DNA of 64,000 nt from assembly GCA_947632215.1 (NCBI GenBank), contig CANROJ010000005.1:16860-80859 (forward strand). Reading direction: 5' to 3'. The position numbers and the translations under genes were made by a program. Source of the stretch: an uncultured Flavobacterium sp. (lineage in GTDB: Bacteria; Bacteroidota; Bacteroidia; Flavobacteriales; Flavobacteriaceae). The notes below the pieces were generated by a model that was not told where the DNA came from, made no database searches, and saw nothing but the letters and a program-made list of their open reading frames with translations. Each line of letters starts with the position of its first letter. Within the stretch, counting starts at the first letter, position 1. Below are positions 1 through 64,000 of this stretch, piece after piece.

Positions 1-2
1 GT

Positions 3-83
3 AAAAGAAAAGCCTCGACGGATATTAAAACATCTTTAAACCAAACACTTAGAGAATTTAATGTTGCCGTATAAACAACAACA
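3..83 (+). CDS. possible C-terminal end of an upstream gene (…KRKASTDIKTSLNQTLREFNVAV*), truncated by window edge
   Basis: Frame open from window start to TAA at 81-83, followed by an intrinsic terminator at ~173-216; product not recognised. Confidence 0.35.
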
Positions 84-173
84 ATACACATCTATAGAGA
101 AAAATAGTTCTAGATAATTCTAAAATCTAGCTCGGGGGTAAATTTAACCTACCTACTCTTACTTTCAAAGCCT

Positions 174-216
174 TAACCCTGTTTGTCTACACCCGGCAAA
201 CAGGGTTATTATTTTT
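174..216 (+). terminator. intrinsic terminator of the upstream gene
   Basis: AACCCTGTTTG…CAAACAGGGTT stem followed by ATTATTTTTT. Confidence 0.75.
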
Positions 217-333
217 TGGAGTTTTTAAGTCTATATTAAATTATAAAACACGAGCTAATACACCCAAGTGTTAAAGCTCTAAAGACTTGTATTTCGAGGG
301 TAAGAATAGTTTTTTTATTGACTTTTTTTTAAC

Positions 334-341
334 TATTTTTG
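334..341 (+). promoter_or_regulatory. putative Bacteroidota -7 promoter element of purL
   Basis: TATTTTTG matches TAnnTTTG, 35 nt upstream of the purL ATG. Confidence 0.5.
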
Positions 342-375
342 CAGCTTACAACAACAACTTAATATACACAACACA

Positions 376-3300
376 ATGATTCATTTCTTCGAAAACCCTT
401 CGAGAAAGTTCTATGCTGTAGAAGCTCAGAACGATTTATCTAAGGAAGATATCCAAAAGTTAAACTGGTTATTTGGTAATGCACACTACTTAAATCAAAC
501 CAGTATTGAAAAAGCTTTGGTAGGTCCACGTGCCAGTATGGTAACACCATGGAGTACCAACGCGGTAGAGATTACTCAAAACATGGATATTCAAGGCATT
601 ATCCGCATTGAGGAATTTCAAAGCCTAGAGGACACAGAAGATTTCGATCCAATGTTATCTCAAAAATTCCCTAGTTTAGATCAAAATATCTTTCACATTG
701 ATATTGCTCCAGAAAAAATTGCCTATATCGATGATATAGCAGCCTATAACCAGCAAGAAGGACTGGCTTTAAACCAAGAAGAAGTTGAATACTTAAACAA
801 TCTGTGTAAAAAACTAGGACGTAAATTAACCGACTCAGAAGTCTTTGGTTTCTCCCAAGTAAATTCAGAGCACTGTCGCCATAAAATATTTGGTGGTACC
901 TTTATTATCGATGGACAGGAAAAACCAAGTTCTCTATTTAATTTAATTAAAGAAACTTCTAAGCAGAATCCCAACGATATAGTATCGGCCTACAAAGACA
1001 ACGTAGCCTTTATCAAAGGTCCAAAAGTAACTCAATTTGCACCTGCATCACCAGACAAACCAGATTTTTATAAAGAAACAGAATTTGACTCGGTTATTTC
1101 ATTGAAAGCCGAAACACATAACTTCCCTACAACTGTAGAGCCTTTTAACGGTGCTGCAACTGGAAGTGGTGGAGAAATCCGCGACCGTTTAGCAGGTGGA
1201 CAAGGTTCTTTACCTCTAGCTGGAACAGCAGTTTATATGACTGCTTACTCTAGATTGCTTAAAGATCGTCCATGGGAACAAAAACTACAACAAAGAGACT
1301 GGTTATACCAAAGTCCTATTGATATTTTAATTAAAGCCTCTAATGGAGCTTCTGATTTTGGTAACAAATTCGGTCAGCCCTTAATTGCAGGTTCCGTACT
1401 TACTTTTGAACACCAGGAACAAGATCAAATTCTTGGATATGACAAAGTAATTATGCAAGCTGGAGGAGTTGGTTATGGTAAAAAAGACCAAGCTATTAAA
1501 CACACACCTCAGCAAGGGGATCAAATCGTTATCCTTGGTGGGGAAAACTACCGCATTGGTATGGGAGGTGCAGCAGTATCTTCAGCCAATACAGGAGCTT
1601 TTGGTTCAGGAATTGAATTAAACGCTATTCAACGTAGTAATCCAGAGATGCAAAAAAGAGCTGCCAATGCTATTCGTGGTATGGTAGAATCTGAGCACAA
1701 CCCAATTGTGTCTATACACGATCACGGGGCTGGAGGACACTTAAACTGTTTATCAGAACTAGTAGAAGAAACTGGAGGTAATATCGATTTAGATAAATTG
1801 CCTATTGGAGACCCTACCCTATCTGCTAAAGAGACTATTGGTAATGAGTCACAAGAGAGAATGGGACTTGTTATTGGTAAAAAAGATATTGAAATCCTAG
1901 AGAGAGTTGCTCAAAGAGAACGCGCACCTATGTATACGGTTGGAGAAGTAACTAACGACAATCACTTTACTATTGCTTCGAAAACCACAGGGGACAAACC
2001 AATGGATTTTGCCCTTAATGATATGTTTGGAAGCTCTCCTAAGACAATTATGCAAGACTCTACCATAGAGCAAAATTTTGAAGAGTTACAATACCAAACT
2101 AAAGATATTCCATTATACTTAGATCAAGTTTTACAATTAGAGGCTGTAGCTAGTAAAGACTGGCTTACCAATAAAGTAGACCGCTGCGTTGGAGGTAGAG
2201 TAGCTAAGCAACAATGCGCTGGTCCATTGCAATTACCTTTAAATAACCTAGGAGCTATGGCTCTAGACTTTAAAGGAAAACAGGGAATAGCAACAAGTAT
2301 TGGACATGCACCAGTGGTGGCTTTAATCGATCCTGCAAAAGGAAGTAGAAATGCCATCGGTGAGGCTTTATCCAATATTGTATGGGCTCCATTAAAAGAC
2401 GGATTAAAGAGCGTTTCTTTATCTGCTAACTGGATGTGGGCTTGTAACAACCCTGGAGAAGATGCTCGTTTGTACAAAGCAGTAGAGGCTTGTTCAGAGT
2501 TCGCTATTGATTTAGGTATTAATATCCCTACAGGAAAAGACTCTTTATCGATGAAGCAAAAATATCCAAACCGCGATGTTATTGCTCCTGGTACAGTAAT
2601 TATTTCTGCAGCAGCTAATACCACAGATATTACAAAGATTGTAGAGCCTGTTTTAAATAAAAATGCTGGTTCTATCTATTATATTAACCTATCGAAAGAT
2701 GAGTTACAATTAGGAGGTTCTTCTTTTGCTCAAATCTTGAACAAAATAGGTAACCAAGCTCCTACTATTAAAGATGCTGGATACTTTAAAACAGCTTTCA
2801 ATACAGTGCAGGAGTTAGTTCAAAAAGATTTAGTAGCTGCAGGTCACGATATAGGAAGTGGTGGTTTAATTACTACTTTATTAGAAATGAGTTTTGCAGA
2901 TACCAATCTAGGTGCTAATTATAACTTAAGTGTTCTTGGACAAAAAGACACCGTAAAGACTTTATTTAACGAGAATATCGCTTTAGTTATTCAAGCAGTA
3001 GAAGATAAAGCTTTTGAAGAAATACTAAAGGCTAATAATATAGAAATCCTTAAAATTGGACAAGTAACCGATAAGGAACAGGTCAGCATTGTTAATTTTG
3101 ATGATAGTTTTAATTTCGATGTACCTCAAAGTAGAGATACTTGGTTTAAAACATCTTACTTATTAGATCAAAAACAAAGTAAAAATAATACGGCAACTCA
3201 GCGCTATAACAATTACAAAAACCAAAGATTAAACTTTGAGTTCCCAGCAGATTTCGATGGAAAAATGCCAGTAATTGACCCTAGTAAACCTCGTCCAAAA

Positions 3301-4047
3301 GCAGCTATTATCCGTGAGAAAGGAAGTAACTCAGAGAGAGAAGTTGCCAATGCGATGTACCAGGCAGGTTTTGATGTAAAAGACGTTCACATGACAGACT
3401 TAATAAGCGGTCGTGAAACTTTAGAAGACATCCAATTCATCGCAGCAGTTGGAGGATTCTCTAACTCCGATGTACTGGGTTCTGCAAAAGGATGGGCTGG
3501 TGCTTTCCTATACAATGAAAAAGCAAATACCGCCTTAAAAAACTTCTTTGCAAGAAAAGACACTCTATCGGTAGGTATTTGTAATGGTTGTCAGTTATTT
3601 ATGGAATTGGAATTAATTAATCCAGAGCATAAAGTACATGGAAAAATGTTACATAATGACTCTTTAAAACACGAGAGTAACTTCACTTCTGTAACAATTC
3701 AGCCAAATAATTCTGTTATGCTTTCTTCTTTACAAGGAAGTACATTAGGAGTTTGGATTTCTCATGGTGAGGGTAAATTCAACCTTCCTGAAAATCAAGA
3801 ATCTTACAATATTGTAGCTAAATATGCTTACCAAGACTATCCGGCAAACCCAAATGGTTCAGATTACAACACAGCAATGATGTGTGATACAACAGGTCGT
3901 CACTTAGTAATGATGCCACATATTGAACGTTCTTTATTCCAATGGCATTGGGCAAACTACCCACAAGGTAGAAAAGACCAAGTTTCTCCATGGATGCAAG
4001 CATTTGTTAATGCAAAGAACTGGATCGAACAAAATAATGCTAAATAA
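376..4047 (+). CDS. purL: phosphoribosylformylglycinamidine synthase (large single-chain form with C-terminal glutamine amidotransferase domain)
   Basis: 1223 aa; motifs FGFSQVNSEHCRH, SLKAETHNFPTTVEPFNGAATGSGGEIRDR, GICNGCQLF GATase motif. Confidence 0.97.
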   Translation: MIHFFENPSRKFYAVEAQNDLSKEDIQKLNWLFGNAHYLNQTSIEKALVGPRASMVTPWSTNAVEITQNMDIQGIIRIEEFQSLEDTEDFDPMLSQKFPSLDQNIFHIDIAPEKIAYIDDIAAYNQQEGLALNQEEVEYLNNLCKKLGRKLTDSEVFGFSQVNSEHCRHKIFGGTFIIDGQEKPSSLFNLIKETSKQNPNDIVSAYKDNVAFIKGPKVTQFAPASPDKPDFYKETEFDSVISLKAETHNFPTTVEPFNGAATGSGGEIRDRLAGGQGSLPLAGTAVYMTAYSRLLKDRPWEQKLQQRDWLYQSPIDILIKASNGASDFGNKFGQPLIAGSVLTFEHQEQDQILGYDKVIMQAGGVGYGKKDQAIKHTPQQGDQIVILGGENYRIGMGGAAVSSANTGAFGSGIELNAIQRSNPEMQKRAANAIRGMVESEHNPIVSIHDHGAGGHLNCLSELVEETGGNIDLDKLPIGDPTLSAKETIGNESQERMGLVIGKKDIEILERVAQRERAPMYTVGEVTNDNHFTIASKTTGDKPMDFALNDMFGSSPKTIMQDSTIEQNFEELQYQTKDIPLYLDQVLQLEAVASKDWLTNKVDRCVGGRVAKQQCAGPLQLPLNNLGAMALDFKGKQGIATSIGHAPVVALIDPAKGSRNAIGEALSNIVWAPLKDGLKSVSLSANWMWACNNPGEDARLYKAVEACSEFAIDLGINIPTGKDSLSMKQKYPNRDVIAPGTVIISAAANTTDITKIVEPVLNKNAGSIYYINLSKDELQLGGSSFAQILNKIGNQAPTIKDAGYFKTAFNTVQELVQKDLVAAGHDIGSGGLITTLLEMSFADTNLGANYNLSVLGQKDTVKTLFNENIALVIQAVEDKAFEEILKANNIEILKIGQVTDKEQVSIVNFDDSFNFDVPQSRDTWFKTSYLLDQKQSKNNTATQRYNNYKNQRLNFEFPADFDGKMPVIDPSKPRPKAAIIREKGSNSEREVANAMYQAGFDVKDVHMTDLISGRETLEDIQFIAAVGGFSNSDVLGSAKGWAGAFLYNEKANTALKNFFARKDTLSVGICNGCQLFMELELINPEHKVHGKMLHNDSLKHESNFTSVTIQPNNSVMLSSLQGSTLGVWISHGEGKFNLPENQESYNIVAKYAYQDYPANPNGSDYNTAMMCDTTGRHLVMMPHIERSLFQWHWANYPQGRKDQVSPWMQAFVNAKNWIEQNNAK

Positions 4048-4078
4048 CGTATTTAGCACAAAACAATACACAAAAAAA

Positions 4079-4112
4079 GGCTATCTCATTACAAAAATGA
4101 GGTAGCCTTTTT
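4079..4112 (+). terminator. purL terminator
   Basis: GGCTATCTCATT acaaa AATGAGGTAGCC followed by TTTTT. Confidence 0.85.
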
Positions 4113-4203
4113 CAATATATGTATTCTCTTTTTTGAGCTTTTACATTTAGCTCATAAAAATTTGATAAAATACTGCAAAGAATTTCTCTCTAATATTTGG
4201 GCT

Positions 4204-4371
4204 CTACACAAACCTTAATAGTATATCGATATAGATTGCTTTTGGCATACCCCAAACAACATCATCTTTACTAATTTTAGCATAAGGACACAAGTTAGCC
4301 CCTCAAAGAGTATAACTCCCAACAAACAACAGGTCATATTCCAATAGGTTGTAAACTGGAAGATTAGTGGA
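4204..4371 (-). pseudogene. decayed coding fragment, unidentified
   Basis: Minus-strand reading STNLPVYNLLEYDLLFVGSYTL*GANLCPYAKISKDDVVWGMPKAIYIDILLRFV* with one internal TGA. Confidence 0.3.
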
Positions 4372-4530
4372 TTAACTCAAGCTCCTTGCGATCAAGCTCA
4401 AAATTTGAAAACTTCCACATTTAGTTATTGAGTGATTAAATATCAAAGCAAAATATCAATTTTCATCGTGAGAGTGCATTTATTACTATCATAAAATATA
4501 CTAGCCTGTCTTTGATAGGAAGGCTATATT

Positions 4531-4887
4531 TTAATAGGCTTGAATTAAAACTTCTGAAGGAATATGCAATTTTTTGGATAAGGTTCGGATCATATCTAAA
4601 GATAGTTTTCGCTTTCTATTTAAAATTTCACTTGCTCTACTTTTTAATCCAATCATTTCTGCTAAATCATTTTGTGTATAGCCCATTTGCTCCATTCTAA
4701 ATTTAATCGCCTCAATTGGATCTGGTAAGTCCACAGGATAATGTTCTTTTTCATATTTTTCAATCAACATCCCCAAAATCTCCAATTCATCACTATCTTT
4801 GGTTCCAGGAAGCGCATCAAAAATTAACTCTAGTCTTTCTAAAGCTACTTCGTAATCTTGTTCTGATTTGATAGGTTTCAATTTCAT
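4531..4887 (-). CDS. higA: HigA-like antitoxin, XRE-type helix-turn-helix
   Basis: 118 aa; C-terminal HTH MGYTQNDLAEMIGLKSRASEILNRKRKLSLDMIRTLSKKLHIP; directly downstream of a HigB-like toxin. Confidence 0.85.
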   Translation of the reverse strand: MKLKPIKSEQDYEVALERLELIFDALPGTKDSDELEILGMLIEKYEKEHYPVDLPDPIEAIKFRMEQMGYTQNDLAEMIGLKSRASEILNRKRKLSLDMIRTLSKKLHIPSEVLIQAY

Positions 4888-4890
4888 AAT

Positions 4891-5184
4891 CTAAATGTTA
4901 TTAGCATTAATTTTATCATATTCTGCGTGAGTACCTATAAAGCGAATCCACATCATTTGATGCTCAAAGTTTACTTTGACAATTAATCGGTAATGATTCC
5001 CTTTAATATTAAAACATATTCTATTATCCTCTAATATACTTGCACTTGGATATTCTGACTTTATTTCATTACTATTTTTCCAAGTTGCTTTTTGTGCTTC
5101 TTGATACCAAGCCTTTAATTGCTGCTCACTATCTGCATGTTTTGTCCAAAAAACACGCAATGTTTTGATTGCTATTACTCTCAA
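4891..5184 (-). CDS. higB: HigB-family mRNA interferase toxin (TTG start at 5184 preferred; ORF track uses TTG at 5202)
   Basis: Motifs IKTLRVFWTKHADSEQQLKAWY, RICFNIKGNHYRLIVKV, IRFIGTHAEYDKI typical of HigB toxins. Confidence 0.9.
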   Translation of the reverse strand: MRVIAIKTLRVFWTKHADSEQQLKAWYQEAQKATWKNSNEIKSEYPSASILEDNRICFNIKGNHYRLIVKVNFEHQMMWIRFIGTHAEYDKINANNI

Positions 5185-5487
5185 TTTAAATAGTTTATAC
5201 AAAGTTATAAAATATTTCCCAATACGGGAACTTTTTTTAATATTTTATTGAATCTCTTCCTAAGATATGTCCATACCCGCAGAGTAAAAAACAAACTTTA
5301 GCTCAGAGACTTCCTTGATTTGTGCCCATCCTAGTGAGTGAATCTTGCGGGCTTGAGAAATTATTTGAAGTAGATTATAAAAAATAAGCCAAACAAGAGT
5401 GGCATACAACTATTAAAGTACTCTACCACTATTTTCTGACAAGGGTAGTACTACTTATAATTTTAAGATTGCCTTGTGACTTAGCTC

Positions 5488-5830
5488 TCTATTAGACCTA
5501 CTGATATTATAATCTTTTGACAAGGCCATCCATTTAGCAAGTGCAAAGCTAAAAGTTCTTTAATCACTCTTTCTGAGTCCCCTTGTAAAACTTCTTGAGT
5601 AGTTTAGTCAAAGCATCTAAATTAATACTTAGTTGGCTGTTATTTACACTCTGATGTGGCTGATAAACTAAAGCCCCCATACCATTTACTCCAACATAAG
5701 CTAAGCGATCAAGTAAAGATCTATCTGAGTAAGAAACACCTTGAAAACCAAGGAAACTATCAAAAAGAAACCTTCCTCATCCCTCAGATAAACTATCATT
5801 AAAAACTTCAGCTAGAAGCTCAAAAAAGAT
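5488..5830 (-). pseudogene. HipA-like Ser/Thr kinase relic (internal stop and frameshift)
   Basis: Hand translation on minus strand: FFELLAEVFNDSLSEG*GRFLFDSFLGFQGVSYSDRSLLDRLAYVGVNGMGALVYQPHQSVNNSQLSINLDALTKLLKKFYKG / frameshift / GDSERVIKELLALHLLNGWPCQKIIISVGLIES*; HipA family shows DSLPDGWGR…LDRLAYVGxxGMGAL. Confidence 0.75.
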
Positions 5831-6260
5831 TTTTATCTAGCTCAATCACACCACACTGAAAATATTTTAAGAAATGATTCTAAAGAAATCACACCTTTTT
5901 ACTCAAGGTTGATAGCCCAACACCAGATCTTTGCCACAGACCTCTTGAGTAAGCTGTATTTTCAATATTGGATTGCCAATGCTCTGGGCGATTTTGTTTT
6001 CTGCCTTTGATAAGGATATAAATACCATCATAGTGGTATTTAAGGCTTAATAATCAATATAACTACTACCATAGTAGTAGTACAACTATACTAAAAACAA
6101 TGTAATAAACTATGTCTGTTAGACTATAATATAACAGAATAATAACCAGTAACACAGCGAGTTAACAATAAGGACTAAAATGGCGCTAAAAATCTACAAG
6201 TTTTCCATAGTTTGAATGTCCCCTGATCTAGGCAAGCTGAGCTTTTGGACTCGGATGCTT

Positions 6261-7184
6261 TTAATTTAAATGCACTTCTAAAAAACTCAATACTTTATCG
6301 TGAAACAAATCAAAATCCCTTAAAGGTCCGCTCATCCCACCGTGCTGTGCATCCTGGACTACCCACATTTGTTTTTGCTCAGGCAATAAAGAGTATATCT
6401 TCTGACTCATCCAAACAGGCGTACGATCGTCCTTTTCTCCAACAATTAAAAAGGTAGATTTATTAAATTTTGGTGCTAAATATATTGGTTGAAGCTCACT
6501 AGGATAGTCTTTAGGTACTATAAGATTGCTTTTATCTTTATCAAGAACTTTGATAAGTCCCTGGACAGCATCTGAAAATGAGCTCATCAGACCAATAGCT
6601 ACAAAAGCTTTAATATTTTCATATTTACTGGCCGCCGCCATAGAAAGGTATGCCCCGGTTGACCAGCCGTATAGGGCTAAATTATTCTTATCTACCTCAT
6701 CTTGCTGTAACACTTGTTTTATCACAGCATCGTAATCAAGTAAGAGCTCCGAATAAACTAAATAATTGGTATCCATTTCCCATTGGCTACTCTGGCCAAA
6801 GCCGCGCCAGTCGAAGGTCACAACATTATAACCTTTACTTGTGAAAAATTGTGCGTGAGACAGCTGCTGATAGGACATATTCCCAGCATCGCCATTGGCA
6901 ATGATTATAGTGGGACGTGGTGTCTTATCAAGGGTTTTGTAAGGCTGTTTTACGGGATTTTCCCACATATCACTCCTTTGCTCTTCTGAGGCAGCATCTT
7001 GAGCGGGAAACAACCATGTTTTAATCTTCAGACCATCAGATGTAGTTACATCTAGGTCTTTGTAAATCAATGAGAGTTTTTCAGGATAAAACCTATATAC
7101 TCTATCTGGTTTAATAGCAAAACTGGTTATACTTATCAATAAAGTTAACACACAAAAAGACACTGTTTTAACTCTTTGCTTCAT
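6261..7184 (-). CDS. alpha/beta hydrolase with N-terminal signal peptide
   Basis: GYNVVTFDWRGFGQS, nucleophile elbow ALYGWSTGAYL, C-terminal DAQHGG; start set at MKQRVKTVSF (ORF track 7250). Confidence 0.8.
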   Translation of the reverse strand: MKQRVKTVSFCVLTLLISITSFAIKPDRVYRFYPEKLSLIYKDLDVTTSDGLKIKTWLFPAQDAASEEQRSDMWENPVKQPYKTLDKTPRPTIIIANGDAGNMSYQQLSHAQFFTSKGYNVVTFDWRGFGQSSQWEMDTNYLVYSELLLDYDAVIKQVLQQDEVDKNNLALYGWSTGAYLSMAAASKYENIKAFVAIGLMSSFSDAVQGLIKVLDKDKSNLIVPKDYPSELQPIYLAPKFNKSTFLIVGEKDDRTPVWMSQKIYSLLPEQKQMWVVQDAQHGGMSGPLRDFDLFHDKVLSFLEVHLN

Positions 7185-7509
7185 CTTACAAATTATTATG
7201 TTTTTAACTAACACTAGAGCCCATAATGGATCCCCCTTTAATAGACCCATATATTATTTTAAAGAGAGCTAATTCACTTGTTTGTATACTTACAAAGCAC
7301 AAGTTAGTGAATTAAGAAAAACATTCAACAGTCCTCTGGCTTGAAAAACTAGAATGGCCTTAAAAAACCTCTATCCTACTTTTGTGATTTACTATCTAGA
7401 TAATTTTAAGACAATAAAAAACAGTTTTATAGTTGCCAAAATCGCTAAGACAAGCCTCTACCGAGTATTGTCTTATATATGGCTGTTTTGTAAAAAAGGT
7501 TATAATAAG

Positions 7510-7549
7510 CGAAAAAAAGGGGGCTGCCTTTAGTAAGACAACCCCCTTG
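7510..7549 (-). terminator. intrinsic terminator downstream of his operon
   Basis: Minus strand AAGGGGGTTGtcttactaaaggCAGCCCCCTTTTTTT. Confidence 0.75.
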
Positions 7550-7652
7550 GTAAACAATATCTTTTAAAAGTTAAATGCAACAATATTTTCAAAACCCACA
7601 AAAAAAGATTACACTTTAATTAAATCAAATAGCTAAAAAAGTATCCTATAGT

Positions 7653-7707
7653 TTTATAATAAGGAATTTAAATTACAAAAGTATTCTTTTAAACTCCTTA
7701 TTATAAA
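7653..7707 (-). repeat. 20-bp inverted repeat / stem-loop just after hisIE stop
   Basis: TTTATAATAAGGAATTTAAA … TTTAAACTCCTTATTATAAA, 19/20 complementary, 15-nt loop. Confidence 0.8.
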
Positions 7708-7716
7708 TAAAATAAC

Positions 7717-8373
7717 TTACTCTTGAGATTCTTTTTCTAAGTGTCTTTGTTTTAATATCTGTTCTACCTGAGTTAAAGAATACCCTTTTACCTTAATTAG
7801 TAATAAATAGTGATAAAGTAAATCTGCAGCTTCATTTAAAAACAATTCCTTACTATCGCTCATTGCTTCTATAACCAGCTCTACAGCCTCCTCTCCTACT
7901 TTTTGAGCTACCTTAGCTATCCCTTTACTTTGCAAAGCATAGGTATAAGAACCGGGCTGTTTTTGCTCTAGTTTAAGAGCTATAATTTGTTCTAATTCTT
8001 GGGTAAAACCACTAGAGCGATCTAAATTATTTGGAGCGGAAGTAGAGTTATCTAAGCTTATTTCTTGGGTAAAACAGCTCTTAGTTCCCTTATGGCATAC
8101 TGCCTTTGGAGCCTTTACCAAAATTAGCAAAGTATCCCCATCACAGTCTAAACTCATTTGGACAATATCTAAAAAATTGCCTGAAGTTTCTCCCTTAGTC
8201 CATAAACTCTTCTTACTTCTACTATAAAAGGTAACTCTACCTTGAGCTACACTTTTCAGGTAGGCTTGCTGATTCATATAACCAAGCATTAAGACTTGTC
8301 TTGTGTCACTACACTGAATAATGGCTGGAATTAATCCATTTCCCTTATCAAAATCTATCTTGTCTAACATCAC
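7717..8373 (-). CDS. hisIE: bifunctional phosphoribosyl-AMP cyclohydrolase / phosphoribosyl-ATP pyrophosphatase
   Basis: GLIPAIIQCSDTRQVLMLGYMN, SRSKKSLWTKGETSGN; C-terminal KVGEEAVELVIEA…EAADLLYHYLLLI. Confidence 0.95.
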   Translation of the reverse strand: MMLDKIDFDKGNGLIPAIIQCSDTRQVLMLGYMNQQAYLKSVAQGRVTFYSRSKKSLWTKGETSGNFLDIVQMSLDCDGDTLLILVKAPKAVCHKGTKSCFTQEISLDNSTSAPNNLDRSSGFTQELEQIIALKLEQKQPGSYTYALQSKGIAKVAQKVGEEAVELVIEAMSDSKELFLNEAADLLYHYLLLIKVKGYSLTQVEQILKQRHLEKESQE

Positions 8374-8383
8374 TTTTAGGAAT

Positions 8384-9121
8384 TTATAAATTAGCTAAGG
8401 CTTGTTTAATCTCACAAATACTGACTCTATTGTAGTGAAATACACTAGCTCCCAGTGCTGCACTAGCACCAGTGCTAGCTAATACCTTAGTAAAATCATC
8501 CACACTTCCTGCTCCTCCTGAGGCAATAACTGGTATATCCACTCCTTGAGCTACCTCACGGGTAACATCAAGAGCAAATCCGCTACACACGCCATCATTA
8601 TTCATAGAGGTAAGAAGGATTTGACCTGCTCCTAAGTCTTGCACTTCTTTAGCCCACTGCACCGCGGTATAATCTGTCTTTTGAGTACCTCCTTTGCTAA
8701 ACACCCACCAGGTTTGGTCAATTTTCTTTACATCAATGGCTACAATAACTTTGTCGGAGCCCAGCTCTTGCACTAACTCTTTTAATAAATTAGGATTTTC
8801 TAAAACACTTGATGCAACTGAAATCTTACTTGCCCCACTTTCTAATAATTTCTTAGCCTGCTCCACGGTTTTAATTCCGCCTCCAACGCTAAAAGGAATA
8901 GAAATCTCTTTACCAACTTGTTTAATTAAATCAAAGAAAGGCTCTTTATTTTCTAAAGTAGCACTTATGTCTAAAAATACTAACTCATCTGCTCCTTGGC
9001 TTTGGTACGCTTTGGCCATAACAATAGGATCACCTAAGGTTTTAATATCCACAAAATTGATTCCTTTTACTACCTGATTATTTAAAATATCCATACAGGC
9101 AACTATTTTTTTTCCTACCAT
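8384..9121 (-). CDS. hisF: imidazole glycerol phosphate synthase, cyclase subunit
   Basis: ACMDILNNQVVKGINF, PFSVGGGIKT, VIASGGAGS. Confidence 0.95.
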   Translation of the reverse strand: MVGKKIVACMDILNNQVVKGINFVDIKTLGDPIVMAKAYQSQGADELVFLDISATLENKEPFFDLIKQVGKEISIPFSVGGGIKTVEQAKKLLESGASKISVASSVLENPNLLKELVQELGSDKVIVAIDVKKIDQTWWVFSKGGTQKTDYTAVQWAKEVQDLGAGQILLTSMNNDGVCSGFALDVTREVAQGVDIPVIASGGAGSVDDFTKVLASTGASAALGASVFHYNRVSICEIKQALANL

Positions 9122-9828
9122 AAGTTCTCTAATTCTTTTAATGAGATTTTATTTTCATATATAGCCTTACCAACTATTGCTCCATAGCATCCTATTTGCT
9201 TTAACTCTTGTAAATCTTCTAAGGAGCTAATACCACCAGATGCAATTAACTTTAATTTATTTTGTTTTAATATTTGTTTATACAAGCTCACACTAGGTCC
9301 TTGTAACATACCATCTTTATCAATATCAGTAACTATAGCATATTGTACTGATTTAAGGATATACTGATTCAAGTAAGAAAGTATCTCGGTGTCACTTTGA
9401 TCTAACCAACCTCTTGTTTTAATCATAGAATCTTTAGAGTCAGCACCCAATATCACCTTATCTGATCCATACTGATTTAGCCATTTTTCAAATAAATCAG
9501 GATCTTTATAAGCTATACTACCCACACTTATTTGGCTTGCCCCACAATCAAAAGCTCTTTGGACTTGGTCTGTGCTAGAGAGTCCACCCGAGAAATCAAC
9601 CCTTAGTGAAGTTGCGTTACAGATCTTTTCTAAAGACTTATAATTAACCACCTTTGCGGATTTTGCCCCATCTAGATCTACTAGGTGTAAATGAGTTAAT
9701 CCATGATCCTGAAAAGATTTAGCTAAGTCTACTACATTGCTAGAATATATTTTTTGTGTAGAATAATCACCCTTACTAAGTCGTACCGATTTTCCCTCTA
9801 TAATATCGATGGCTGGAATTATTATCAT
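9115..9828 (-). CDS. hisA: ProFAR isomerase
   Basis: MIIIPAIDIIEGKSVRLSKGDY, LHLVDLDGAK. Confidence 0.95.
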   Translation of the reverse strand: MIIIPAIDIIEGKSVRLSKGDYSTQKIYSSNVVDLAKSFQDHGLTHLHLVDLDGAKSAKVVNYKSLEKICNATSLRVDFSGGLSSTDQVQRAFDCGASQISVGSIAYKDPDLFEKWLNQYGSDKVILGADSKDSMIKTRGWLDQSDTEILSYLNQYILKSVQYAIVTDIDKDGMLQGPSVSLYKQILKQNKLKLIASGGISSLEDLQELKQIGCYGAIVGKAIYENKISLKELENLW

Positions 9829-9919
9829 TTGCTTATCGCTTTATTTATTTTTTTCTCTTACTACGGCCTTGAATAAAGAAACAGCAGTACTCTAAATTTC
9901 TTTGTCTTTCGCTCTTTAG

Positions 9920-11032
9920 TTACAATACTCCCTTACTACTAGGAATACTATAATTTTGGTTCTTTGAAGTGGCTAATCTTAGTGCTTTAGCAAAGCATTT
10001 AAAAATAGACTCTATCTTATGATGCTCATTATCTCCGGTTGCCTTTATGTTTAAATTACATCCTGCACCTTGACAAAAACTCTCAAAGAAATGAGAGAAC
10101 ATCTCACAAGGCATATCACCTACTTTTTCTCTTTTAAAATCTGCATCCCACACTAAAAATGGGCGATTACTAAAGTCAATAGCCACTGAGGTTAAAGCAT
10201 CATCCATTGGAAGAGAGAATCCATATCTTTCAATAGCTTTTTTACTACCTAAGGCTTCTTGAAAAGCTTGTCCTAAAGCTAGTGCGGTATCTTCTATAGT
10301 GTGGTGCTCATCTACCCATAGATCGCCTTTTACTTTAACTTGCAGCCCGATGTTTCCATGCTTTTGAATTTGAGCTAACATATGGTCAAAAAAGCCTAAA
10401 CCACTTTGTATATCACAACACTTGCTCCAATCCAGGTTTACCATCACCTCTATGTCTGTCTCCTTAGTTTTTCTTTGAACTCTAGCGGTTCTATACTGAC
10501 CTTTTAAAAAAGTATAGATTTCTTGCCATTCTTTAGTAAACAGAGCTACCTCTTGTTTGCCTTGTATATCAGTATTAGTAGTTGGATCAACAATAACAAT
10601 ACTTTTAGCTCCTAGGTTCTTTGCTAATTGCAGATCACTTAAACGGTCGCCTATAACAAAAGAGTTTTCTAAATCATACTGGCCATAAACATATTTGCTT
10701 AACATCCCTATACCTGGTTTTCTATTGATAGAGTTCTCACTAGGTAAAGAAGGATCAATAAAAATATCTGCAAAACTTACTCCCTGACTCTCTAAGAGTT
10801 GGATCATTGCATTTTGTACTGGCCAGAAATCCTCCAGGGCAAAACTATCGGTTCCCAATCCATCTTGATTACTTACCAAAACAAGCACATAGTCGGTTTC
10901 TTTAGCAATTCTACTCAGACAAACCACTACATCTTTTACATATCGCATCTTTTGAAAACTATCGATTTGAAAATCTTCTGGCTCCTGTAATATGGTTCCA
11001 TCTCTATCTATAAATAATACTTTCTTTTTCAT
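9920..11032 (-). CDS. hisB: bifunctional histidinol-phosphatase / imidazoleglycerol-phosphate dehydratase
   Basis: HAD N-terminus FIDRDGTIL; IGPD domain GLGFFDHMLAQIQKHG, DEHHTIEDTALALG. Confidence 0.96.
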   Translation of the reverse strand: MKKKVLFIDRDGTILQEPEDFQIDSFQKMRYVKDVVVCLSRIAKETDYVLVLVSNQDGLGTDSFALEDFWPVQNAMIQLLESQGVSFADIFIDPSLPSENSINRKPGIGMLSKYVYGQYDLENSFVIGDRLSDLQLAKNLGAKSIVIVDPTTNTDIQGKQEVALFTKEWQEIYTFLKGQYRTARVQRKTKETDIEVMVNLDWSKCCDIQSGLGFFDHMLAQIQKHGNIGLQVKVKGDLWVDEHHTIEDTALALGQAFQEALGSKKAIERYGFSLPMDDALTSVAIDFSNRPFLVWDADFKREKVGDMPCEMFSHFFESFCQGAGCNLNIKATGDNEHHKIESIFKCFAKALRLATSKNQNYSIPSSKGVL

Positions 11033-11033
11033 T

Positions 11034-12080
11034 TTAAAGGTTTTTTAAACACTGAATTACTAACTTATTCTCTAAAGGGGTTCCCACTGATATACGCAAA
11101 GCCCCTGGCTTGACCCCTTGCCTATCTCTTACCAAAATACCCTTGTCAAGTAAGGCATTGTAAACTTTTGTGGCATCAAGAAAGACTACCAATAAAAAGT
11201 TAGCATCCGAGGGGTAAACCTTCTTCACTAAAGGTAGTAAGGCTAATTCTTGACTCAGAAACTCTCTTTGGTCTATAATCCACTGGGTAGTTTGCTTGAC
11301 AAAGTTGCTGTTTTGTAAAACCTCTATAGCTTTTTCTTGATTGACTTGACTAATATTATAGGGAGATTTAACTTTGTTGAAAATCTCTACTAACTCCTGG
11401 TCCATAAAAGCCATTCCAATGCGAAGAGCTGCCCCGGCCCAAGCCTTAGATAAAGTCTGCAGTACAATTACATTATTACAACAAAGAAAACTATCTTGCA
11501 GAAAAGGTTTCTGTGCAAAATCAATATAAGCCTGATCTAAAATAACGATACCTTGAAACTCTTGAATAAGCTTCTGGATCAAGTCCGTATCTAAAAGATT
11601 TCCAGTGGGGTTATTTACCTGACAGATAAACAACAACTTTGCATCTTGCACCTGTAATACCTCTTGAACTACTCTATCAGACAAACTAAAATCCTGTTCT
11701 AGGTTTACCTCAACAATAGGGGTTTGATGAATATCTCCATAAACCTTATACATACCGTAGCTAGGTCGCAGGACAACAGCCTTGTCTACTAAAGGTTGAC
11801 AGAAGATGCGAAACGCTAAATCAATTACCTCATCACTACCATTGGAAAGAAATATATTTTGTTGTGGAATTTGCTTTACCTTAGATAAAATCTGTTTTAC
11901 TTTACTTTGGTATGGATCACAATACCTATTATATTCTCCAAATGGATTCTCATTGGCATCTAACAAGACAACTTGCTTCTCTAGGTAATCCAACTTCTCT
12001 GACCTAGCACTACTATAAGGCTGTAAATTCCAAATATTTGGTCTAACAACACTTTGGAATTCTATATTTTTACTTTTCAT
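11034..12080 (-). CDS. hisC: histidinol-phosphate aminotransferase
   Basis: LLDANENPFGEYNRYCDP, QTLSKAWAGAALRIG. Confidence 0.95.
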   Translation of the reverse strand: MKSKNIEFQSVVRPNIWNLQPYSSARSEKLDYLEKQVVLLDANENPFGEYNRYCDPYQSKVKQILSKVKQIPQQNIFLSNGSDEVIDLAFRIFCQPLVDKAVVLRPSYGMYKVYGDIHQTPIVEVNLEQDFSLSDRVVQEVLQVQDAKLLFICQVNNPTGNLLDTDLIQKLIQEFQGIVILDQAYIDFAQKPFLQDSFLCCNNVIVLQTLSKAWAGAALRIGMAFMDQELVEIFNKVKSPYNISQVNQEKAIEVLQNSNFVKQTTQWIIDQREFLSQELALLPLVKKVYPSDANFLLVVFLDATKVYNALLDKGILVRDRQGVKPGALRISVGTPLENKLVIQCLKNL

Positions 12081-13362
12081 CTTGAATCTTTTTTAATCGG
12101 ATACTCACTGCCATTTTGTGTGCAAGTAATCCTTCGCTTTGTGCTAATACTTCAATGGTTGGTCCTAAATTTTCAATGCCTTGTTGGCTGATGCTCTGAA
12201 AGGTAATTTGCTTGGAAAAGCTATCCACGCTAAGTCCGCTATATCCCCTAGCATACCCACTAGTTGGTAAGGTATGATTGGTACCTGAGGCATAATCACC
12301 TGCACTCTCACAGGCATATTTACCTAAGAAAACCGAACCTGCGTTTTGTATTTGACCCACATAATCACAGGCATTTTCAAAACTAAGTATAAGGTGCTCC
12401 GGGGCATACACATTACTGAATTCGATACACTGAGCCAGTGTAGAGAAATACACACAAAAACTATTCTCTAAAGCCTCTTTGGCTATTGCAGCTCTAGGCA
12501 AATCTTCACATTGTGTTTCGATGGCCTGTTTTACTTGAGCGATTTTCTCTAAAGAAGTACTCAAAAGAACAACCTGAGAATCCACACCATGCTCACATTG
12601 ACTTAGTAAATCACTAGCTATAAAATCCGCATCGCTATCCTTAGTGGCTATAACTAAGACTTCACTAGGTCCAGCTGGCATATCAATAGCTACCCCATCT
12701 GATTGTACTAACTCCTTTGCCTTGGTTACCCACTGATTCCCTGGACCGAATATCTTATCGACCCGTTCTATACTTTGAGTTCCATAGGCTAAGGCGGCTA
12801 TTGCTTGAGCTCCTCCCACTTTGTAAATCTTATCGATTCCCAACAAACTAGCTACATATAAAACCTCGGGTGAAACACTTTGATCCTTTTGACAAGGGGT
12901 ACATACCGATATAGAAGAACAACCAGCGAGTTTAGCAGGAATCCCCAACATAAGTAATGTACTAAATAAAGCGGCGCTACCTCCAGGAATATACAATCCA
13001 ACTTTACCAATACCCACTTGCTTTCTAAAACACTTCACTCCAGGGGTCGTTTCAATAACGGGTTGTTGGATTAATTGAGCTTTGTGAAAAATGTAAATAT
13101 TATCATATGCAACATCTATGGCATCTTTAAAGGCTTGACTAACTTTCTCTTTCGCTTGAGCAATCTGCTGATCACTTACCTGTATTTGATCTAACTCGAC
13201 TTTATCAATCTGCTTGGTAAGACTAAAAAGAGCTTGGTCTTTCTGGGTTTTTACCATCTCTAAGATAGCCTGTACCTTTGGAGTTATTACACAGGTATCT
13301 TGTAGTGGTCTTTGACAAATCTTTGCCCAAGTATCTTTGGATGGATTATTATATTCTTGCAT
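12070..13362 (-). CDS. hisD: histidinol dehydrogenase
   Basis: GLYIPGGSAALFSTLLMLGIPAKLAG, GPSEVLVIA, NHTLPTSGYARGYSGLSVDSF. Confidence 0.96.
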   Translation of the reverse strand: MQEYNNPSKDTWAKICQRPLQDTCVITPKVQAILEMVKTQKDQALFSLTKQIDKVELDQIQVSDQQIAQAKEKVSQAFKDAIDVAYDNIYIFHKAQLIQQPVIETTPGVKCFRKQVGIGKVGLYIPGGSAALFSTLLMLGIPAKLAGCSSISVCTPCQKDQSVSPEVLYVASLLGIDKIYKVGGAQAIAALAYGTQSIERVDKIFGPGNQWVTKAKELVQSDGVAIDMPAGPSEVLVIATKDSDADFIASDLLSQCEHGVDSQVVLLSTSLEKIAQVKQAIETQCEDLPRAAIAKEALENSFCVYFSTLAQCIEFSNVYAPEHLILSFENACDYVGQIQNAGSVFLGKYACESAGDYASGTNHTLPTSGYARGYSGLSVDSFSKQITFQSISQQGIENLGPTIEVLAQSEGLLAHKMAVSIRLKKIQDEK

Positions 13363-13376
13363 AGCTATTGTAATTA

Positions 13377-14234
13377 TTAAAGGATCATCTTTTCAATTGG
13401 AACAACCAAAATACCTTGGGCTCCGGCTTGTTTTAACTTTTGAATGTTTTCCCAAAAATCATCTTCTTTGATAACAGAATGTACAGAAGACCAGCCACTG
13501 GTAGCCAGAGGAAGAACACTTGGACTCTTTACCCCTGGAAGTATAGAGATAATCTGCTGAATTTTATCATTAGGAGCATTCAGCAAGATGTATTTGTTTT
13601 CTTTGGAAAGTAAAAGAGCCTGAATTCTGGCCTGTAGTCTTTCTAAAAGACTTTGTTTATCTTTACTCAGCTCTGGGTTTTGGATTAAAACAGCTTGGCT
13701 TTGCAAGATCACCTCTACTTCTTTTAAACCGTTACTCATCAAGGTAGAGCCGCTACTAACGATATCACATACTCCTTGAGCCAGTCCAATACTAGGAGCA
13801 ATCTCCACGCTTCCTGAAATAGTTTCAATACCCGCGTTGATATTATTGTCTTGTAAAAACTTTTGAAGAATCTTAGGATAAGATGTAGCTATTTTTTTGT
13901 CTTGGAAGTATTCTAGCCCAGGGTAGTTGACTTCTTTAGGCACAGCCAAGGAAAGTCTACAGAATGAAAAACCTAATTTTTCAGTAACTAAAAGTGGAAG
14001 ATCCTCCTCTAAGAAAACGTTTTGACCAATAATTCCAATATCGGCTACACCACTTTGTACGTATCTTGGAATATCATCATCTCTTAGAAATAAAACCTCT
14101 ATAGGAAAGTTGGTACTTTGAGCTTTTAATTTACCCGCACCATAAGGTATTTTTATACCACATTGTTTTAAAAGTTCTAAAGACTTTTCGCTTAAACGTC
14201 CACCCTTTTGAATGGCTAAAATTAATTTTGACAT
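13377..14234 (-). CDS. hisG: ATP phosphoribosyltransferase
   Basis: MSKLILAIQKGGRLSEKSLELLKQCGI, VADIGIIGQNV; start moved from 14294 to MSKL at 14234. Confidence 0.95.
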   Translation of the reverse strand: MSKLILAIQKGGRLSEKSLELLKQCGIKIPYGAGKLKAQSTNFPIEVLFLRDDDIPRYVQSGVADIGIIGQNVFLEEDLPLLVTEKLGFSFCRLSLAVPKEVNYPGLEYFQDKKIATSYPKILQKFLQDNNINAGIETISGSVEIAPSIGLAQGVCDIVSSGSTLMSNGLKEVEVILQSQAVLIQNPELSKDKQSLLERLQARIQALLLSKENKYILLNAPNDKIQQIISILPGVKSPSVLPLATSGWSSVHSVIKEDDFWENIQKLKQAGAQGILVVPIEKMIL

Positions 14235-14301
14235 CGTTTGTATTTTTTTACTCCCAAAACGAGTCGACAAACGGTTCAAAACAATGCAATACAAAAAGCG
14301 T

Positions 14302-14338
14302 AAAACAAAAAAATCCCGTTTGATGACTCAAACGGGAT
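14302..14338 (-). terminator. attenuator terminator of the his leader
   Basis: Minus strand ATCCCGTTTGA gtca TCAAACGGGAT TTTTTTGTTTT between leader peptide and hisG. Confidence 0.85.
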
Positions 14339-14386
14339 AATTAGTTATTTTATTAGTTTACATAAATCACAACATTATCGGCTCGC

Positions 14387-14434
14387 TTAAGTGCAAGTAA
14401 AATGATGATGATGATGGAATTTATTTGTAAACAT
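14387..14434 (-). promoter_or_regulatory. hisL: histidine leader peptide MFTNKFHHHHHFTCT* (attenuator)
   Basis: ATG TTT ACA AAT AAA TTC CAT CAT CAT CAT CAT TTT ACT TGC ACT TAA; five consecutive His codons upstream of terminator and hisG. Confidence 0.88.
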
Positions 14435-14456
14435 TATTTGTCTTATTTGTATGGAG

Positions 14457-14485
14457 CAAATGTAGAAGTTTTTTTGTCTTACAAA
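14457..14485 (-). promoter_or_regulatory. putative his operon promoter
   Basis: Minus strand TTTG-N17-TACATTTG, matching the Bacteroidota -33/-7 pattern, ~23 nt before the leader ATG. Confidence 0.65.
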
Positions 14486-14838
14486 GCAATGAAAATGGAA
14501 TTATTTTTTATTTTTTTTTTCAAAGCAGCTTTACAAAACAAATAAACCACTAATTACAAGTTAATTACAAAACAAAAAAAGTAGCAAAAAATTAAGTAAA
14601 AATAAAAACAAATGAGCTTATTTAAGTCTATCAGCACAAAAAATAGACTACTAGAAAACTATAAAACATTAAAAAACGCCTTAAATAATTTTTAATCTAT
14701 TTTATAAACTCTACTAATTCGTTAGGTAAAATAAAAATTTGCTTGGCTTAAAGTAAATAATAGGCATTAGTATTTTTTCAAAAAGCAAAAGATCTAATCC
14801 TCTTTGGGATAAGCACAACAATATTAGTTACAAAAAAA

Positions 14839-14883
14839 GGCATAGTAGCGGCTTTAACAACCTTGTGCTACTATGCCCTTTTT
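14839..14883. terminator. hairpin with flanking A/T runs, possible terminator in intergenic region
   Basis: GGCATAGTAGC…GCTACTATGCC flanked by AAAAAAA and TTTTT. Confidence 0.6.
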
Positions 14884-15205
14884 GTATCTTATATACTTGG
14901 CATTTTGATTTTTGTCGACTGTTTTAGATAATCTTTAATAAAATAATATGACCCTAATAAATCCATAAAGCTGCTAACACTCCTGGCTAAAAGGGTCATA
15001 AGTAAAATAACTAACTTCAAATGAAACATTTGAGATTATAATAAAATGCCTGCGACTAACTCCATTAATACCTCTACAGGATGATACTAAAAAGAGCCTT
15101 TATTATAATATTGTTTAATTCCTTGCAGATTGCCCTTTTAAAAAGCATAAGCAGCAATAGGAAAGAATTGTATTTATTCGTATTTTAATAACTAAATCCT
15201 AGGGA

Positions 15206-15676
15206 TTAGTTTTCTCCAATTAATTTATAGTTTCCATATAAAGAAGCTCCTTCAGCACAGTACTGCTGTAATACTCCTCTATCTCCTTCATTTACCGTAT
15301 CAATGGTTAACATACCTTTTTCAAAAAAGAAATTTACTTCAACACCATGTAATTTAGTTTGGTAATGTGTAGGTGTAACTTTCTGAGCTGTAGTTTGCAA
15401 CGAACAATTGGTCTGGGTATTCTCCGGTGGAGAGCTAACTAGAATATTAGCCACTTGTTTGTCGTCTCCCTCTAAAAGAACCTCTACCTGCACATAATTA
15501 TCTGGTCTGTTTTGACCATGGCCATCATGTACTAAAATATATACCCCATTTGTTGGTAATAATTCTGCAGCTTGTTTTTGTAAAGCAGCTTCTTCTTTCT
15601 TTTGTCCTTCACAACTAACTAAAGAAAATGTTAAACAAAATACTAAAGCAGCTATGCCCGATATTCTTTTTATCAT
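15206..15676 (-). CDS. hypothetical lipoprotein
   Basis: Lipobox-type signal ALVFCLTFSLVSCEGQ; TATATTTG promoter-like element just upstream. Confidence 0.7.
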   Translation of the reverse strand: MIKRISGIAALVFCLTFSLVSCEGQKKEEAALQKQAAELLPTNGVYILVHDGHGQNRPDNYVQVEVLLEGDDKQVANILVSSPPENTQTNCSLQTTAQKVTPTHYQTKLHGVEVNFFFEKGMLTIDTVNEGDRGVLQQYCAEGASLYGNYKLIGEN

Positions 15677-15879
15677 AACTAATGTGTTTTTTATTTACAA
15701 ATATAGTCATATTTAGCAATATTTTCAACACATTTGAAAATATTTGAATACTAAGCAAATCAGAATAAAAGTTAAATAATATATTTTTAACATAATTAAG
15801 TATTTTATTCTCCATTTTTTACCACTCATTAGAATAGAAAATCCTTTGTAGCAGATCTTTAAATAAAAACCTTTAAAAA

Positions 15880-15928
15880 AAATACCCTATAGCTTATATC
15901 CAAATTGGATAAAAACTATAGGGTATTT
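15880..15928. terminator. bidirectional-looking terminator hairpin
   Basis: AAATACCCTATAG…CTATAGGGTATTT, 13-bp perfect arms. Confidence 0.75.
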
Positions 15929-15995
15929 ATAGGTAAACAAACTAGGTTTACTACCTAATAAAAGACTCATTTAGTAGTGTAATCTATTGTTTATT

Positions 15996-17396
15996 CTAAC
16001 GATGATCTCTTTTATACTGTTCTATTTCCTTTACAGTTTTAATTAACTCCGGTCCTAGTAAACGGTAAGAGTTATCTTGAATTAAAAAGTTGTCCTCGAT
16101 GCGAATTCCACCAAAATCTACAAAATCATTTAAGCGATCATAATTTATAAACTCACTATATTTTTTGTCTTTACTCCAGCGTTGTATTAATTCTGGAATA
16201 AAATAGATCCCAGGTTCGATTGTTACCACGTGACCTTTTTTAAGCTCTTTACCCAAGCGCAGAGATTTAAGCCCAAACTGCTGGGTTTCTTTTTTAAGTG
16301 TTGGCGTGTAACCTACGTACTGTTCTCCTAGGTCTTCCATATCGTGAACATCTAGCCCCATCATATGACCTAATCCACATTGAAAAAACATGGTATGGGC
16401 ATGATTCTCTACAGCATCCTGGGCATTGCCTTTCATTATTCCCATCTCAATTAATCCCTCACAAATTACTCTTGAAGCCCTTAGGTGAATATCTCTAAAA
16501 GCCACATTGGGTGCCAACATGGATTTTGCTTGGTTAAAGGATTGTAAAACGATATTGTAAAGCTGTTTTTGAACATCACTAAAAGTGTCTGAAACAGGAA
16601 TGGTACGAGTAAGGTCAGAGGCGTAACCACTTTTTACCTCACAACCAGAATCGTTTAATAACAACTGACCTGCTGCAAGAGTATTTTGCTGATAGTGATT
16701 ATGGAGAATCTCTCCGTGAATTGTCACAATACTAGGATAAGCTAACTCACAATTTCTAGAAGCGGCTAAATGAGCAATCGCACTGGCTATCTCATATTCT
16801 TTGACTCCAACACGGGCCATGCGCATAGAGAGTAAATGCATATCTACCGATACCTCTAGGGCTTGTTCGATTTGCTGAATTTCTTCGGGCTGTTTTATTT
16901 CTCTTTGGGCTACAACTGCTTTAATAAAAGCCACGGAGCTTCTCAGGTTTTGAATTGGAATAGATAGTAAATCACTTAAGAGTATTTGATTATAACTTTG
17001 GTAAGCTGGTAAATAATGAACCTCTCTACCCTTTGCTATAGCCTTGGTTATGTAGTCCTTTAAGCTAGAAAATGGAGCAGTATCTTGCACCCCTACAAGT
17101 AAACTTTTTTGCTTTATGGTTTCTTGACGTCCCATCCATACGATTTGATCCATGGACATTTCGTCTGCAAAAACAATAGTTTCTCCCTTGTCAAGGTCCA
17201 TAACCCCTGCCATATTTGGTTCTGAAATACCAAAGTAATATAAAAAGGTACTGTCTTGGCGAAATCTATAGGTATTGTCCATGAAGTTTATAGGACTCTG
17301 CCTATTACCCAAAAATAATAATAGACCTGTTTCAGGAAAGTTATTCTTTAAAACCTCTCTCCTGTTTATATAAGTTTTCGTACTAAACATATGCAT
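15996..17396 (-). CDS. pepP: M24-family Xaa-Pro aminopeptidase
   Basis: LLLNDSGCEVKSGYASDLTRTIPV, GLGHMMGLDVHDMEDLG, HVVTIEPGIYF. Confidence 0.9.
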   Translation of the reverse strand: MHMFSTKTYINRREVLKNNFPETGLLLFLGNRQSPINFMDNTYRFRQDSTFLYYFGISEPNMAGVMDLDKGETIVFADEMSMDQIVWMGRQETIKQKSLLVGVQDTAPFSSLKDYITKAIAKGREVHYLPAYQSYNQILLSDLLSIPIQNLRSSVAFIKAVVAQREIKQPEEIQQIEQALEVSVDMHLLSMRMARVGVKEYEIASAIAHLAASRNCELAYPSIVTIHGEILHNHYQQNTLAAGQLLLNDSGCEVKSGYASDLTRTIPVSDTFSDVQKQLYNIVLQSFNQAKSMLAPNVAFRDIHLRASRVICEGLIEMGIMKGNAQDAVENHAHTMFFQCGLGHMMGLDVHDMEDLGEQYVGYTPTLKKETQQFGLKSLRLGKELKKGHVVTIEPGIYFIPELIQRWSKDKKYSEFINYDRLNDFVDFGGIRIEDNFLIQDNSYRLLGPELIKTVKEIEQYKRDHR

Positions 17397-17485
17397 CGTT
17401 TTTAAGTGATACCAAGGTAATGACTTCTTTTTTATTTACAAGATAATCTCACTAATAGTTTTAGTACTTACTTGGCATCACTGAA

Positions 17486-18550
17486 TTATGGGCTAAAGAA
17501 ATACTGCTTATTAAAAAAGTCTTTTACTTTGTCCCAATCTTTGTGGTTCTTGCACACTTGCATTAAGAAAGAAGAGAATTCACCTTTAAAATAATACTTC
17601 TGCCCCATATGCTTTTCTAATTCCTGTATTAAGGCGTTAGTAAAGATGGTATTCTGTTTTGCAGTACCTTGCAAGAAGAGCTGTTGTACTAAGATAAAAG
17701 TATGCTCCTTGACTAATCGATACTCCTTGACAAAAACTTGGCTCAAATAAAACTCAATCTGCTGCTTATATACAAGGGGATCTTTAATTTGATGTACCCA
17801 AAGAGCATAAATCTCAATGTATTTATCTACAAAGACACCTAATCTTTTGCTGTGATGCACTATACTTTTATCGAAGTCATAAACCGTATCTAAAAAAGTA
17901 CAAAACAAAGTGTATGCTATTGTTGAATCTATATGACTCACCATATAGGCGTTTATAGGTTCGATAGCGATTTGCAATAAGTCAACGACTTTTTTAATTT
18001 TCATAGCCTCCAGAGTCTTTCGCTTTCCTCTAACACTTAAGATAGTTTCCATAGCAATCTCTCTTACCATCTCAGGGGTATAGGATAGTTCTTTGCTGGA
18101 AAAGCTTAACAAAAACTGCTGCTCTAAGGGTTTATTCTTTTTAAAAACTTCTAGTATCCACTGCTGTAAAACACCCTTATCCATGTTTTGCAATAGCTCT
18201 TGGGTGGGGGTAAGTTTTTGTTTTTTAGTCTTAGAGCCTTTTTTCAAAGCGCTCTTAAGCTCTATATCTACGCCTTTATCTTGACTCGCTTGACTAATTA
18301 CAGCCCTATTATTAGACAGATACTGAATTAGAGCTAGTTGATGAATACAATACTTCTTAGTATCGTGGCAATCACAGCTACTAAAGACAACTTTTTGCTG
18401 ATCCAAAGTTACTTTGACATCCCAACTATCCATGCCTTGATCCACAAAGGCAATAAAGGTTCCTTTGGGGTGTTGATCTAACTCTCTTAAAACTAATTCA
18501 GCGCTAGCTTTAAGATCTCTTTTTAAGGCTCTTTTTAAAATATTGTCCAT
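17486..18550 (-). CDS. SWIM zinc-finger protein
   Basis: SWIM motif CDCHDTKKYCIH (CxCx6CxH). Confidence 0.7.
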   Translation of the reverse strand: MDNILKRALKRDLKASAELVLRELDQHPKGTFIAFVDQGMDSWDVKVTLDQQKVVFSSCDCHDTKKYCIHQLALIQYLSNNRAVISQASQDKGVDIELKSALKKGSKTKKQKLTPTQELLQNMDKGVLQQWILEVFKKNKPLEQQFLLSFSSKELSYTPEMVREIAMETILSVRGKRKTLEAMKIKKVVDLLQIAIEPINAYMVSHIDSTIAYTLFCTFLDTVYDFDKSIVHHSKRLGVFVDKYIEIYALWVHQIKDPLVYKQQIEFYLSQVFVKEYRLVKEHTFILVQQLFLQGTAKQNTIFTNALIQELEKHMGQKYYFKGEFSSFLMQVCKNHKDWDKVKDFFNKQYFFSP

Positions 18551-19392
18551 ATTTCGTTAAATTATATAAGGCTAGGTTTGCAAAATAACAGCTCAAATCT
18601 ACGAGCAAGTTAGCACAAATACAAACATACTTTAAGCCAAGTAGTACCTTAAAACCAATAATGTAAAAAAATAAGAGTAATTCTAAGTCAAATAACTATA
18701 TAACAGTATATTTAAGAAAAACAAAAAGTCTATAACAACACAGCTTACACTCATAAGGGCTACTGTATATTATGGGGCTAACTTTTTTATAACCTCTATC
18801 CTATAGTTTTATAACCCGTAGTGTTTATTAAGGCCTGAGAATACCTTAATACACTTTGGTAAAACTAGCAAAAACAACAAGACTGGGTCCGCTATAAAAC
18901 ACGGCTAACAATGGATTATAATTGCTGAATTTTCACTCCTTAAGCCACTAAAGAATCTATGCGATACCCAACAAACACAAGGCTTCTTGTAATTATCACC
19001 ATTACAATATTTACCACACTTAACTAACAAAAACCCAAACATACAAGACAAATACTAAAGTTTAACAAAAATAGCCTTATTTAAAACATCCATTATTTTG
19101 TTAACAATAATATAATTAATACCTTTATAGCCTTAGCATACTAACCGAAAAACACATTGTGTCTTATGATACTTATCTTAACTAGGATTTTCAATTATAT
19201 CGTTGAGCTCTTATTGTCTTTATTTTAAATTACTGTCGTAATTTCCCCTTTAAAGACTTCTGATTAAAGTCGCGCTGTGTTTTATTGTTCTATTAAAATA
19301 CGCTAAGGGCTATTAAAGGTTTTTTTATGTTTTAAATCCATAAAAAATAACTTACTTTAGCGCTTAATATTTAATTAATAGATAACAACACA

Positions 19393-20475
19393 ATGAAACA
19401 AGTAACTTTAAACGACATCCACGTAGATTTAGGAGCGAAAATGGTTCCATTTGCAGGGTTCAACATGCCTGTACAATATGAAGGAGTAAACGCAGAACAC
19501 GAAACTGTTAGAAACGGTGTTGGAGTATTTGATGTATCTCACATGGGTATTTTCAAAATCTCTGGGCCAAATGCATTAGAGTTAATTCAAAAAGTTACTT
19601 CCAATGATGCTTCTACTCTTGTGGATGGTAAAGCTCAATACTGCTACTTTCCTAACCTTCAAGGCGGAGTTATCGATGACATTATTACCTATAGAGTAAA
19701 CCACCAAGAATATTTAATGGTAGTTAACGCCTCTAATATTGATAAAGATTGGCAGTGGATCAACTCACATAACCAAGTAGGTGCAATCCTTGAGAATCTT
19801 TCAGACAACTACTCTATCCTTGCCATACAAGGTCCTAAAGCAATTGAAGCTATGCAAAGCTTAAGTCCATATAACTTAAGTGATATTGCTTTTTACAACT
19901 TTGTTATCGGTGAATTTGCTGGAGTACAAGATGTAGTTATTTCTGCAACTGGATATACTGGTTCGGGTGGATTTGAAATCTATGCTAAAAACCAAGATAT
20001 TAAAGAAATCTGGAATAAAGTATTCGAAGCTGGAAAAGCCTATGGCATCAAACCTATTGGACTAGCTGCACGTGATACTTTGCGTTTAGAAATGGGATAC
20101 TGTCTTTATGGTAACGAGCTAAACGATCAAAGATCTCCTTTAGAAGCAGGACTTGGATGGGTAACAAAATTCACTAAAGACTTTATTGCAAGCGATCTTT
20201 TAAAAGCACAGAAAGAAGCTGGAATCAAAAATAAATTAGTTGGATTTGAACTAATTGGAAAAGGAATTCCAAGAACAGGATATCCTATTGTAGATGCCAA
20301 TGGCAATCAAATCGGAGAAGTTACCTCAGGTACTATGTCTCCATCTACATCAAAGCCAATTGGTATGGGATATGTTCCAATTGAATTTGCAGCTGTAGAT
20401 ACACCAATTTTTATCCGCATCCGTAAAAACGATGTAGAAGCTAAAGTGGTTAAAACTCCTTTCTACAAAAAATAA
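19393..20475 (+). CDS. gcvT: aminomethyltransferase (glycine cleavage T protein)
   Basis: [58 protein letters not shown]. Confidence 0.97.
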
Positions 20476-20592
20476 GACCATAGAGAATTAAGCCAAACAA
20501 ATCCTTAACTCTTTTAAACTATTAATAGCACCTATTATAAGTACTTAAAAAGAGTCTTTAAAAGCTTTGGTTAACTTGATCTAATTAATATA

Positions 20593-20634
20593 AAAGCCCT
20601 TGAGAATGATTATAAAATCAATCCCAAGGGCTTT
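20593..20634 (+). terminator. terminator downstream of gcvT
   Basis: AAAAGCCCTTG…CAAGGGCTTT hairpin. Confidence 0.65.
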
Positions 20635-20769
20635 GACTTATAATTATAGTCACTAAAAAGCAAATTCTATGTTTTTTAAAAATTCTTAAGCGGTAAAATT
20701 CTTGTGTAAAAACAAGATGCTATTTTCTTAAATCAAGACCTTATTTATACTAGGGTTTTATAGCTTAGG

Positions 20770-20979
20770 CTAAGAATATTTTTTAATAGTAATAAATGCA
20801 CTCTCACTATCTAAATGGATATTTTGTCTTTGATATTTTAGCACCGAATAGCTAAATGTAGGTGCTTTCAAATTTTGATCTTCACAATAAAAAGCTTGTG
20901 TCAATCCGCTACGTTTCCAGTTTTCAACATGTTGGAACATGATCTCTTGTTTACTCCATATTATATTATTTACAGGCAA
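20770..20979 (-). mobile_element. orphan IS66-type accessory protein (TnpA-like), no TnpB/transposase alongside
   Basis: WSKQEIMFQHVENWKRSGLTQAFYCEDQNLKAPTFSYSVLKYQRQ resembles IS66 accessory ORF (W..SGLSQ..FC..H.L...TF.YW). Confidence 0.6.
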
Positions 20980-21035
20980 ACTTAAGTTCTTATACTAAAC
21001 TGGGTATTCCTGTGTAAATTGAAGACCTAATTTGG

Positions 21036-21075
21036 ACTGATCCCCAAAAGTTAGGCTAAGCTTTGGGGTATACTC
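21036..21075 (+). mobile_element. possible IS3-type terminal remnant
   Basis: TTGGACTGATCCCCAAAAGTTAG resembles IS150-subgroup ends. Confidence 0.35.
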
Positions 21076-21254
21076 CAATGGGATAACATTGGAAGCTTCT
21101 AACATGGAAACTTAAATGGTTGATTTCTGATAAGATTACATTTTAATTATATAACCCTAAAAAATCCAATTTTCATCTTTAATATATATTTAATTGGAGT
21201 AAAGTTGTAGATAACAATATTGATTTTAAGCTCATAATTGATTTACATAAAATC

Positions 21255-21995
21255 ATGACTGCCAATACAGATGCAGAGAAATATTCAGGTGACTTTAGAG
21301 ATGGAGAAGTTTACCTCACAGATCATGTAGATGGCGAAATTGCGCACATTCCTGCTGACTCGAAAGAAATTGAAACATTAATGGGTGAATTATGTGAATT
21401 TATTAATGATGAGAAAACCTTCATTCATCCTATAATAAAAGCTTCTATAATACATTTTATGATTGGTTTTATACACCCATTTAAAGATGGCAATGGTAGA
21501 ACAGCAAGAGCTTTATTTTATTGGTATTTATTAAAAAAAGGTTATTCCTTAGTAAGAAACATTTCTATATCAAGAGTCATTTTAGAGTCAAGAACTCAGT
21601 ATGACAAAGCATTTTTAAAAACAGAGTATGACCAAAACGATTTAAATTATTTTATAACCTATTCTATTAAAAATATACGTATTGCATTTGAAAAATTAAC
21701 TCAATATCGAGACAAAAAGCTTGAAGAAAGAAAAAAGGCCAATCTTGTTTCTTATGAATTACTTTCTAGAGGTTTAAATAAAAGACAAGCTGATTTGGTA
21801 GGTTTTTTATACTTAAAAGAAAAAAATAATATAACTTTAAGTTCTTATGCAGAAAAACATGAAGTTGTAAGGCAGACAGCAAGTAAAGACTTAAGTGAGC
21901 TTATTAAATTAGGTTTATTGGCTGAAGATAAATCAACAAAACCCTTTAAATATACTTTACAAAGTAGAAAAGCAATATCTGAGTTTATCAAATAA
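21255..21995 (+). CDS. Fic-family protein, likely N-terminally truncated
   Basis: Fic core HPFKDGNGRTAR; C-terminal winged-helix-like region; in-frame coding continues upstream of the ATG to a TAA at 21180. Confidence 0.85.
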   Translation: MTANTDAEKYSGDFRDGEVYLTDHVDGEIAHIPADSKEIETLMGELCEFINDEKTFIHPIIKASIIHFMIGFIHPFKDGNGRTARALFYWYLLKKGYSLVRNISISRVILESRTQYDKAFLKTEYDQNDLNYFITYSIKNIRIAFEKLTQYRDKKLEERKKANLVSYELLSRGLNKRQADLVGFLYLKEKNNITLSSYAEKHEVVRQTASKDLSELIKLGLLAEDKSTKPFKYTLQSRKAISEFIK

Positions 21996-22228
21996 ATTAT
22001 AATTTGGTACTATACTCTATTACACACAGCTAATATAAGCTTCTTATTTAAACATGCTACATTTGATATAGAATCAAACGATGCCAATCATAATTTACAA
22101 TTTCTGAAATAAGGTCCTCACAACAATTTAAAAAAGTGAACATCACTATTTATAAACCATACCAAGTAAAAGAGCTTACCTCTGGTTCTCTGCAATAAAT
22201 ACTTATAATTAACAATTAAAGAATAAGT

Positions 22229-22267
22229 ACCCAATTTTACACCCAAAATTGTAAAATTGGGTTTTTT
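22229..22267 (+). terminator. terminator
   Basis: ACCCAATTTTAC…GTAAAATTGGGTTTTTT. Confidence 0.8.
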
Positions 22268-22396
22268 ACTGGTATTTATATAATAAAACAGTCCTTTTTA
22301 ATGCTATATTTAAATGCATAAAATTTTAAAGGGAAATTTTGATACTTTTCTCTTCATTAGAGAACCTAACTTCTTGTTCTTTATAGATACCTTAAA

Positions 22397-22655
22397 TTTT
22401 ATTATCTTTTAATATCTTCAGCGTTTTATTGAATTCTCAACGAGATCTAGCATCACTTAAAATATCATTAATATCTTTACTGTTAGCATTATTTGTCAAT
22501 AAAACAGAGTTCATTGCTTCTTTGATATCTGCTACAGTTCCAAATAGGATTTAAAACCAATTTGCGATATACTTACTCATATCTTTAATTTTAAAAGGGT
22601 TAGACAATTTTAAATAGTGCTTTTTCAATGCTATAACGGCGTAACTTTACCAACG
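22397..22655 (-). pseudogene. decayed ORF, unidentified
   Basis: Minus-strand frame SYAVIALKKHYLKLSNPFKIKDMSKYIANWF*ILFGTVADIKEAMNSVLLTNNANSKDINDILSDARSR*EFNKTLKILKDNKI* with two internal stops. Confidence 0.45.
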
Positions 22656-22784
22656 CTACTATCTCACAAACACACAATAAAATCATAACAATCAACGCTT
22701 TATTGATTAATATTTTTTTAAAAGACTAAATTTTACTAGAAAAAATAAGCTAATACTTTTTTATGATTTCTATAAATTAAACCA

Positions 22785-22792
22785 TATTTTTG
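22785..22792 (+). promoter_or_regulatory. putative -7 element for yebC-family gene
   Basis: TATTTTTG, 28 nt before ATG. Confidence 0.5.
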
Positions 22793-22820
22793 CACTACTA
22801 AAAAATAAGTTATAATTATT

Positions 22821-23531
22821 ATGGGAAGAGCGTTTGAATTTAGAAAAGGACGTAAGCTAAAACGTTGGTCTGCTATGGCAAAAACGTTTACAAGAATCGG
22901 TAAGGACATTGTAATGGCTGTAAAAGAAGGTGGACCTAACCCCGAGACTAATTCACGTTTACGTGCAGTAATCCAAAACTCTAAGGCTGCAAACATGCCT
23001 AAAGACAATGTGGATCGTGCAATTAAGCGTGCAACTGATAAAGATACTGCCAATTACAAAGAAGTAATATTTGAAGGATACGGACCTCATGGTATTGCTG
23101 TACTAATTGAATGTGCTACAGATAACAACAATAGAACTGTTGCCAATATCCGTAGTTACTTTAATAAATACAATGGTGCTTTAGGAACTTCTGGTTCAGT
23201 AGAATTTATGTTTGACCACACTTGTAATTTCCGCATACCTAATCAAGAAGAAATGGATTTGGAAGAATTTGAATTAGAACTGATTGATTATGGTATCGAT
23301 GAAATATTTGAAGATGAAGATGGAGTAATGATATACGCACCGTTTGAAAGCTTTGGAGCAATTCAAAAAGAATTAGAATCTAGAGGACTGGAAATTCTTT
23401 CCTCAGGATTTGATCGTATTCCACAAGTAACAAAAGAGCTAAGTGAACAAGAACAAATAGATGTAGATAAATTACTAGAGAAGATCGAAGAAGATGACGA
23501 TGTTCAAAACGTATTTACTACAATGGCTTAA
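22821..23531 (+). CDS. yebC: YebC/PmpR-family transcriptional/translation regulator
   Basis: MGRAFEFRKGRKLKRWSAMAKTFTRIGKDI, NMPKDNVDRAIKRA, YEGYGPHGIAV-type motif. Confidence 0.95.
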   Translation: MGRAFEFRKGRKLKRWSAMAKTFTRIGKDIVMAVKEGGPNPETNSRLRAVIQNSKAANMPKDNVDRAIKRATDKDTANYKEVIFEGYGPHGIAVLIECATDNNNRTVANIRSYFNKYNGALGTSGSVEFMFDHTCNFRIPNQEEMDLEEFELELIDYGIDEIFEDEDGVMIYAPFESFGAIQKELESRGLEILSSGFDRIPQVTKELSEQEQIDVDKLLEKIEEDDDVQNVFTTMA

Positions 23532-23812
23532 GACTGTGTTTGGATAAAAAACCAGAAAAGGTTATGATTGTTTTAAATCATAACCTTTTCTTATTATTAA
23601 TATATGGGGATTTACATCCTTACCAAACTATTAAATATTTATATTAAATTGGGTTTTCAAGCCAACAAAATCCACTTAAAGCCAAGGCAGAACATACCTA
23701 CACACAATGTAAATGTTAAAACAAATCGCAAAGGCGTTAACTCCAAGCTCTATTGTCTATAAACATTAGTATACCAATAGAATTTTATTACTTTTGTGTA
23801 AAATATTATACT

Positions 23813-24667
23813 ATGAAATGGCAAGGTAGAAGACAAAGTAATAATGTCACAGATTCAAGAGGTAAAAGCAGCGCGGGTAAAACAGCAATTGGCGGAGCTT
23901 TACTTGGAATCGTAATTACTTTACTTTATATATTTGGCGGGGATAGTGGAGCTAAAATCGCTCCAGTTTTAGAGCAAGTAGCCCAGCAAACCTCCGTTGA
24001 AATGACTCCTGGTCAAACTGGGCGTGAACTAAGTCAAAAAGAAATAGAGATGGGCCAAATGGTAGCTGTTATGTTTGCAGATACCGAGGATGTATGGCAT
24101 AAGATCTTTGAGCAAAATGGCATAGTATACAAAGAGCCAAAAATGGAAATATTTGAAAAACAAGTTCAAACAGCCTGCGGCTCTGCATCGTGGCAAGTGG
24201 GACCTTTTTACTGTCCAGCGGATCAAACAGTGTACATGGATTTAGAGTTCTTCGAAGAATTACACACAAAATTTGGTGCCCAAAGAGGTAATATGGCCAT
24301 TGCTTATGTCATTGCACATGAAGTTGGGCATCATGTACAAAACCTACTGGGAACCAATGCTAAAGTGAGTGAATTACAAGCAAGAGCATCTAAAGCAAGA
24401 GCTAATGAACTTTCTGTTGCCCAAGAATTACAAGCTGATTTCTACGCAGGAGTATGGGCAGGATATATCCAAAAATACTTAGAACCTTCCGATATACAGG
24501 TTGCTTTAAGCGCTGCTTCGGCTGTGGGAGACGATGCTATTCAAGCAAAACACAACTCAGAGATAAACCCAGAGACTTTCACTCATGGTACTAGTAAACA
24601 AAGACAAGAGTGGTTTTTAAAAGGATACAACACCATGGACATCAAACAAGGAAACACCTTTGATTAA
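23813..24667 (+). CDS. neutral zinc metallopeptidase (YpfJ-type)
   Basis: MKWQGRRQSNNV start, HEVGHHVQNLLG zinc motif, ELQADFYAGVWA; TACTTTTG promoter-like element upstream supports the later start. Confidence 0.9.
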   Translation: MKWQGRRQSNNVTDSRGKSSAGKTAIGGALLGIVITLLYIFGGDSGAKIAPVLEQVAQQTSVEMTPGQTGRELSQKEIEMGQMVAVMFADTEDVWHKIFEQNGIVYKEPKMEIFEKQVQTACGSASWQVGPFYCPADQTVYMDLEFFEELHTKFGAQRGNMAIAYVIAHEVGHHVQNLLGTNAKVSELQARASKARANELSVAQELQADFYAGVWAGYIQKYLEPSDIQVALSAASAVGDDAIQAKHNSEINPETFTHGTSKQRQEWFLKGYNTMDIKQGNTFD

Positions 24668-24728
24668 TTCCCCTGTTGTTTTATTTTAAAGACTCATCTA
24701 ATCTAGAAGCTAACCAAGTAACATCATC

Positions 24729-25523
24729 ATGCAAAATATTCAAGAAAAATTAGAACAAATAAATCAAGAGGGAGTAAACATAGAGCCAGCAAAGGTAATG
24801 AAAGAGGCTTTTGATCTGTTTAAAAAAACAACCCTTAGCGCAGCTTCAGGATTAATGCTTATAGGTTTTATACTATCTTTTTTAACAAGTGCCTTATTAG
24901 TAAAATTTGTAGATAGCGACCCAGAGGTAATTAGCGAAAAGTTCATGAACCTGAATCCCTTGGAGTTTAGTGGATCACAAATGGGAATATACCTTTTATT
25001 AGGCTCAGTTATAACTGCTGTTGCCAGTATATTTACCGCCGGTTTTATCTACTCTAATTATAAGGCAGATAACCAACAGCGTCCAACGATGTTTAATTGC
25101 CTTAGATATTTTACAAAAAAACAAGCATTTAATATATTCATAGCTCAATTTACCATGAGTATCATCTTCTCCTCTATTAGTTTTGCATTGCAATTAGTGG
25201 GACTTAATATGGTAGCGTTGGCTATAAACTGGCTTATTAATATTCTACTACTTTTCGTAGTACCCCTTATTATTTTTGCAGACCTCTCTCCTTTTAGCTC
25301 TATTGCTAAGAGTGTAATGGTTGTCAATAAAAAGCCGCTAACATATATATTTATAATGCTATTAAATTATATGATAATTATAATGGTAGCCATGTTATTA
25401 GTTAGTCTTGGACTAGGTGCATTTTTCTTAGTACTTGGAATATTTTTAACTCTACCTATGTTATTTAGTGTTTTCTATGTTCTATACAAACACAGCATTG
25501 GAGTTTTTAATATAGAGAATTAA
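24729..25523 (+). CDS. multi-pass membrane protein, unknown function
   Basis: Several hydrophobic segments (GLMLIGFILSFLTSALLV, YLLLGSVITAVASIFTAGFIY, YIFIMLLNYMIIIMVAMLL). Confidence 0.7.
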   Translation: MQNIQEKLEQINQEGVNIEPAKVMKEAFDLFKKTTLSAASGLMLIGFILSFLTSALLVKFVDSDPEVISEKFMNLNPLEFSGSQMGIYLLLGSVITAVASIFTAGFIYSNYKADNQQRPTMFNCLRYFTKKQAFNIFIAQFTMSIIFSSISFALQLVGLNMVALAINWLINILLLFVVPLIIFADLSPFSSIAKSVMVVNKKPLTYIFIMLLNYMIIIMVAMLLVSLGLGAFFLVLGIFLTLPMLFSVFYVLYKHSIGVFNIEN

Positions 25524-25841
25524 ATAGTAGATGAAAACAATTATCAAAAATCACGTTGTCTAGATTTGGACTCACGTGATTTTTGTATCTTAGACTTATA
25601 AGTACTTTAATTACATACTTTTAAGTTTTGGGTATAAAAGCAACAAAGAGCTAATCACTGATTATTACAACATTTAACATGCTAGAGACATTATATAATT
25701 ATAAATTACTAAATTAGAGTGAATTATCATTAATTATATCTTAATGTTTTTTCAATCATTTTTTCAACCAACATACAACACACTGATTTACAACAATATA
25801 ACATATAAGCCAATAAATTAAAAAAGTTGACGTCTTTTCTT

Positions 25842-25857
25842 TGGCATGAGAATTGCC
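25842..25857 (+). promoter_or_regulatory. putative sigma-54 promoter of RND efflux operon
   Basis: TGGCATGAGAATTGCC: GG-N10-GC spacing, close to TGGCACg-N4-TTGCw, ~52 nt before ATG. Confidence 0.6.
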
Positions 25858-25908
25858 TTTTAAACTGTGTAAATGATATCACCTTAACTAAAAAATAAGT
25901 TTAATTTT

Positions 25909-27066
25909 ATGATAACGACTAAAAAAACAATCCTACTAGGATTTTCTGCTCTTATAATGGTTGCAACTTTAATTGGTATTAACAGTTGTAACATAGGAAA
26001 TCAAAAAGAGTTAGATCCTAGAGACAACGCACTTGCTTTACCAACTATCACAGTAGATACTGCAACTGCAATAACTGTAAAAGACTACATAGGAAGTATT
26101 GAAGGAAAAGTAAACGTAGAGATTAGACCTCAGGTAGAAGGTATTTTAGAGCAAATATTTGTAGATGAAGGTTCCTTTGTACAAGAAGGTCAACCATTAT
26201 TTCAGATAAACACTCAGCCTTACCAAGAGGTTTTAAATAATATGATTGCTACAGAAAACGTAGAGAAAGCAAAACTTAAAAATGCTGGCTTAGAAATCGA
26301 GCGTTTAAAGCCCTTAATTGACAATGAGGTAATTGCTCAAGTACAATTGGAAACAGCAAAGAGTAACTATGAAATTGCTAGAGCTTCTTTGGCTAAGGCA
26401 TCCGCGGCGGTTGCTAGTGCACAAATTTCCTTAGACTATACTTTGATAAAAGCACCAGTATCTGGATACATAGGAAGAATCCCTAAGCGAATCGGTAACT
26501 TAGTTTCTAAAAGTGATAAAGAGCCTTTAACGGTTCTATCGGACGTAAGTGAGGTGTATGTATATTTTGGAATGAGTGAATCTGACTTCTTATACTTTAG
26601 TAAAGAGAATAATCAAAATGATGAAGACACTGGATTTGCAGGTTCTAATGCAACCTTCGAACGCGATGTAACCCTTATCCTAGCTGATGGACATGAATAT
26701 TCTGAAAAAGGAAAGGTAGATATGATTAATGGACAGGTAAACAGAAATACCGGATCAATCTCTATTCGTGCTTCTTTCCCTAACTCTAAAGACGTAATGC
26801 GTTCAGGGAATACTGGAACTATTAAGTTAAAGGAGACCAAGCCTAACGTGATTCTTGTTCCACAAGAAGTTACCACATTTATTCAAGACAAAACTTTCGT
26901 ATATATTATAGACCCAGAACAAAAAGTAAAACTTCAAGCTATTAAGGTAGATGGAGTATCTGGACAAAACTATATTGTAACAGAAGGTTTACAAGTGGGA
27001 GATCGCGTAATTAAAACAGGCTTTGATAAGATAGTAGAAGGAGCCTACGTAAAATCAAGTAACTAA
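25909..27066 (+). CDS. RND efflux periplasmic adaptor (AcrA/MexE-like), lipoprotein
   Basis: NSCNIGN lipobox, VEIRPQVEGILEQIFVDEGSFVQEGQPLFQI, APVSGYIGRI. Confidence 0.93.
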   Translation: MITTKKTILLGFSALIMVATLIGINSCNIGNQKELDPRDNALALPTITVDTATAITVKDYIGSIEGKVNVEIRPQVEGILEQIFVDEGSFVQEGQPLFQINTQPYQEVLNNMIATENVEKAKLKNAGLEIERLKPLIDNEVIAQVQLETAKSNYEIARASLAKASAAVASAQISLDYTLIKAPVSGYIGRIPKRIGNLVSKSDKEPLTVLSDVSEVYVYFGMSESDFLYFSKENNQNDEDTGFAGSNATFERDVTLILADGHEYSEKGKVDMINGQVNRNTGSISIRASFPNSKDVMRSGNTGTIKLKETKPNVILVPQEVTTFIQDKTFVYIIDPEQKVKLQAIKVDGVSGQNYIVTEGLQVGDRVIKTGFDKIVEGAYVKSSN

Positions 27067-27131
27067 AAAGGTAAACTAATCTTTAGTTTGTAAAACTATT
27101 ACACCAACCTTTATTGTAAAAAAACCACACT

Positions 27132-30100
27132 ATGTTAAAAGCCATTATACAACGTCCTATACTTGCCACAGTAATATCAATTATGTTTGTATTACTAGGA
27201 CTAGTAGGACTAACCTTACTACCGATTAGCCGATTTCCAGAGATCGCACCTCCTAGTGTATTAGTGAGTACATCTTATCCTGGAGCTAACGCAGAAACTG
27301 TTGCAAAGAGTGTATTACTACCCATTGAAGAGGCTATTAATGGTGTAGATAATATGACTTATATAAGCTCTAAAGCTAGTAATAGTGGAGCTGGTACTAT
27401 TAGCGTATTTTTCAAAGCAGGAACAGATCCTGATCAAGCTGCGGTAAACGTAAGTAACCGAGTAAGTAGAGCCTCGGCAGACTTACCATCAGAGGTAAAT
27501 GAAAACGGAGTTTCAGTAACCCCACGTCAAAGTGGTAACATTATGACCATAAACTTTTATTCGGATCACCCCGAACAAATTTATGATGAAACTTTCCTAC
27601 AAGCCTTTACCCAGATTAATATAAACCGAGAACTACTTCGTGTGCCAGGTGTTGCATCAGTCACTAGAGTGGGTGCACGTGATTATTCTATGCGTACTTG
27701 GTTAAATCCAGAGAAATTAGCCCTATATAATTTAGTACCACAGGATATTCTAAGTGCTATAAAAGACCAAAACTTTGAGATTGCCCCTGGTAACTTTGGA
27801 GAAACCTCTGATGAGGCTTTCGAAGCAGCTTTAAAACACAAAGGAAGATTTAGTCTTCCCGAGGAATATGAAGACATCGTTATTAAAACCAATGACGACG
27901 GTTCTGTTTTAATGTTAAAAGATGTTGCAAGAGTAGAATTTGGAGCCTCCAATGTTGGAAGTGATAACAGTGTGAATGGTTATCCAGGTCTTACTATGAA
28001 TATTACTCAAACAGCAGGTTCTAATGCTAGAGAGATTGATATTGAAGTTAGAAAAGTACTAGAGAATGTTGCCAAATCTTTTCCATTAGGTATTAAATAC
28101 GAAATCACCTATTCGGTTAAAGATCAAATTGATGAATCTATTTCTCAGGTAAAAAACACTCTATTTGAAGCATTTATCTTAGTATTTATTATAGTATATC
28201 TATTCTTACAGGATTTCCGCTCAACTATTATACCGGTTATAGCTATTCCTATTTCATTAATTGGTACTCTATTCTTTATATACTTAATGGGATTCTCCAT
28301 TAACGTACTTACCATGTTTGCCTTGGTGCTCTCCATTGGTATTGTGGTGGATGACGCCATTGTTGTAGTAGAGGCCATTCACGAGAAGATGCATCAAACT
28401 GGTCTAAAGGCTAAAGAGGCTACTCTGGTAACAATGTCAGAGATAACACGTGCCATTATATCCATTACACTGGTAATGTCTGCGGTGTTTTTACCCGTTG
28501 GATTCATGCAAGGTCCAGCTGGTATATTCTATAAGCAATTTGCCTACACCCTAGCCTTTGCTATTTTAATTAGTGCCGTTAATGCCCTTACTTTATCGCC
28601 TGCACTTTGTGCATTGTTCTTAAAACAACCACATAATCAAACAAGTGCTGAGAATTCAGACAATAAATTAGATGAAAAAGTACGCGATGCTAAAAAACAA
28701 AATATAGTATCTCGAAGCTTAGCTAAATTTTTCTTTGCCTTTAATACAGCCTTTGATAGTTTTACTAACACCTATGTAAAGGCAATTAAAAAATTAATTA
28801 CAAATAAAAAGGTATCTCTCTCTGGACTTGCGTTATTTATAGCCGTTGGAGTTTTTTACTTACAAAACACACCTTCTTCGTTTATACCAAGAGAGGATGA
28901 TAGTTTTATTACCTATTCACTAGCCATGCCTGCGGGAGCCTCTTTGGCTCGTACTAAAGTAGTGCTTGCAAAGTCAGATAGTATTTTAAACCTGCGTGAT
29001 GATATTGAAGGAATGACAGCTATCTCAGGATACAATGCCATTGATGGAAATGCATCTCCTTCTTTTGCTGTGGGATATATTAATTTAAAACCCTATAAAG
29101 AGAGAGGAAAGATAAAAGACATAGATGCAATAATTGAAGATATATCTAAAGATTTATCGGTAATTAACGAGGCTAGCTTCAACGTTTTCCCTAGACCTAC
29201 TATTTCAGGATTTGGAGATTTCGGAGGAATTGAGTTCATGTTACAAGACCGTATGGGAGGTGGATATGACGAATTTAGTAATGTTGCTCAGGATGTTATT
29301 GAGCAATTAAATGAGCGTCCGGAGATAAGTAATGCCTTTACCTCGTTTAAAGCTAACTTCCCTCAATATTTAATGGAAATTGATTACGTTAAGGCCAAAA
29401 CACTTGGACTAAGTGTAAAAGACTTAATGAATACTGTAAAGAATTACTACGGACGTATTAAAGCTGGAGACTTTACTCGATTTGGACGTACCTACCGCGT
29501 GTACATGCAAGCGGACGTACAATACAGAGAGAACCCAGAATCCTTCAACTCTATTTTCGTTAGAAATAAAGATGGAGATATGATTCCTGCCAATACAGTA
29601 ATTAAACTAAAACGCGTTTTAGGTCCAGAGACAGTAACTAGATATAACCTGTATAATTCCATTGCAATTAAAACAAATCCTGCAGCTGGATACAGTACAG
29701 GAGATGCTATGAAAGCAATCGAAGAGGTAGCAGCTCAAATGCCAGGTAACTACTCTTATGAGTTTACCGGAATGTCATTAGAGGAAAAAGACTCCGGTAG
29801 TCAAGCAGCCATTATCTTTGGTTTATCGATCATCTTTGTGTACTTTTTATTATGTGCCCAATACGAAAGTTATTTACTTCCTGTGGCTATTTTGTTAAGT
29901 GTGCCTACGGGTCTATTGGGAGTAGCATTATTTGTTAATTTAGCAGGACTTCAAAATAACATTTATGTACAAGTAGGATTGATTATGTTAATTGGATTAC
30001 TAGCCAAGAATGCTATTTTAATTGTTGAATTTGCCTTACAACAGCGTAAAAATGGTCTATCTGTATTTGATTCAGCTGTAGAAGGAGCCAAGATGCGTCT

Positions 30101-30317
30101 GCGTCCAATTTTAATGACCTCGTTTGCCTTTGTGGCTGGTTTAGTTCCACTTATGTTTACCGTAGGTCCATCGGCGGAAGGTAACCACTCTATTAGTTTT
30201 AGTGCTGCCGGAGGAATGATCTTTGGTGTAGGAGCTGGTATATTTATCATTCCAGTTTTATACTATGTATTCCAAAAGTGGGATGAAAAACTTAAATCAA
30301 AATTTGCCAACGATTAA
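27132..30317 (+). CDS. RND efflux inner-membrane transporter (AcrB/MexF-like)
   Basis: ISRFPEIAPPSVLVSTSYPGANAETV, SIGIVVDDAIVVVEAIHEKM, RLRPILMTSFAF. Confidence 0.96.
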   Translation: MLKAIIQRPILATVISIMFVLLGLVGLTLLPISRFPEIAPPSVLVSTSYPGANAETVAKSVLLPIEEAINGVDNMTYISSKASNSGAGTISVFFKAGTDPDQAAVNVSNRVSRASADLPSEVNENGVSVTPRQSGNIMTINFYSDHPEQIYDETFLQAFTQININRELLRVPGVASVTRVGARDYSMRTWLNPEKLALYNLVPQDILSAIKDQNFEIAPGNFGETSDEAFEAALKHKGRFSLPEEYEDIVIKTNDDGSVLMLKDVARVEFGASNVGSDNSVNGYPGLTMNITQTAGSNAREIDIEVRKVLENVAKSFPLGIKYEITYSVKDQIDESISQVKNTLFEAFILVFIIVYLFLQDFRSTIIPVIAIPISLIGTLFFIYLMGFSINVLTMFALVLSIGIVVDDAIVVVEAIHEKMHQTGLKAKEATLVTMSEITRAIISITLVMSAVFLPVGFMQGPAGIFYKQFAYTLAFAILISAVNALTLSPALCALFLKQPHNQTSAENSDNKLDEKVRDAKKQNIVSRSLAKFFFAFNTAFDSFTNTYVKAIKKLITNKKVSLSGLALFIAVGVFYLQNTPSSFIPREDDSFITYSLAMPAGASLARTKVVLAKSDSILNLRDDIEGMTAISGYNAIDGNASPSFAVGYINLKPYKERGKIKDIDAIIEDISKDLSVINEASFNVFPRPTISGFGDFGGIEFMLQDRMGGGYDEFSNVAQDVIEQLNERPEISNAFTSFKANFPQYLMEIDYVKAKTLGLSVKDLMNTVKNYYGRIKAGDFTRFGRTYRVYMQADVQYRENPESFNSIFVRNKDGDMIPANTVIKLKRVLGPETVTRYNLYNSIAIKTNPAAGYSTGDAMKAIEEVAAQMPGNYSYEFTGMSLEEKDSGSQAAIIFGLSIIFVYFLLCAQYESYLLPVAILLSVPTGLLGVALFVNLAGLQNNIYVQVGLIMLIGLLAKNAILIVEFALQQRKNGLSVFDSAVEGAKMRLRPILMTSFAFVAGLVPLMFTVGPSAEGNHSISFSAAGGMIFGVGAGIFIIPVLYYVFQKWDEKLKSKFAND

Positions 30318-30326
30318 ATCACCTAT

Positions 30327-31793
30327 ATGAAGACAAATAGAAGAATTTTACGATATAGTTTATATGCTTTAGTAGGTGGTGTAACTCTTTTAACTTTTAG
30401 CTGTGCACCACAAAGCAAGTATCAAAAACCACAACTAGATATCCCTAACTCCTACAAAGGACAAGATAGTCTAGATGTGGGTGAAGATTCCCTTAGTATT
30501 GCAACTGTTAATTGGGAGGACTTTTTTGAAGATGAGCAGCTTATTGCCTTAATTTCAAAAGGACTTGAATTTAACTTTGATTATAAAGTGGCTCTTAATA
30601 ACCTTGAGATGGCACATTTGCAAGCCTCTCAAGCTAAGTTAGAGTGGCTACCAAGTATTAATGCAACTATAGCAGGTATAGATTATGCTTACCGCTCAGA
30701 GCTTGTATCCAGTACCCAATCAAGCAAGTACTACCAAGACAAAGAAGCACCTACAAACATGTATATAAACGCTTCTCAACACAAAACAGGATTAAGCCTT
30801 AGTTGGGAATTAGATATTTGGGGAAAAATTAAAAGTAAAAGTGCAGTAGCATTATCTGAATATTTACAAACTAATGAAGCAAGAAAAACAGTGCAGACTG
30901 CTATTGTAAGTGATATAGCTACTGGTTACTATAATCTTCTTCTTTTAGATGCTCAAATGGAAGTAGCTCAAAGTAACTATGAGTTAACTAAGAATACTTT
31001 GAGAATTGTTGAACTACAAAGAGATGCAGGACAAATCACCTCTTTGGCAATACAACAAACTAGAAACCAAATGTTAGTAGCCAAAGCACTTATCCCTAAA
31101 TTGGAACAGGACATCTCCATACAAGAGAATGCACTTAGTATATTAACAGGTCAACTGCCTACGGATATTAAAAGGGATACAAAATTATCTTTGGTTAAAT
31201 TAAACGAAACCCTAACCACAGGAGTGCCTCTTGCTATGTTAAGCCGTAGACCAGACGTGCAGGCTGCCCAGTTTAACTTAGACGCTAAAAACGCTGCAGT
31301 TGGTGTTGCACAAACTAGCCGATACCCTTCTCTTAATATTAATGTTGGAGGAGGAGTTAATGCCATGCTAGGTAGAAACTGGTTCAATATTCCTGGAGCT
31401 TTATTTGGAGATTTAGCTGCAAGTTTAACTGGTCCTCTATTTAATAAAAAACGCTTAAAAACAGCTTTTGAAGTTGCTAAAATAGAAAGAGAAAACGCAG
31501 AAATTTCTCTTCAGAAAAAAGTTTATCTAGCCATCACAGAGGTAACTAATTCCTTAACTAACCTTAAAACGGTAGAACAGCAAATACAAATTGCACAGGA
31601 ACAAGTAACCACGTCTCGTTTGGGAGTAAAACAATCTAACCTACTTTTCAACAGCGGATATGCCACTTATATCGAGGTAATAAACGCTCAAAGAAACATG
31701 TTAGATAGTGAATTGCGCTTAAATGAATTCAGACAAAAGAAACTTTTATCAAGAGTTGAACTATACAAAAGTCTTGGTGGAGGATGGAATTAA
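30327..31793 (+). CDS. RND outer-membrane factor (OprM/NodT-like) lipoprotein
   Basis: FSCAPQSKYQKP lipobox, GLSLSWELDIWGKIKS, LSRRPDVQAAQF. Confidence 0.95.
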   Translation: MKTNRRILRYSLYALVGGVTLLTFSCAPQSKYQKPQLDIPNSYKGQDSLDVGEDSLSIATVNWEDFFEDEQLIALISKGLEFNFDYKVALNNLEMAHLQASQAKLEWLPSINATIAGIDYAYRSELVSSTQSSKYYQDKEAPTNMYINASQHKTGLSLSWELDIWGKIKSKSAVALSEYLQTNEARKTVQTAIVSDIATGYYNLLLLDAQMEVAQSNYELTKNTLRIVELQRDAGQITSLAIQQTRNQMLVAKALIPKLEQDISIQENALSILTGQLPTDIKRDTKLSLVKLNETLTTGVPLAMLSRRPDVQAAQFNLDAKNAAVGVAQTSRYPSLNINVGGGVNAMLGRNWFNIPGALFGDLAASLTGPLFNKKRLKTAFEVAKIERENAEISLQKKVYLAITEVTNSLTNLKTVEQQIQIAQEQVTTSRLGVKQSNLLFNSGYATYIEVINAQRNMLDSELRLNEFRQKKLLSRVELYKSLGGGWN

Positions 31794-31914
31794 ACAAAAT
31801 AAATCATTGATTTGTGACATATTTGTTGTATAATACATTGATATACTACTAAAGTCAAAAAAGTGGTTTTCTAGTAAGTATTATCAGAAACTATATACAA
31901 TACAAAAAGTCCTT

Positions 31915-31976
31915 TAAAAGAGGTATACTATAAAATAGTTTATTTTTATAGTATACCTCTTTCTTTTGTGATTGGT
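31915..31976 (+). terminator. RND operon terminator
   Basis: AAAGAGGTATACTATAAAA…TTTTATAGTATACCTCTTTCTTTT. Confidence 0.85.
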
Positions 31977-31987
31977 TAGGTCATAGA

Positions 31988-32217
31988 ATTATTTTATTTC
32001 ACACAAAATACAACTGCATCACTCGAAATATATTGTAATTACCCTAGCAACTACAACTTATGGAATTGGAGACATTGATATAGATACAGAAAACAAAGTC
32101 GATTATAAAGAAATTGATAATTACCCTTATTTAGATAGAGAGTTACAGGAAATAGAAATAGGTTATAAAATTGGTAGTGCAACAGACTCGAAATTGTTTA
32201 CTTTATTGCTAGTCTAA
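31988..32217 (+). pseudogene. coding fragment without start codon, cut by the adjacent IS256 relic
   Basis: Open frame NYFISHKIQLHHSKYIVITLATTTYGIGDIDIDTENKVDYKEIDNYPYLDRELQEIEIGYKIGSATDSKLFTLLLV* with no ATG. Confidence 0.4.
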
Positions 32218-32249
32218 CACGAAGTGTGTCAGTTCCTGATTTTTTATTG

Positions 32250-32640
32250 CTATAGCGTATCCCCACATTTAATATAAAGCTGCAACATAGACAGCCCCTA
32301 ATCAGAAATAGGCATTGTCCACTTTTTAGACACCTCACTAATAGCCAAATACATTAACTTCCCTAAGGAAACTTGACTAGTAAAAACTCCTTTAGTCTTT
32401 GTTACTTTCCTTATCTATCTATGCATTACTTCTATGACATTAATGGTATAGATAGCTCTTCTAACCTCTTTATCAAAGTCACAGTAAGTAAGTAAATAAG
32501 TACGCCCAGTTATCTAACCATCCTTTAGCAGCTAAAGGATTTATATTAGCCCATTTTTTTTCAAATTACAATAGTCTTTCATAACTTTGATCTTCGCTTA
32601 CTGCAGTGTAAATAGGTTAAAGATCAGCAGCTACACACAA
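32250..32640 (-). pseudogene. IS256/Mutator-family transposase C-terminal relic
   Basis: Hand translation: IYTAVSEDQSYERLL*FEKKWANINPLAAKGWLDNWAYLF…CDFDKEVRRAIYTINVIEVMHR*IRKVTKTKGVFTSQVSLGKLMYLAISEVSKKWTMPISD*GLSMLQLYIK; matches IYTTNAIE..NRQIRKVTKTKG…SKKWT.PI..WG pattern. Confidence 0.85.
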
Positions 32641-33025
32641 GTGCTAAAATAGGTTGACCAGTTATAAATTAAATATCCTGAGGGTTTCTCTCTCTCTGGA
32701 TTTTTTTATGCACATAATTTGGAGTACACATATTTAATCTTAAATGATACCCCGTAATCTATCTGCTAAAAACATAAGTAACAAGAGATAGATAAGATAT
32801 ATTTGTTTTAGAGACAGTGTCTTAAACTACCTAACAATCAAAGAATTTAATCAAAAAACACAAATTAATAAAGCTGCTTAACTAATTGTCCAGATTTCGT
32901 TAGGATATCCAGTCTTCTTATAACCACTGGTATTAAACCTTAAATAAGATAGCTTTTTATAGTTAGAGTATATTAAGCATTAAAAAATGCTATTTCCAAG
33001 TTTATATCAATCTAACACAAATATA

Positions 33026-33033
33026 TATCTTTG
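33026..33033 (+). promoter_or_regulatory. putative -7 element for response regulator
   Basis: TATCTTTG ending 5 nt before the ATG at 33039. Confidence 0.55.
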
Positions 33034-33038
33034 CACTT

Positions 33039-33722
33039 ATGAGAATTTTAGTAATAGAAGACCAAACGACTCTTAATGAGAATATTTCACAAGCTTTAAC
33101 TTGTGAAAACTTTATAGTGGATAGTGTGTATGACGGATCTTTAGCCGAGCGTTTTCTGAAAAAGCAATCGTTTGATTGTATTGTGATGGATATTAATTTA
33201 CCAAAAAAAAACGGCTTTGATTTATGCAAGGACTTTCGAAAGTACAATACTACTACTCCAATCTTAATGCTTACTGCTTTTGATGAATTAGAAGATAAAA
33301 TAAAAGGTTTTAATAGTGGTGCTGATGATTACCTTACTAAGCCGTTTTATATGAAAGAACTCATATTAAGAATAAATTCTCTAACTAAAAGAAGTCAAAA
33401 CAAAGAAACAACTAGTTCTTCTAAAACTATTAATATTTTAGATTTAACCATAAACACTGCCAAAAAAATAGTTACACGAGAAAACATAGAAATTAAGCTT
33501 ACACCCCGGGAATACCAAATATTGATTCTGCTTTGCCAGAATCCTGGTGAAATTATTTCAAAGAGTGAGTTGGTGCAAAATATATGGGGTACCTCTGTTT
33601 GTATAAATACAAACACCATAGAGGTATATATCAACTTCTTGCGAAATAAAATAGATAAGCCTTTTGGGAAAAACTCCATAAAGACCAAAATAGGTTATGG
33701 ATATTATCTAGATGTAGAATGA
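33039..33722 (+). CDS. OmpR-family response regulator
   Basis: MRILVIEDQ, VMDINLPKKNGFDLC, winged-helix LTPREYQILILLCQNPGEIISKSEL. Confidence 0.95.
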   Translation: MRILVIEDQTTLNENISQALTCENFIVDSVYDGSLAERFLKKQSFDCIVMDINLPKKNGFDLCKDFRKYNTTTPILMLTAFDELEDKIKGFNSGADDYLTKPFYMKELILRINSLTKRSQNKETTSSSKTINILDLTINTAKKIVTRENIEIKLTPREYQILILLCQNPGEIISKSELVQNIWGTSVCINTNTIEVYINFLRNKIDKPFGKNSIKTKIGYGYYLDVE

Positions 33723-35086
33723 AAATTAGAAATAAAATATTAGTTTATTTCTCTAGTGCGATAATTTTCGTCACAGGGATATCTCTTATCATAGTATTTA
33801 TATTGTTTTCTGAATATCGTGAAGAGGAATTTCAACAGCAACAATACTCAAAAATTAAAACTACCATTGGCTTAATTGAGGAATTTGATAAAATAAGCGA
33901 CCAGATTTCCTTAATGTTAGACAAGCAATCTATACACGATTTCTACGATGAGAAAATGCTTATTTACGACAATAATAAAGATCTAATATTCTCAAGTCTT
34001 GATAGTCTTGCTATTGTCAAAGAAAATAATCTGCTACAAAACTTATCTATTTCAACAAACTGGATTGAAACTAAAGAAGATGGATATGATGTGATTGGAG
34101 TTTATATTGAAAAGGACTCTAAATCATATTACGCAATAAGTAAAGCGTATGATTATTTTGGTTACTCGAAAAAATATTTCCTTCAAAAAGTACTCATTGG
34201 AATCTTTATCTTTGTGGTAATTATAGTCATATTAGTATCCATTTACTTATCCAATATTATTTCTAAACCCATTTGGGAATTAACCCATAAAATAGACAAA
34301 TTTGATTTCTCTGATAAGCATATAAAGCCTCTTAAGATAAACACTAACACAAGTGAATTACTACATTTGTCACACAAATTCAATGATCTAGCCAAACGTA
34401 CCACAGAGGCTTTTTTGTTTCAAAAATATAGCATTCAGCATATTTCACATGAATTAAAAACGCCCCTTGCAGTACTAGTGTCTGAACTTGAAAAAATACA
34501 GACTTATCAAAATATTCAACAAATAAAACTCGAAGTCTCCCAACAATGCCAAAGTGCAAAATCACTTGGAAATATTATAAATATTTTACTTCAAATCTCA
34601 AAAATAGAATCAGGACAAGAGATCCCTACAAAATCAATTCGTTTGGATGAGCTTGTTTTTGATTGTATTGCTCAGCTAAATTCTATTTATCCGGATTTTA
34701 CCTTTGATATACTTTTCTGCTCCGATATCATACAGGAAAGCAATTTAATAATAACTGCAAATGAAGAACTTCTCAAGCAAGCACTATTAAATTTAATGAT
34801 TAATGCTGTAGAGTATGCAGATAATCAAAAAGCTAAAATATTTTTTGATTGCAGCCCAAACAACCTACAAATAGATATCTCTAATAGAGGTAAAACACTA
34901 ACAAAACAAGAACAAAAGTTACTTTTCTCCTATTTCTTTAGAGGACAAAATGCCAAACATAAACAGGGCTTTGGACTTGGTTTGATCTTATCACAAAGAA
35001 TATTTTCCATTTATAAGATGGATATAGAATACCATTGTATAGATAAATCCCAAAACGTATTCCGTATTATTTTTCCTAAATATTAA
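33719..35086 (+). CDS. sensor histidine kinase
   Basis: H-box SHELKTPLAVL, N-box LLNLMINAVEYA, GFGLGLILS; ATGA overlap with response regulator. Confidence 0.95.
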   Translation: MKIRNKILVYFSSAIIFVTGISLIIVFILFSEYREEEFQQQQYSKIKTTIGLIEEFDKISDQISLMLDKQSIHDFYDEKMLIYDNNKDLIFSSLDSLAIVKENNLLQNLSISTNWIETKEDGYDVIGVYIEKDSKSYYAISKAYDYFGYSKKYFLQKVLIGIFIFVVIIVILVSIYLSNIISKPIWELTHKIDKFDFSDKHIKPLKINTNTSELLHLSHKFNDLAKRTTEAFLFQKYSIQHISHELKTPLAVLVSELEKIQTYQNIQQIKLEVSQQCQSAKSLGNIINILLQISKIESGQEIPTKSIRLDELVFDCIAQLNSIYPDFTFDILFCSDIIQESNLIITANEELLKQALLNLMINAVEYADNQKAKIFFDCSPNNLQIDISNRGKTLTKQEQKLLFSYFFRGQNAKHKQGFGLGLILSQRIFSIYKMDIEYHCIDKSQNVFRIIFPKY

Positions 35087-35158
35087 GGCTAATTTTATAC
35101 TCCTTAAGCTCTTTTTAAGGTCAATAAATTCATTTTTGCAATACTAATAATTGTAATA

Positions 35159-36427
35159 ATGAACAGATTTATTTTTTTGTGTATTCTACTTTTTTGTAAC
35201 CTGGTTAGTTCACAGCAAACGGTAAAGCTTTCTAGAGAACAAGCAGAGAGTATTTTCTTAGAAAACAATATTGACTTGATTTGTGAAAAGCTTAATATTG
35301 AAACCCAAAAAGCAGAAGTTATACAGGCTAAATTATGGCCTAACCCTACTTTTTCCATAAGCGAAATTAATCTGTGGAAAACCACAAGGGTTGAAAACTC
35401 GCCACCTTTTTGGGGGAATTTTGGAAGAGATAGACAAATCGCCTTCGAATTAGAACAACTCATCGAGACTGCAGGTAAGAGAAAAAAACTAATTGCCTTA
35501 GAACAAATCGGGGTATCAAAGGCCGAACAAGAGTTTGAAGGACTATTAAGAGAGCTGAAACTCGAACTTCGCAATCTGCTAACAGAACTGCAGTACCTTC
35601 AACTCTCTAAGAAGATTTACCAGAATCTTTTAGATAATGTTTTGCAATTAACAAACTCGTATCAAAACCAACTAAATCAGGGCATTATTTCAAAGGCAGA
35701 GTACATGCGTTTAAAAGCCCAAGAACTTGAGATAGAAAAAGACATTTTAGATCTAAATCTCCAATCCAATGAGATCCAAAAGGAATTAAAATTGTTACTT
35801 AATATATCTTCTTCCCTTAGTATAGAAATTAGCGATAATGGTTTTATAAAAGAAACTGTAGATTATAATGCTTTTTTTATTGAAGATATTTTACAAACAG
35901 CCAAAGATAATCGGCATGATTATAAATTGGCTTTATTAGAACAAGAGTATTCCAATAAGCTCTTAGATTACCAGAAAGCTCAGCGTATTCCTGATGTAAA
36001 TCTCCTTGTGAATTATGACCGAAATGGAAATACAATGCTTGATTTTGTAGGTGTTGGACTTTCCTTTGATCTGCCTATTTTCAATAGAAATCAAGGCGGT
36101 GTAAAAAAGGCAAAAATTGGTATTACTACGGCCGAATTACAAAAGGAAAAAACTTTAAAATCCATTGAAAACCAAGTATTATTTTCCTATGAATCCTTAA
36201 AGGAGTCTATTGGTTTTCTAAACAAAGTTCAAGCAAATTACCCACAGGATTTAGATCTACTTTTAGCTAACTATACCAAAAATTTTCTACATAAAAATGT
36301 AAGTATGTTAGAATACTTAGACTTTATGGATGCCTACATCAATAATAAAAAAATTATTCTTGAGACCCAAAAACAGATCAATCACAAAGTAGAACAGCTT
36401 AATTACTCTTTAGGAAAAGACCTTTAA
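35159..36427 (+). CDS. CzcC-like outer-membrane efflux protein
   Basis: KLSREQAESIFLENN, AKLWPNPTFSISEINLW; adjacent to CzcB/CzcA-like genes. Confidence 0.88.
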   Translation: MNRFIFLCILLFCNLVSSQQTVKLSREQAESIFLENNIDLICEKLNIETQKAEVIQAKLWPNPTFSISEINLWKTTRVENSPPFWGNFGRDRQIAFELEQLIETAGKRKKLIALEQIGVSKAEQEFEGLLRELKLELRNLLTELQYLQLSKKIYQNLLDNVLQLTNSYQNQLNQGIISKAEYMRLKAQELEIEKDILDLNLQSNEIQKELKLLLNISSSLSIEISDNGFIKETVDYNAFFIEDILQTAKDNRHDYKLALLEQEYSNKLLDYQKAQRIPDVNLLVNYDRNGNTMLDFVGVGLSFDLPIFNRNQGGVKKAKIGITTAELQKEKTLKSIENQVLFSYESLKESIGFLNKVQANYPQDLDLLLANYTKNFLHKNVSMLEYLDFMDAYINNKKIILETQKQINHKVEQLNYSLGKDL

Positions 36428-36443
36428 TCCAAATTATTAAAAC

Positions 36444-37523
36444 ATGAAAAAATATTTTTTACAGATTTCAATTATTCTACTAATGGCAAGTTGTCAAGAA
36501 AGTGAAAAAAAAGTAGTTCAAATCAATGAATATTGTCTGGATGAAAAACATAAAGAGATTATCAAATTATTATCCGTAACAAAAGAAAATGTAATGGAAC
36601 AAATACATTTAACAGGTAATATTGTGGAAAATTTTGACAAGGTTAGCAATTTTGTTAGCCTAATCAACGGAGTCATCTCTACCACTTATTTTTCTCAAGG
36701 AGATACCGTCTACAAAGGACAAGTTTTAGCTGAAATGCAAAGCACAGAACTCTCTTTACTTCAAGCAGAATTAACTTCCATAGAAGCACAAATTCTAATT
36801 GTAGAAGTTGATCTTTTTGCTAAGCAGCAATTGTTCAATGACGGTATCTCCTCAAATAAGGAGCTTATTGAACTTAAAAGTCAATGGAAAGTTTTACAAT
36901 CAGATAAGAAGAAAATTCAAGCAACTTTAAGCCTTTTTAATGCAGATGATACTAAGGGTGTCTTTTTAATTAAAGCTCCCAGTACAGGAGTTATAACCAA
37001 GAAAAATATTAATCCAGGAACCACAATAACAGACCAAGGAGATATTTTATTTTCAATTTCTGATTTAAGTACTCTTTGGGCTATGGCAGATATATACCCG
37101 AGTCAAATAGGGTATGTGAACAAAGATATGCAAGTTCTAGTTAAAAGCCCTTCTTATCCAGATGAAACTTTTCAAGGAAAAATAGATCTTGTTTCAGATA
37201 TTTTAGATGATACCACAAAAGTATTAAAAGCTAGAATAAACCTCGATAATAAACAAAATAAATTAAAACCTGGAATGATGATAGAATTAGACATTTTTAA
37301 AGAGGGTAATAAAAGAAAAATTGCTGTCCCAACTTCTAGTTTAATATTCTCCAACTCTAAGAATTACGTTGTAGTTTATAATGGCGACTGTGATATAGAA
37401 GCAAGAGAAGTGCAAATAGCCTCCAAAATAAATCAAACTACATACATAGAAAATGGTTTGATAGAAAACGAAGAAATTATTACCAAAAATCATCTTCTGA
37501 TTTTCGAGAGCCTTAACAACTAA
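36444..37523 (+). CDS. CzcB-like efflux adaptor (lipoprotein)
   Basis: MASCQESEKK lipobox, GVISTTYFSQGDTVYKGQVLAEMQS, KAPSTGVITKKNINPGTTI. Confidence 0.9.
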   Translation: MKKYFLQISIILLMASCQESEKKVVQINEYCLDEKHKEIIKLLSVTKENVMEQIHLTGNIVENFDKVSNFVSLINGVISTTYFSQGDTVYKGQVLAEMQSTELSLLQAELTSIEAQILIVEVDLFAKQQLFNDGISSNKELIELKSQWKVLQSDKKKIQATLSLFNADDTKGVFLIKAPSTGVITKKNINPGTTITDQGDILFSISDLSTLWAMADIYPSQIGYVNKDMQVLVKSPSYPDETFQGKIDLVSDILDDTTKVLKARINLDNKQNKLKPGMMIELDIFKEGNKRKIAVPTSSLIFSNSKNYVVVYNGDCDIEAREVQIASKINQTTYIENGLIENEEIITKNHLLIFESLNN

Positions 37524-37545
37524 TTAAATAATTATTTATTCTAAA

Positions 37546-40500
37546 ATGAGGAAGTTTATCCAAAATATAGTCTCTTTTTCTCTAAAAAATCAATTAATTA
37601 TCTTCTTTCTAACTGGATTATTGATTGTACTAGGAGTTATTTGTTTAAAAAACACTCCAATTGAGGCTTTCCCAGATGTAACTAACACCCGAACCAGAGT
37701 CATTACTCAGTGGCCAGGTAGAAGTGCAGAAGAAATAGAGAAATTTGTCACTATTCCCATAATGAAGCAAATGAACAGTATTCCTAAAAAGGCAGAGGTG
37801 CGTTCTATTTCTCTTTTTGGTCTCTCGGTAGTTACTGTAATATTTGAAGATGATGTGGATGACTTTTATGCCCAACAGTACACTTCGAACAAACTTCAAG
37901 GCTTTGATTTACCACAGGGGGCCGAAGCACAAGTTGAACCACCTTATGGGGCAACAGGTGAAATATTTCGATATGTTATCCGAAGCAATAGACCCTTGAA
38001 AGACATTACAGCCATTCAAGAATGGGTCATAGAAACAGAGCTTGTTACTATAGCCGGAGTTGCAGACATTGTTAGTTTTGGAGGTGAAGAGAAAATCTAT
38101 GAAATTAAAGTTAATCCTACACAGCTTTCCAGCTATGGTCTTTCTCCAATAGACCTATATGAAGCAGTATCTAATAGCAATATCAATACAGGAGGTGATA
38201 TAATTGAAAGAGGGGCTCAGGCATACGTGGTGCGTGGAATAGGTCTTTTAGAAAGCCTTAGTGATATTGAAAACATTCTTATTACAACAAGAGATAATGT
38301 TCCTATTTTAGTAAAGCATGTTGCAGAGGTTGATATTTCAGCCAAACCAAGATTAGGTCAAGTTGGACTCCAAGATCAAGAGGATTTGGTTCAAGGAATA
38401 GTGGTAATGCTTCGCGGAGAAAACCCTAACGAAGTAATACCAAGATTAAAACAAAAAATAGAGGAGTTAAATAGCACCATTCTTCCCAAAGATGTGCAAA
38501 TAGAACCTTTTATTGATAGAACACAATTGGTTGATGCAACTGTAAATACGGTAACAAAAAATATTTTGGAAGGCATTTTATTGGTATCAATTATAGTATT
38601 TATATTCTTATATAACTGGAGAACCACTATAATTGTTGCCTCTGTTATTCCACTTTCGTTTTTATTTGCCATAATAATGTTGCGCATTCAAAATCTACCT
38701 GCCAATTTAATTTCCATGGGAGCAATAGATTTCGGTCTACTCTTAGAAGGCACTTTAGTAATAGTGGAAACGGTCTTTGTTTCAATGCAAGCAAAAGCTC
38801 ATAAGGTGGGTATGTTGAAGTTTAACAAAATGTCAAAATCAGGACTAATTAAAAAAAGTATCTCTAGCGTTGCCATATACATCGTATTTGCTCAGATTAT
38901 TTTAATTGTGGCCTTGTTCCCTATTTTTTCCTTTCAAAAGGTAGAAGGAAAAATGTTTTCTCCTTTAGCATTTACTCTGGGATATGCTCTTTTAGGGTCT
39001 CTTATTTTAAGTATTACCTACGTTCCGGTAATGTGTAAGGCCTTACTTAAAAAGAATATTAAAGAAAAAGAAAATAAAGTTTCTCGCTTGTTTTCAAAAA
39101 ATCTTTATAAATTATTCTTGTTAAGCACTAAATACAAGAAAACAACTATTGCCTGTTTTGTAGCTTTGATTGTAATTTGTGGAATTCGTTTCATGGATTA
39201 TGGGACAGAATTTATTCCAAAATTAAATGAAGGTGCACTATATGTAAGAGCTACTCTTCCCAATAGTATTAACCTTAATGAATCCAGTGCTTTAGCTAAA
39301 GAAATGAAAGAAAAAATACGTGGATTCGAACAAGTAGAATTTGTTCTTAATCAAATAGGTAGACCAAATGATGGAACCGATCCTACAGGTTTTTTCAATA
39401 TTGAATTCCATATTCAACTTTATCCCCAAAGCCAATGGAAAAATAAATTATCGAAAGAACAACTAATTGAACAAATACGCAGCGAGTTAGAAGCCTACCC
39501 AGGGATTATTTTTGGCTTTAGTCAACCTATTCAGGATAATGTAGAGGAATATGTTGCTGGGGTTAAGAGTCAGTTAGTTGTCAAGATTTTCGGCAACGAT
39601 TTATTTAAACTCGAGAATTATGCGGACCAAGTAGCTGATGCCATAAAAGATGTACAGGGAATCAAAGATTTAAATGTATACCGAAACATTGGACTTCCCG
39701 AACTTCGTATTAAACTCCACGATCATAAGATGGCGCGATATGGTGTGGATATGGCAAGTGCACAAGCTGTTTTAGAAATGGCAATTGGTGGTAGAGCCGC
39801 TACAAGCTTCTATGAACAGGAAAGAACATTCGATGTACGCATCCGATTTGCTAAAGAATATAGAGATGACCACCAAAAAATAGGTGCCATACTGATTCCA
39901 ACAAATTTAGGGACAAATATTCCTTTGAGTGAGATTTCAACCATTAGCTACATTACAGGACCAACATTTATATATCGAGAAGCAAATAGCCGATACATCG
40001 CTGTAGGTTTTAGTATAGATGGTCGAGACTTGGGAACAACGATAAAAGAGGCAAAGTCTAAGGTAGAGCAAATTAAAACTATTCCTAAAAACACCAAAGT
40101 AGTTTGGGCTGGTGAATTTGAAAGCAAAGAAAGAGCAACTGCGCAATTGGCCCTTATTGTTCCTGGTGTATTACTACTGATCTTATTCTTATTATATTTA
40201 AATTTCAGAACAATCAAAGATACCCTTATATCTGCTTTAACACTACCATTTGCTTTCATCGGTGGATTTGTTTCTCTATGGCTAACAGGCACCACTTTTG
40301 GAATATCAGCAGGAATTGGATTTATAATTCTTTTTGGGGTAGCCACAATTGATGGAATTGTTTTAATAGGTGTTATGAGAGATAATTTAAGAGAAGGACT
40401 TGCTTTGACAAAGGCTATTGACAAAGGAGTTCAAAGCCGTATCCGTCCAATTATTATGATTGCTTTAATGGGATCTTTAGGTTTATTACCAGCTGCGCTA

Positions 40501-40641
40501 TCATCTGAGATGGGCTCTGAGATTCAAAAGCCTTTAGCTATTATGATTGTTGGTGGTTTACTTACTTGTATGATATTATCTCTAACAGTATTACCACAAG
40601 TATTTTACTGGGTATACAAAAATAAAGACAAAAATAAATAA
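37546..40641 (+). CDS. CzcA/CusA-family heavy-metal RND transporter
   Basis: NTPIEAFPDVTNTRTRVITQWPGRSAEEIEKFVTIPI, AIDFGLLLEGTLVIVE, RIRPIIMIALMG. Confidence 0.95.
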   Translation: MRKFIQNIVSFSLKNQLIIFFLTGLLIVLGVICLKNTPIEAFPDVTNTRTRVITQWPGRSAEEIEKFVTIPIMKQMNSIPKKAEVRSISLFGLSVVTVIFEDDVDDFYAQQYTSNKLQGFDLPQGAEAQVEPPYGATGEIFRYVIRSNRPLKDITAIQEWVIETELVTIAGVADIVSFGGEEKIYEIKVNPTQLSSYGLSPIDLYEAVSNSNINTGGDIIERGAQAYVVRGIGLLESLSDIENILITTRDNVPILVKHVAEVDISAKPRLGQVGLQDQEDLVQGIVVMLRGENPNEVIPRLKQKIEELNSTILPKDVQIEPFIDRTQLVDATVNTVTKNILEGILLVSIIVFIFLYNWRTTIIVASVIPLSFLFAIIMLRIQNLPANLISMGAIDFGLLLEGTLVIVETVFVSMQAKAHKVGMLKFNKMSKSGLIKKSISSVAIYIVFAQIILIVALFPIFSFQKVEGKMFSPLAFTLGYALLGSLILSITYVPVMCKALLKKNIKEKENKVSRLFSKNLYKLFLLSTKYKKTTIACFVALIVICGIRFMDYGTEFIPKLNEGALYVRATLPNSINLNESSALAKEMKEKIRGFEQVEFVLNQIGRPNDGTDPTGFFNIEFHIQLYPQSQWKNKLSKEQLIEQIRSELEAYPGIIFGFSQPIQDNVEEYVAGVKSQLVVKIFGNDLFKLENYADQVADAIKDVQGIKDLNVYRNIGLPELRIKLHDHKMARYGVDMASAQAVLEMAIGGRAATSFYEQERTFDVRIRFAKEYRDDHQKIGAILIPTNLGTNIPLSEISTISYITGPTFIYREANSRYIAVGFSIDGRDLGTTIKEAKSKVEQIKTIPKNTKVVWAGEFESKERATAQLALIVPGVLLLILFLLYLNFRTIKDTLISALTLPFAFIGGFVSLWLTGTTFGISAGIGFIILFGVATIDGIVLIGVMRDNLREGLALTKAIDKGVQSRIRPIIMIALMGSLGLLPAALSSEMGSEIQKPLAIMIVGGLLTCMILSLTVLPQVFYWVYKNKDKNK

Positions 40642-40689
40642 CAAAGCACTACAAGGGTTCAGGATAAAATCAGCCTTAATATAAAAACA

Positions 40690-40722
40690 AAAAAATAGCA
40701 CAGGCTTTACTGTGCTATTTTG
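40690..40722. terminator. bidirectional terminator between convergent genes
   Basis: AAAATAGCACAGgctttaCTGTGCTATTTT. Confidence 0.85.
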
Positions 40723-40747
40723 ATTTTATTTGTAATTATCTTTAGAT

Positions 40748-41785
40748 CTAACGAATACCTTGTTGATTTAAATAACGATGATATTTAGCACTATTGGCAT
40801 TATGCTCTCTTAGTGTTTTTGCAAATTCATGATAACCTAAGTTCTCCACACTAGCGCAAAAATAAATATAATCGTGCTGCTCTGGATTAAGTACAGCCTC
40901 TATGGAGCTCTTATCTGGCATTACAATTGGTCCAGGAGGTAAACCTGGATTTAAATAGGTGTTATAAGCAGATTCAACTTCTTTGTGTTTGTTTAACACT
41001 CTAAATATTGGAGTATCCCAATCATTAGAAGCAAGCTTATAACTGTAGACTAGAGTTGGATCTGCCTGCAAAGGCATACCTATTCTAAGGCGGTTCAAGT
41101 AAGCTCCTGCTACCTTAGCTCTTTCATCTACCTTGGCTGTTTCTTTTTGAACAATAGAGGCCAAAATTGAAACCTCCACAGGACTTAAGCCTAAAGAGTC
41201 CGCTTTAGCTCTACGCTCCTTTGTCCAGTAACGCAAATAATCCCCATGTAATTTATTTCTTAATTTTATTGGATTTACGTTCCAGTAAACCTCATAGGTA
41301 TCGGGTAAAAAGCCACTCAACACATTCTGGGTAGTAAAACCATTATCTTCCAAAAACTTAGGGTTATAAAAAGCTTCTAAAATATCCAAAGAATCTGCCT
41401 CTATTTGGGTAGATAGACGCTGAGCTAAATTCTCAATGCGCTCTTGGTTATTGAATGTTAAACGAACCGGGATGTTTACTCGTAAGGCTTCAATGATATC
41501 ATAGCTATTCATACCATTTCTTAGTTTAAATCTACCCCTGATAACGTTATAAGGATATTGCCTTTGTTCGGATATCTCTAAAAATCCATCTTTATCATTT
41601 AAGTAAGGAGATATGACATCTAATACGTCATAGAAGTTATCGGATTCCTTTACGTAAATAAATTGCTCTTGATCCCATCCATTCAAATTCGGGGAGAATG
41701 CCTTTTGGTACCAAAAGTACAAGTACCCCATTAGTCCAAATACACCTACTACGGATATTAGAACAACAATGTTTTTAATTTTCAT
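40748..41785 (-). CDS. mltG: endolytic transglycosylase MltG
   Basis: LSGFLPDTYEVYWN, ASIVQKETAKVDERAKVAGAYLNRL, MPLQADPTLVY. Confidence 0.93.
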   Translation of the reverse strand: MKIKNIVVLISVVGVFGLMGYLYFWYQKAFSPNLNGWDQEQFIYVKESDNFYDVLDVISPYLNDKDGFLEISEQRQYPYNVIRGRFKLRNGMNSYDIIEALRVNIPVRLTFNNQERIENLAQRLSTQIEADSLDILEAFYNPKFLEDNGFTTQNVLSGFLPDTYEVYWNVNPIKLRNKLHGDYLRYWTKERRAKADSLGLSPVEVSILASIVQKETAKVDERAKVAGAYLNRLRIGMPLQADPTLVYSYKLASNDWDTPIFRVLNKHKEVESAYNTYLNPGLPPGPIVMPDKSSIEAVLNPEQHDYIYFCASVENLGYHEFAKTLREHNANSAKYHRYLNQQGIR

Positions 41786-41792
41786 TATTTTT

Positions 41793-42314
41793 TTAAAATA
41801 TTAATTGATATAATGCCTCATCTTTATACCCCTTATTGGTACGAGTCCACTGTTTTTTGACTCCCACAAGAGTAAATCCACTTTTCTCAAATAAAGCAAT
41901 ACTTGCTTTATTATCACAAGTGATATTAGCATATAGTTGATGCAAATATAAATGTTCTTTAGCGTAATCCATAACCATTTGTAAGGCCATGGAGCCAAAG
42001 CCTTTTTGCCTTTGGCTATCTTGCTTGATAACGATGCCAAGACCCGCTCTACTATTGGTGGGGTCAAAGTCAAATAAATCTATTAATCCCAGTGTTTGGT
42101 TATCTACAGAATCACAAATAACCAATCGCAATTGTTTAGCAGAATAAATGTCCATATGAGCATTCTCTAAATATTGCTTAATTAAATATCTACTGTATGG
42201 GGTTTGAGTATTACTTACCTCCCACAATTTAATATCATTTTCAATTTGATAAATAAATTCCAAATCCTCTGGTTCCAGGGCTCTTAAAAAGATAGTATCT
42301 CCTTGTATAAACAT
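41793..42314 (-). CDS. GNAT-family N-acetyltransferase
   Basis: FLRALEPEDLEFIYQIEND, GLGIVIKQDSQRQKGFGSMAL, NKASIALFEKSGF. Confidence 0.9.
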   Translation of the reverse strand: MFIQGDTIFLRALEPEDLEFIYQIENDIKLWEVSNTQTPYSRYLIKQYLENAHMDIYSAKQLRLVICDSVDNQTLGLIDLFDFDPTNSRAGLGIVIKQDSQRQKGFGSMALQMVMDYAKEHLYLHQLYANITCDNKASIALFEKSGFTLVGVKKQWTRTNKGYKDEALYQLIF

Positions 42315-42316
42315 TT

Positions 42317-43102
42317 CTATTTTATTTTAACTTCTCCTTGAAACACAAACTGCGCAGGTCCTATTAAATACACATCGGTAAACTTGCCATTATCTTCTTT
42401 GAATTCTATTTGCAAATCACCACCTAAGACACTAATATCTATAGTAGTACTATCGGCTTTTTTAAGTGCATACATGCTTAAAGCAACTGCTGTGGCTCCT
42501 GTTCCACAGGAAAGAGTCTCATCCTCTACCCCTCTTTCGTAGGTGCGTATATTAAAGCGGTTTGGTCCCTCTTGTTCTACAAAGTTAACATTACTTCCAC
42601 TTAAGCCATATAAATCTCCATGAGAAATACTTTGCCCTCTAGAATACACACTATAGCGGTCCAAATCCCTTACTAAAGCAACATGGTGCGGACTACCAGT
42701 ATCAACAAAACTATGTTTATCATAAAGCTCCACTTTATCTACATCCTTCATCTTCACACTTACTATAGATCCACTTATTGTAGCGCTATGCTGGCCATCA
42801 TTTGCCTGAAAAGTACACACATCTTTGACAATACCTAAATCCCGTACAAATGCAACACTGCAACGTGCTCCATTACCACACATACTACTAGGATTACCAT
42901 CGCTATTGACATACTCCATAGTGAAATCACTATTATACAAAGTATCGTTATGAATCAAAATAAGCCCATCGGCTCCTATACCAAAACGTCTATCGCATAA
43001 GTGTTCAATTAATTCTTTGTTCTTAGCATCAAAGATATTTTCTCTATTGTCAATTAAGATAAAATCATTCCCTGTTGCTTGGTATTTGTAAAACTTCAGC
43101 AT
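42317..43102 (-). CDS. dapF: diaminopimelate epimerase
   Basis: KYQATGNDFILIDN, NSDGNPSSMCGNGARC, ERGVEDETLSCGTGATA. Confidence 0.97.
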   Translation of the reverse strand: MLKFYKYQATGNDFILIDNRENIFDAKNKELIEHLCDRRFGIGADGLILIHNDTLYNSDFTMEYVNSDGNPSSMCGNGARCSVAFVRDLGIVKDVCTFQANDGQHSATISGSIVSVKMKDVDKVELYDKHSFVDTGSPHHVALVRDLDRYSVYSRGQSISHGDLYGLSGSNVNFVEQEGPNRFNIRTYERGVEDETLSCGTGATAVALSMYALKKADSTTIDISVLGGDLQIEFKEDNGKFTDVYLIGPAQFVFQGEVKIK

Positions 43103-43238
43103 ACTTCCTTTTACTTTTTACTCACAAATTTACATTTTTTATTGGTTAACTCACCTGTTAACCTTGGGTTAAAGGTAGCATTAATTGTCAAAATATATAA
43201 TATTTTTACTTGTATTACTTTAAAAAACAGACCTCGAG

Positions 43239-44639
43239 ATGAAAAAATTTTTTTCTTTATTATTTATTTCAATTTTAAGTGGTGTGATAACTCTTTTAGG
43301 GTATAAGTATTATCTACAACAAGAGGATCAACCACTTTTTCAAGAACAACAATTCTTTGAACAAACCACCTCAAGCCAAACTAATATAGCGCCCTTAAAT
43401 TACAATGCCTATGATTTTATTCCTGCGGCTAATAAGGCGGTAAAAGCAGTAGTCCACGTCAAGAATGTAAGCTATCAAAAAAACAACGCTCCAAGTATCT
43501 TGGACTATTTTTACGGTTCCTCTGCCGCTACAAAACCAAAAATTCAAGTCGGAATGGGTTCTGGTGTTATTATCAGCTCTGATGGCTATATTGTTACCAA
43601 TAGCCACGTGATTCAAAATGCCTCAGAATTAGAGGTAACCTTGAATGACAACACCATATATAAAGCAGTTTTAATTGGTAGTGATAAGCAAAGTGATATC
43701 GCACTTTTAAAAATTGAACCACGCCAGGATCTGCCATACTTAGAATTTGCAGATTCCGATGCCATTGAACTAGCCCAATGGGTATTAGCCGTTGGTAATC
43801 CTTTTAATTTAACCTCTACGGTGACCGCTGGGATAATCTCGGCAAAGGCTCGTAATTTAGAACAAACTGGCATTGGAAGCTTTATCCAAACCGATGCGGT
43901 GATAAACCCAGGAAACAGCGGTGGAGCCCTGGTTAATAGCCAAGGAGAATTAATAGGCATCAACACGTTGATATCCTCCAATACCGGATCCTATGTTGGA
44001 TACGGCTTTGCTGTACCTTCTAATTTAGCCAAGAAAATAGTCCAAGATCTTACGGAATTTGGCCGAGTTCAACAAGCCATCCTCGGAGTAAGCGGCGCGG
44101 AGTTAAACCCAAGGGTTGCAGAGCACTTAAATATTGATTCTACCCAAGGTTTTTACATAAGTAGTATAGACCCTAGAAGTGATGCATTAAATAAAGGTTT
44201 ACAAACAGGAGATATAATTACTCACATCGATAATAAGAAGATTATAAGCTTTGCTGATTTAAAAAATATATTATACTCTAAGAATCCCTCAGACACAGTG
44301 GTAATTACTTTTATAAGAAATAATAAACCCATGCAAACAAGGGTATCGTTAATGAGCGATAACCCAAATACAGTAGTCTATAAAGGTTTTAGTTTTGAGC
44401 AAGGTAAAAAAGCAAAGCCTAATCAAAGAAATTCTTCCATTGTAATTACTGAGCTACAAAATCCAGATTATAGTAATTACAAAGATGCCCTTGTCCATAG
44501 TACTTTAATAACTATCAATGATACAAAGATAGATTCTATAGAAGATCTACAAAGATTATTGGATAGGTTCTCAAACCAGCAAAAGATTAAAGTAAATATA
44601 ATAACCCAAAAAGGTGAATATCTTAGCTTTTTACTATAA
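43239..44639 (+). CDS. HtrA/Do-family serine protease with PDZ domains
   Basis: GSGVIISSDGYIVTNSHVI, NPGNSGGALVN. Confidence 0.95.
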   Translation: MKKFFSLLFISILSGVITLLGYKYYLQQEDQPLFQEQQFFEQTTSSQTNIAPLNYNAYDFIPAANKAVKAVVHVKNVSYQKNNAPSILDYFYGSSAATKPKIQVGMGSGVIISSDGYIVTNSHVIQNASELEVTLNDNTIYKAVLIGSDKQSDIALLKIEPRQDLPYLEFADSDAIELAQWVLAVGNPFNLTSTVTAGIISAKARNLEQTGIGSFIQTDAVINPGNSGGALVNSQGELIGINTLISSNTGSYVGYGFAVPSNLAKKIVQDLTEFGRVQQAILGVSGAELNPRVAEHLNIDSTQGFYISSIDPRSDALNKGLQTGDIITHIDNKKIISFADLKNILYSKNPSDTVVITFIRNNKPMQTRVSLMSDNPNTVVYKGFSFEQGKKAKPNQRNSSIVITELQNPDYSNYKDALVHSTLITINDTKIDSIEDLQRLLDRFSNQQKIKVNIITQKGEYLSFLL

Positions 44640-44751
44640 ATTTACAGAAAGAGAAAGACTTTTTACAAAAAATAGGATTTAAGCTTTTACTCTTGATTTA
44701 TTCATTTAAAATATGGAATTTTGCGGTAACTTATACAACACAATCTAATCC

Positions 44752-46200
44752 ATGGAAAATACAAATTTATACGACAAAGAATTAGCTTTTCAAGCAGATC
44801 GTAGAAAGGCATGTGTAGAATTTATTAAAATCGCTAGCGACTTATGGTATGATAAATCTATCGAATTATTAATGTTCCGTAATCAACTTATTGATAGAAG
44901 CGTTAGTGATATTATCAACCTTCACGAATATGCAGCTAAATTCGTAAGTAAACCAATTAATATTTTTGATACTGTTGAAATTGCAAAAGCAATTCAACAA
45001 GCTGATTTACCTCCATCTAGAATTGATATCGGTAAGTTAACTTATGAATACCAATTAGAAGAAAATACTGCAGTTGATGCATTATCTTTTGTTACAAATA
45101 AATTAAAAGACGCCAAAGATACCGAACAACTCGTTCCTAAGGATGTAGTTCTTTACGGTTTTGGACGTATTGGACGCTTGTTAGCTCGTGAGCTAATGAA
45201 CAAAATTGGAAAAGGACAACAAATGCGCCTTCGTGCAATTGTAACTCGTGATAAAGACGATGCTACTTTATTAGAAAAACGTGCTTCTCTATTAAAATAT
45301 GACTCTGTTCACGGTAACTTCGAAGGTTCAGTAGTGGCTGATCCACAAAACAAAGCATTAATCATCAATGGACACACAGTACATATGATTTCTGCTAATT
45401 CACCGGAAGAAATTGATTACACACAGTACGATATTGATAATGCTTTAATTATTGATAACACAGGAGTTTTCAAAACAGAGCAAGAATTAGCTCGTCACCT
45501 ATCTTCTAAAGGTGCTGCTAAAGTTTTACTTACAGCTCCAGGAAAAGGTATCCCAAACATCGTACAGGGAGTTAACCAAAAAGAGTACGACCCAGAAACA
45601 GTAGACATCTGGTCAGCGGCTTCTTGTACTACAAACGCTATTACTCCAATCTTAAAGGTAATGGAAGACAACTTTGGTGTAGTTAAAGGACACTTAGAGA
45701 CCATTCACGCCTATACTAATGACCAAAACCTTGTGGACAATATGCATAAGAAGTACCGTCGTGGTAGAGCTGCTGCATTAAACATGGTTATTACAGAAAC
45801 AGGAGCAGGAAGTGCTGTGGCTAAAGCTTTACCGCAATTAGCTGGAAAACTAACTTCAAATGCTATCCGCGTACCTGTACCAAATGGTTCTTTAGTTGTA
45901 TTAAACTTAGATATTAATAAAGCTACTACAGTACAGGAGTTAAACCAAGTAATGCACAACGCTGCTTTACAAGGGGATTTAGTAGAGCAAATCAAATACT
46001 CTATCAACAACGAACTAGTATCTTCTGATATTGTTGGAACTTCTGCTCCATCTATCTATGATAGTAAAGCTACCATTGTTTCGGCAGATGGAAAAAGCGT
46101 AGTATTATATGTATGGTATGATAACGAATATGGTTATAGCCACCAAGTAATTCGCTTAGCCAAATACATCGCTCAAGTAAGACGTTACACTTACTACTAG
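44752..46200 (+). CDS. glyceraldehyde-3-phosphate dehydrogenase with long N-terminal extension
   Basis: VVLYGFGRIGRLLAREL, SAASCTTNAITPILK, YTNDQNLVDNMHKKYRRGRAAALNM, WYDNEYGYSHQV. Confidence 0.95.
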   Translation: MENTNLYDKELAFQADRRKACVEFIKIASDLWYDKSIELLMFRNQLIDRSVSDIINLHEYAAKFVSKPINIFDTVEIAKAIQQADLPPSRIDIGKLTYEYQLEENTAVDALSFVTNKLKDAKDTEQLVPKDVVLYGFGRIGRLLARELMNKIGKGQQMRLRAIVTRDKDDATLLEKRASLLKYDSVHGNFEGSVVADPQNKALIINGHTVHMISANSPEEIDYTQYDIDNALIIDNTGVFKTEQELARHLSSKGAAKVLLTAPGKGIPNIVQGVNQKEYDPETVDIWSAASCTTNAITPILKVMEDNFGVVKGHLETIHAYTNDQNLVDNMHKKYRRGRAAALNMVITETGAGSAVAKALPQLAGKLTSNAIRVPVPNGSLVVLNLDINKATTVQELNQVMHNAALQGDLVEQIKYSINNELVSSDIVGTSAPSIYDSKATIVSADGKSVVLYVWYDNEYGYSHQVIRLAKYIAQVRRYTYY

Positions 46201-46236
46201 TAGATATTTTACTCTAGAAAAAGAGTCAGAAATACA

Positions 46237-46270
46237 AAAGCCCTAGAAAATTTTCTAGGGCTTTTTTTCT
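46237..46270 (+). terminator. GAPDH gene terminator
   Basis: AAAAGCCCTAGAAAATTTTCTAGGGCTTTTTTT. Confidence 0.9.
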
Positions 46271-46410
46271 ATAACATATATAAGTATCCGCCTGACCAAC
46301 CCCACCTTTGCTAGTTTAGTATAAGGTAATCAAGCAAGTACATATATAAGACTGTTTTAACAATGAGTTTTATAGAGTTGAATTATTACAAGACTGCATT
46401 ATCTATAGAA

Positions 46411-46980
46411 CTACTTCTTAATTAACTCATCTAAACAGACTCTAAATTTACTGCTATTCCAATTGGCAGCTCTAAACTTTTTAGCTACTAAATTACTGTT
46501 TTTATCTATCACAAAAGAGGCAGGTAAACTCTGGGAATATATAACCCCTGGAGCAGAAGCATTTGTAAAGTATACCGGAAGAGTATACTTATTGTTTTGT
46601 TGAAATTCAGCCACAACCCCTGGATCTTGATTTGTTATAAATAAAAAAACTACCTTATCTTTATAATCCTCATAGAGAGCTTGAAAACTTGGTTTCTCAG
46701 CTAAACATGGCGGGCACCAAGTAGCCCAAAAATTAATAATAACCACCTTGTTGCTCAGCTGGCTAAAATCGAACTCTTTGCCAGCTTGGTCATAAATTTT
46801 CCAGTCTCCGTAGTCCACATGTTGATAATCTTCTACCTTCTCTAAAGTAGGACTCATAGCTATTACCCTATTGAGCCACACCTTAAGGCTAGTTCCCAAA
46901 GGAGTAAAGACTAGTAGTAGAATGAGTCCAACCCAAATAATATTTGAAACCTGACTCTTTTTTTTACTTTTTTTGTTCAT
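46411..46980 (-). CDS. TlpA-like thioredoxin-fold protein, membrane anchored
   Basis: NFWATWCPPCLAEKPSFQALY; N-terminal TM segment; start set at MNKKSKKK. Confidence 0.9.
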   Translation of the reverse strand: MNKKSKKKSQVSNIIWVGLILLLVFTPLGTSLKVWLNRVIAMSPTLEKVEDYQHVDYGDWKIYDQAGKEFDFSQLSNKVVIINFWATWCPPCLAEKPSFQALYEDYKDKVVFLFITNQDPGVVAEFQQNNKYTLPVYFTNASAPGVIYSQSLPASFVIDKNSNLVAKKFRAANWNSSKFRVCLDELIKK

Positions 46981-47265
46981 TTTTTCTTTCCAACAATAAA
47001 TTTTTATCAATATTACGCCAAAGATTGCATTTTAATGGATTTTACGCGCGTTAAATAACTTAAAAAATATGCTAAGTACACAATCAATAGCATTTAAAAC
47101 AATCCTTGAGCTAGATAATAGGTAAATACATAGAGTAGAGCTTATCTTCTTGTAAATCTTTATTACCCTTGTGTGAGCACCCAAAAATAAAGCCATCAGA
47201 AAATATAATACGTAAGGATCCTTTAAAAAAACTCAACCACGCTTTCAAGAACCTATTTTAAAGTA

Positions 47266-47301
47266 AATACCCCAAAGAGCATTTAACTTTTTGGGGTATA
47301 T
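47266..47301 (-). terminator. aconitase gene terminator
   Basis: ATACCCCAAA…TTTTTGGGGTAT. Confidence 0.65.
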
Positions 47302-47354
47302 CTATTTTACTTGTTCATTATGGACTTTTAATTCATCCAAAACAGTTGGGTAAA

Positions 47355-49616
47355 TTATTTTCCTTGAGCAATTAAGTTTAATGCAGAACCTGCTTTAAAC
47401 CACTCTATTTGACTATCATTATAGGTGTGATTAGCCACGATAATATCCTTAGAACCATCTTTGTGTACAAATTCTAAAGTCAAAGGTTTATCTGGAGCAA
47501 ACTCATTTAAGTCTAAGAAATTGATTGTATCATCTTCTAAAATCTTATCATAATCCATTTCGTTTGCGAAAGTCAGAGCCAACATACCTTGTTTTTTAAG
47601 GTTTGTTTCGTGAATACGAGCAAAAGATTTCACTAAAACAGCCATAACACCTAAATGACGTGGTTCCATAGCGGCATGTTCACGAGAGGATCCTTCTCCG
47701 TAGTTCTGATCCCCTACAACAATTGTTGTAACACCAGCTGCTTTATATTGTCTTTGGGTATCTGGTACGCTTCCATACTCACCCGTTAATTGATTCTTAA
47801 CAGAGTTTGTCTTGTGGTTAAAAGCATTCTCAGCACCAATGAGCATATTGTTAGAAATATTATCTAAGTGCCCACGGTAACGCAACCAAGGTCCAGCCAT
47901 TGAAATGTGATCGGTGGTACACTTACCAAATGCTTTAATAAGTAGCTTAGCACCTTTTATATTTTGTCCATCCCATGGAGCAAAGGGCTCTAAAAGCTGT
48001 AAGCGAGAAGACTCATCTGAAACAACTACCTCAATATTAGAACCATCGCTAGCAGGAGCTTGATAACCTGGATCCTCTACATCAAATCCTTTGGTTGGTA
48101 ATTCATCTCCTGTTGGAGGTAATAACTTAACCTCTTGCCCCTTATCATTAATTAAAGTATCGGTAATTGGGTTAAACCCTAAATCTCCTGAAATAGCTAA
48201 GGCTGCAACCATCTCAGGTGAAGTAACAAAAGCATGTGTATTTGGATTACCATCGGCACGCTTAGAGAAGTTACGGTTAAAAGAGTGAACAATAGTGTTC
48301 TTTTCTTGTTTATCGGCTCCAGCGCGATCCCACTGACCAATACAAGGACCACAAGCATTTGTAAATACTTTAGTTCCCATTTTCTCAAATGTCTCTATAA
48401 TACCATCTCTTTCGATAGTATAGCGAATAAGCTCCGAACCTGGATTAATTCCAAACTCGGCCTTTGGAGTAATTCCGTGCTTTACGGCTTGCTCCACTAT
48501 TGAAGCGGCTCTACTCATATCTTCGTACGATGAATTAGTACAAGAACCAATTAATCCCCACTCTACTTTTTGTGGCCATCCATTAGCTGCAAGTTCCTTT
48601 TTCATTTTAGAAACCGGTGTACCTCTATCTGGGGTAAATGGTCCATTGATGTAGGGCTCTAATTCTGATAAGTTGATTTCAATTACCTGATCAAAATAAG
48701 TATAAGGATCTTGGTAAACTTCCTTATCTCCTGTTAAGTACTCTGCAACGGTATCAGCAGCGTCCACAACGTCTTGACGTCCAGTAGCGCTTAAATAACG
48801 GCGCATAGAATCATCATATCCGAAAGTAGAAGTAGTTGCACCAATCTCAGCACCCATATTACAGATAGTTCCCTTACCTGTACAGCTCATAGACTCTGCA
48901 CCTTCTCCGAAATATTCAACAACAGCCCCTGTTCCACCTTTTACAGTTAGAATATCTGCCACGCGCAGAATAACATCTTTTGGCGCTGTCCATCCATTTA
49001 ACTTACCTGTTAACTTTACTCCAATTAACTTTGGAAATTTTAATTCCCAAGCCATTCCTGCCATTACATCTACCGCGTCAGCTCCACCAACACCAATAGC
49101 TAACATCCCTAGACCTCCAGCATTTACTGTGTGAGAGTCTGTACCGATCATTAGCCCTCCAGGAAATGCGTAATTCTCAAGTAAAATTTGATGTATAATA
49201 CCAGCTCCTGGGTTCCAGAATCCAATACCATACTTATTAGAAACAGAAGCTAAGAAGTCAAAAACTTCAGAACTCTGTGATTTTGCAACTTTTAAATCTG
49301 TTTCCGCCCCTACCTTGGCTTGAATAAGGTGATCACAATGCACCGTTGTTGGAACAGCTACTTTGGATTTACCGGCATGCATAAATTGCAACAAAGCCAT
49401 CTGCGCAGTGGCATCCTGACAAGCAACGCGGTCGGGAGCAAAATCGACGTAATCTTTTGCTCTAGTAAAAGCGCGACTAGGAGCACCTTGCCATAAGTGA
49501 GAGTATAAAATCTTTTCTGAAAGAGTTAAAGGACGCCCCACTAATTCACGTGCTTTATCTACACGTGCAGGCATTTCCTTATAAACCTTCTTAATCATTT
49601 CAATATCAAAAGCCAT
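47355..49616 (-). CDS. aconitate hydratase (mitochondrial/AcnA-like type)
   Basis: [64 protein letters not shown]. Confidence 0.95.
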
Positions 49617-49885
49617 AATATAATTATTAAGTGTTGTAAATAACTCCATACAAGTTAAAAAATATTCTAGTGATAAACCTTATTTTTAATGTTAATTAGC
49701 CCTTAATACCAACTATTTAGAACTAATTTAATTAAAAACCCAAATTTTGTGTATTACCTGGTTAATCAACCGTTTTGATAAGGGCTAACAAGAGTATTAA
49801 TACACCACTATATACTAAGAACAGCATCTAAAATCACACTTGAAGCTTCTAATATAATTTTGGATATAAAGTAAGGATAAATAAA

Positions 49886-49920
49886 AAATGGGAGGACTCA
49901 AAAGAGTTCTCCCATTTTTA
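49886..49920 (-). terminator. acnB terminator
   Basis: AAAAATGGGAG…CTCCCATTTTT. Confidence 0.75.
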
Positions 49921-49963
49921 TGGTATATAAATCTTTCTCCTATTAAAAAAGGATAAAAACGTA

Positions 49964-52729
49964 TTATTTTGTTGTTGAAATTGGAGCAAACTTAGTTAAG
50001 TTAATTCCTTGTACAGCAGCTTTATACTCCTCTACAGTTGGTATTCTTCCCAAGATAGCAGAAAGAACTACAACTGGAGTAGAAGCCAATAAAGACTCTC
50101 CTTTTTTGCGCTCTGAATCTTCCACTACACGTCCTTGGAACAAACGAGTTGAAGTAGCCATTACCGTATCTCCTTTAGCAGCCTTTTCTTGGTTACCCAT
50201 ACAAAGGTTACAACCAGGACGCTCTAAATACATAACATTATCATATTCTGTACGCGTAGCTGTCTTAGGTAAAAGATCGCTGAATTCAAAACCAGAATAT
50301 TTCTGTAAGAACTCCCAATCTCCTTCTGCTTTTAACTCATCAATAATGTTATAAGTAGGAGCAGAAACAACTAAAGGTGCTTTAAAAGTAACCGTACCTG
50401 TTTGTTCCTCTAGGTTTTTAAGCATTTGAGAAACGATTTTTAAATCGTCTTTATGCACCATACAAGAACCAACAAATCCTAAGTCTACTTTTTTATCCCC
50501 ACCATAGAAAGAAAGCTCTCTAATAGTATCGTGTGTATAACGCTTAGAAACATCGTCATTATTTACATCTGGATCGGCAATCATTGGTTCATCAATGATA
50601 TCTAAATCAATAACAACCTCAGCAAAATACTTAGCGTTATCATCTGGAGTTAAAGCAGGTTTATCACCTGATTTAATTTCCTCGATACGCTTATTAGCTT
50701 TATTGATTAAACCTTGTAATACTTTATTCTCATTATCCATACCTTTTTCAATCATGATTTGGATACGTCTTTTAGCAATTTCTAAAGACTCAATTAAAGT
50801 ATCATCCTGAGAAATACAGATAGAAGCTTTAGCTTTCATCTCTGCAGTCCAGTCAGTAAAAGTAAATGCTTGATCGGCTAATAAAGTACCTATGTGTACT
50901 TCGATAATTCTTCCTTGGAATACGTTATCTCCACCAAACTGTTGTAGCATTTGAGATTGAGTAGCATGAACAACATCACGGAAATCCATATGTGGTTTCA
51001 TAGTTCCTTTGAAAGTAACCTTTACAGACTCTGGAATTGGCATAGAAGCTTCTCCTGTAGCTAATGCAAGAGCTACCGTACCTGAATCGGCACCAAAGGC
51101 AACACCCTTACTCATTCTTGTATGAGAGTCACCACCGATAATAATAGCCCAATCATCGATAGTAATATCATTTAATACTTTGTGAATAACGTCGGTCATT
51201 GAATGATATTCTCCCTTAGGGTCACGTGCAGTGATTAATCCGAAATCATTCATAAACTTCATCAACTTAGGAATATTAGCTTGCGCTTTCTTATCCCAAA
51301 CCGAAGCAGTGTGACATCCTGATTGGTATGCTCCATCAACAATTGGAGAAATAACTGTAGCAGCCATTGCCTCTAATTCTTGAGCTGTCATTAATCCTGT
51401 AGTATCTTGAGATCCTACAATATTAACCTCTACGCGAACATCCGATCCAGCATGTAATACCTTACCTGGAGCTACTCCTACAGCGTTTTTGTTAAAAATT
51501 TTCTCCACTGCAGTAAGTCCTTGCCCCTCAATTGAGATTTCCTTAGATGGAGCAAATACCACAGGAGCAGTTTCATTTAATAACTTAGCTGCAAAAGTTT
51601 GGATTTTCTTACCAAAAACAATAGCGTATGATCCACCTGCTCTGATAAATTCCATTTTTTGAGGAGTAAGAGCCTTTGAGATATCAATTAACTCTTTATC
51701 CCCTTGATATAATTTCTTTGTTTGTGTATTAATAGTAAGTACAGTACCTGTCTCTACAGAGTAAACTTGCTCTAAAACTGGTTCTGATTTTTCATTCAAA
51801 ACAACCTCGCCATTAGCATCTGTTTTCTTTACCCAGTTCTTAAGGTCTAATCCAATACCACCAGTTACATCAACTGTAGTTAAGAAAATAGGTGAAATAC
51901 CATTGGTACCTGCAACAATTGGAGCAATGTTTACAAACGGCACATAAGGACTAGCTTGTTTACCTGTCCAAAGAGCTACGTTATTTACCCCTGACATTCT
52001 AGAGGATCCAACTCCCATAGTTCCTTTTTCAGCAACTAACATCACACTTGCATCTGGATGTAATTCCTGTAGAGCTTTAATTTGTTTTTGAGCCTCTGGA
52101 GTTATCATACACTGTCCGTGTAATTCGCGGTCAGAACGAGAGTGAGCTTGATTACCTGGAGATAATAAATCGGTAGAAATATCTCCTTCACCTGCTACAA
52201 AAGTAACTACTTTAATTTCTTTAGCTATTTGTGGTAATTCTGTAAAGAACTCCGCCTTAGCATAACTCTCAATAATATCTTTAGCTACAAGATTACCTTT
52301 TAAGAAAGCTTCTTTTAAACGGTCTGTATCTGCGTCATATAAGAAAACTTGAGTTTTAAGTACTTTAGCAGCTTTTTGTGCAATTTGCTCGTCATTTCCT
52401 AAAGCTAAGTCTAAAAGAACAGCAATAGAAGGTCCCCCTTTCATATGAGACAATAATTCAAAAGCAAAATCTACACTAATTTCCTTTACAGATTCAGTAC
52501 CTAAGATAATTTGCTTTAAAAATTCTGCTTTAACACCAGCTGCACTAGTAGTACCAGGCAATACATTATAAATAAATAATTGTAAAGACCCTTGGCGCCC
52601 TGGATTATTTAGATCTTTAATTTGATCGATAATTTCGTTTAATAATTCTGCATCATCAATTGGTTTTGGGTGAAGACCAACGAGTTTTCTTTCTTCAATT
52701 TCGTTAACGTAATCCTTGTAAAGGCTCAT
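49964..52729 (-). CDS. acnB: aconitate hydratase B
   Basis: MSLYKDYVNEIEERK start; GDSHTRMSKGVAFGADSGTVALALATGEASMPIPESV, ERPGCNLCMGNQ. Confidence 0.96.
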   Translation of the reverse strand: MSLYKDYVNEIEERKLVGLHPKPIDDAELLNEIIDQIKDLNNPGRQGSLQLFIYNVLPGTTSAAGVKAEFLKQIILGTESVKEISVDFAFELLSHMKGGPSIAVLLDLALGNDEQIAQKAAKVLKTQVFLYDADTDRLKEAFLKGNLVAKDIIESYAKAEFFTELPQIAKEIKVVTFVAGEGDISTDLLSPGNQAHSRSDRELHGQCMITPEAQKQIKALQELHPDASVMLVAEKGTMGVGSSRMSGVNNVALWTGKQASPYVPFVNIAPIVAGTNGISPIFLTTVDVTGGIGLDLKNWVKKTDANGEVVLNEKSEPVLEQVYSVETGTVLTINTQTKKLYQGDKELIDISKALTPQKMEFIRAGGSYAIVFGKKIQTFAAKLLNETAPVVFAPSKEISIEGQGLTAVEKIFNKNAVGVAPGKVLHAGSDVRVEVNIVGSQDTTGLMTAQELEAMAATVISPIVDGAYQSGCHTASVWDKKAQANIPKLMKFMNDFGLITARDPKGEYHSMTDVIHKVLNDITIDDWAIIIGGDSHTRMSKGVAFGADSGTVALALATGEASMPIPESVKVTFKGTMKPHMDFRDVVHATQSQMLQQFGGDNVFQGRIIEVHIGTLLADQAFTFTDWTAEMKAKASICISQDDTLIESLEIAKRRIQIMIEKGMDNENKVLQGLINKANKRIEEIKSGDKPALTPDDNAKYFAEVVIDLDIIDEPMIADPDVNNDDVSKRYTHDTIRELSFYGGDKKVDLGFVGSCMVHKDDLKIVSQMLKNLEEQTGTVTFKAPLVVSAPTYNIIDELKAEGDWEFLQKYSGFEFSDLLPKTATRTEYDNVMYLERPGCNLCMGNQEKAAKGDTVMATSTRLFQGRVVEDSERKKGESLLASTPVVVLSAILGRIPTVEEYKAAVQGINLTKFAPISTTK

Positions 52730-53123
52730 ATTTATTTTCTTTAGATTATTATAAGTTGGTGTAGAGAAGTTTTGCCTTATATACAACCAACTTTCTTAAA
52801 ATTTCATTGTTTAGTTTTGCAAAATTCACAAGTCTTTATTGAGTATGGACTCTTAGGTAAAACTATATCTGTTAAAGTAGATAAGTACTAAAAACATTTC
52901 AATAAAGCAATACATTTGCTTTTTGCACTGCAAATTTACGCAAACTAATTTATATTCAAAAGTTTTTAATCATTCCTATAAAACAGAGAATTATTATTTA
53001 TAAAGATTCTATTATGATGATAAAAATCCAATGTGTTAAAACAAATCCCTACATTATTGCTGATTCTTTTTAAAATTTAATGTTTACAATAGCAAATTAG
53101 AATTTTTGAAGTTGTTTTAATAA

Positions 53124-53164
53124 AAAAATGACATTTCAGCTAATTACTAAAATGTCATTTTTGT
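53124..53164 (-). terminator. terminator of isomerase operon
   Basis: AAAAATGACATTT…AAATGTCATTTTT. Confidence 0.75.
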
Positions 53165-53184
53165 TTATTCGAATTATAATATTC

Positions 53185-54552
53185 TTATTTTTTCATCCAA
53201 TTATTACGGAATTCACAGTCTCTAAATTCCCCTTGAATGTTGATATGCACATCCTTTAAGGTCTTAGCAATCCATTTTTGTACTTCTTCGGCTTGTTTTT
53301 TGTTTAAAGCCATGGTGCGAACCTTTGTATAATCGTTTGCAAAATCAACTTTATGCTCGTCAAATTTTTTGTTAACCATTACAATACGGTAGGCCTTTTC
53401 GTTCTTTCTAGGATCAAAAGTCATTGCAACAGGTGAAACCTGACCTTGCTCCAAAGGTGCTACTAATTGGTATAGCTCACGATCGTCCATGGTATTTAAC
53501 TCAAAACGAGTTTCCATAGTCATAGGGTCTTTCATAATCCCTCCATTTAAACGAGTATCTATATCATCAGAAGAAGCCGCTGCGGCTTGCTCGAAAGTGA
53601 TTTCTTTATTTACGATCTTCTCGCGAATACCAGAGAGTTTTTGCTTAGCCTCTTCTAAAGCTTGAGGGGTAGCCACTGGCATAAGTAAAATATGACGCAA
53701 ATCTAAGTGTTGACCTCTGATTTTCTCCAAGTATATCATATGGAATCCAAACTCGGTTTCAAAAGGCTCAGAAACTTCACCTTCGGCCATACTAAAGGCA
53801 ACTTCTTTAAATTCTTTAGCAAATGGATCTTTTTTAGTTATAGAGTAAAAACCTCCATTGGTAGCAGATCCTGGATCCTCACTAAAAAGAACAGCCTTAG
53901 TAAAGAAACTAGCCCCATTGTTTACCACATCATCTCTCATGTCATTTAAACGATCGATAACTTTTTGCTTTTGTTCTTTTGAAATCTCTGGTTTGATAAC
54001 AATCTGAGCAACCTCAACCTCATCTCCTACCATTGGAACTTTATCCTGTGGAATACTAACAAAGAACTGACGTACTTCCTCTGGGGTAATAGTCACTTTA
54101 TTTACAACATGCTGTTGCATGTTCTCGGTTAATTTATTTTGCTTTACAATATCAAAGAAGTAAGAACGGAATTCCTCTTCGGTATCTTTATTATAAAAAG
54201 ATAAAATTCTCTCCATAGAACCTACACTTTCGATCATGCGGTTAATCTGGTCGCTCATAAAAGAATTTACCTCGCTATCTGGTACATCTAAACTATCTTG
54301 TACTGCTTGGTGAGCGAAAAGCTTATCTTCTAAAAGACGCTCAAAAATTTCACAACGAGAAAGGTAATCCACCGGAGCGTTCTGTGCTTTTAATTCGATG
54401 ATGGTTTTATCAATTTCCGAATCTAAAATAACATACTTTCCAACTACTCCTACTACTCCATCGATTTTACGCTTTGTTTGAGCGTAAGAAAAACCTATAA
54501 AAGACAAGGCCATTGCACAAATAAACCAGGTCTTTACTTTAAAAAACTTCAT
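53185..54552 (-). CDS. SurA-like periplasmic peptidylprolyl isomerase
   Basis: DGVVGVVGKYVILDSEID, SurA-type parvulin repeats DLRHILLMP, GFYSITKKDPFAKEFKEVAFSMAEGEVSEPFETEFGFHMIYLEK. Confidence 0.9.
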   Translation of the reverse strand: MKFFKVKTWFICAMALSFIGFSYAQTKRKIDGVVGVVGKYVILDSEIDKTIIELKAQNAPVDYLSRCEIFERLLEDKLFAHQAVQDSLDVPDSEVNSFMSDQINRMIESVGSMERILSFYNKDTEEEFRSYFFDIVKQNKLTENMQQHVVNKVTITPEEVRQFFVSIPQDKVPMVGDEVEVAQIVIKPEISKEQKQKVIDRLNDMRDDVVNNGASFFTKAVLFSEDPGSATNGGFYSITKKDPFAKEFKEVAFSMAEGEVSEPFETEFGFHMIYLEKIRGQHLDLRHILLMPVATPQALEEAKQKLSGIREKIVNKEITFEQAAAASSDDIDTRLNGGIMKDPMTMETRFELNTMDDRELYQLVAPLEQGQVSPVAMTFDPRKNEKAYRIVMVNKKFDEHKVDFANDYTKVRTMALNKKQAEEVQKWIAKTLKDVHINIQGEFRDCEFRNNWMKK

Positions 54553-55411
54553 ACTTATTATTGTTTTTTGCATCATTTAAAATATCTTCTTGTATTTGAC
54601 TTAAAAGGGTCACTTTACGCTGATTTAGTACCAAAAGGCGTAAAGAGGTCTTTATATATTCATAAGGGATTTTCTCTCCTTTATTTTTTATATCTTTTAC
54701 TCTTACAAAGTAAGTGCTATTTTGCTCTGGGTCTTCTACCTGGAAAACAGCATTCTTACTCAAATAGGTATTGCTATTGCTTGAATTTAAAAACGGCAGT
54801 TTTTGATATAAATAATTAATATCTACCCAAACCGAATCATTAAGACCATGAGCTTTCATTTGCAGGGTCATATCAGACAAAGAAACTCTATCGTTTTGAT
54901 TAGAACTATTAAACTTTTTCTTTATTTCAGTGAACTTAGCATTATCATTAAGCACGTTTACATAACTAAGCTTTAAAAGCATATCATCCACTACCATGTT
55001 TTTCTCAAACTCCTGGTAGTATCTCTGTAGATCTTGTTCTGTGACAAGAGTGTCGATCTTACGCTGGACCATATTGCCCAAGTATGCTTTGATCTTTAAA
55101 TCCTTGGCAAAATTATCTACCAAAGTATTGATCTTATCCTGTTCTTGATAAGAAAGATTAAACTCAGCAGCATCAATTAACAATTCTTTGGTAGCCCACT
55201 TTTCAATAAAGTTATTTACCCTTGCCACACTATCTTTAGAGCCATGTAAACTTTGTCCAAATACATCTAAAGCATCTAAGGATAAATAACTATCATTTAC
55301 CCTGGCAATAGAATTATCTGCCCTGGCAACATCTTTGGCTTTATCACAGGATTGTAAAAAACCTATGCTCAATAAAAAAGCACCACATATGCCAAAAGTA
55401 ATCTTGTTCAT
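54539..55411 (-). CDS. lipoprotein, PPIase/SurA-like N-terminal domain (no clear catalytic domain)
   Basis: GFLQSCDKAKD lipobox; overlaps the start of the SurA-like gene. Confidence 0.65.
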   Translation of the reverse strand: MNKITFGICGAFLLSIGFLQSCDKAKDVARADNSIARVNDSYLSLDALDVFGQSLHGSKDSVARVNNFIEKWATKELLIDAAEFNLSYQEQDKINTLVDNFAKDLKIKAYLGNMVQRKIDTLVTEQDLQRYYQEFEKNMVVDDMLLKLSYVNVLNDNAKFTEIKKKFNSSNQNDRVSLSDMTLQMKAHGLNDSVWVDINYLYQKLPFLNSSNSNTYLSKNAVFQVEDPEQNSTYFVRVKDIKNKGEKIPYEYIKTSLRLLVLNQRKVTLLSQIQEDILNDAKNNNKYEVF

Positions 55412-55648
55412 CAGCTCGTTAGTTCTAGGTGAATAAATATAGTTTTTTTCTATTCAAGCACAAAAATAGACAAATCATCCTATTATGCCTATTAAAAGAT
55501 ATTGCTAATTTCAAAATAACACGATTCCCATTGGATAACCTAACATTTTAATATATTATTTTGTTTTTACCCTATGGATTTGATCCCGTAATTTATACTT
55601 AAAAATATCCTTACCAAATAAAAACTACCTATTTCAAGGAAATATAAG

Positions 55649-55656
55649 TACTTTTG
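55649..55656 (+). promoter_or_regulatory. putative -7 element of prfC
   Basis: TACTTTTG, 20 nt before ATG. Confidence 0.5.
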
Positions 55657-55675
55657 TATCCTAAAATTTTTAATA

Positions 55676-57268
55676 ATGAGTTTTTTAAAGGAAATTGATC
55701 GCAGAAGAACCTTTGGAGTTATTGCCCATCCCGATGCTGGTAAAACAACTTTAACAGAGAAGTTACTTCTTTTTGGTGGAGCTATTCAAGAGGCAGGTGC
55801 AGTGAAGAACAATAAAATAAAAAAAGGAGCTACTTCTGACTTTATGGAAATTGAACGCCAAAGAGGAATCTCGGTAGCAACCTCTGTCTTAGCCTTTAAT
55901 TATAGAGATAAAAAAATAAACATTTTAGATACACCAGGTCACAAAGACTTTGCTGAAGACACCTTTAGAACCTTAACGGCTGTAGATAGTGTGATTGTAG
56001 TAATTGATGTGGCTAAAGGGGTTGAGGAACAAACCGAGAAACTAGTAGAGGTTTGTCGCATGAGAAACATCCCTATGATTGTCTTTATCAATAAATTAGA
56101 TAGAGAAGGAAGAGATGCCTTTGATCTAATGGATGAAGTAGAGCAAAAACTTCAATTAACAGTAACTCCACTTAGTTTCCCTATTGGAATGGGCGTAGAC
56201 TTTAAAGGTATCTATAATATATGGGAGAAAAACATAAATCTTTTCAACGACGATAGTCGTAAGAATATCACTGATGTTATTTCGATTAAAGATATTAATT
56301 CTAAAGAATTAAATAATATCGTTGGAGATAAAGCTGCTAAAAACCTGCAAGATGATTTAGAAATTGTAGAAGGTATATATCCTGAGTTCGATACTAAATT
56401 ATACCAAGAAGGAAAATTACAACCTGTATTTTTCGGTTCTGCATTAAACAATTTTGGAGTTAGAGAATTACTAGATTGCTTTATTGACATAGCTCCTAGT
56501 CCAACTCCTAAAGAATCTAGTACAAGACTTGTAGATCCAAAAGAACAGACTTTTTCAGGATTTGTATTTAAGATCCACGCTAATATGGACCCTAAACACA
56601 GAGACCGTTTAGCCTTTGTAAAGATTGTATCTGGTACATTTGAAAGAAACAAGCCTTATCTACATGTAAGACAAGGTAAAAAATTAAAGTTCTCCTCTCC
56701 CAATGCATTCTTTGCAGAGAAAAAAGAGATCATTGATATTTCATATGCTGGAGACATTGTAGGATTACACGACACAGGTAACTTTAAGATTGGAGATACT
56801 TTAAGTGAAGGAGAAATCATGAAGTTCAAGGGAATCCCTAACTTCTCGCCTGAGCACTTCCGTTACATTAACAACGCTGACCCGATGAAATCTAAACAAT
56901 TAGAAAAAGGTATCGATCAGTTAATGGATGAAGGAGTAGCACAGCTATTTACCTTAGAGATGAATGGTAGAAAAGTAATTGGTACCGTTGGTGCCTTACA
57001 ATACGAGGTAATCCAATACCGTTTAGAACACGAGTATGGTGCTAAGTGTATCTATGAGAACTTCCCTGCTTATAAAGCATGTTGGGTAAGCCCAGATGAC
57101 CCTAAGAATGAAGAATTTAAGGAGTTCAAACGAATCAAGCAAAAATTCTTAGCTCTAGATAAAGCTGGACAATTGGTATTCTTAGCAGATAGTGAATTCT
57201 CTATCCAAATGACACAAAGTAAATTCCCGAGTGTGAAACTGCGTTTTACTTCTGAGAAAATAGAATAA
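55676..57268 (+). CDS. prfC: peptide chain release factor 3
   Basis: RRRTFGVIAHPDAGKTTLTEKLLLFGGAIQEAG, ERQRGISVATSV, NILDTPGHKDFAEDT. Confidence 0.96.
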   Translation: MSFLKEIDRRRTFGVIAHPDAGKTTLTEKLLLFGGAIQEAGAVKNNKIKKGATSDFMEIERQRGISVATSVLAFNYRDKKINILDTPGHKDFAEDTFRTLTAVDSVIVVIDVAKGVEEQTEKLVEVCRMRNIPMIVFINKLDREGRDAFDLMDEVEQKLQLTVTPLSFPIGMGVDFKGIYNIWEKNINLFNDDSRKNITDVISIKDINSKELNNIVGDKAAKNLQDDLEIVEGIYPEFDTKLYQEGKLQPVFFGSALNNFGVRELLDCFIDIAPSPTPKESSTRLVDPKEQTFSGFVFKIHANMDPKHRDRLAFVKIVSGTFERNKPYLHVRQGKKLKFSSPNAFFAEKKEIIDISYAGDIVGLHDTGNFKIGDTLSEGEIMKFKGIPNFSPEHFRYINNADPMKSKQLEKGIDQLMDEGVAQLFTLEMNGRKVIGTVGALQYEVIQYRLEHEYGAKCIYENFPAYKACWVSPDDPKNEEFKEFKRIKQKFLALDKAGQLVFLADSEFSIQMTQSKFPSVKLRFTSEKIE

Positions 57269-57323
57269 AACACTTTGCTTTACTTTTATCTATTTCAAAA
57301 AGTACTTCAAAGCTCAAAAAAAT

Positions 57324-57367
57324 AAAACAGGCTATCTTAATTTAAAAATAAGATAGCCTGTTTTTTT
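57324..57367. terminator. bidirectional terminator between convergent genes
   Basis: AAACAGGCTATCTTA…TAAGATAGCCTGTTTTTTT. Confidence 0.85.
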
Positions 57368-57421
57368 ATTATTTTAAATCCCAACTTGTTATTGGACCTT
57401 TAGAAAAAAACTCCAAGAAAA

Positions 57422-58138
57422 TTAATCCAAGAAATTCACTTCCCCGGTATTCATATCGTAAACTGCTCCAACAATTTTAATTTCTTGATTGTCCTGCATT
57501 TCTTTGAGAATCGGACTATGCTCTCGAATTTGCTCGATAGAATTAAAAACATTGTATTTGCAAACTGCATCAACAAATTCAGGGTTATTGGCCGTAGGGT
57601 CTCCCTTAAAATTTTGCTTTGCAAGGATAATTGCTGGATCAATTTTTTCCAACATAGTTGTAATATTTCCCATTTTAACTCCCTGGATACTCGACTTTAT
57701 AGCCCCACAATATTGGTGACCTAAAACTACTACTACTTTTGATCCAGAAACTTTACAAGCATATTCTAAACTCCCTAGAATATCGTGATTGACAATATTT
57801 CCTGCCACTCGAGCCACGAAAATCTCACCAATTGCCTTATGGAAGACGTCCTCTACCGGCACGCGAGAATCTAAACACGAAAGCACCACTGCTTCGGGAT
57901 ATTGTCCAAGGGAGGCTTCACGAACTAATTTTGTTGAATTTCGTACGGTTAATTTGTCTTCAGCAAAATCTTTATTACCTGCCTTTAAATCTAAAATAAC
58001 CTCATCCGGAGTTAGTTTTTGCTGCTCTTCTTTGGTTAAAACGTGAGTTGAAATAATCTCATTATCATTAACAAAACTGCTCTTACAAGCTGATAAGGCA
58101 AGAAAAGCAACAACAAAAGGTAAAATAAATTTTTTCAT
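57422..58138 (-). CDS. beta-class carbonic anhydrase with lipoprotein signal
   Basis: LALSACKSS lipobox; VLSCLDSRVPVEDVF, VVVLGHQYCGAI. Confidence 0.92.
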   Translation of the reverse strand: MKKFILPFVVAFLALSACKSSFVNDNEIISTHVLTKEEQQKLTPDEVILDLKAGNKDFAEDKLTVRNSTKLVREASLGQYPEAVVLSCLDSRVPVEDVFHKAIGEIFVARVAGNIVNHDILGSLEYACKVSGSKVVVVLGHQYCGAIKSSIQGVKMGNITTMLEKIDPAIILAKQNFKGDPTANNPEFVDAVCKYNVFNSIEQIREHSPILKEMQDNQEIKIVGAVYDMNTGEVNFLD

Positions 58139-58395
58139 AATTTACAAAATATAGATTTTTTTAAATCATATTAAACTTATCAAAGATAAATTCATTAGCG
58201 CAAGTTTACTTATTTGCCTAGTACTTTGCAGTACAAGACAAAGAATCTAAGAGCTCTTTTTTTCAAAACTAGCAATCTTTGCTTAAATTTAATATAAAAC
58301 CAGCAGATATACAAGTGAATCTCTCTAGGGGTGATGGTCTTTATATTAAATGTTTTTTCAACACCAATTCGCGGGTAAATAAAAGTTTAAGCCCA

Positions 58396-58425
58396 CAAAA
58401 AAAGGGTTCAGCTAGCTGAACCCTA
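58396..58425 (-). terminator. terminator
   Basis: AGGGTTCAGCTAGCTGAACCCT perfect palindrome followed on minus strand by TTTTTTT. Confidence 0.8.
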
Positions 58426-58498
58426 AATCATGTTCTAAAAAGTAAATACTTTTTGAAAATATGTCTATGTTTTAATTATATGATCTCAATAAAAAGAA

Positions 58499-59014
58499 TT
58501 AAATTCTTTTCATTTGTTCTTTCATCATTTTCACTTGATCCTTTAGCATTCCTTGCTTATCTAACTTCACTGCTTCAGATAAAAGCTTAGTTGCTTCTAT
58601 TTTTCTGCGTTTAGTCATTGCTATACCTGCTAATTGTAATTTAGCCATTGCCAAGTCTTGATTCATATTAAGCCCTAACTCGATAGCTTTTTTCATGTAC
58701 TTCTCTGAAGCATTTAAATTAGTTTGAGCACTCATAATTCCAAGCAAATAGTTATAGTAACCATTTTGCTTACGCACTAAAGCAGTCTCAGGATTTTTAA
58801 TTCGCATTAACCAAACTTTAGCACCATCGAAATCTTGTTTTCTTAGCTTTAAGAAAGCCAATAATATAAATTCGTTTTTGTAATACAATAGTATTACAAG
58901 TGCTGTTAAAAATAAAAGGAAAATTCCATTTCCAATATTACTCTCTACAAATTGCCAAATTGCTAGAGCAAACAATACCGCAGCAATACCTAATTTAATA
59001 TATCTGTGAAACAT
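58499..59014 (-). CDS. membrane protein with TPR-like C-terminus
   Basis: Two N-terminal hydrophobic stretches; repeats NASEKYMKKAIELGLN…EATKLLSEAVKLD. Confidence 0.65.
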   Translation of the reverse strand: MFHRYIKLGIAAVLFALAIWQFVESNIGNGIFLLFLTALVILLYYKNEFILLAFLKLRKQDFDGAKVWLMRIKNPETALVRKQNGYYNYLLGIMSAQTNLNASEKYMKKAIELGLNMNQDLAMAKLQLAGIAMTKRRKIEATKLLSEAVKLDKQGMLKDQVKMMKEQMKRI

Positions 59015-59168
59015 CTATGTATTTTACTAATGTTATAAAAAAGCAAAGTTAAACAAAAAGCTGCATTTTAAAAACAAAATACGCCTTGATTTACTTTTGA
59101 CTTTTTGTGGGTTAATCTACCTTATCCTAGTGCTTATCAATACTTGGGGCTAAAGGTATAACAAAGGC

Positions 59169-59828
59169 TTATTTTAAATTTTTAATATATGGGGCTGAAA
59201 CATCTTTGAAACACTCCACTAAGAAATCTGCCGTAGAATAATCTTGGTCTTTAGAATTAGCGCTCTTATAGCCTACTACTTTTATTCCTGCAGCATTGGC
59301 CGCTTTAATTCCATTGGTAGAGTCTTCAATTACAATACAATTTTTATGCTCGTTAAATCTAGCAAGACTAGCAGCATGCACAAAAATAGCTGGATCTGGT
59401 TTACTACGCACAAAATCCTCTCCACTGACAATATGGCTAAAGTACTCAAACAAACCAAATCGTTTAAAAACTCTATTAATAGTACTCTTAGATGCAGACG
59501 AGGCCAAGATAAGCTCTAACTGGTGATTGTGTAAGTCTTTTATTAAGTCCTGTACACCAAGGATAAGTTCCAAGTCTTTCTTGGTGTCAAAAGCATCATT
59601 GAAAATAGCTCTTTTGCGAAGTACTAACTGATCAGTTGGTATATCAATTGGGAAAACTTCCTTGATCTTATCATAAGTATTCTTAGTTGATCCCCCTGTA
59701 AAAGAATTATACATTTTTGCGTCTATTGGAATTCCTAACTCTTCGAAGTGTTGGTGGTAAGCATAGTGATGAACAGGCTCTGTATCAACAATTACTCCGT
59801 CCATATCAAAAATAACCGTACGTATCAT
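59169..59828 (-). CDS. HAD-superfamily hydrolase, beta-phosphoglucomutase-like
   Basis: VIFDMDGVIVDTEPVHHYAY, ILASSASKSTI, KPDPAIF, VIEDSTNGIKAANAAG. Confidence 0.92.
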   Translation of the reverse strand: MIRTVIFDMDGVIVDTEPVHHYAYHQHFEELGIPIDAKMYNSFTGGSTKNTYDKIKEVFPIDIPTDQLVLRKRAIFNDAFDTKKDLELILGVQDLIKDLHNHQLELILASSASKSTINRVFKRFGLFEYFSHIVSGEDFVRSKPDPAIFVHAASLARFNEHKNCIVIEDSTNGIKAANAAGIKVVGYKSANSKDQDYSTADFLVECFKDVSAPYIKNLK

Positions 59829-59930
59829 TTTATTTCTTTTTCACAAAAGTAAGCATCCTATGGGTAATATCCATCTGATTTTCTATTTTTACACTTTTAG
59901 ACGTCAATAAACATTTATATACCTTACTCT

Positions 59931-60476
59931 TTGAGCGATAATTCCACCTCTTTACTAAAGCAACTGCAAGATCCCTTGACAAAGCACACTGCTTTTAATG
60001 AGCTAGTAGGACTTTATCAAAAAAGACTCTATTTACATATAAGGACAATTGTACTTAACCACCAAGATACCGACGATGTCTTACAAGAAACCTTCATTAA
60101 AATCTACCAAAACATAGATACCTTTAAAGGAAACAGTCAGCTCTACTCTTGGATGTATCGAATTGCAACCAACCAAAGTTTAGACTTTCTAAAAAAACAA
60201 GCCCAGCAAAAAAACATATCTGATCCAGAATTAAACCAGCAATTACTAGATCAATTACAACAGGATCAATATTTTGATTATAACAAGGCAAATATTCTAT
60301 TACAAAAGGCAGTAAGTAGTTTGCCAGAGAAACAACAATTAGTATTTAAAATGAAGTATTTTCAGGAAATGGATTACCAAAGTATTTCAGATATTTTACA
60401 AACCAGTGTGGGAGCCTTAAAAGCTTCTTATCACCATGCAGTAAAAAAAATAGAGTTTTTTTTAAAGGACCATTAA
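59931..60476 (+). CDS. ECF-type RNA polymerase sigma factor (TTG start)
   Basis: DTDDVLQETFIKIYQNIDTFKGNSQLYSWMYRIATNQSLDFL, region 4 MDYQSISDILQTSVGALKASYHHAVKKI. Confidence 0.93.
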   Translation: MSDNSTSLLKQLQDPLTKHTAFNELVGLYQKRLYLHIRTIVLNHQDTDDVLQETFIKIYQNIDTFKGNSQLYSWMYRIATNQSLDFLKKQAQQKNISDPELNQQLLDQLQQDQYFDYNKANILLQKAVSSLPEKQQLVFKMKYFQEMDYQSISDILQTSVGALKASYHHAVKKIEFFLKDH

Positions 60477-60531
60477 ACCTTTTTAATTAATTTAAGTCTA
60501 ACTCATTACAAAAGGTAATTATACACTAACT

Positions 60532-60948
60532 ATGGAAAGAGATCCTTTTAACAACAACAAACCTTTTAAAATGCCCTCAGAGCAATACTTTGAGGACTTT
60601 CAAAAGCGTATATCCCTTAAATTAGACCTTGAAAAACAGGTTACAAGCCCAAAAATAGTAAAGCTTAAAAATAAAAGAAAATACTTTTTTATGGCTATAG
60701 CAGCAAGTCTTTTACTAATATTGGGAGTACAAATCATCTATACATTGCAAGGCGAGAATACCTTCAGCAATGATGATTTACAGGAATATCTACAATACAA
60801 CACCCATATCGGAGTATCTAGTGAATTTTTTAATTCCTTTGATCAAGAAGATATCCTAGACCTAGAGAGAAGTATCCAGATAAATTCTGGAGAGTTGAAC
60901 GACTATGTCTTAACGAATTTACAACTTGAGTATTATTTAAATGACTAA
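60532..60948 (+). CDS. single-TM protein, candidate anti-sigma factor
   Basis: Cytosolic N-terminus, TM YFFMAIAASLLLILGVQIIY, between ECF sigma and exported protein. Confidence 0.5.
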   Translation: MERDPFNNNKPFKMPSEQYFEDFQKRISLKLDLEKQVTSPKIVKLKNKRKYFFMAIAASLLLILGVQIIYTLQGENTFSNDDLQEYLQYNTHIGVSSEFFNSFDQEDILDLERSIQINSGELNDYVLTNLQLEYYLND

Positions 60949-60950
60949 AA

Positions 60951-61382
60951 ATGAATAAACTAATTTTACTTATAAGCATATTTCTAAGTTCATTTTCTAT
61001 GCTAGCCCAAAACAAAACCGATCAAATTCGCTCTTTAAAAATAGCGCATTTGAGTTCCGTTTTGGATTTAACTCCTAGTGAGGCAGAGAAGTTTTGGCCA
61101 ATCTACACCACTTATGACAAAAAAATGACTGAACTTAGACAAAATGATATTGTACGCTTTATCAAAGATTCCAATGTACAGGAAATAGAGCAGATCACCT
61201 CTGGGCAAGCAACACAAAAGGTGCAGGATTTATTGAGTGTAGAATCTGATTACTATACAACTAGAAAACAGTTTATAAAAGATGCCCAAAAGGTCATTTC
61301 TAACAAACAGATATTGGTCTTAAAAAAGGCAGAAGATGACTTCCACCGTAAATTACTTAAGAAGTATAAAGAAAACAAATAA
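60951..61382 (+). CDS. exported small helical protein (CpxP/Spy-like), ECF-associated
   Basis: Signal peptide MNKLILLISIFLSSFSMLAQ; LDLTPSEAEKFWPIYTTYDKKM. Confidence 0.65.
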   Translation: MNKLILLISIFLSSFSMLAQNKTDQIRSLKIAHLSSVLDLTPSEAEKFWPIYTTYDKKMTELRQNDIVRFIKDSNVQEIEQITSGQATQKVQDLLSVESDYYTTRKQFIKDAQKVISNKQILVLKKAEDDFHRKLLKKYKENK

Positions 61383-61426
61383 TAATCTTTATATCCATTT
61401 TGTAAAATAAGTTAATATTAATATAT

Positions 61427-61464
61427 AATAGCCCGCAAAAACGTATCTTTGTGGGCTATTTTTA
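61427..61464 (+). terminator. terminator of ECF operon, overlapping next promoter
   Basis: AATAGCCCGCAAA aacgtatc TTTGTGGGCTATT TTTAT. Confidence 0.7.
61444..61451 (+). promoter_or_regulatory. putative -7 element of rRNA methyltransferase gene
   Basis: TATCTTTG, 28 nt before ATG, located inside the terminator hairpin. Confidence 0.5.
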
Positions 61465-61479
61465 TAATACATTATAATA

Positions 61480-62712
61480 ATGAGACTACACAGAAACCTT
61501 GTATTTACAGTAATCGACTCTATTATGGCAATCTTCAACGAAGGAGAGTATGCAGATAAAATGGTTGCTAGAGCCCTTAAAAAGGACAAACGATGGGGAT
61601 CAACCGATCGTAAATTCGTTGCCGAAACTATTTACGAAATCGTTAGATGGAAAAGACTGTATGCTGAAATCGCAGAGGTAAAAGAGCCTTATACCAGAGA
61701 TGACATATGGCGCATATTCGCGGTATGGGCAGTTTTAAGAGGAATAAACTTACCGGACTGGAAATATTTCGAAAACACTCCAGAACGCCGTATTAAAGGG
61801 AGATTTGACGAACTTACAAAGACCAGAAAATTCAAAGAATCTATTCCAGATTGGATGGATGAATTAGCCCTAAAAGAGCTTGGAGAGCAAACTTGGAGCA
61901 AAGAAATCACTGCTCAAAACAAGCCTGCCCAAGTAATTTTACGTGTTAATACTTTAAAGACAACTAGAGAGAAGCTACATAGTATCTTGATGGATTTAGA
62001 TATTGAAACTATCTTGCCAGAAGAATATCCAGATGCTTTAATTTTAAAAGAAAGAGCTAATGTGTTTTTAACCGATGCTTTCAAACAAGGATTGTTTGAA
62101 GTACAAGATGCCTCTTCGCAACTTGTTGCTCCACTTTTAGATGTACAGCCGGGAATGCGCGTAGTGGATACCTGCGCTGGAGCTGGAGGTAAAACCCTTC
62201 ACTTAGCTTCTTTAATGCAAAATAAAGGACAAATCATAGCTATGGATATCTATGAGAGTAAACAAAAGCAATTGAAGATCCGCGCTAAAAGAAATGGTGC
62301 TTTCAATATTGAATACCGCATTATTGATGGAACCAAAACTATTAAAAAATTACACGAAAAAGCAGACCGTGTTTTAATTGACGCACCTTGTAGTGGACTG
62401 GGAGTTCTTAAGAGAAATCCAGATAGCAAATGGAAATTACAGCCAGAATTTGTAGAAAACATAAAGCAAGTACAACAACAGGTTTTACAAGATTATTCTA
62501 AGATCTTAAAACCAGGTGGTAAATTAGTATACGCAACTTGTTCAATTTTGCCTTCTGAGAATCAAGAACAAATTCAAAAATTCTTACAAAGCGAAGGTGG
62601 TAAAGATTTTGAATTTGTAGAAGACCATAAAATACTTTCTCACCAATCAGGTTTTGATGGATTTTACATGGCCTTATTACACCGTAAAAACAAACCAAGT
62701 ATCACTGAGTAA
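61480..62712 (+). CDS. RsmB/NOL1-NOP2-type rRNA (cytosine-C5) methyltransferase
   Basis: LFEVQDASSQLVAPLLDVQPGMRVVDTCAGAGGKTLHLA, DAPCSGLGVLKRNPDSKW, YATCSILPSEN. Confidence 0.95.
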   Translation: MRLHRNLVFTVIDSIMAIFNEGEYADKMVARALKKDKRWGSTDRKFVAETIYEIVRWKRLYAEIAEVKEPYTRDDIWRIFAVWAVLRGINLPDWKYFENTPERRIKGRFDELTKTRKFKESIPDWMDELALKELGEQTWSKEITAQNKPAQVILRVNTLKTTREKLHSILMDLDIETILPEEYPDALILKERANVFLTDAFKQGLFEVQDASSQLVAPLLDVQPGMRVVDTCAGAGGKTLHLASLMQNKGQIIAMDIYESKQKQLKIRAKRNGAFNIEYRIIDGTKTIKKLHEKADRVLIDAPCSGLGVLKRNPDSKWKLQPEFVENIKQVQQQVLQDYSKILKPGGKLVYATCSILPSENQEQIQKFLQSEGGKDFEFVEDHKILSHQSGFDGFYMALLHRKNKPSITE

Positions 62713-62739
62713 TTCATTTACTATAAACAGGCAATTACA

Positions 62740-63627
62740 TTGAAGTTTATAAACACAAAAACATCATTTATTCTACTGGCTTTAGCTTTTAGCTTTAGTT
62801 GTTTTTCCTGTGGAACTAAACAAAGTCAGAAGGATTCTTTGGTTGAAAAAACCACTGATGCTCCAGAGGTAGTTTACAACATCCCACAAGACTTACAAGA
62901 GTATTACAAAGAGGTAGATTTTACAAAAATCAATCAAGAACTCTTCGAAGAACTAAGTGCTTTGGTAACCACTACCCATACAAGGAAACATCCCTATGGA
63001 TGGGAACATATTAAAAACACCGATTTGACTCCACAAGCCAACCAGGTATTCTTAATATATGGTCACCAAGGAGTTAATAAAGGTCAACAAGCCTTCACTA
63101 GGGGTAAAAACCAAAATAGTGGTAAAATAGGAGATTGGAATAGAGAACATGTTTTTCCTAAATCCTTAGCCACCCCTAAATTAATAGGTGGGAAAACTCC
63201 CGAGGCAGGAACCGATGCCCATAACTTAAGAGCAAGTGATGTACAGTGGAATGCAGCCAGAGGTAACTTACCCTTTATTGATTCCCAGGGTTTATCCGGT
63301 AAAGTTGCCGGTGGCTGGTACCCAGGAGACCAATGGAAAGGAGATGTAGCTAGAATGATTATGTACATGTATCTACGCTATCCAGATCAGTGTCTACCCT
63401 CAAGTGTAGCCATAGGTCAAGCAAATGCTTTAGATCCCAATATGATCGATCTGCTTTTACAATGGAACGCTCAAGATCCTGTTTCTTTTATTGAGATTCA
63501 AAGAAATAATTACCTGGGTAATCTAGATAATGAATTTGCTCAAGGAAATAGGAATCCCTTTATTGATAACCCAGATCTAGCCACTAGAATTTGGGCAGGT
63601 CCAAAAGCGGACAATCATTGGAATTAA
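62740..63627 (+). CDS. endonuclease I family lipoprotein (TTG start)
   Basis: CFSCGTKQS lipobox; GDWNREHVFPKSL…DAHNLRASDVQWNAARGNLPF. Confidence 0.9.
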   Translation: MKFINTKTSFILLALAFSFSCFSCGTKQSQKDSLVEKTTDAPEVVYNIPQDLQEYYKEVDFTKINQELFEELSALVTTTHTRKHPYGWEHIKNTDLTPQANQVFLIYGHQGVNKGQQAFTRGKNQNSGKIGDWNREHVFPKSLATPKLIGGKTPEAGTDAHNLRASDVQWNAARGNLPFIDSQGLSGKVAGGWYPGDQWKGDVARMIMYMYLRYPDQCLPSSVAIGQANALDPNMIDLLLQWNAQDPVSFIEIQRNNYLGNLDNEFAQGNRNPFIDNPDLATRIWAGPKADNHWN

Positions 63628-63718
63628 CCCCTATAGACGCTTCTTAGCTAAAACACTATGGACCTATAAAACCAAGTGATAAAAGAATTCACAATAGATA
63701 TAGAAGACTTTAAATACA

Positions 63719-63754
63719 AACCCCATATAATGTAAACTTACATCATATGGGGTT
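63719..63754 (+). terminator. endonuclease gene terminator
   Basis: AACCCCATATAATGTAA…TTACATcATATGGGGTTT. Confidence 0.75.
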
Positions 63755-63786
63755 TACCTTTTAACGCCCTTATTTTAAATATTTTA

Positions 63787-63933
63787 CTATAACTGTAGGC
63801 TTCCCTGTTCATTTTCTTTAAGAGCCTTAATAATTTGGTTCTCACTAAAATTACTTGTTTTCATACTTGACAGTTTTGTTTAAAGTTAATAATTTCGAAT
63901 TAACAACTGTCCGATTTTTAGGTAAGTCTACAG
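63787..63933 (-). mobile_element. IS3-family left-end remnant: terminal repeat plus truncated orfA
   Basis: Minus strand TGTAGACTTACCTAAAAATCGGACAGTTG then MKTSNFSENQIIKALKENEQGSLQL*; orfA N-terminus resembles KKSRFTESQIIKALKENEQG. Confidence 0.75.
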
Positions 63934-64000
63934 ATAGTAAAAAAAAATATGTTCGTCAAATATTAGCAAGTAAAAATAAAAAAGCCTTCACATCTAGGTA

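Follow-up and report, generated by a model that had tools for sequence, protein, structure and literature searches.

The his operon of the uncultured Flavobacterium sp. studied here is very probably controlled by ribosome-mediated transcription attenuation in response to charged tRNA-His, as judged from sequence, conservation and predicted folds. The analysed stretch of 64,000 nucleotides (contig CANROJ010000005.1, called the window for simplicity) carries on its minus strand a promoter, a leader with five His codons, an antiterminator strand at the end of that leader, a terminator that excludes the antiterminator, and the hisG operon. Attenuation by a translating ribosome had been proposed in a first-pass annotation of the same DNA and is the best-supported reading, given the conservation of the His run, the hairpin and the promoter box. 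The actual antiterminator, ACUUAAGCG pairing with CGUUUGAGU, had been missed there and is supported by covariation. The features are as follows.

14457 to 14485, minus strand: promoter TTTG-N17-TACATTTG of the Bacteroidota sigma-A type (-33/-7), from the sequence
14387 to 14434, minus strand: leader peptide ORF MFTNKFHHHHHFTCT with its stop codon and five CAT codons at 14416-14402, from the sequence and homologues
14420 to 14432, minus strand: segment 1, GUUUACAAAUAAA, the leader start, paired with segment 2 in the minimum-energy fold
14384 to 14392, minus strand: antiterminator 5' strand ACUUAAGCG, running from the last leader codon through the stop codon into the three bases after it
14371 to 14379, minus strand: antiterminator extension GAUAAUGUU, pairing with AACUAAUUAUC at 14346-14336 in the predicted fold of the window only
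14356 to 14366, minus strand: segment 2, UUUAUGUAAAC, partner of segment 1 in the minimum-energy fold
14326 to 14334, minus strand: T5, CGUUUGAGU, the terminator 5' arm and loop start, common partner of antiterminator and terminator
14307 to 14338, minus strand: intrinsic terminator with an 11-bp stem, GUCA loop and U-tract, from a terminator scan, its z of -4.7 and covariation
14260 to 14265, minus strand: GACUCG, possible degenerate remnant of element D, from comparison with relatives
14235 to 14273, minus strand: predicted hairpin CGUUUGU (14273-14267)/ACAAACG (14241-14235), directly before the hisG start codon
13377 to 14234, minus strand: hisG (ATP phosphoribosyltransferase), first gene of the operon (NCBIfam TIGR00070, 7.9e-53)
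7717 to 13362, minus strand: hisD, hisC, hisB, hisA, hisF and hisIE, without hisH (NCBIfam)

Read directly on the minus strand, TTTG (14485-14482) and TACATTTG (14464-14457) are separated by a 17-nt spacer, and the promoter described in the first-pass annotation is thus present. Of 98 homologous leaders, 90 have a TAnnTTTG box in the 75 nt before the leader ATG, where shuffles would give 7.7, and the median box-to-ATG distance is 22 nt. The -33 part is more variable, with TTG at 16-22 nt in 28 of the 98. The leader itself reads ATG TTT ACA AAT AAA TTC CAT CAT CAT CAT CAT TTT ACT TGC ACT TAA (14434-14387). Its predicted product has 15 residues including five His, all encoded by CAT, and MFTNKFHHHHHFTCT is therefore a short ORF rich in codons for the amino acid that the operon makes. 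The HHHHH leader peptide before hisG was correctly annotated, as was the observation that the ORF is too short to appear in the ORF track. Five consecutive CAY codons occur once in the window and in 0 of 100 shuffles. Among the sites with four CAY codons that were inspected in the genome (all except two on contig C96), only the one before hisG lies in a short leader that begins with ATG and has a biosynthetic gene behind it; the others bear no resemblance to leaders of biosynthetic operons.

The gene downstream of promoter, leader and terminator is indeed hisG, with its ATG at 14234, and the operon runs hisGDCB-A-F-IE with a bifunctional hisB. A start at TTG 14294, as in the longest listed ORF, was rejected as a mechanical extension because homologues align from the ATG at 14234 (MSKLILAIQKGG). 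This TTG lies inside the post-terminator leader, and automatic annotation could thus overextend hisG. The stretch between the two start codons covers 14235-14294. No other species found has a HisG more than 71% identical to that of the window, with Myroides coming closest, and the genome falls within a broad Flavobacteriaceae genus that also contains Myroides-like species. hisH is missing between hisB and hisA (9780-9960), and a search of the 99%-complete genome gave no HisH match above the family cut-off. The only two matches were weak, C-terminal and probably to other glutamine amidotransferases; HisF in this species may depend on free ammonia.

Conservation of the His run and the hairpin in close relatives, the lack of which had been named as a refutation in the first-pass annotation, was examined in 173 collected hisG loci and did not refute the proposal. 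Both are kept in 98 distinct loci of flavobacterial type, where a His-run leader (13-23 aa, mostly 4-6 His) is followed by a CCCGTYTGAG-loop-TCARACGGG terminator or a close variant. The window element shares with them the position before hisG, the poly-His leader and the CCCGTYTGAG...TCARACGGG terminator. As leader, terminator and promoter box precede hisG throughout Flavobacteriales, a chance origin is ruled out.

The 11-bp GC-containing stem with poly-T reported by the first-pass annotation was recovered independently by a terminator scan. The hairpin ATCCCGTTTGA-GTCA-TCAAACGGGAT (14338-14313) has 11 pairs, 5 of them G-C, followed by six T, and constitutes an intrinsic terminator between the leader and the first structural gene. 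The fold of the RNA 14374-14306 has a z of -4.7, and none of 200 shuffles was equally good. The competing antiterminator is formed by ACUUAAGCG (14392-14384) and its partner CGUUUGAGU (14334-14326), a stretch made up of terminator 5' arm and the first part of the loop; in the predicted fold of the window sequence it is strengthened by the extension GAUAAUGUU/AACUAAUUAUC. The RNA 14404-14324 folds at -15.5 kcal/mol (z -2.4). Covariation was counted in an alignment of 37 leaders, and against shuffles such counts can be inflated by related sequences: the terminator is 95.2% paired with both-side changes in 19 cells (6.7 shuffled), and the antiterminator 91.2% paired with both-side changes in 13 cells (3.6 shuffled, 0/500). 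When the strands were slid, pairing fell to 20-49% for both helices. With a ribosome placed in silico at His1 to His5, the RNA preceding the second terminator arm adopts the antiterminator fold (-15.5 to -13.5 kcal/mol). Moving the ribosome to the stop codon leaves only -3.1 kcal/mol, and the terminator forms. Folds and covariation thus point computationally to two mutually exclusive structures between which the ribosome position decides. When all RNA is free the terminator is thermodynamically favored over the antiterminator, so the switch depends on timing. To our knowledge, this is common to all such attenuators. In leaders of the Myroides odoratimimus type the antiterminator is partly broken, with only ACTC:GAGT paired before a mismatch, and the exact pairing therefore varies.

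Most Flavobacteriales relatives carry a further segment, called D, between the terminator and hisG, about 25-45 nt before the hisG start. Examples are UGUACUCAAAC and GAUUUACUCAAAC, which are complementary to the terminator 5' arm and loop (GUUUGAGUACA and GUUUGAGUAAAUC). D tracks changes in the loop, with GUCUGAGUAUAUC accompanying GAUAUACUCAGAU, GAGACAAU accompanying AUUGUUUC and GAGUGUACU accompanying AGUACAUUC, and it is present in about 90 of the 98 leaders, i.e. common and not universal. A T5:D helix in relatives is strongly supported by sequence comparison: 96.4% of positions are paired, and 6 of 11 pairs are changed on both sides (2.2 shuffled, 0/500, a count subject to the same inflation by relatedness), which exceeds the covariation of the terminator itself. 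A count on 92 sequences agrees, and slid controls, in which relatedness is retained, are far below the helix (17-43% paired).

The hisG start region in relatives (AUGAGUAAA, AUGAGUACA) is similar to the terminator loop; the terminator 5' arm and loop imitate the start as GAGUAAA/GAGUACA, so that D can also pair with the hisG start. Fold stability supports this second pairing, with a mean z of -1.58 for the post-terminator folds (0.01 for window ORF starts); independent covariation supports it weakly and only in part, with 11 both-side-changed cells (3.8 shuffled). Since D is transcribed only once the termination decision has been taken, it would have to act later, on translation or stability of the read-through mRNA. 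A double switch, in which D pairs alternately with T5 plus loop or with the hisG start and thereby keeps leaky histidine-replete transcripts untranslated, is possible, and we place it on the doubtful side of even. Equilibrium folding does not clearly support this fail-safe idea: with the second terminator arm masked, T5 is predicted to prefer the antiterminator (0.65 versus 0.18), and pairing of the start is unchanged at 0.67. An opening of the hisG start by T5:D at equilibrium was therefore discarded as unsupported by folding. In the window species (hisG start AUGUCAAAA) no T5:D helix rises above chance (p 0.435 for the best), and D has possibly decayed to GACUCG. The predicted CGUUUGU/ACAAACG hairpin is uncertain, being no better than shuffles (z 0.1). 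D as a general element of pheA and trpE leaders was also considered and rejected, as complementarity there is low and chance-like by inspection. The pairing of D was not found described in the literature searched, in the case of PMC9723704 its main text, and D pairing near the hisG start is apparently new. With its covariation in relatives, the post-terminator D allows a definite, testable proposal that an amino-acid attenuator has a second layer of control.

An alternative fold between the leader start and a downstream segment, GTTTACAaaTAAA/TTTATGTAAAC (14432-14420/14366-14356), had been put forward in the first-pass annotation. The complementarity is real, interrupted in the window species only by a 2-nt bulge, and the pairing is part of the minimum-energy fold; its role as the antiterminator did not hold. 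Segments 1 and 2 do not overlap the terminator and cannot exclude it, and indeed both structures are present in a single minimum-energy fold. Nor did a swap test reveal covariation (47 better, 40 worse than swapped partners). On geometry and missing covariation we rejected segment 1:2 as the antiterminator, and give next to no credence to the leader start and UUUAUGUAAAC playing this part themselves; at most they form a pause hairpin or a helper hairpin acting as anti-antiterminator.

Fixed-rate read-through of the terminator behind a constitutive leader, with the His run as a leftover in a species that has lost histidine sensing, would fit a genome that is small (2.3 Mb) and without hisH or a clear element D. 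We consider it improbable: promoter, His run, antiterminator and terminator are intact despite divergence elsewhere in the leader, and two examined 600-kb genomes (L165, L173) are without a detected leader, so leaders can be lost. Control might instead be mainly translational, in that the leader would govern access to the hisG start, by way of segment D or the CGUUUGU/ACAAACG hairpin, and not termination. The D:start hairpin of relatives, with its post-terminator mean z (-1.58 versus 0.01) and doubly changed cells (11 versus 3.8), speaks for this, but the intrinsic terminator is near-perfect and conserved, the start hairpin of the window species does no better than shuffles, and masking the second terminator arm does not free the hisG start in equilibrium folds. 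Mainly translational control is thus very improbable.

Under transcription attenuation, RNA polymerase would start about 20 nt before the leader ATG with a ribosome following it. With enough His-tRNA the ribosome would reach the UAA ending at 14387 and cover ACUUAAGCG, the arm CCCGUUUGA would pair with UCAAACGGG, and transcription would end in the U-tract. When His-tRNA is scarce, the ribosome would stall in the CAU run and leave ACUUAAGCG free to pair with CGUUUGAGU while the second terminator arm has yet to be transcribed, and the polymerase would continue into hisGDCB-A-F-IE. Without translation of the leader, the antiterminator strand may be held by the segment 1:2 hairpin and termination favored.

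Attenuation is also supported by analogues. Poly-His leaders with unrelated terminators precede hisG in other Bacteroidota (L057, L071, L075-L079, L082; e.g. AAGGCTTACC/GGTAAGCCTT), including Cytophagales such as L057 with its AAGGCTTACC terminator, and in the genus of the window species trpE is preceded by Trp-rich leaders and pheA by Phe-rich ones. Among the 173 loci, a leader was not found in the two 600-kb single-contig genomes, which by their size alone are probably those of insect symbionts, and was undetected by the scan in a few further loci.

Several side observations concern related leaders. In Roseivirga and relatives (L038-L059), His-rich short ORFs ending in HHFHHLS lie before hisG; no terminator was detected at these loci, and they are possibly a translational or Rho-dependent version. 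A Calditrichaeota MAG (L080:1-2001) has a poly-His leader, MIILNPRHHHHIRKHFRLAL, and a CCCGGTTCA/TGAGCCGGG terminator before hisG, so that either the device extends beyond Bacteroidota or the bin is mixed. Within the genus (L192-L251), leaders rich in Phe recur before pheA (e.g. MSNNRFYFSNTFYFFFRK) and leaders rich in Trp before trpE (MKTILNNTWWWNNLRQSS); their terminators include AATCCCGATGCAAATCGGGATT and AAAAGGCTTGTCATCACGACAAGCCTTTT. Upstream of trpE, both the window genome (L248) and a Myroides-like relative (L250) have two serial modules of Trp-rich leader and terminator, MKKQNLHINWWSRLNPNW... and MQLFITTLLSWWWRLNS..., which are probable tandem trp attenuators.

Ribosome-mediated attenuation of histidine synthesis is best known in enteric bacteria. 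In the hisL attenuator of E. coli and Salmonella, a leader with a run of His codons precedes hisG of the his biosynthesis operon, and terminator and antiterminator are mutually exclusive. The window element resembles this leader (Rfam His_leader) in the His run, in hisG, in the exclusive terminator and antiterminator and in the his operon. Unlike the enterobacterial leader, it has a Bacteroidota promoter and is a compact two-state switch: its antiterminator strand occupies the end of the leader ORF itself and has the terminator 5' arm as its direct partner. Rfam gave no match in the window or in six of the collected loci (L001, L014, L022, L036, L057, L071), and thus none to the His leader family above its gathering score. 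Among Firmicutes, the his attenuators of the Bacillus cereus group, Eubacteriales and Erysipelotrichales have three to five consecutive His codons (PMC9413887); the window element is like them in its short His leader, terminator and antiterminator, a likeness by description. For Bacteroidota, the literature searched on his attenuators yielded only PMC9723704 and brief remarks in B. thetaiotaomicron work. According to the former, a transcriptome study of Flavobacterium psychrophilum from 2021, hisG is among the structured 5' elements without an Rfam match, the element is conserved in other Flavobacteriaceae genera, and amino-acid operons show strong signs of attenuation by leader peptides; its main text gives no architecture (PMC9723704). 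The window element agrees with it in gene, bacterial family and lack of an Rfam match, and by this report belongs to an already known type (PMC9723704). The window element indicates that leader-peptide attenuation of histidine synthesis is general among Bacteroidota, and that its form here is a compact one, with an antiterminator that the ribosome would mask directly.
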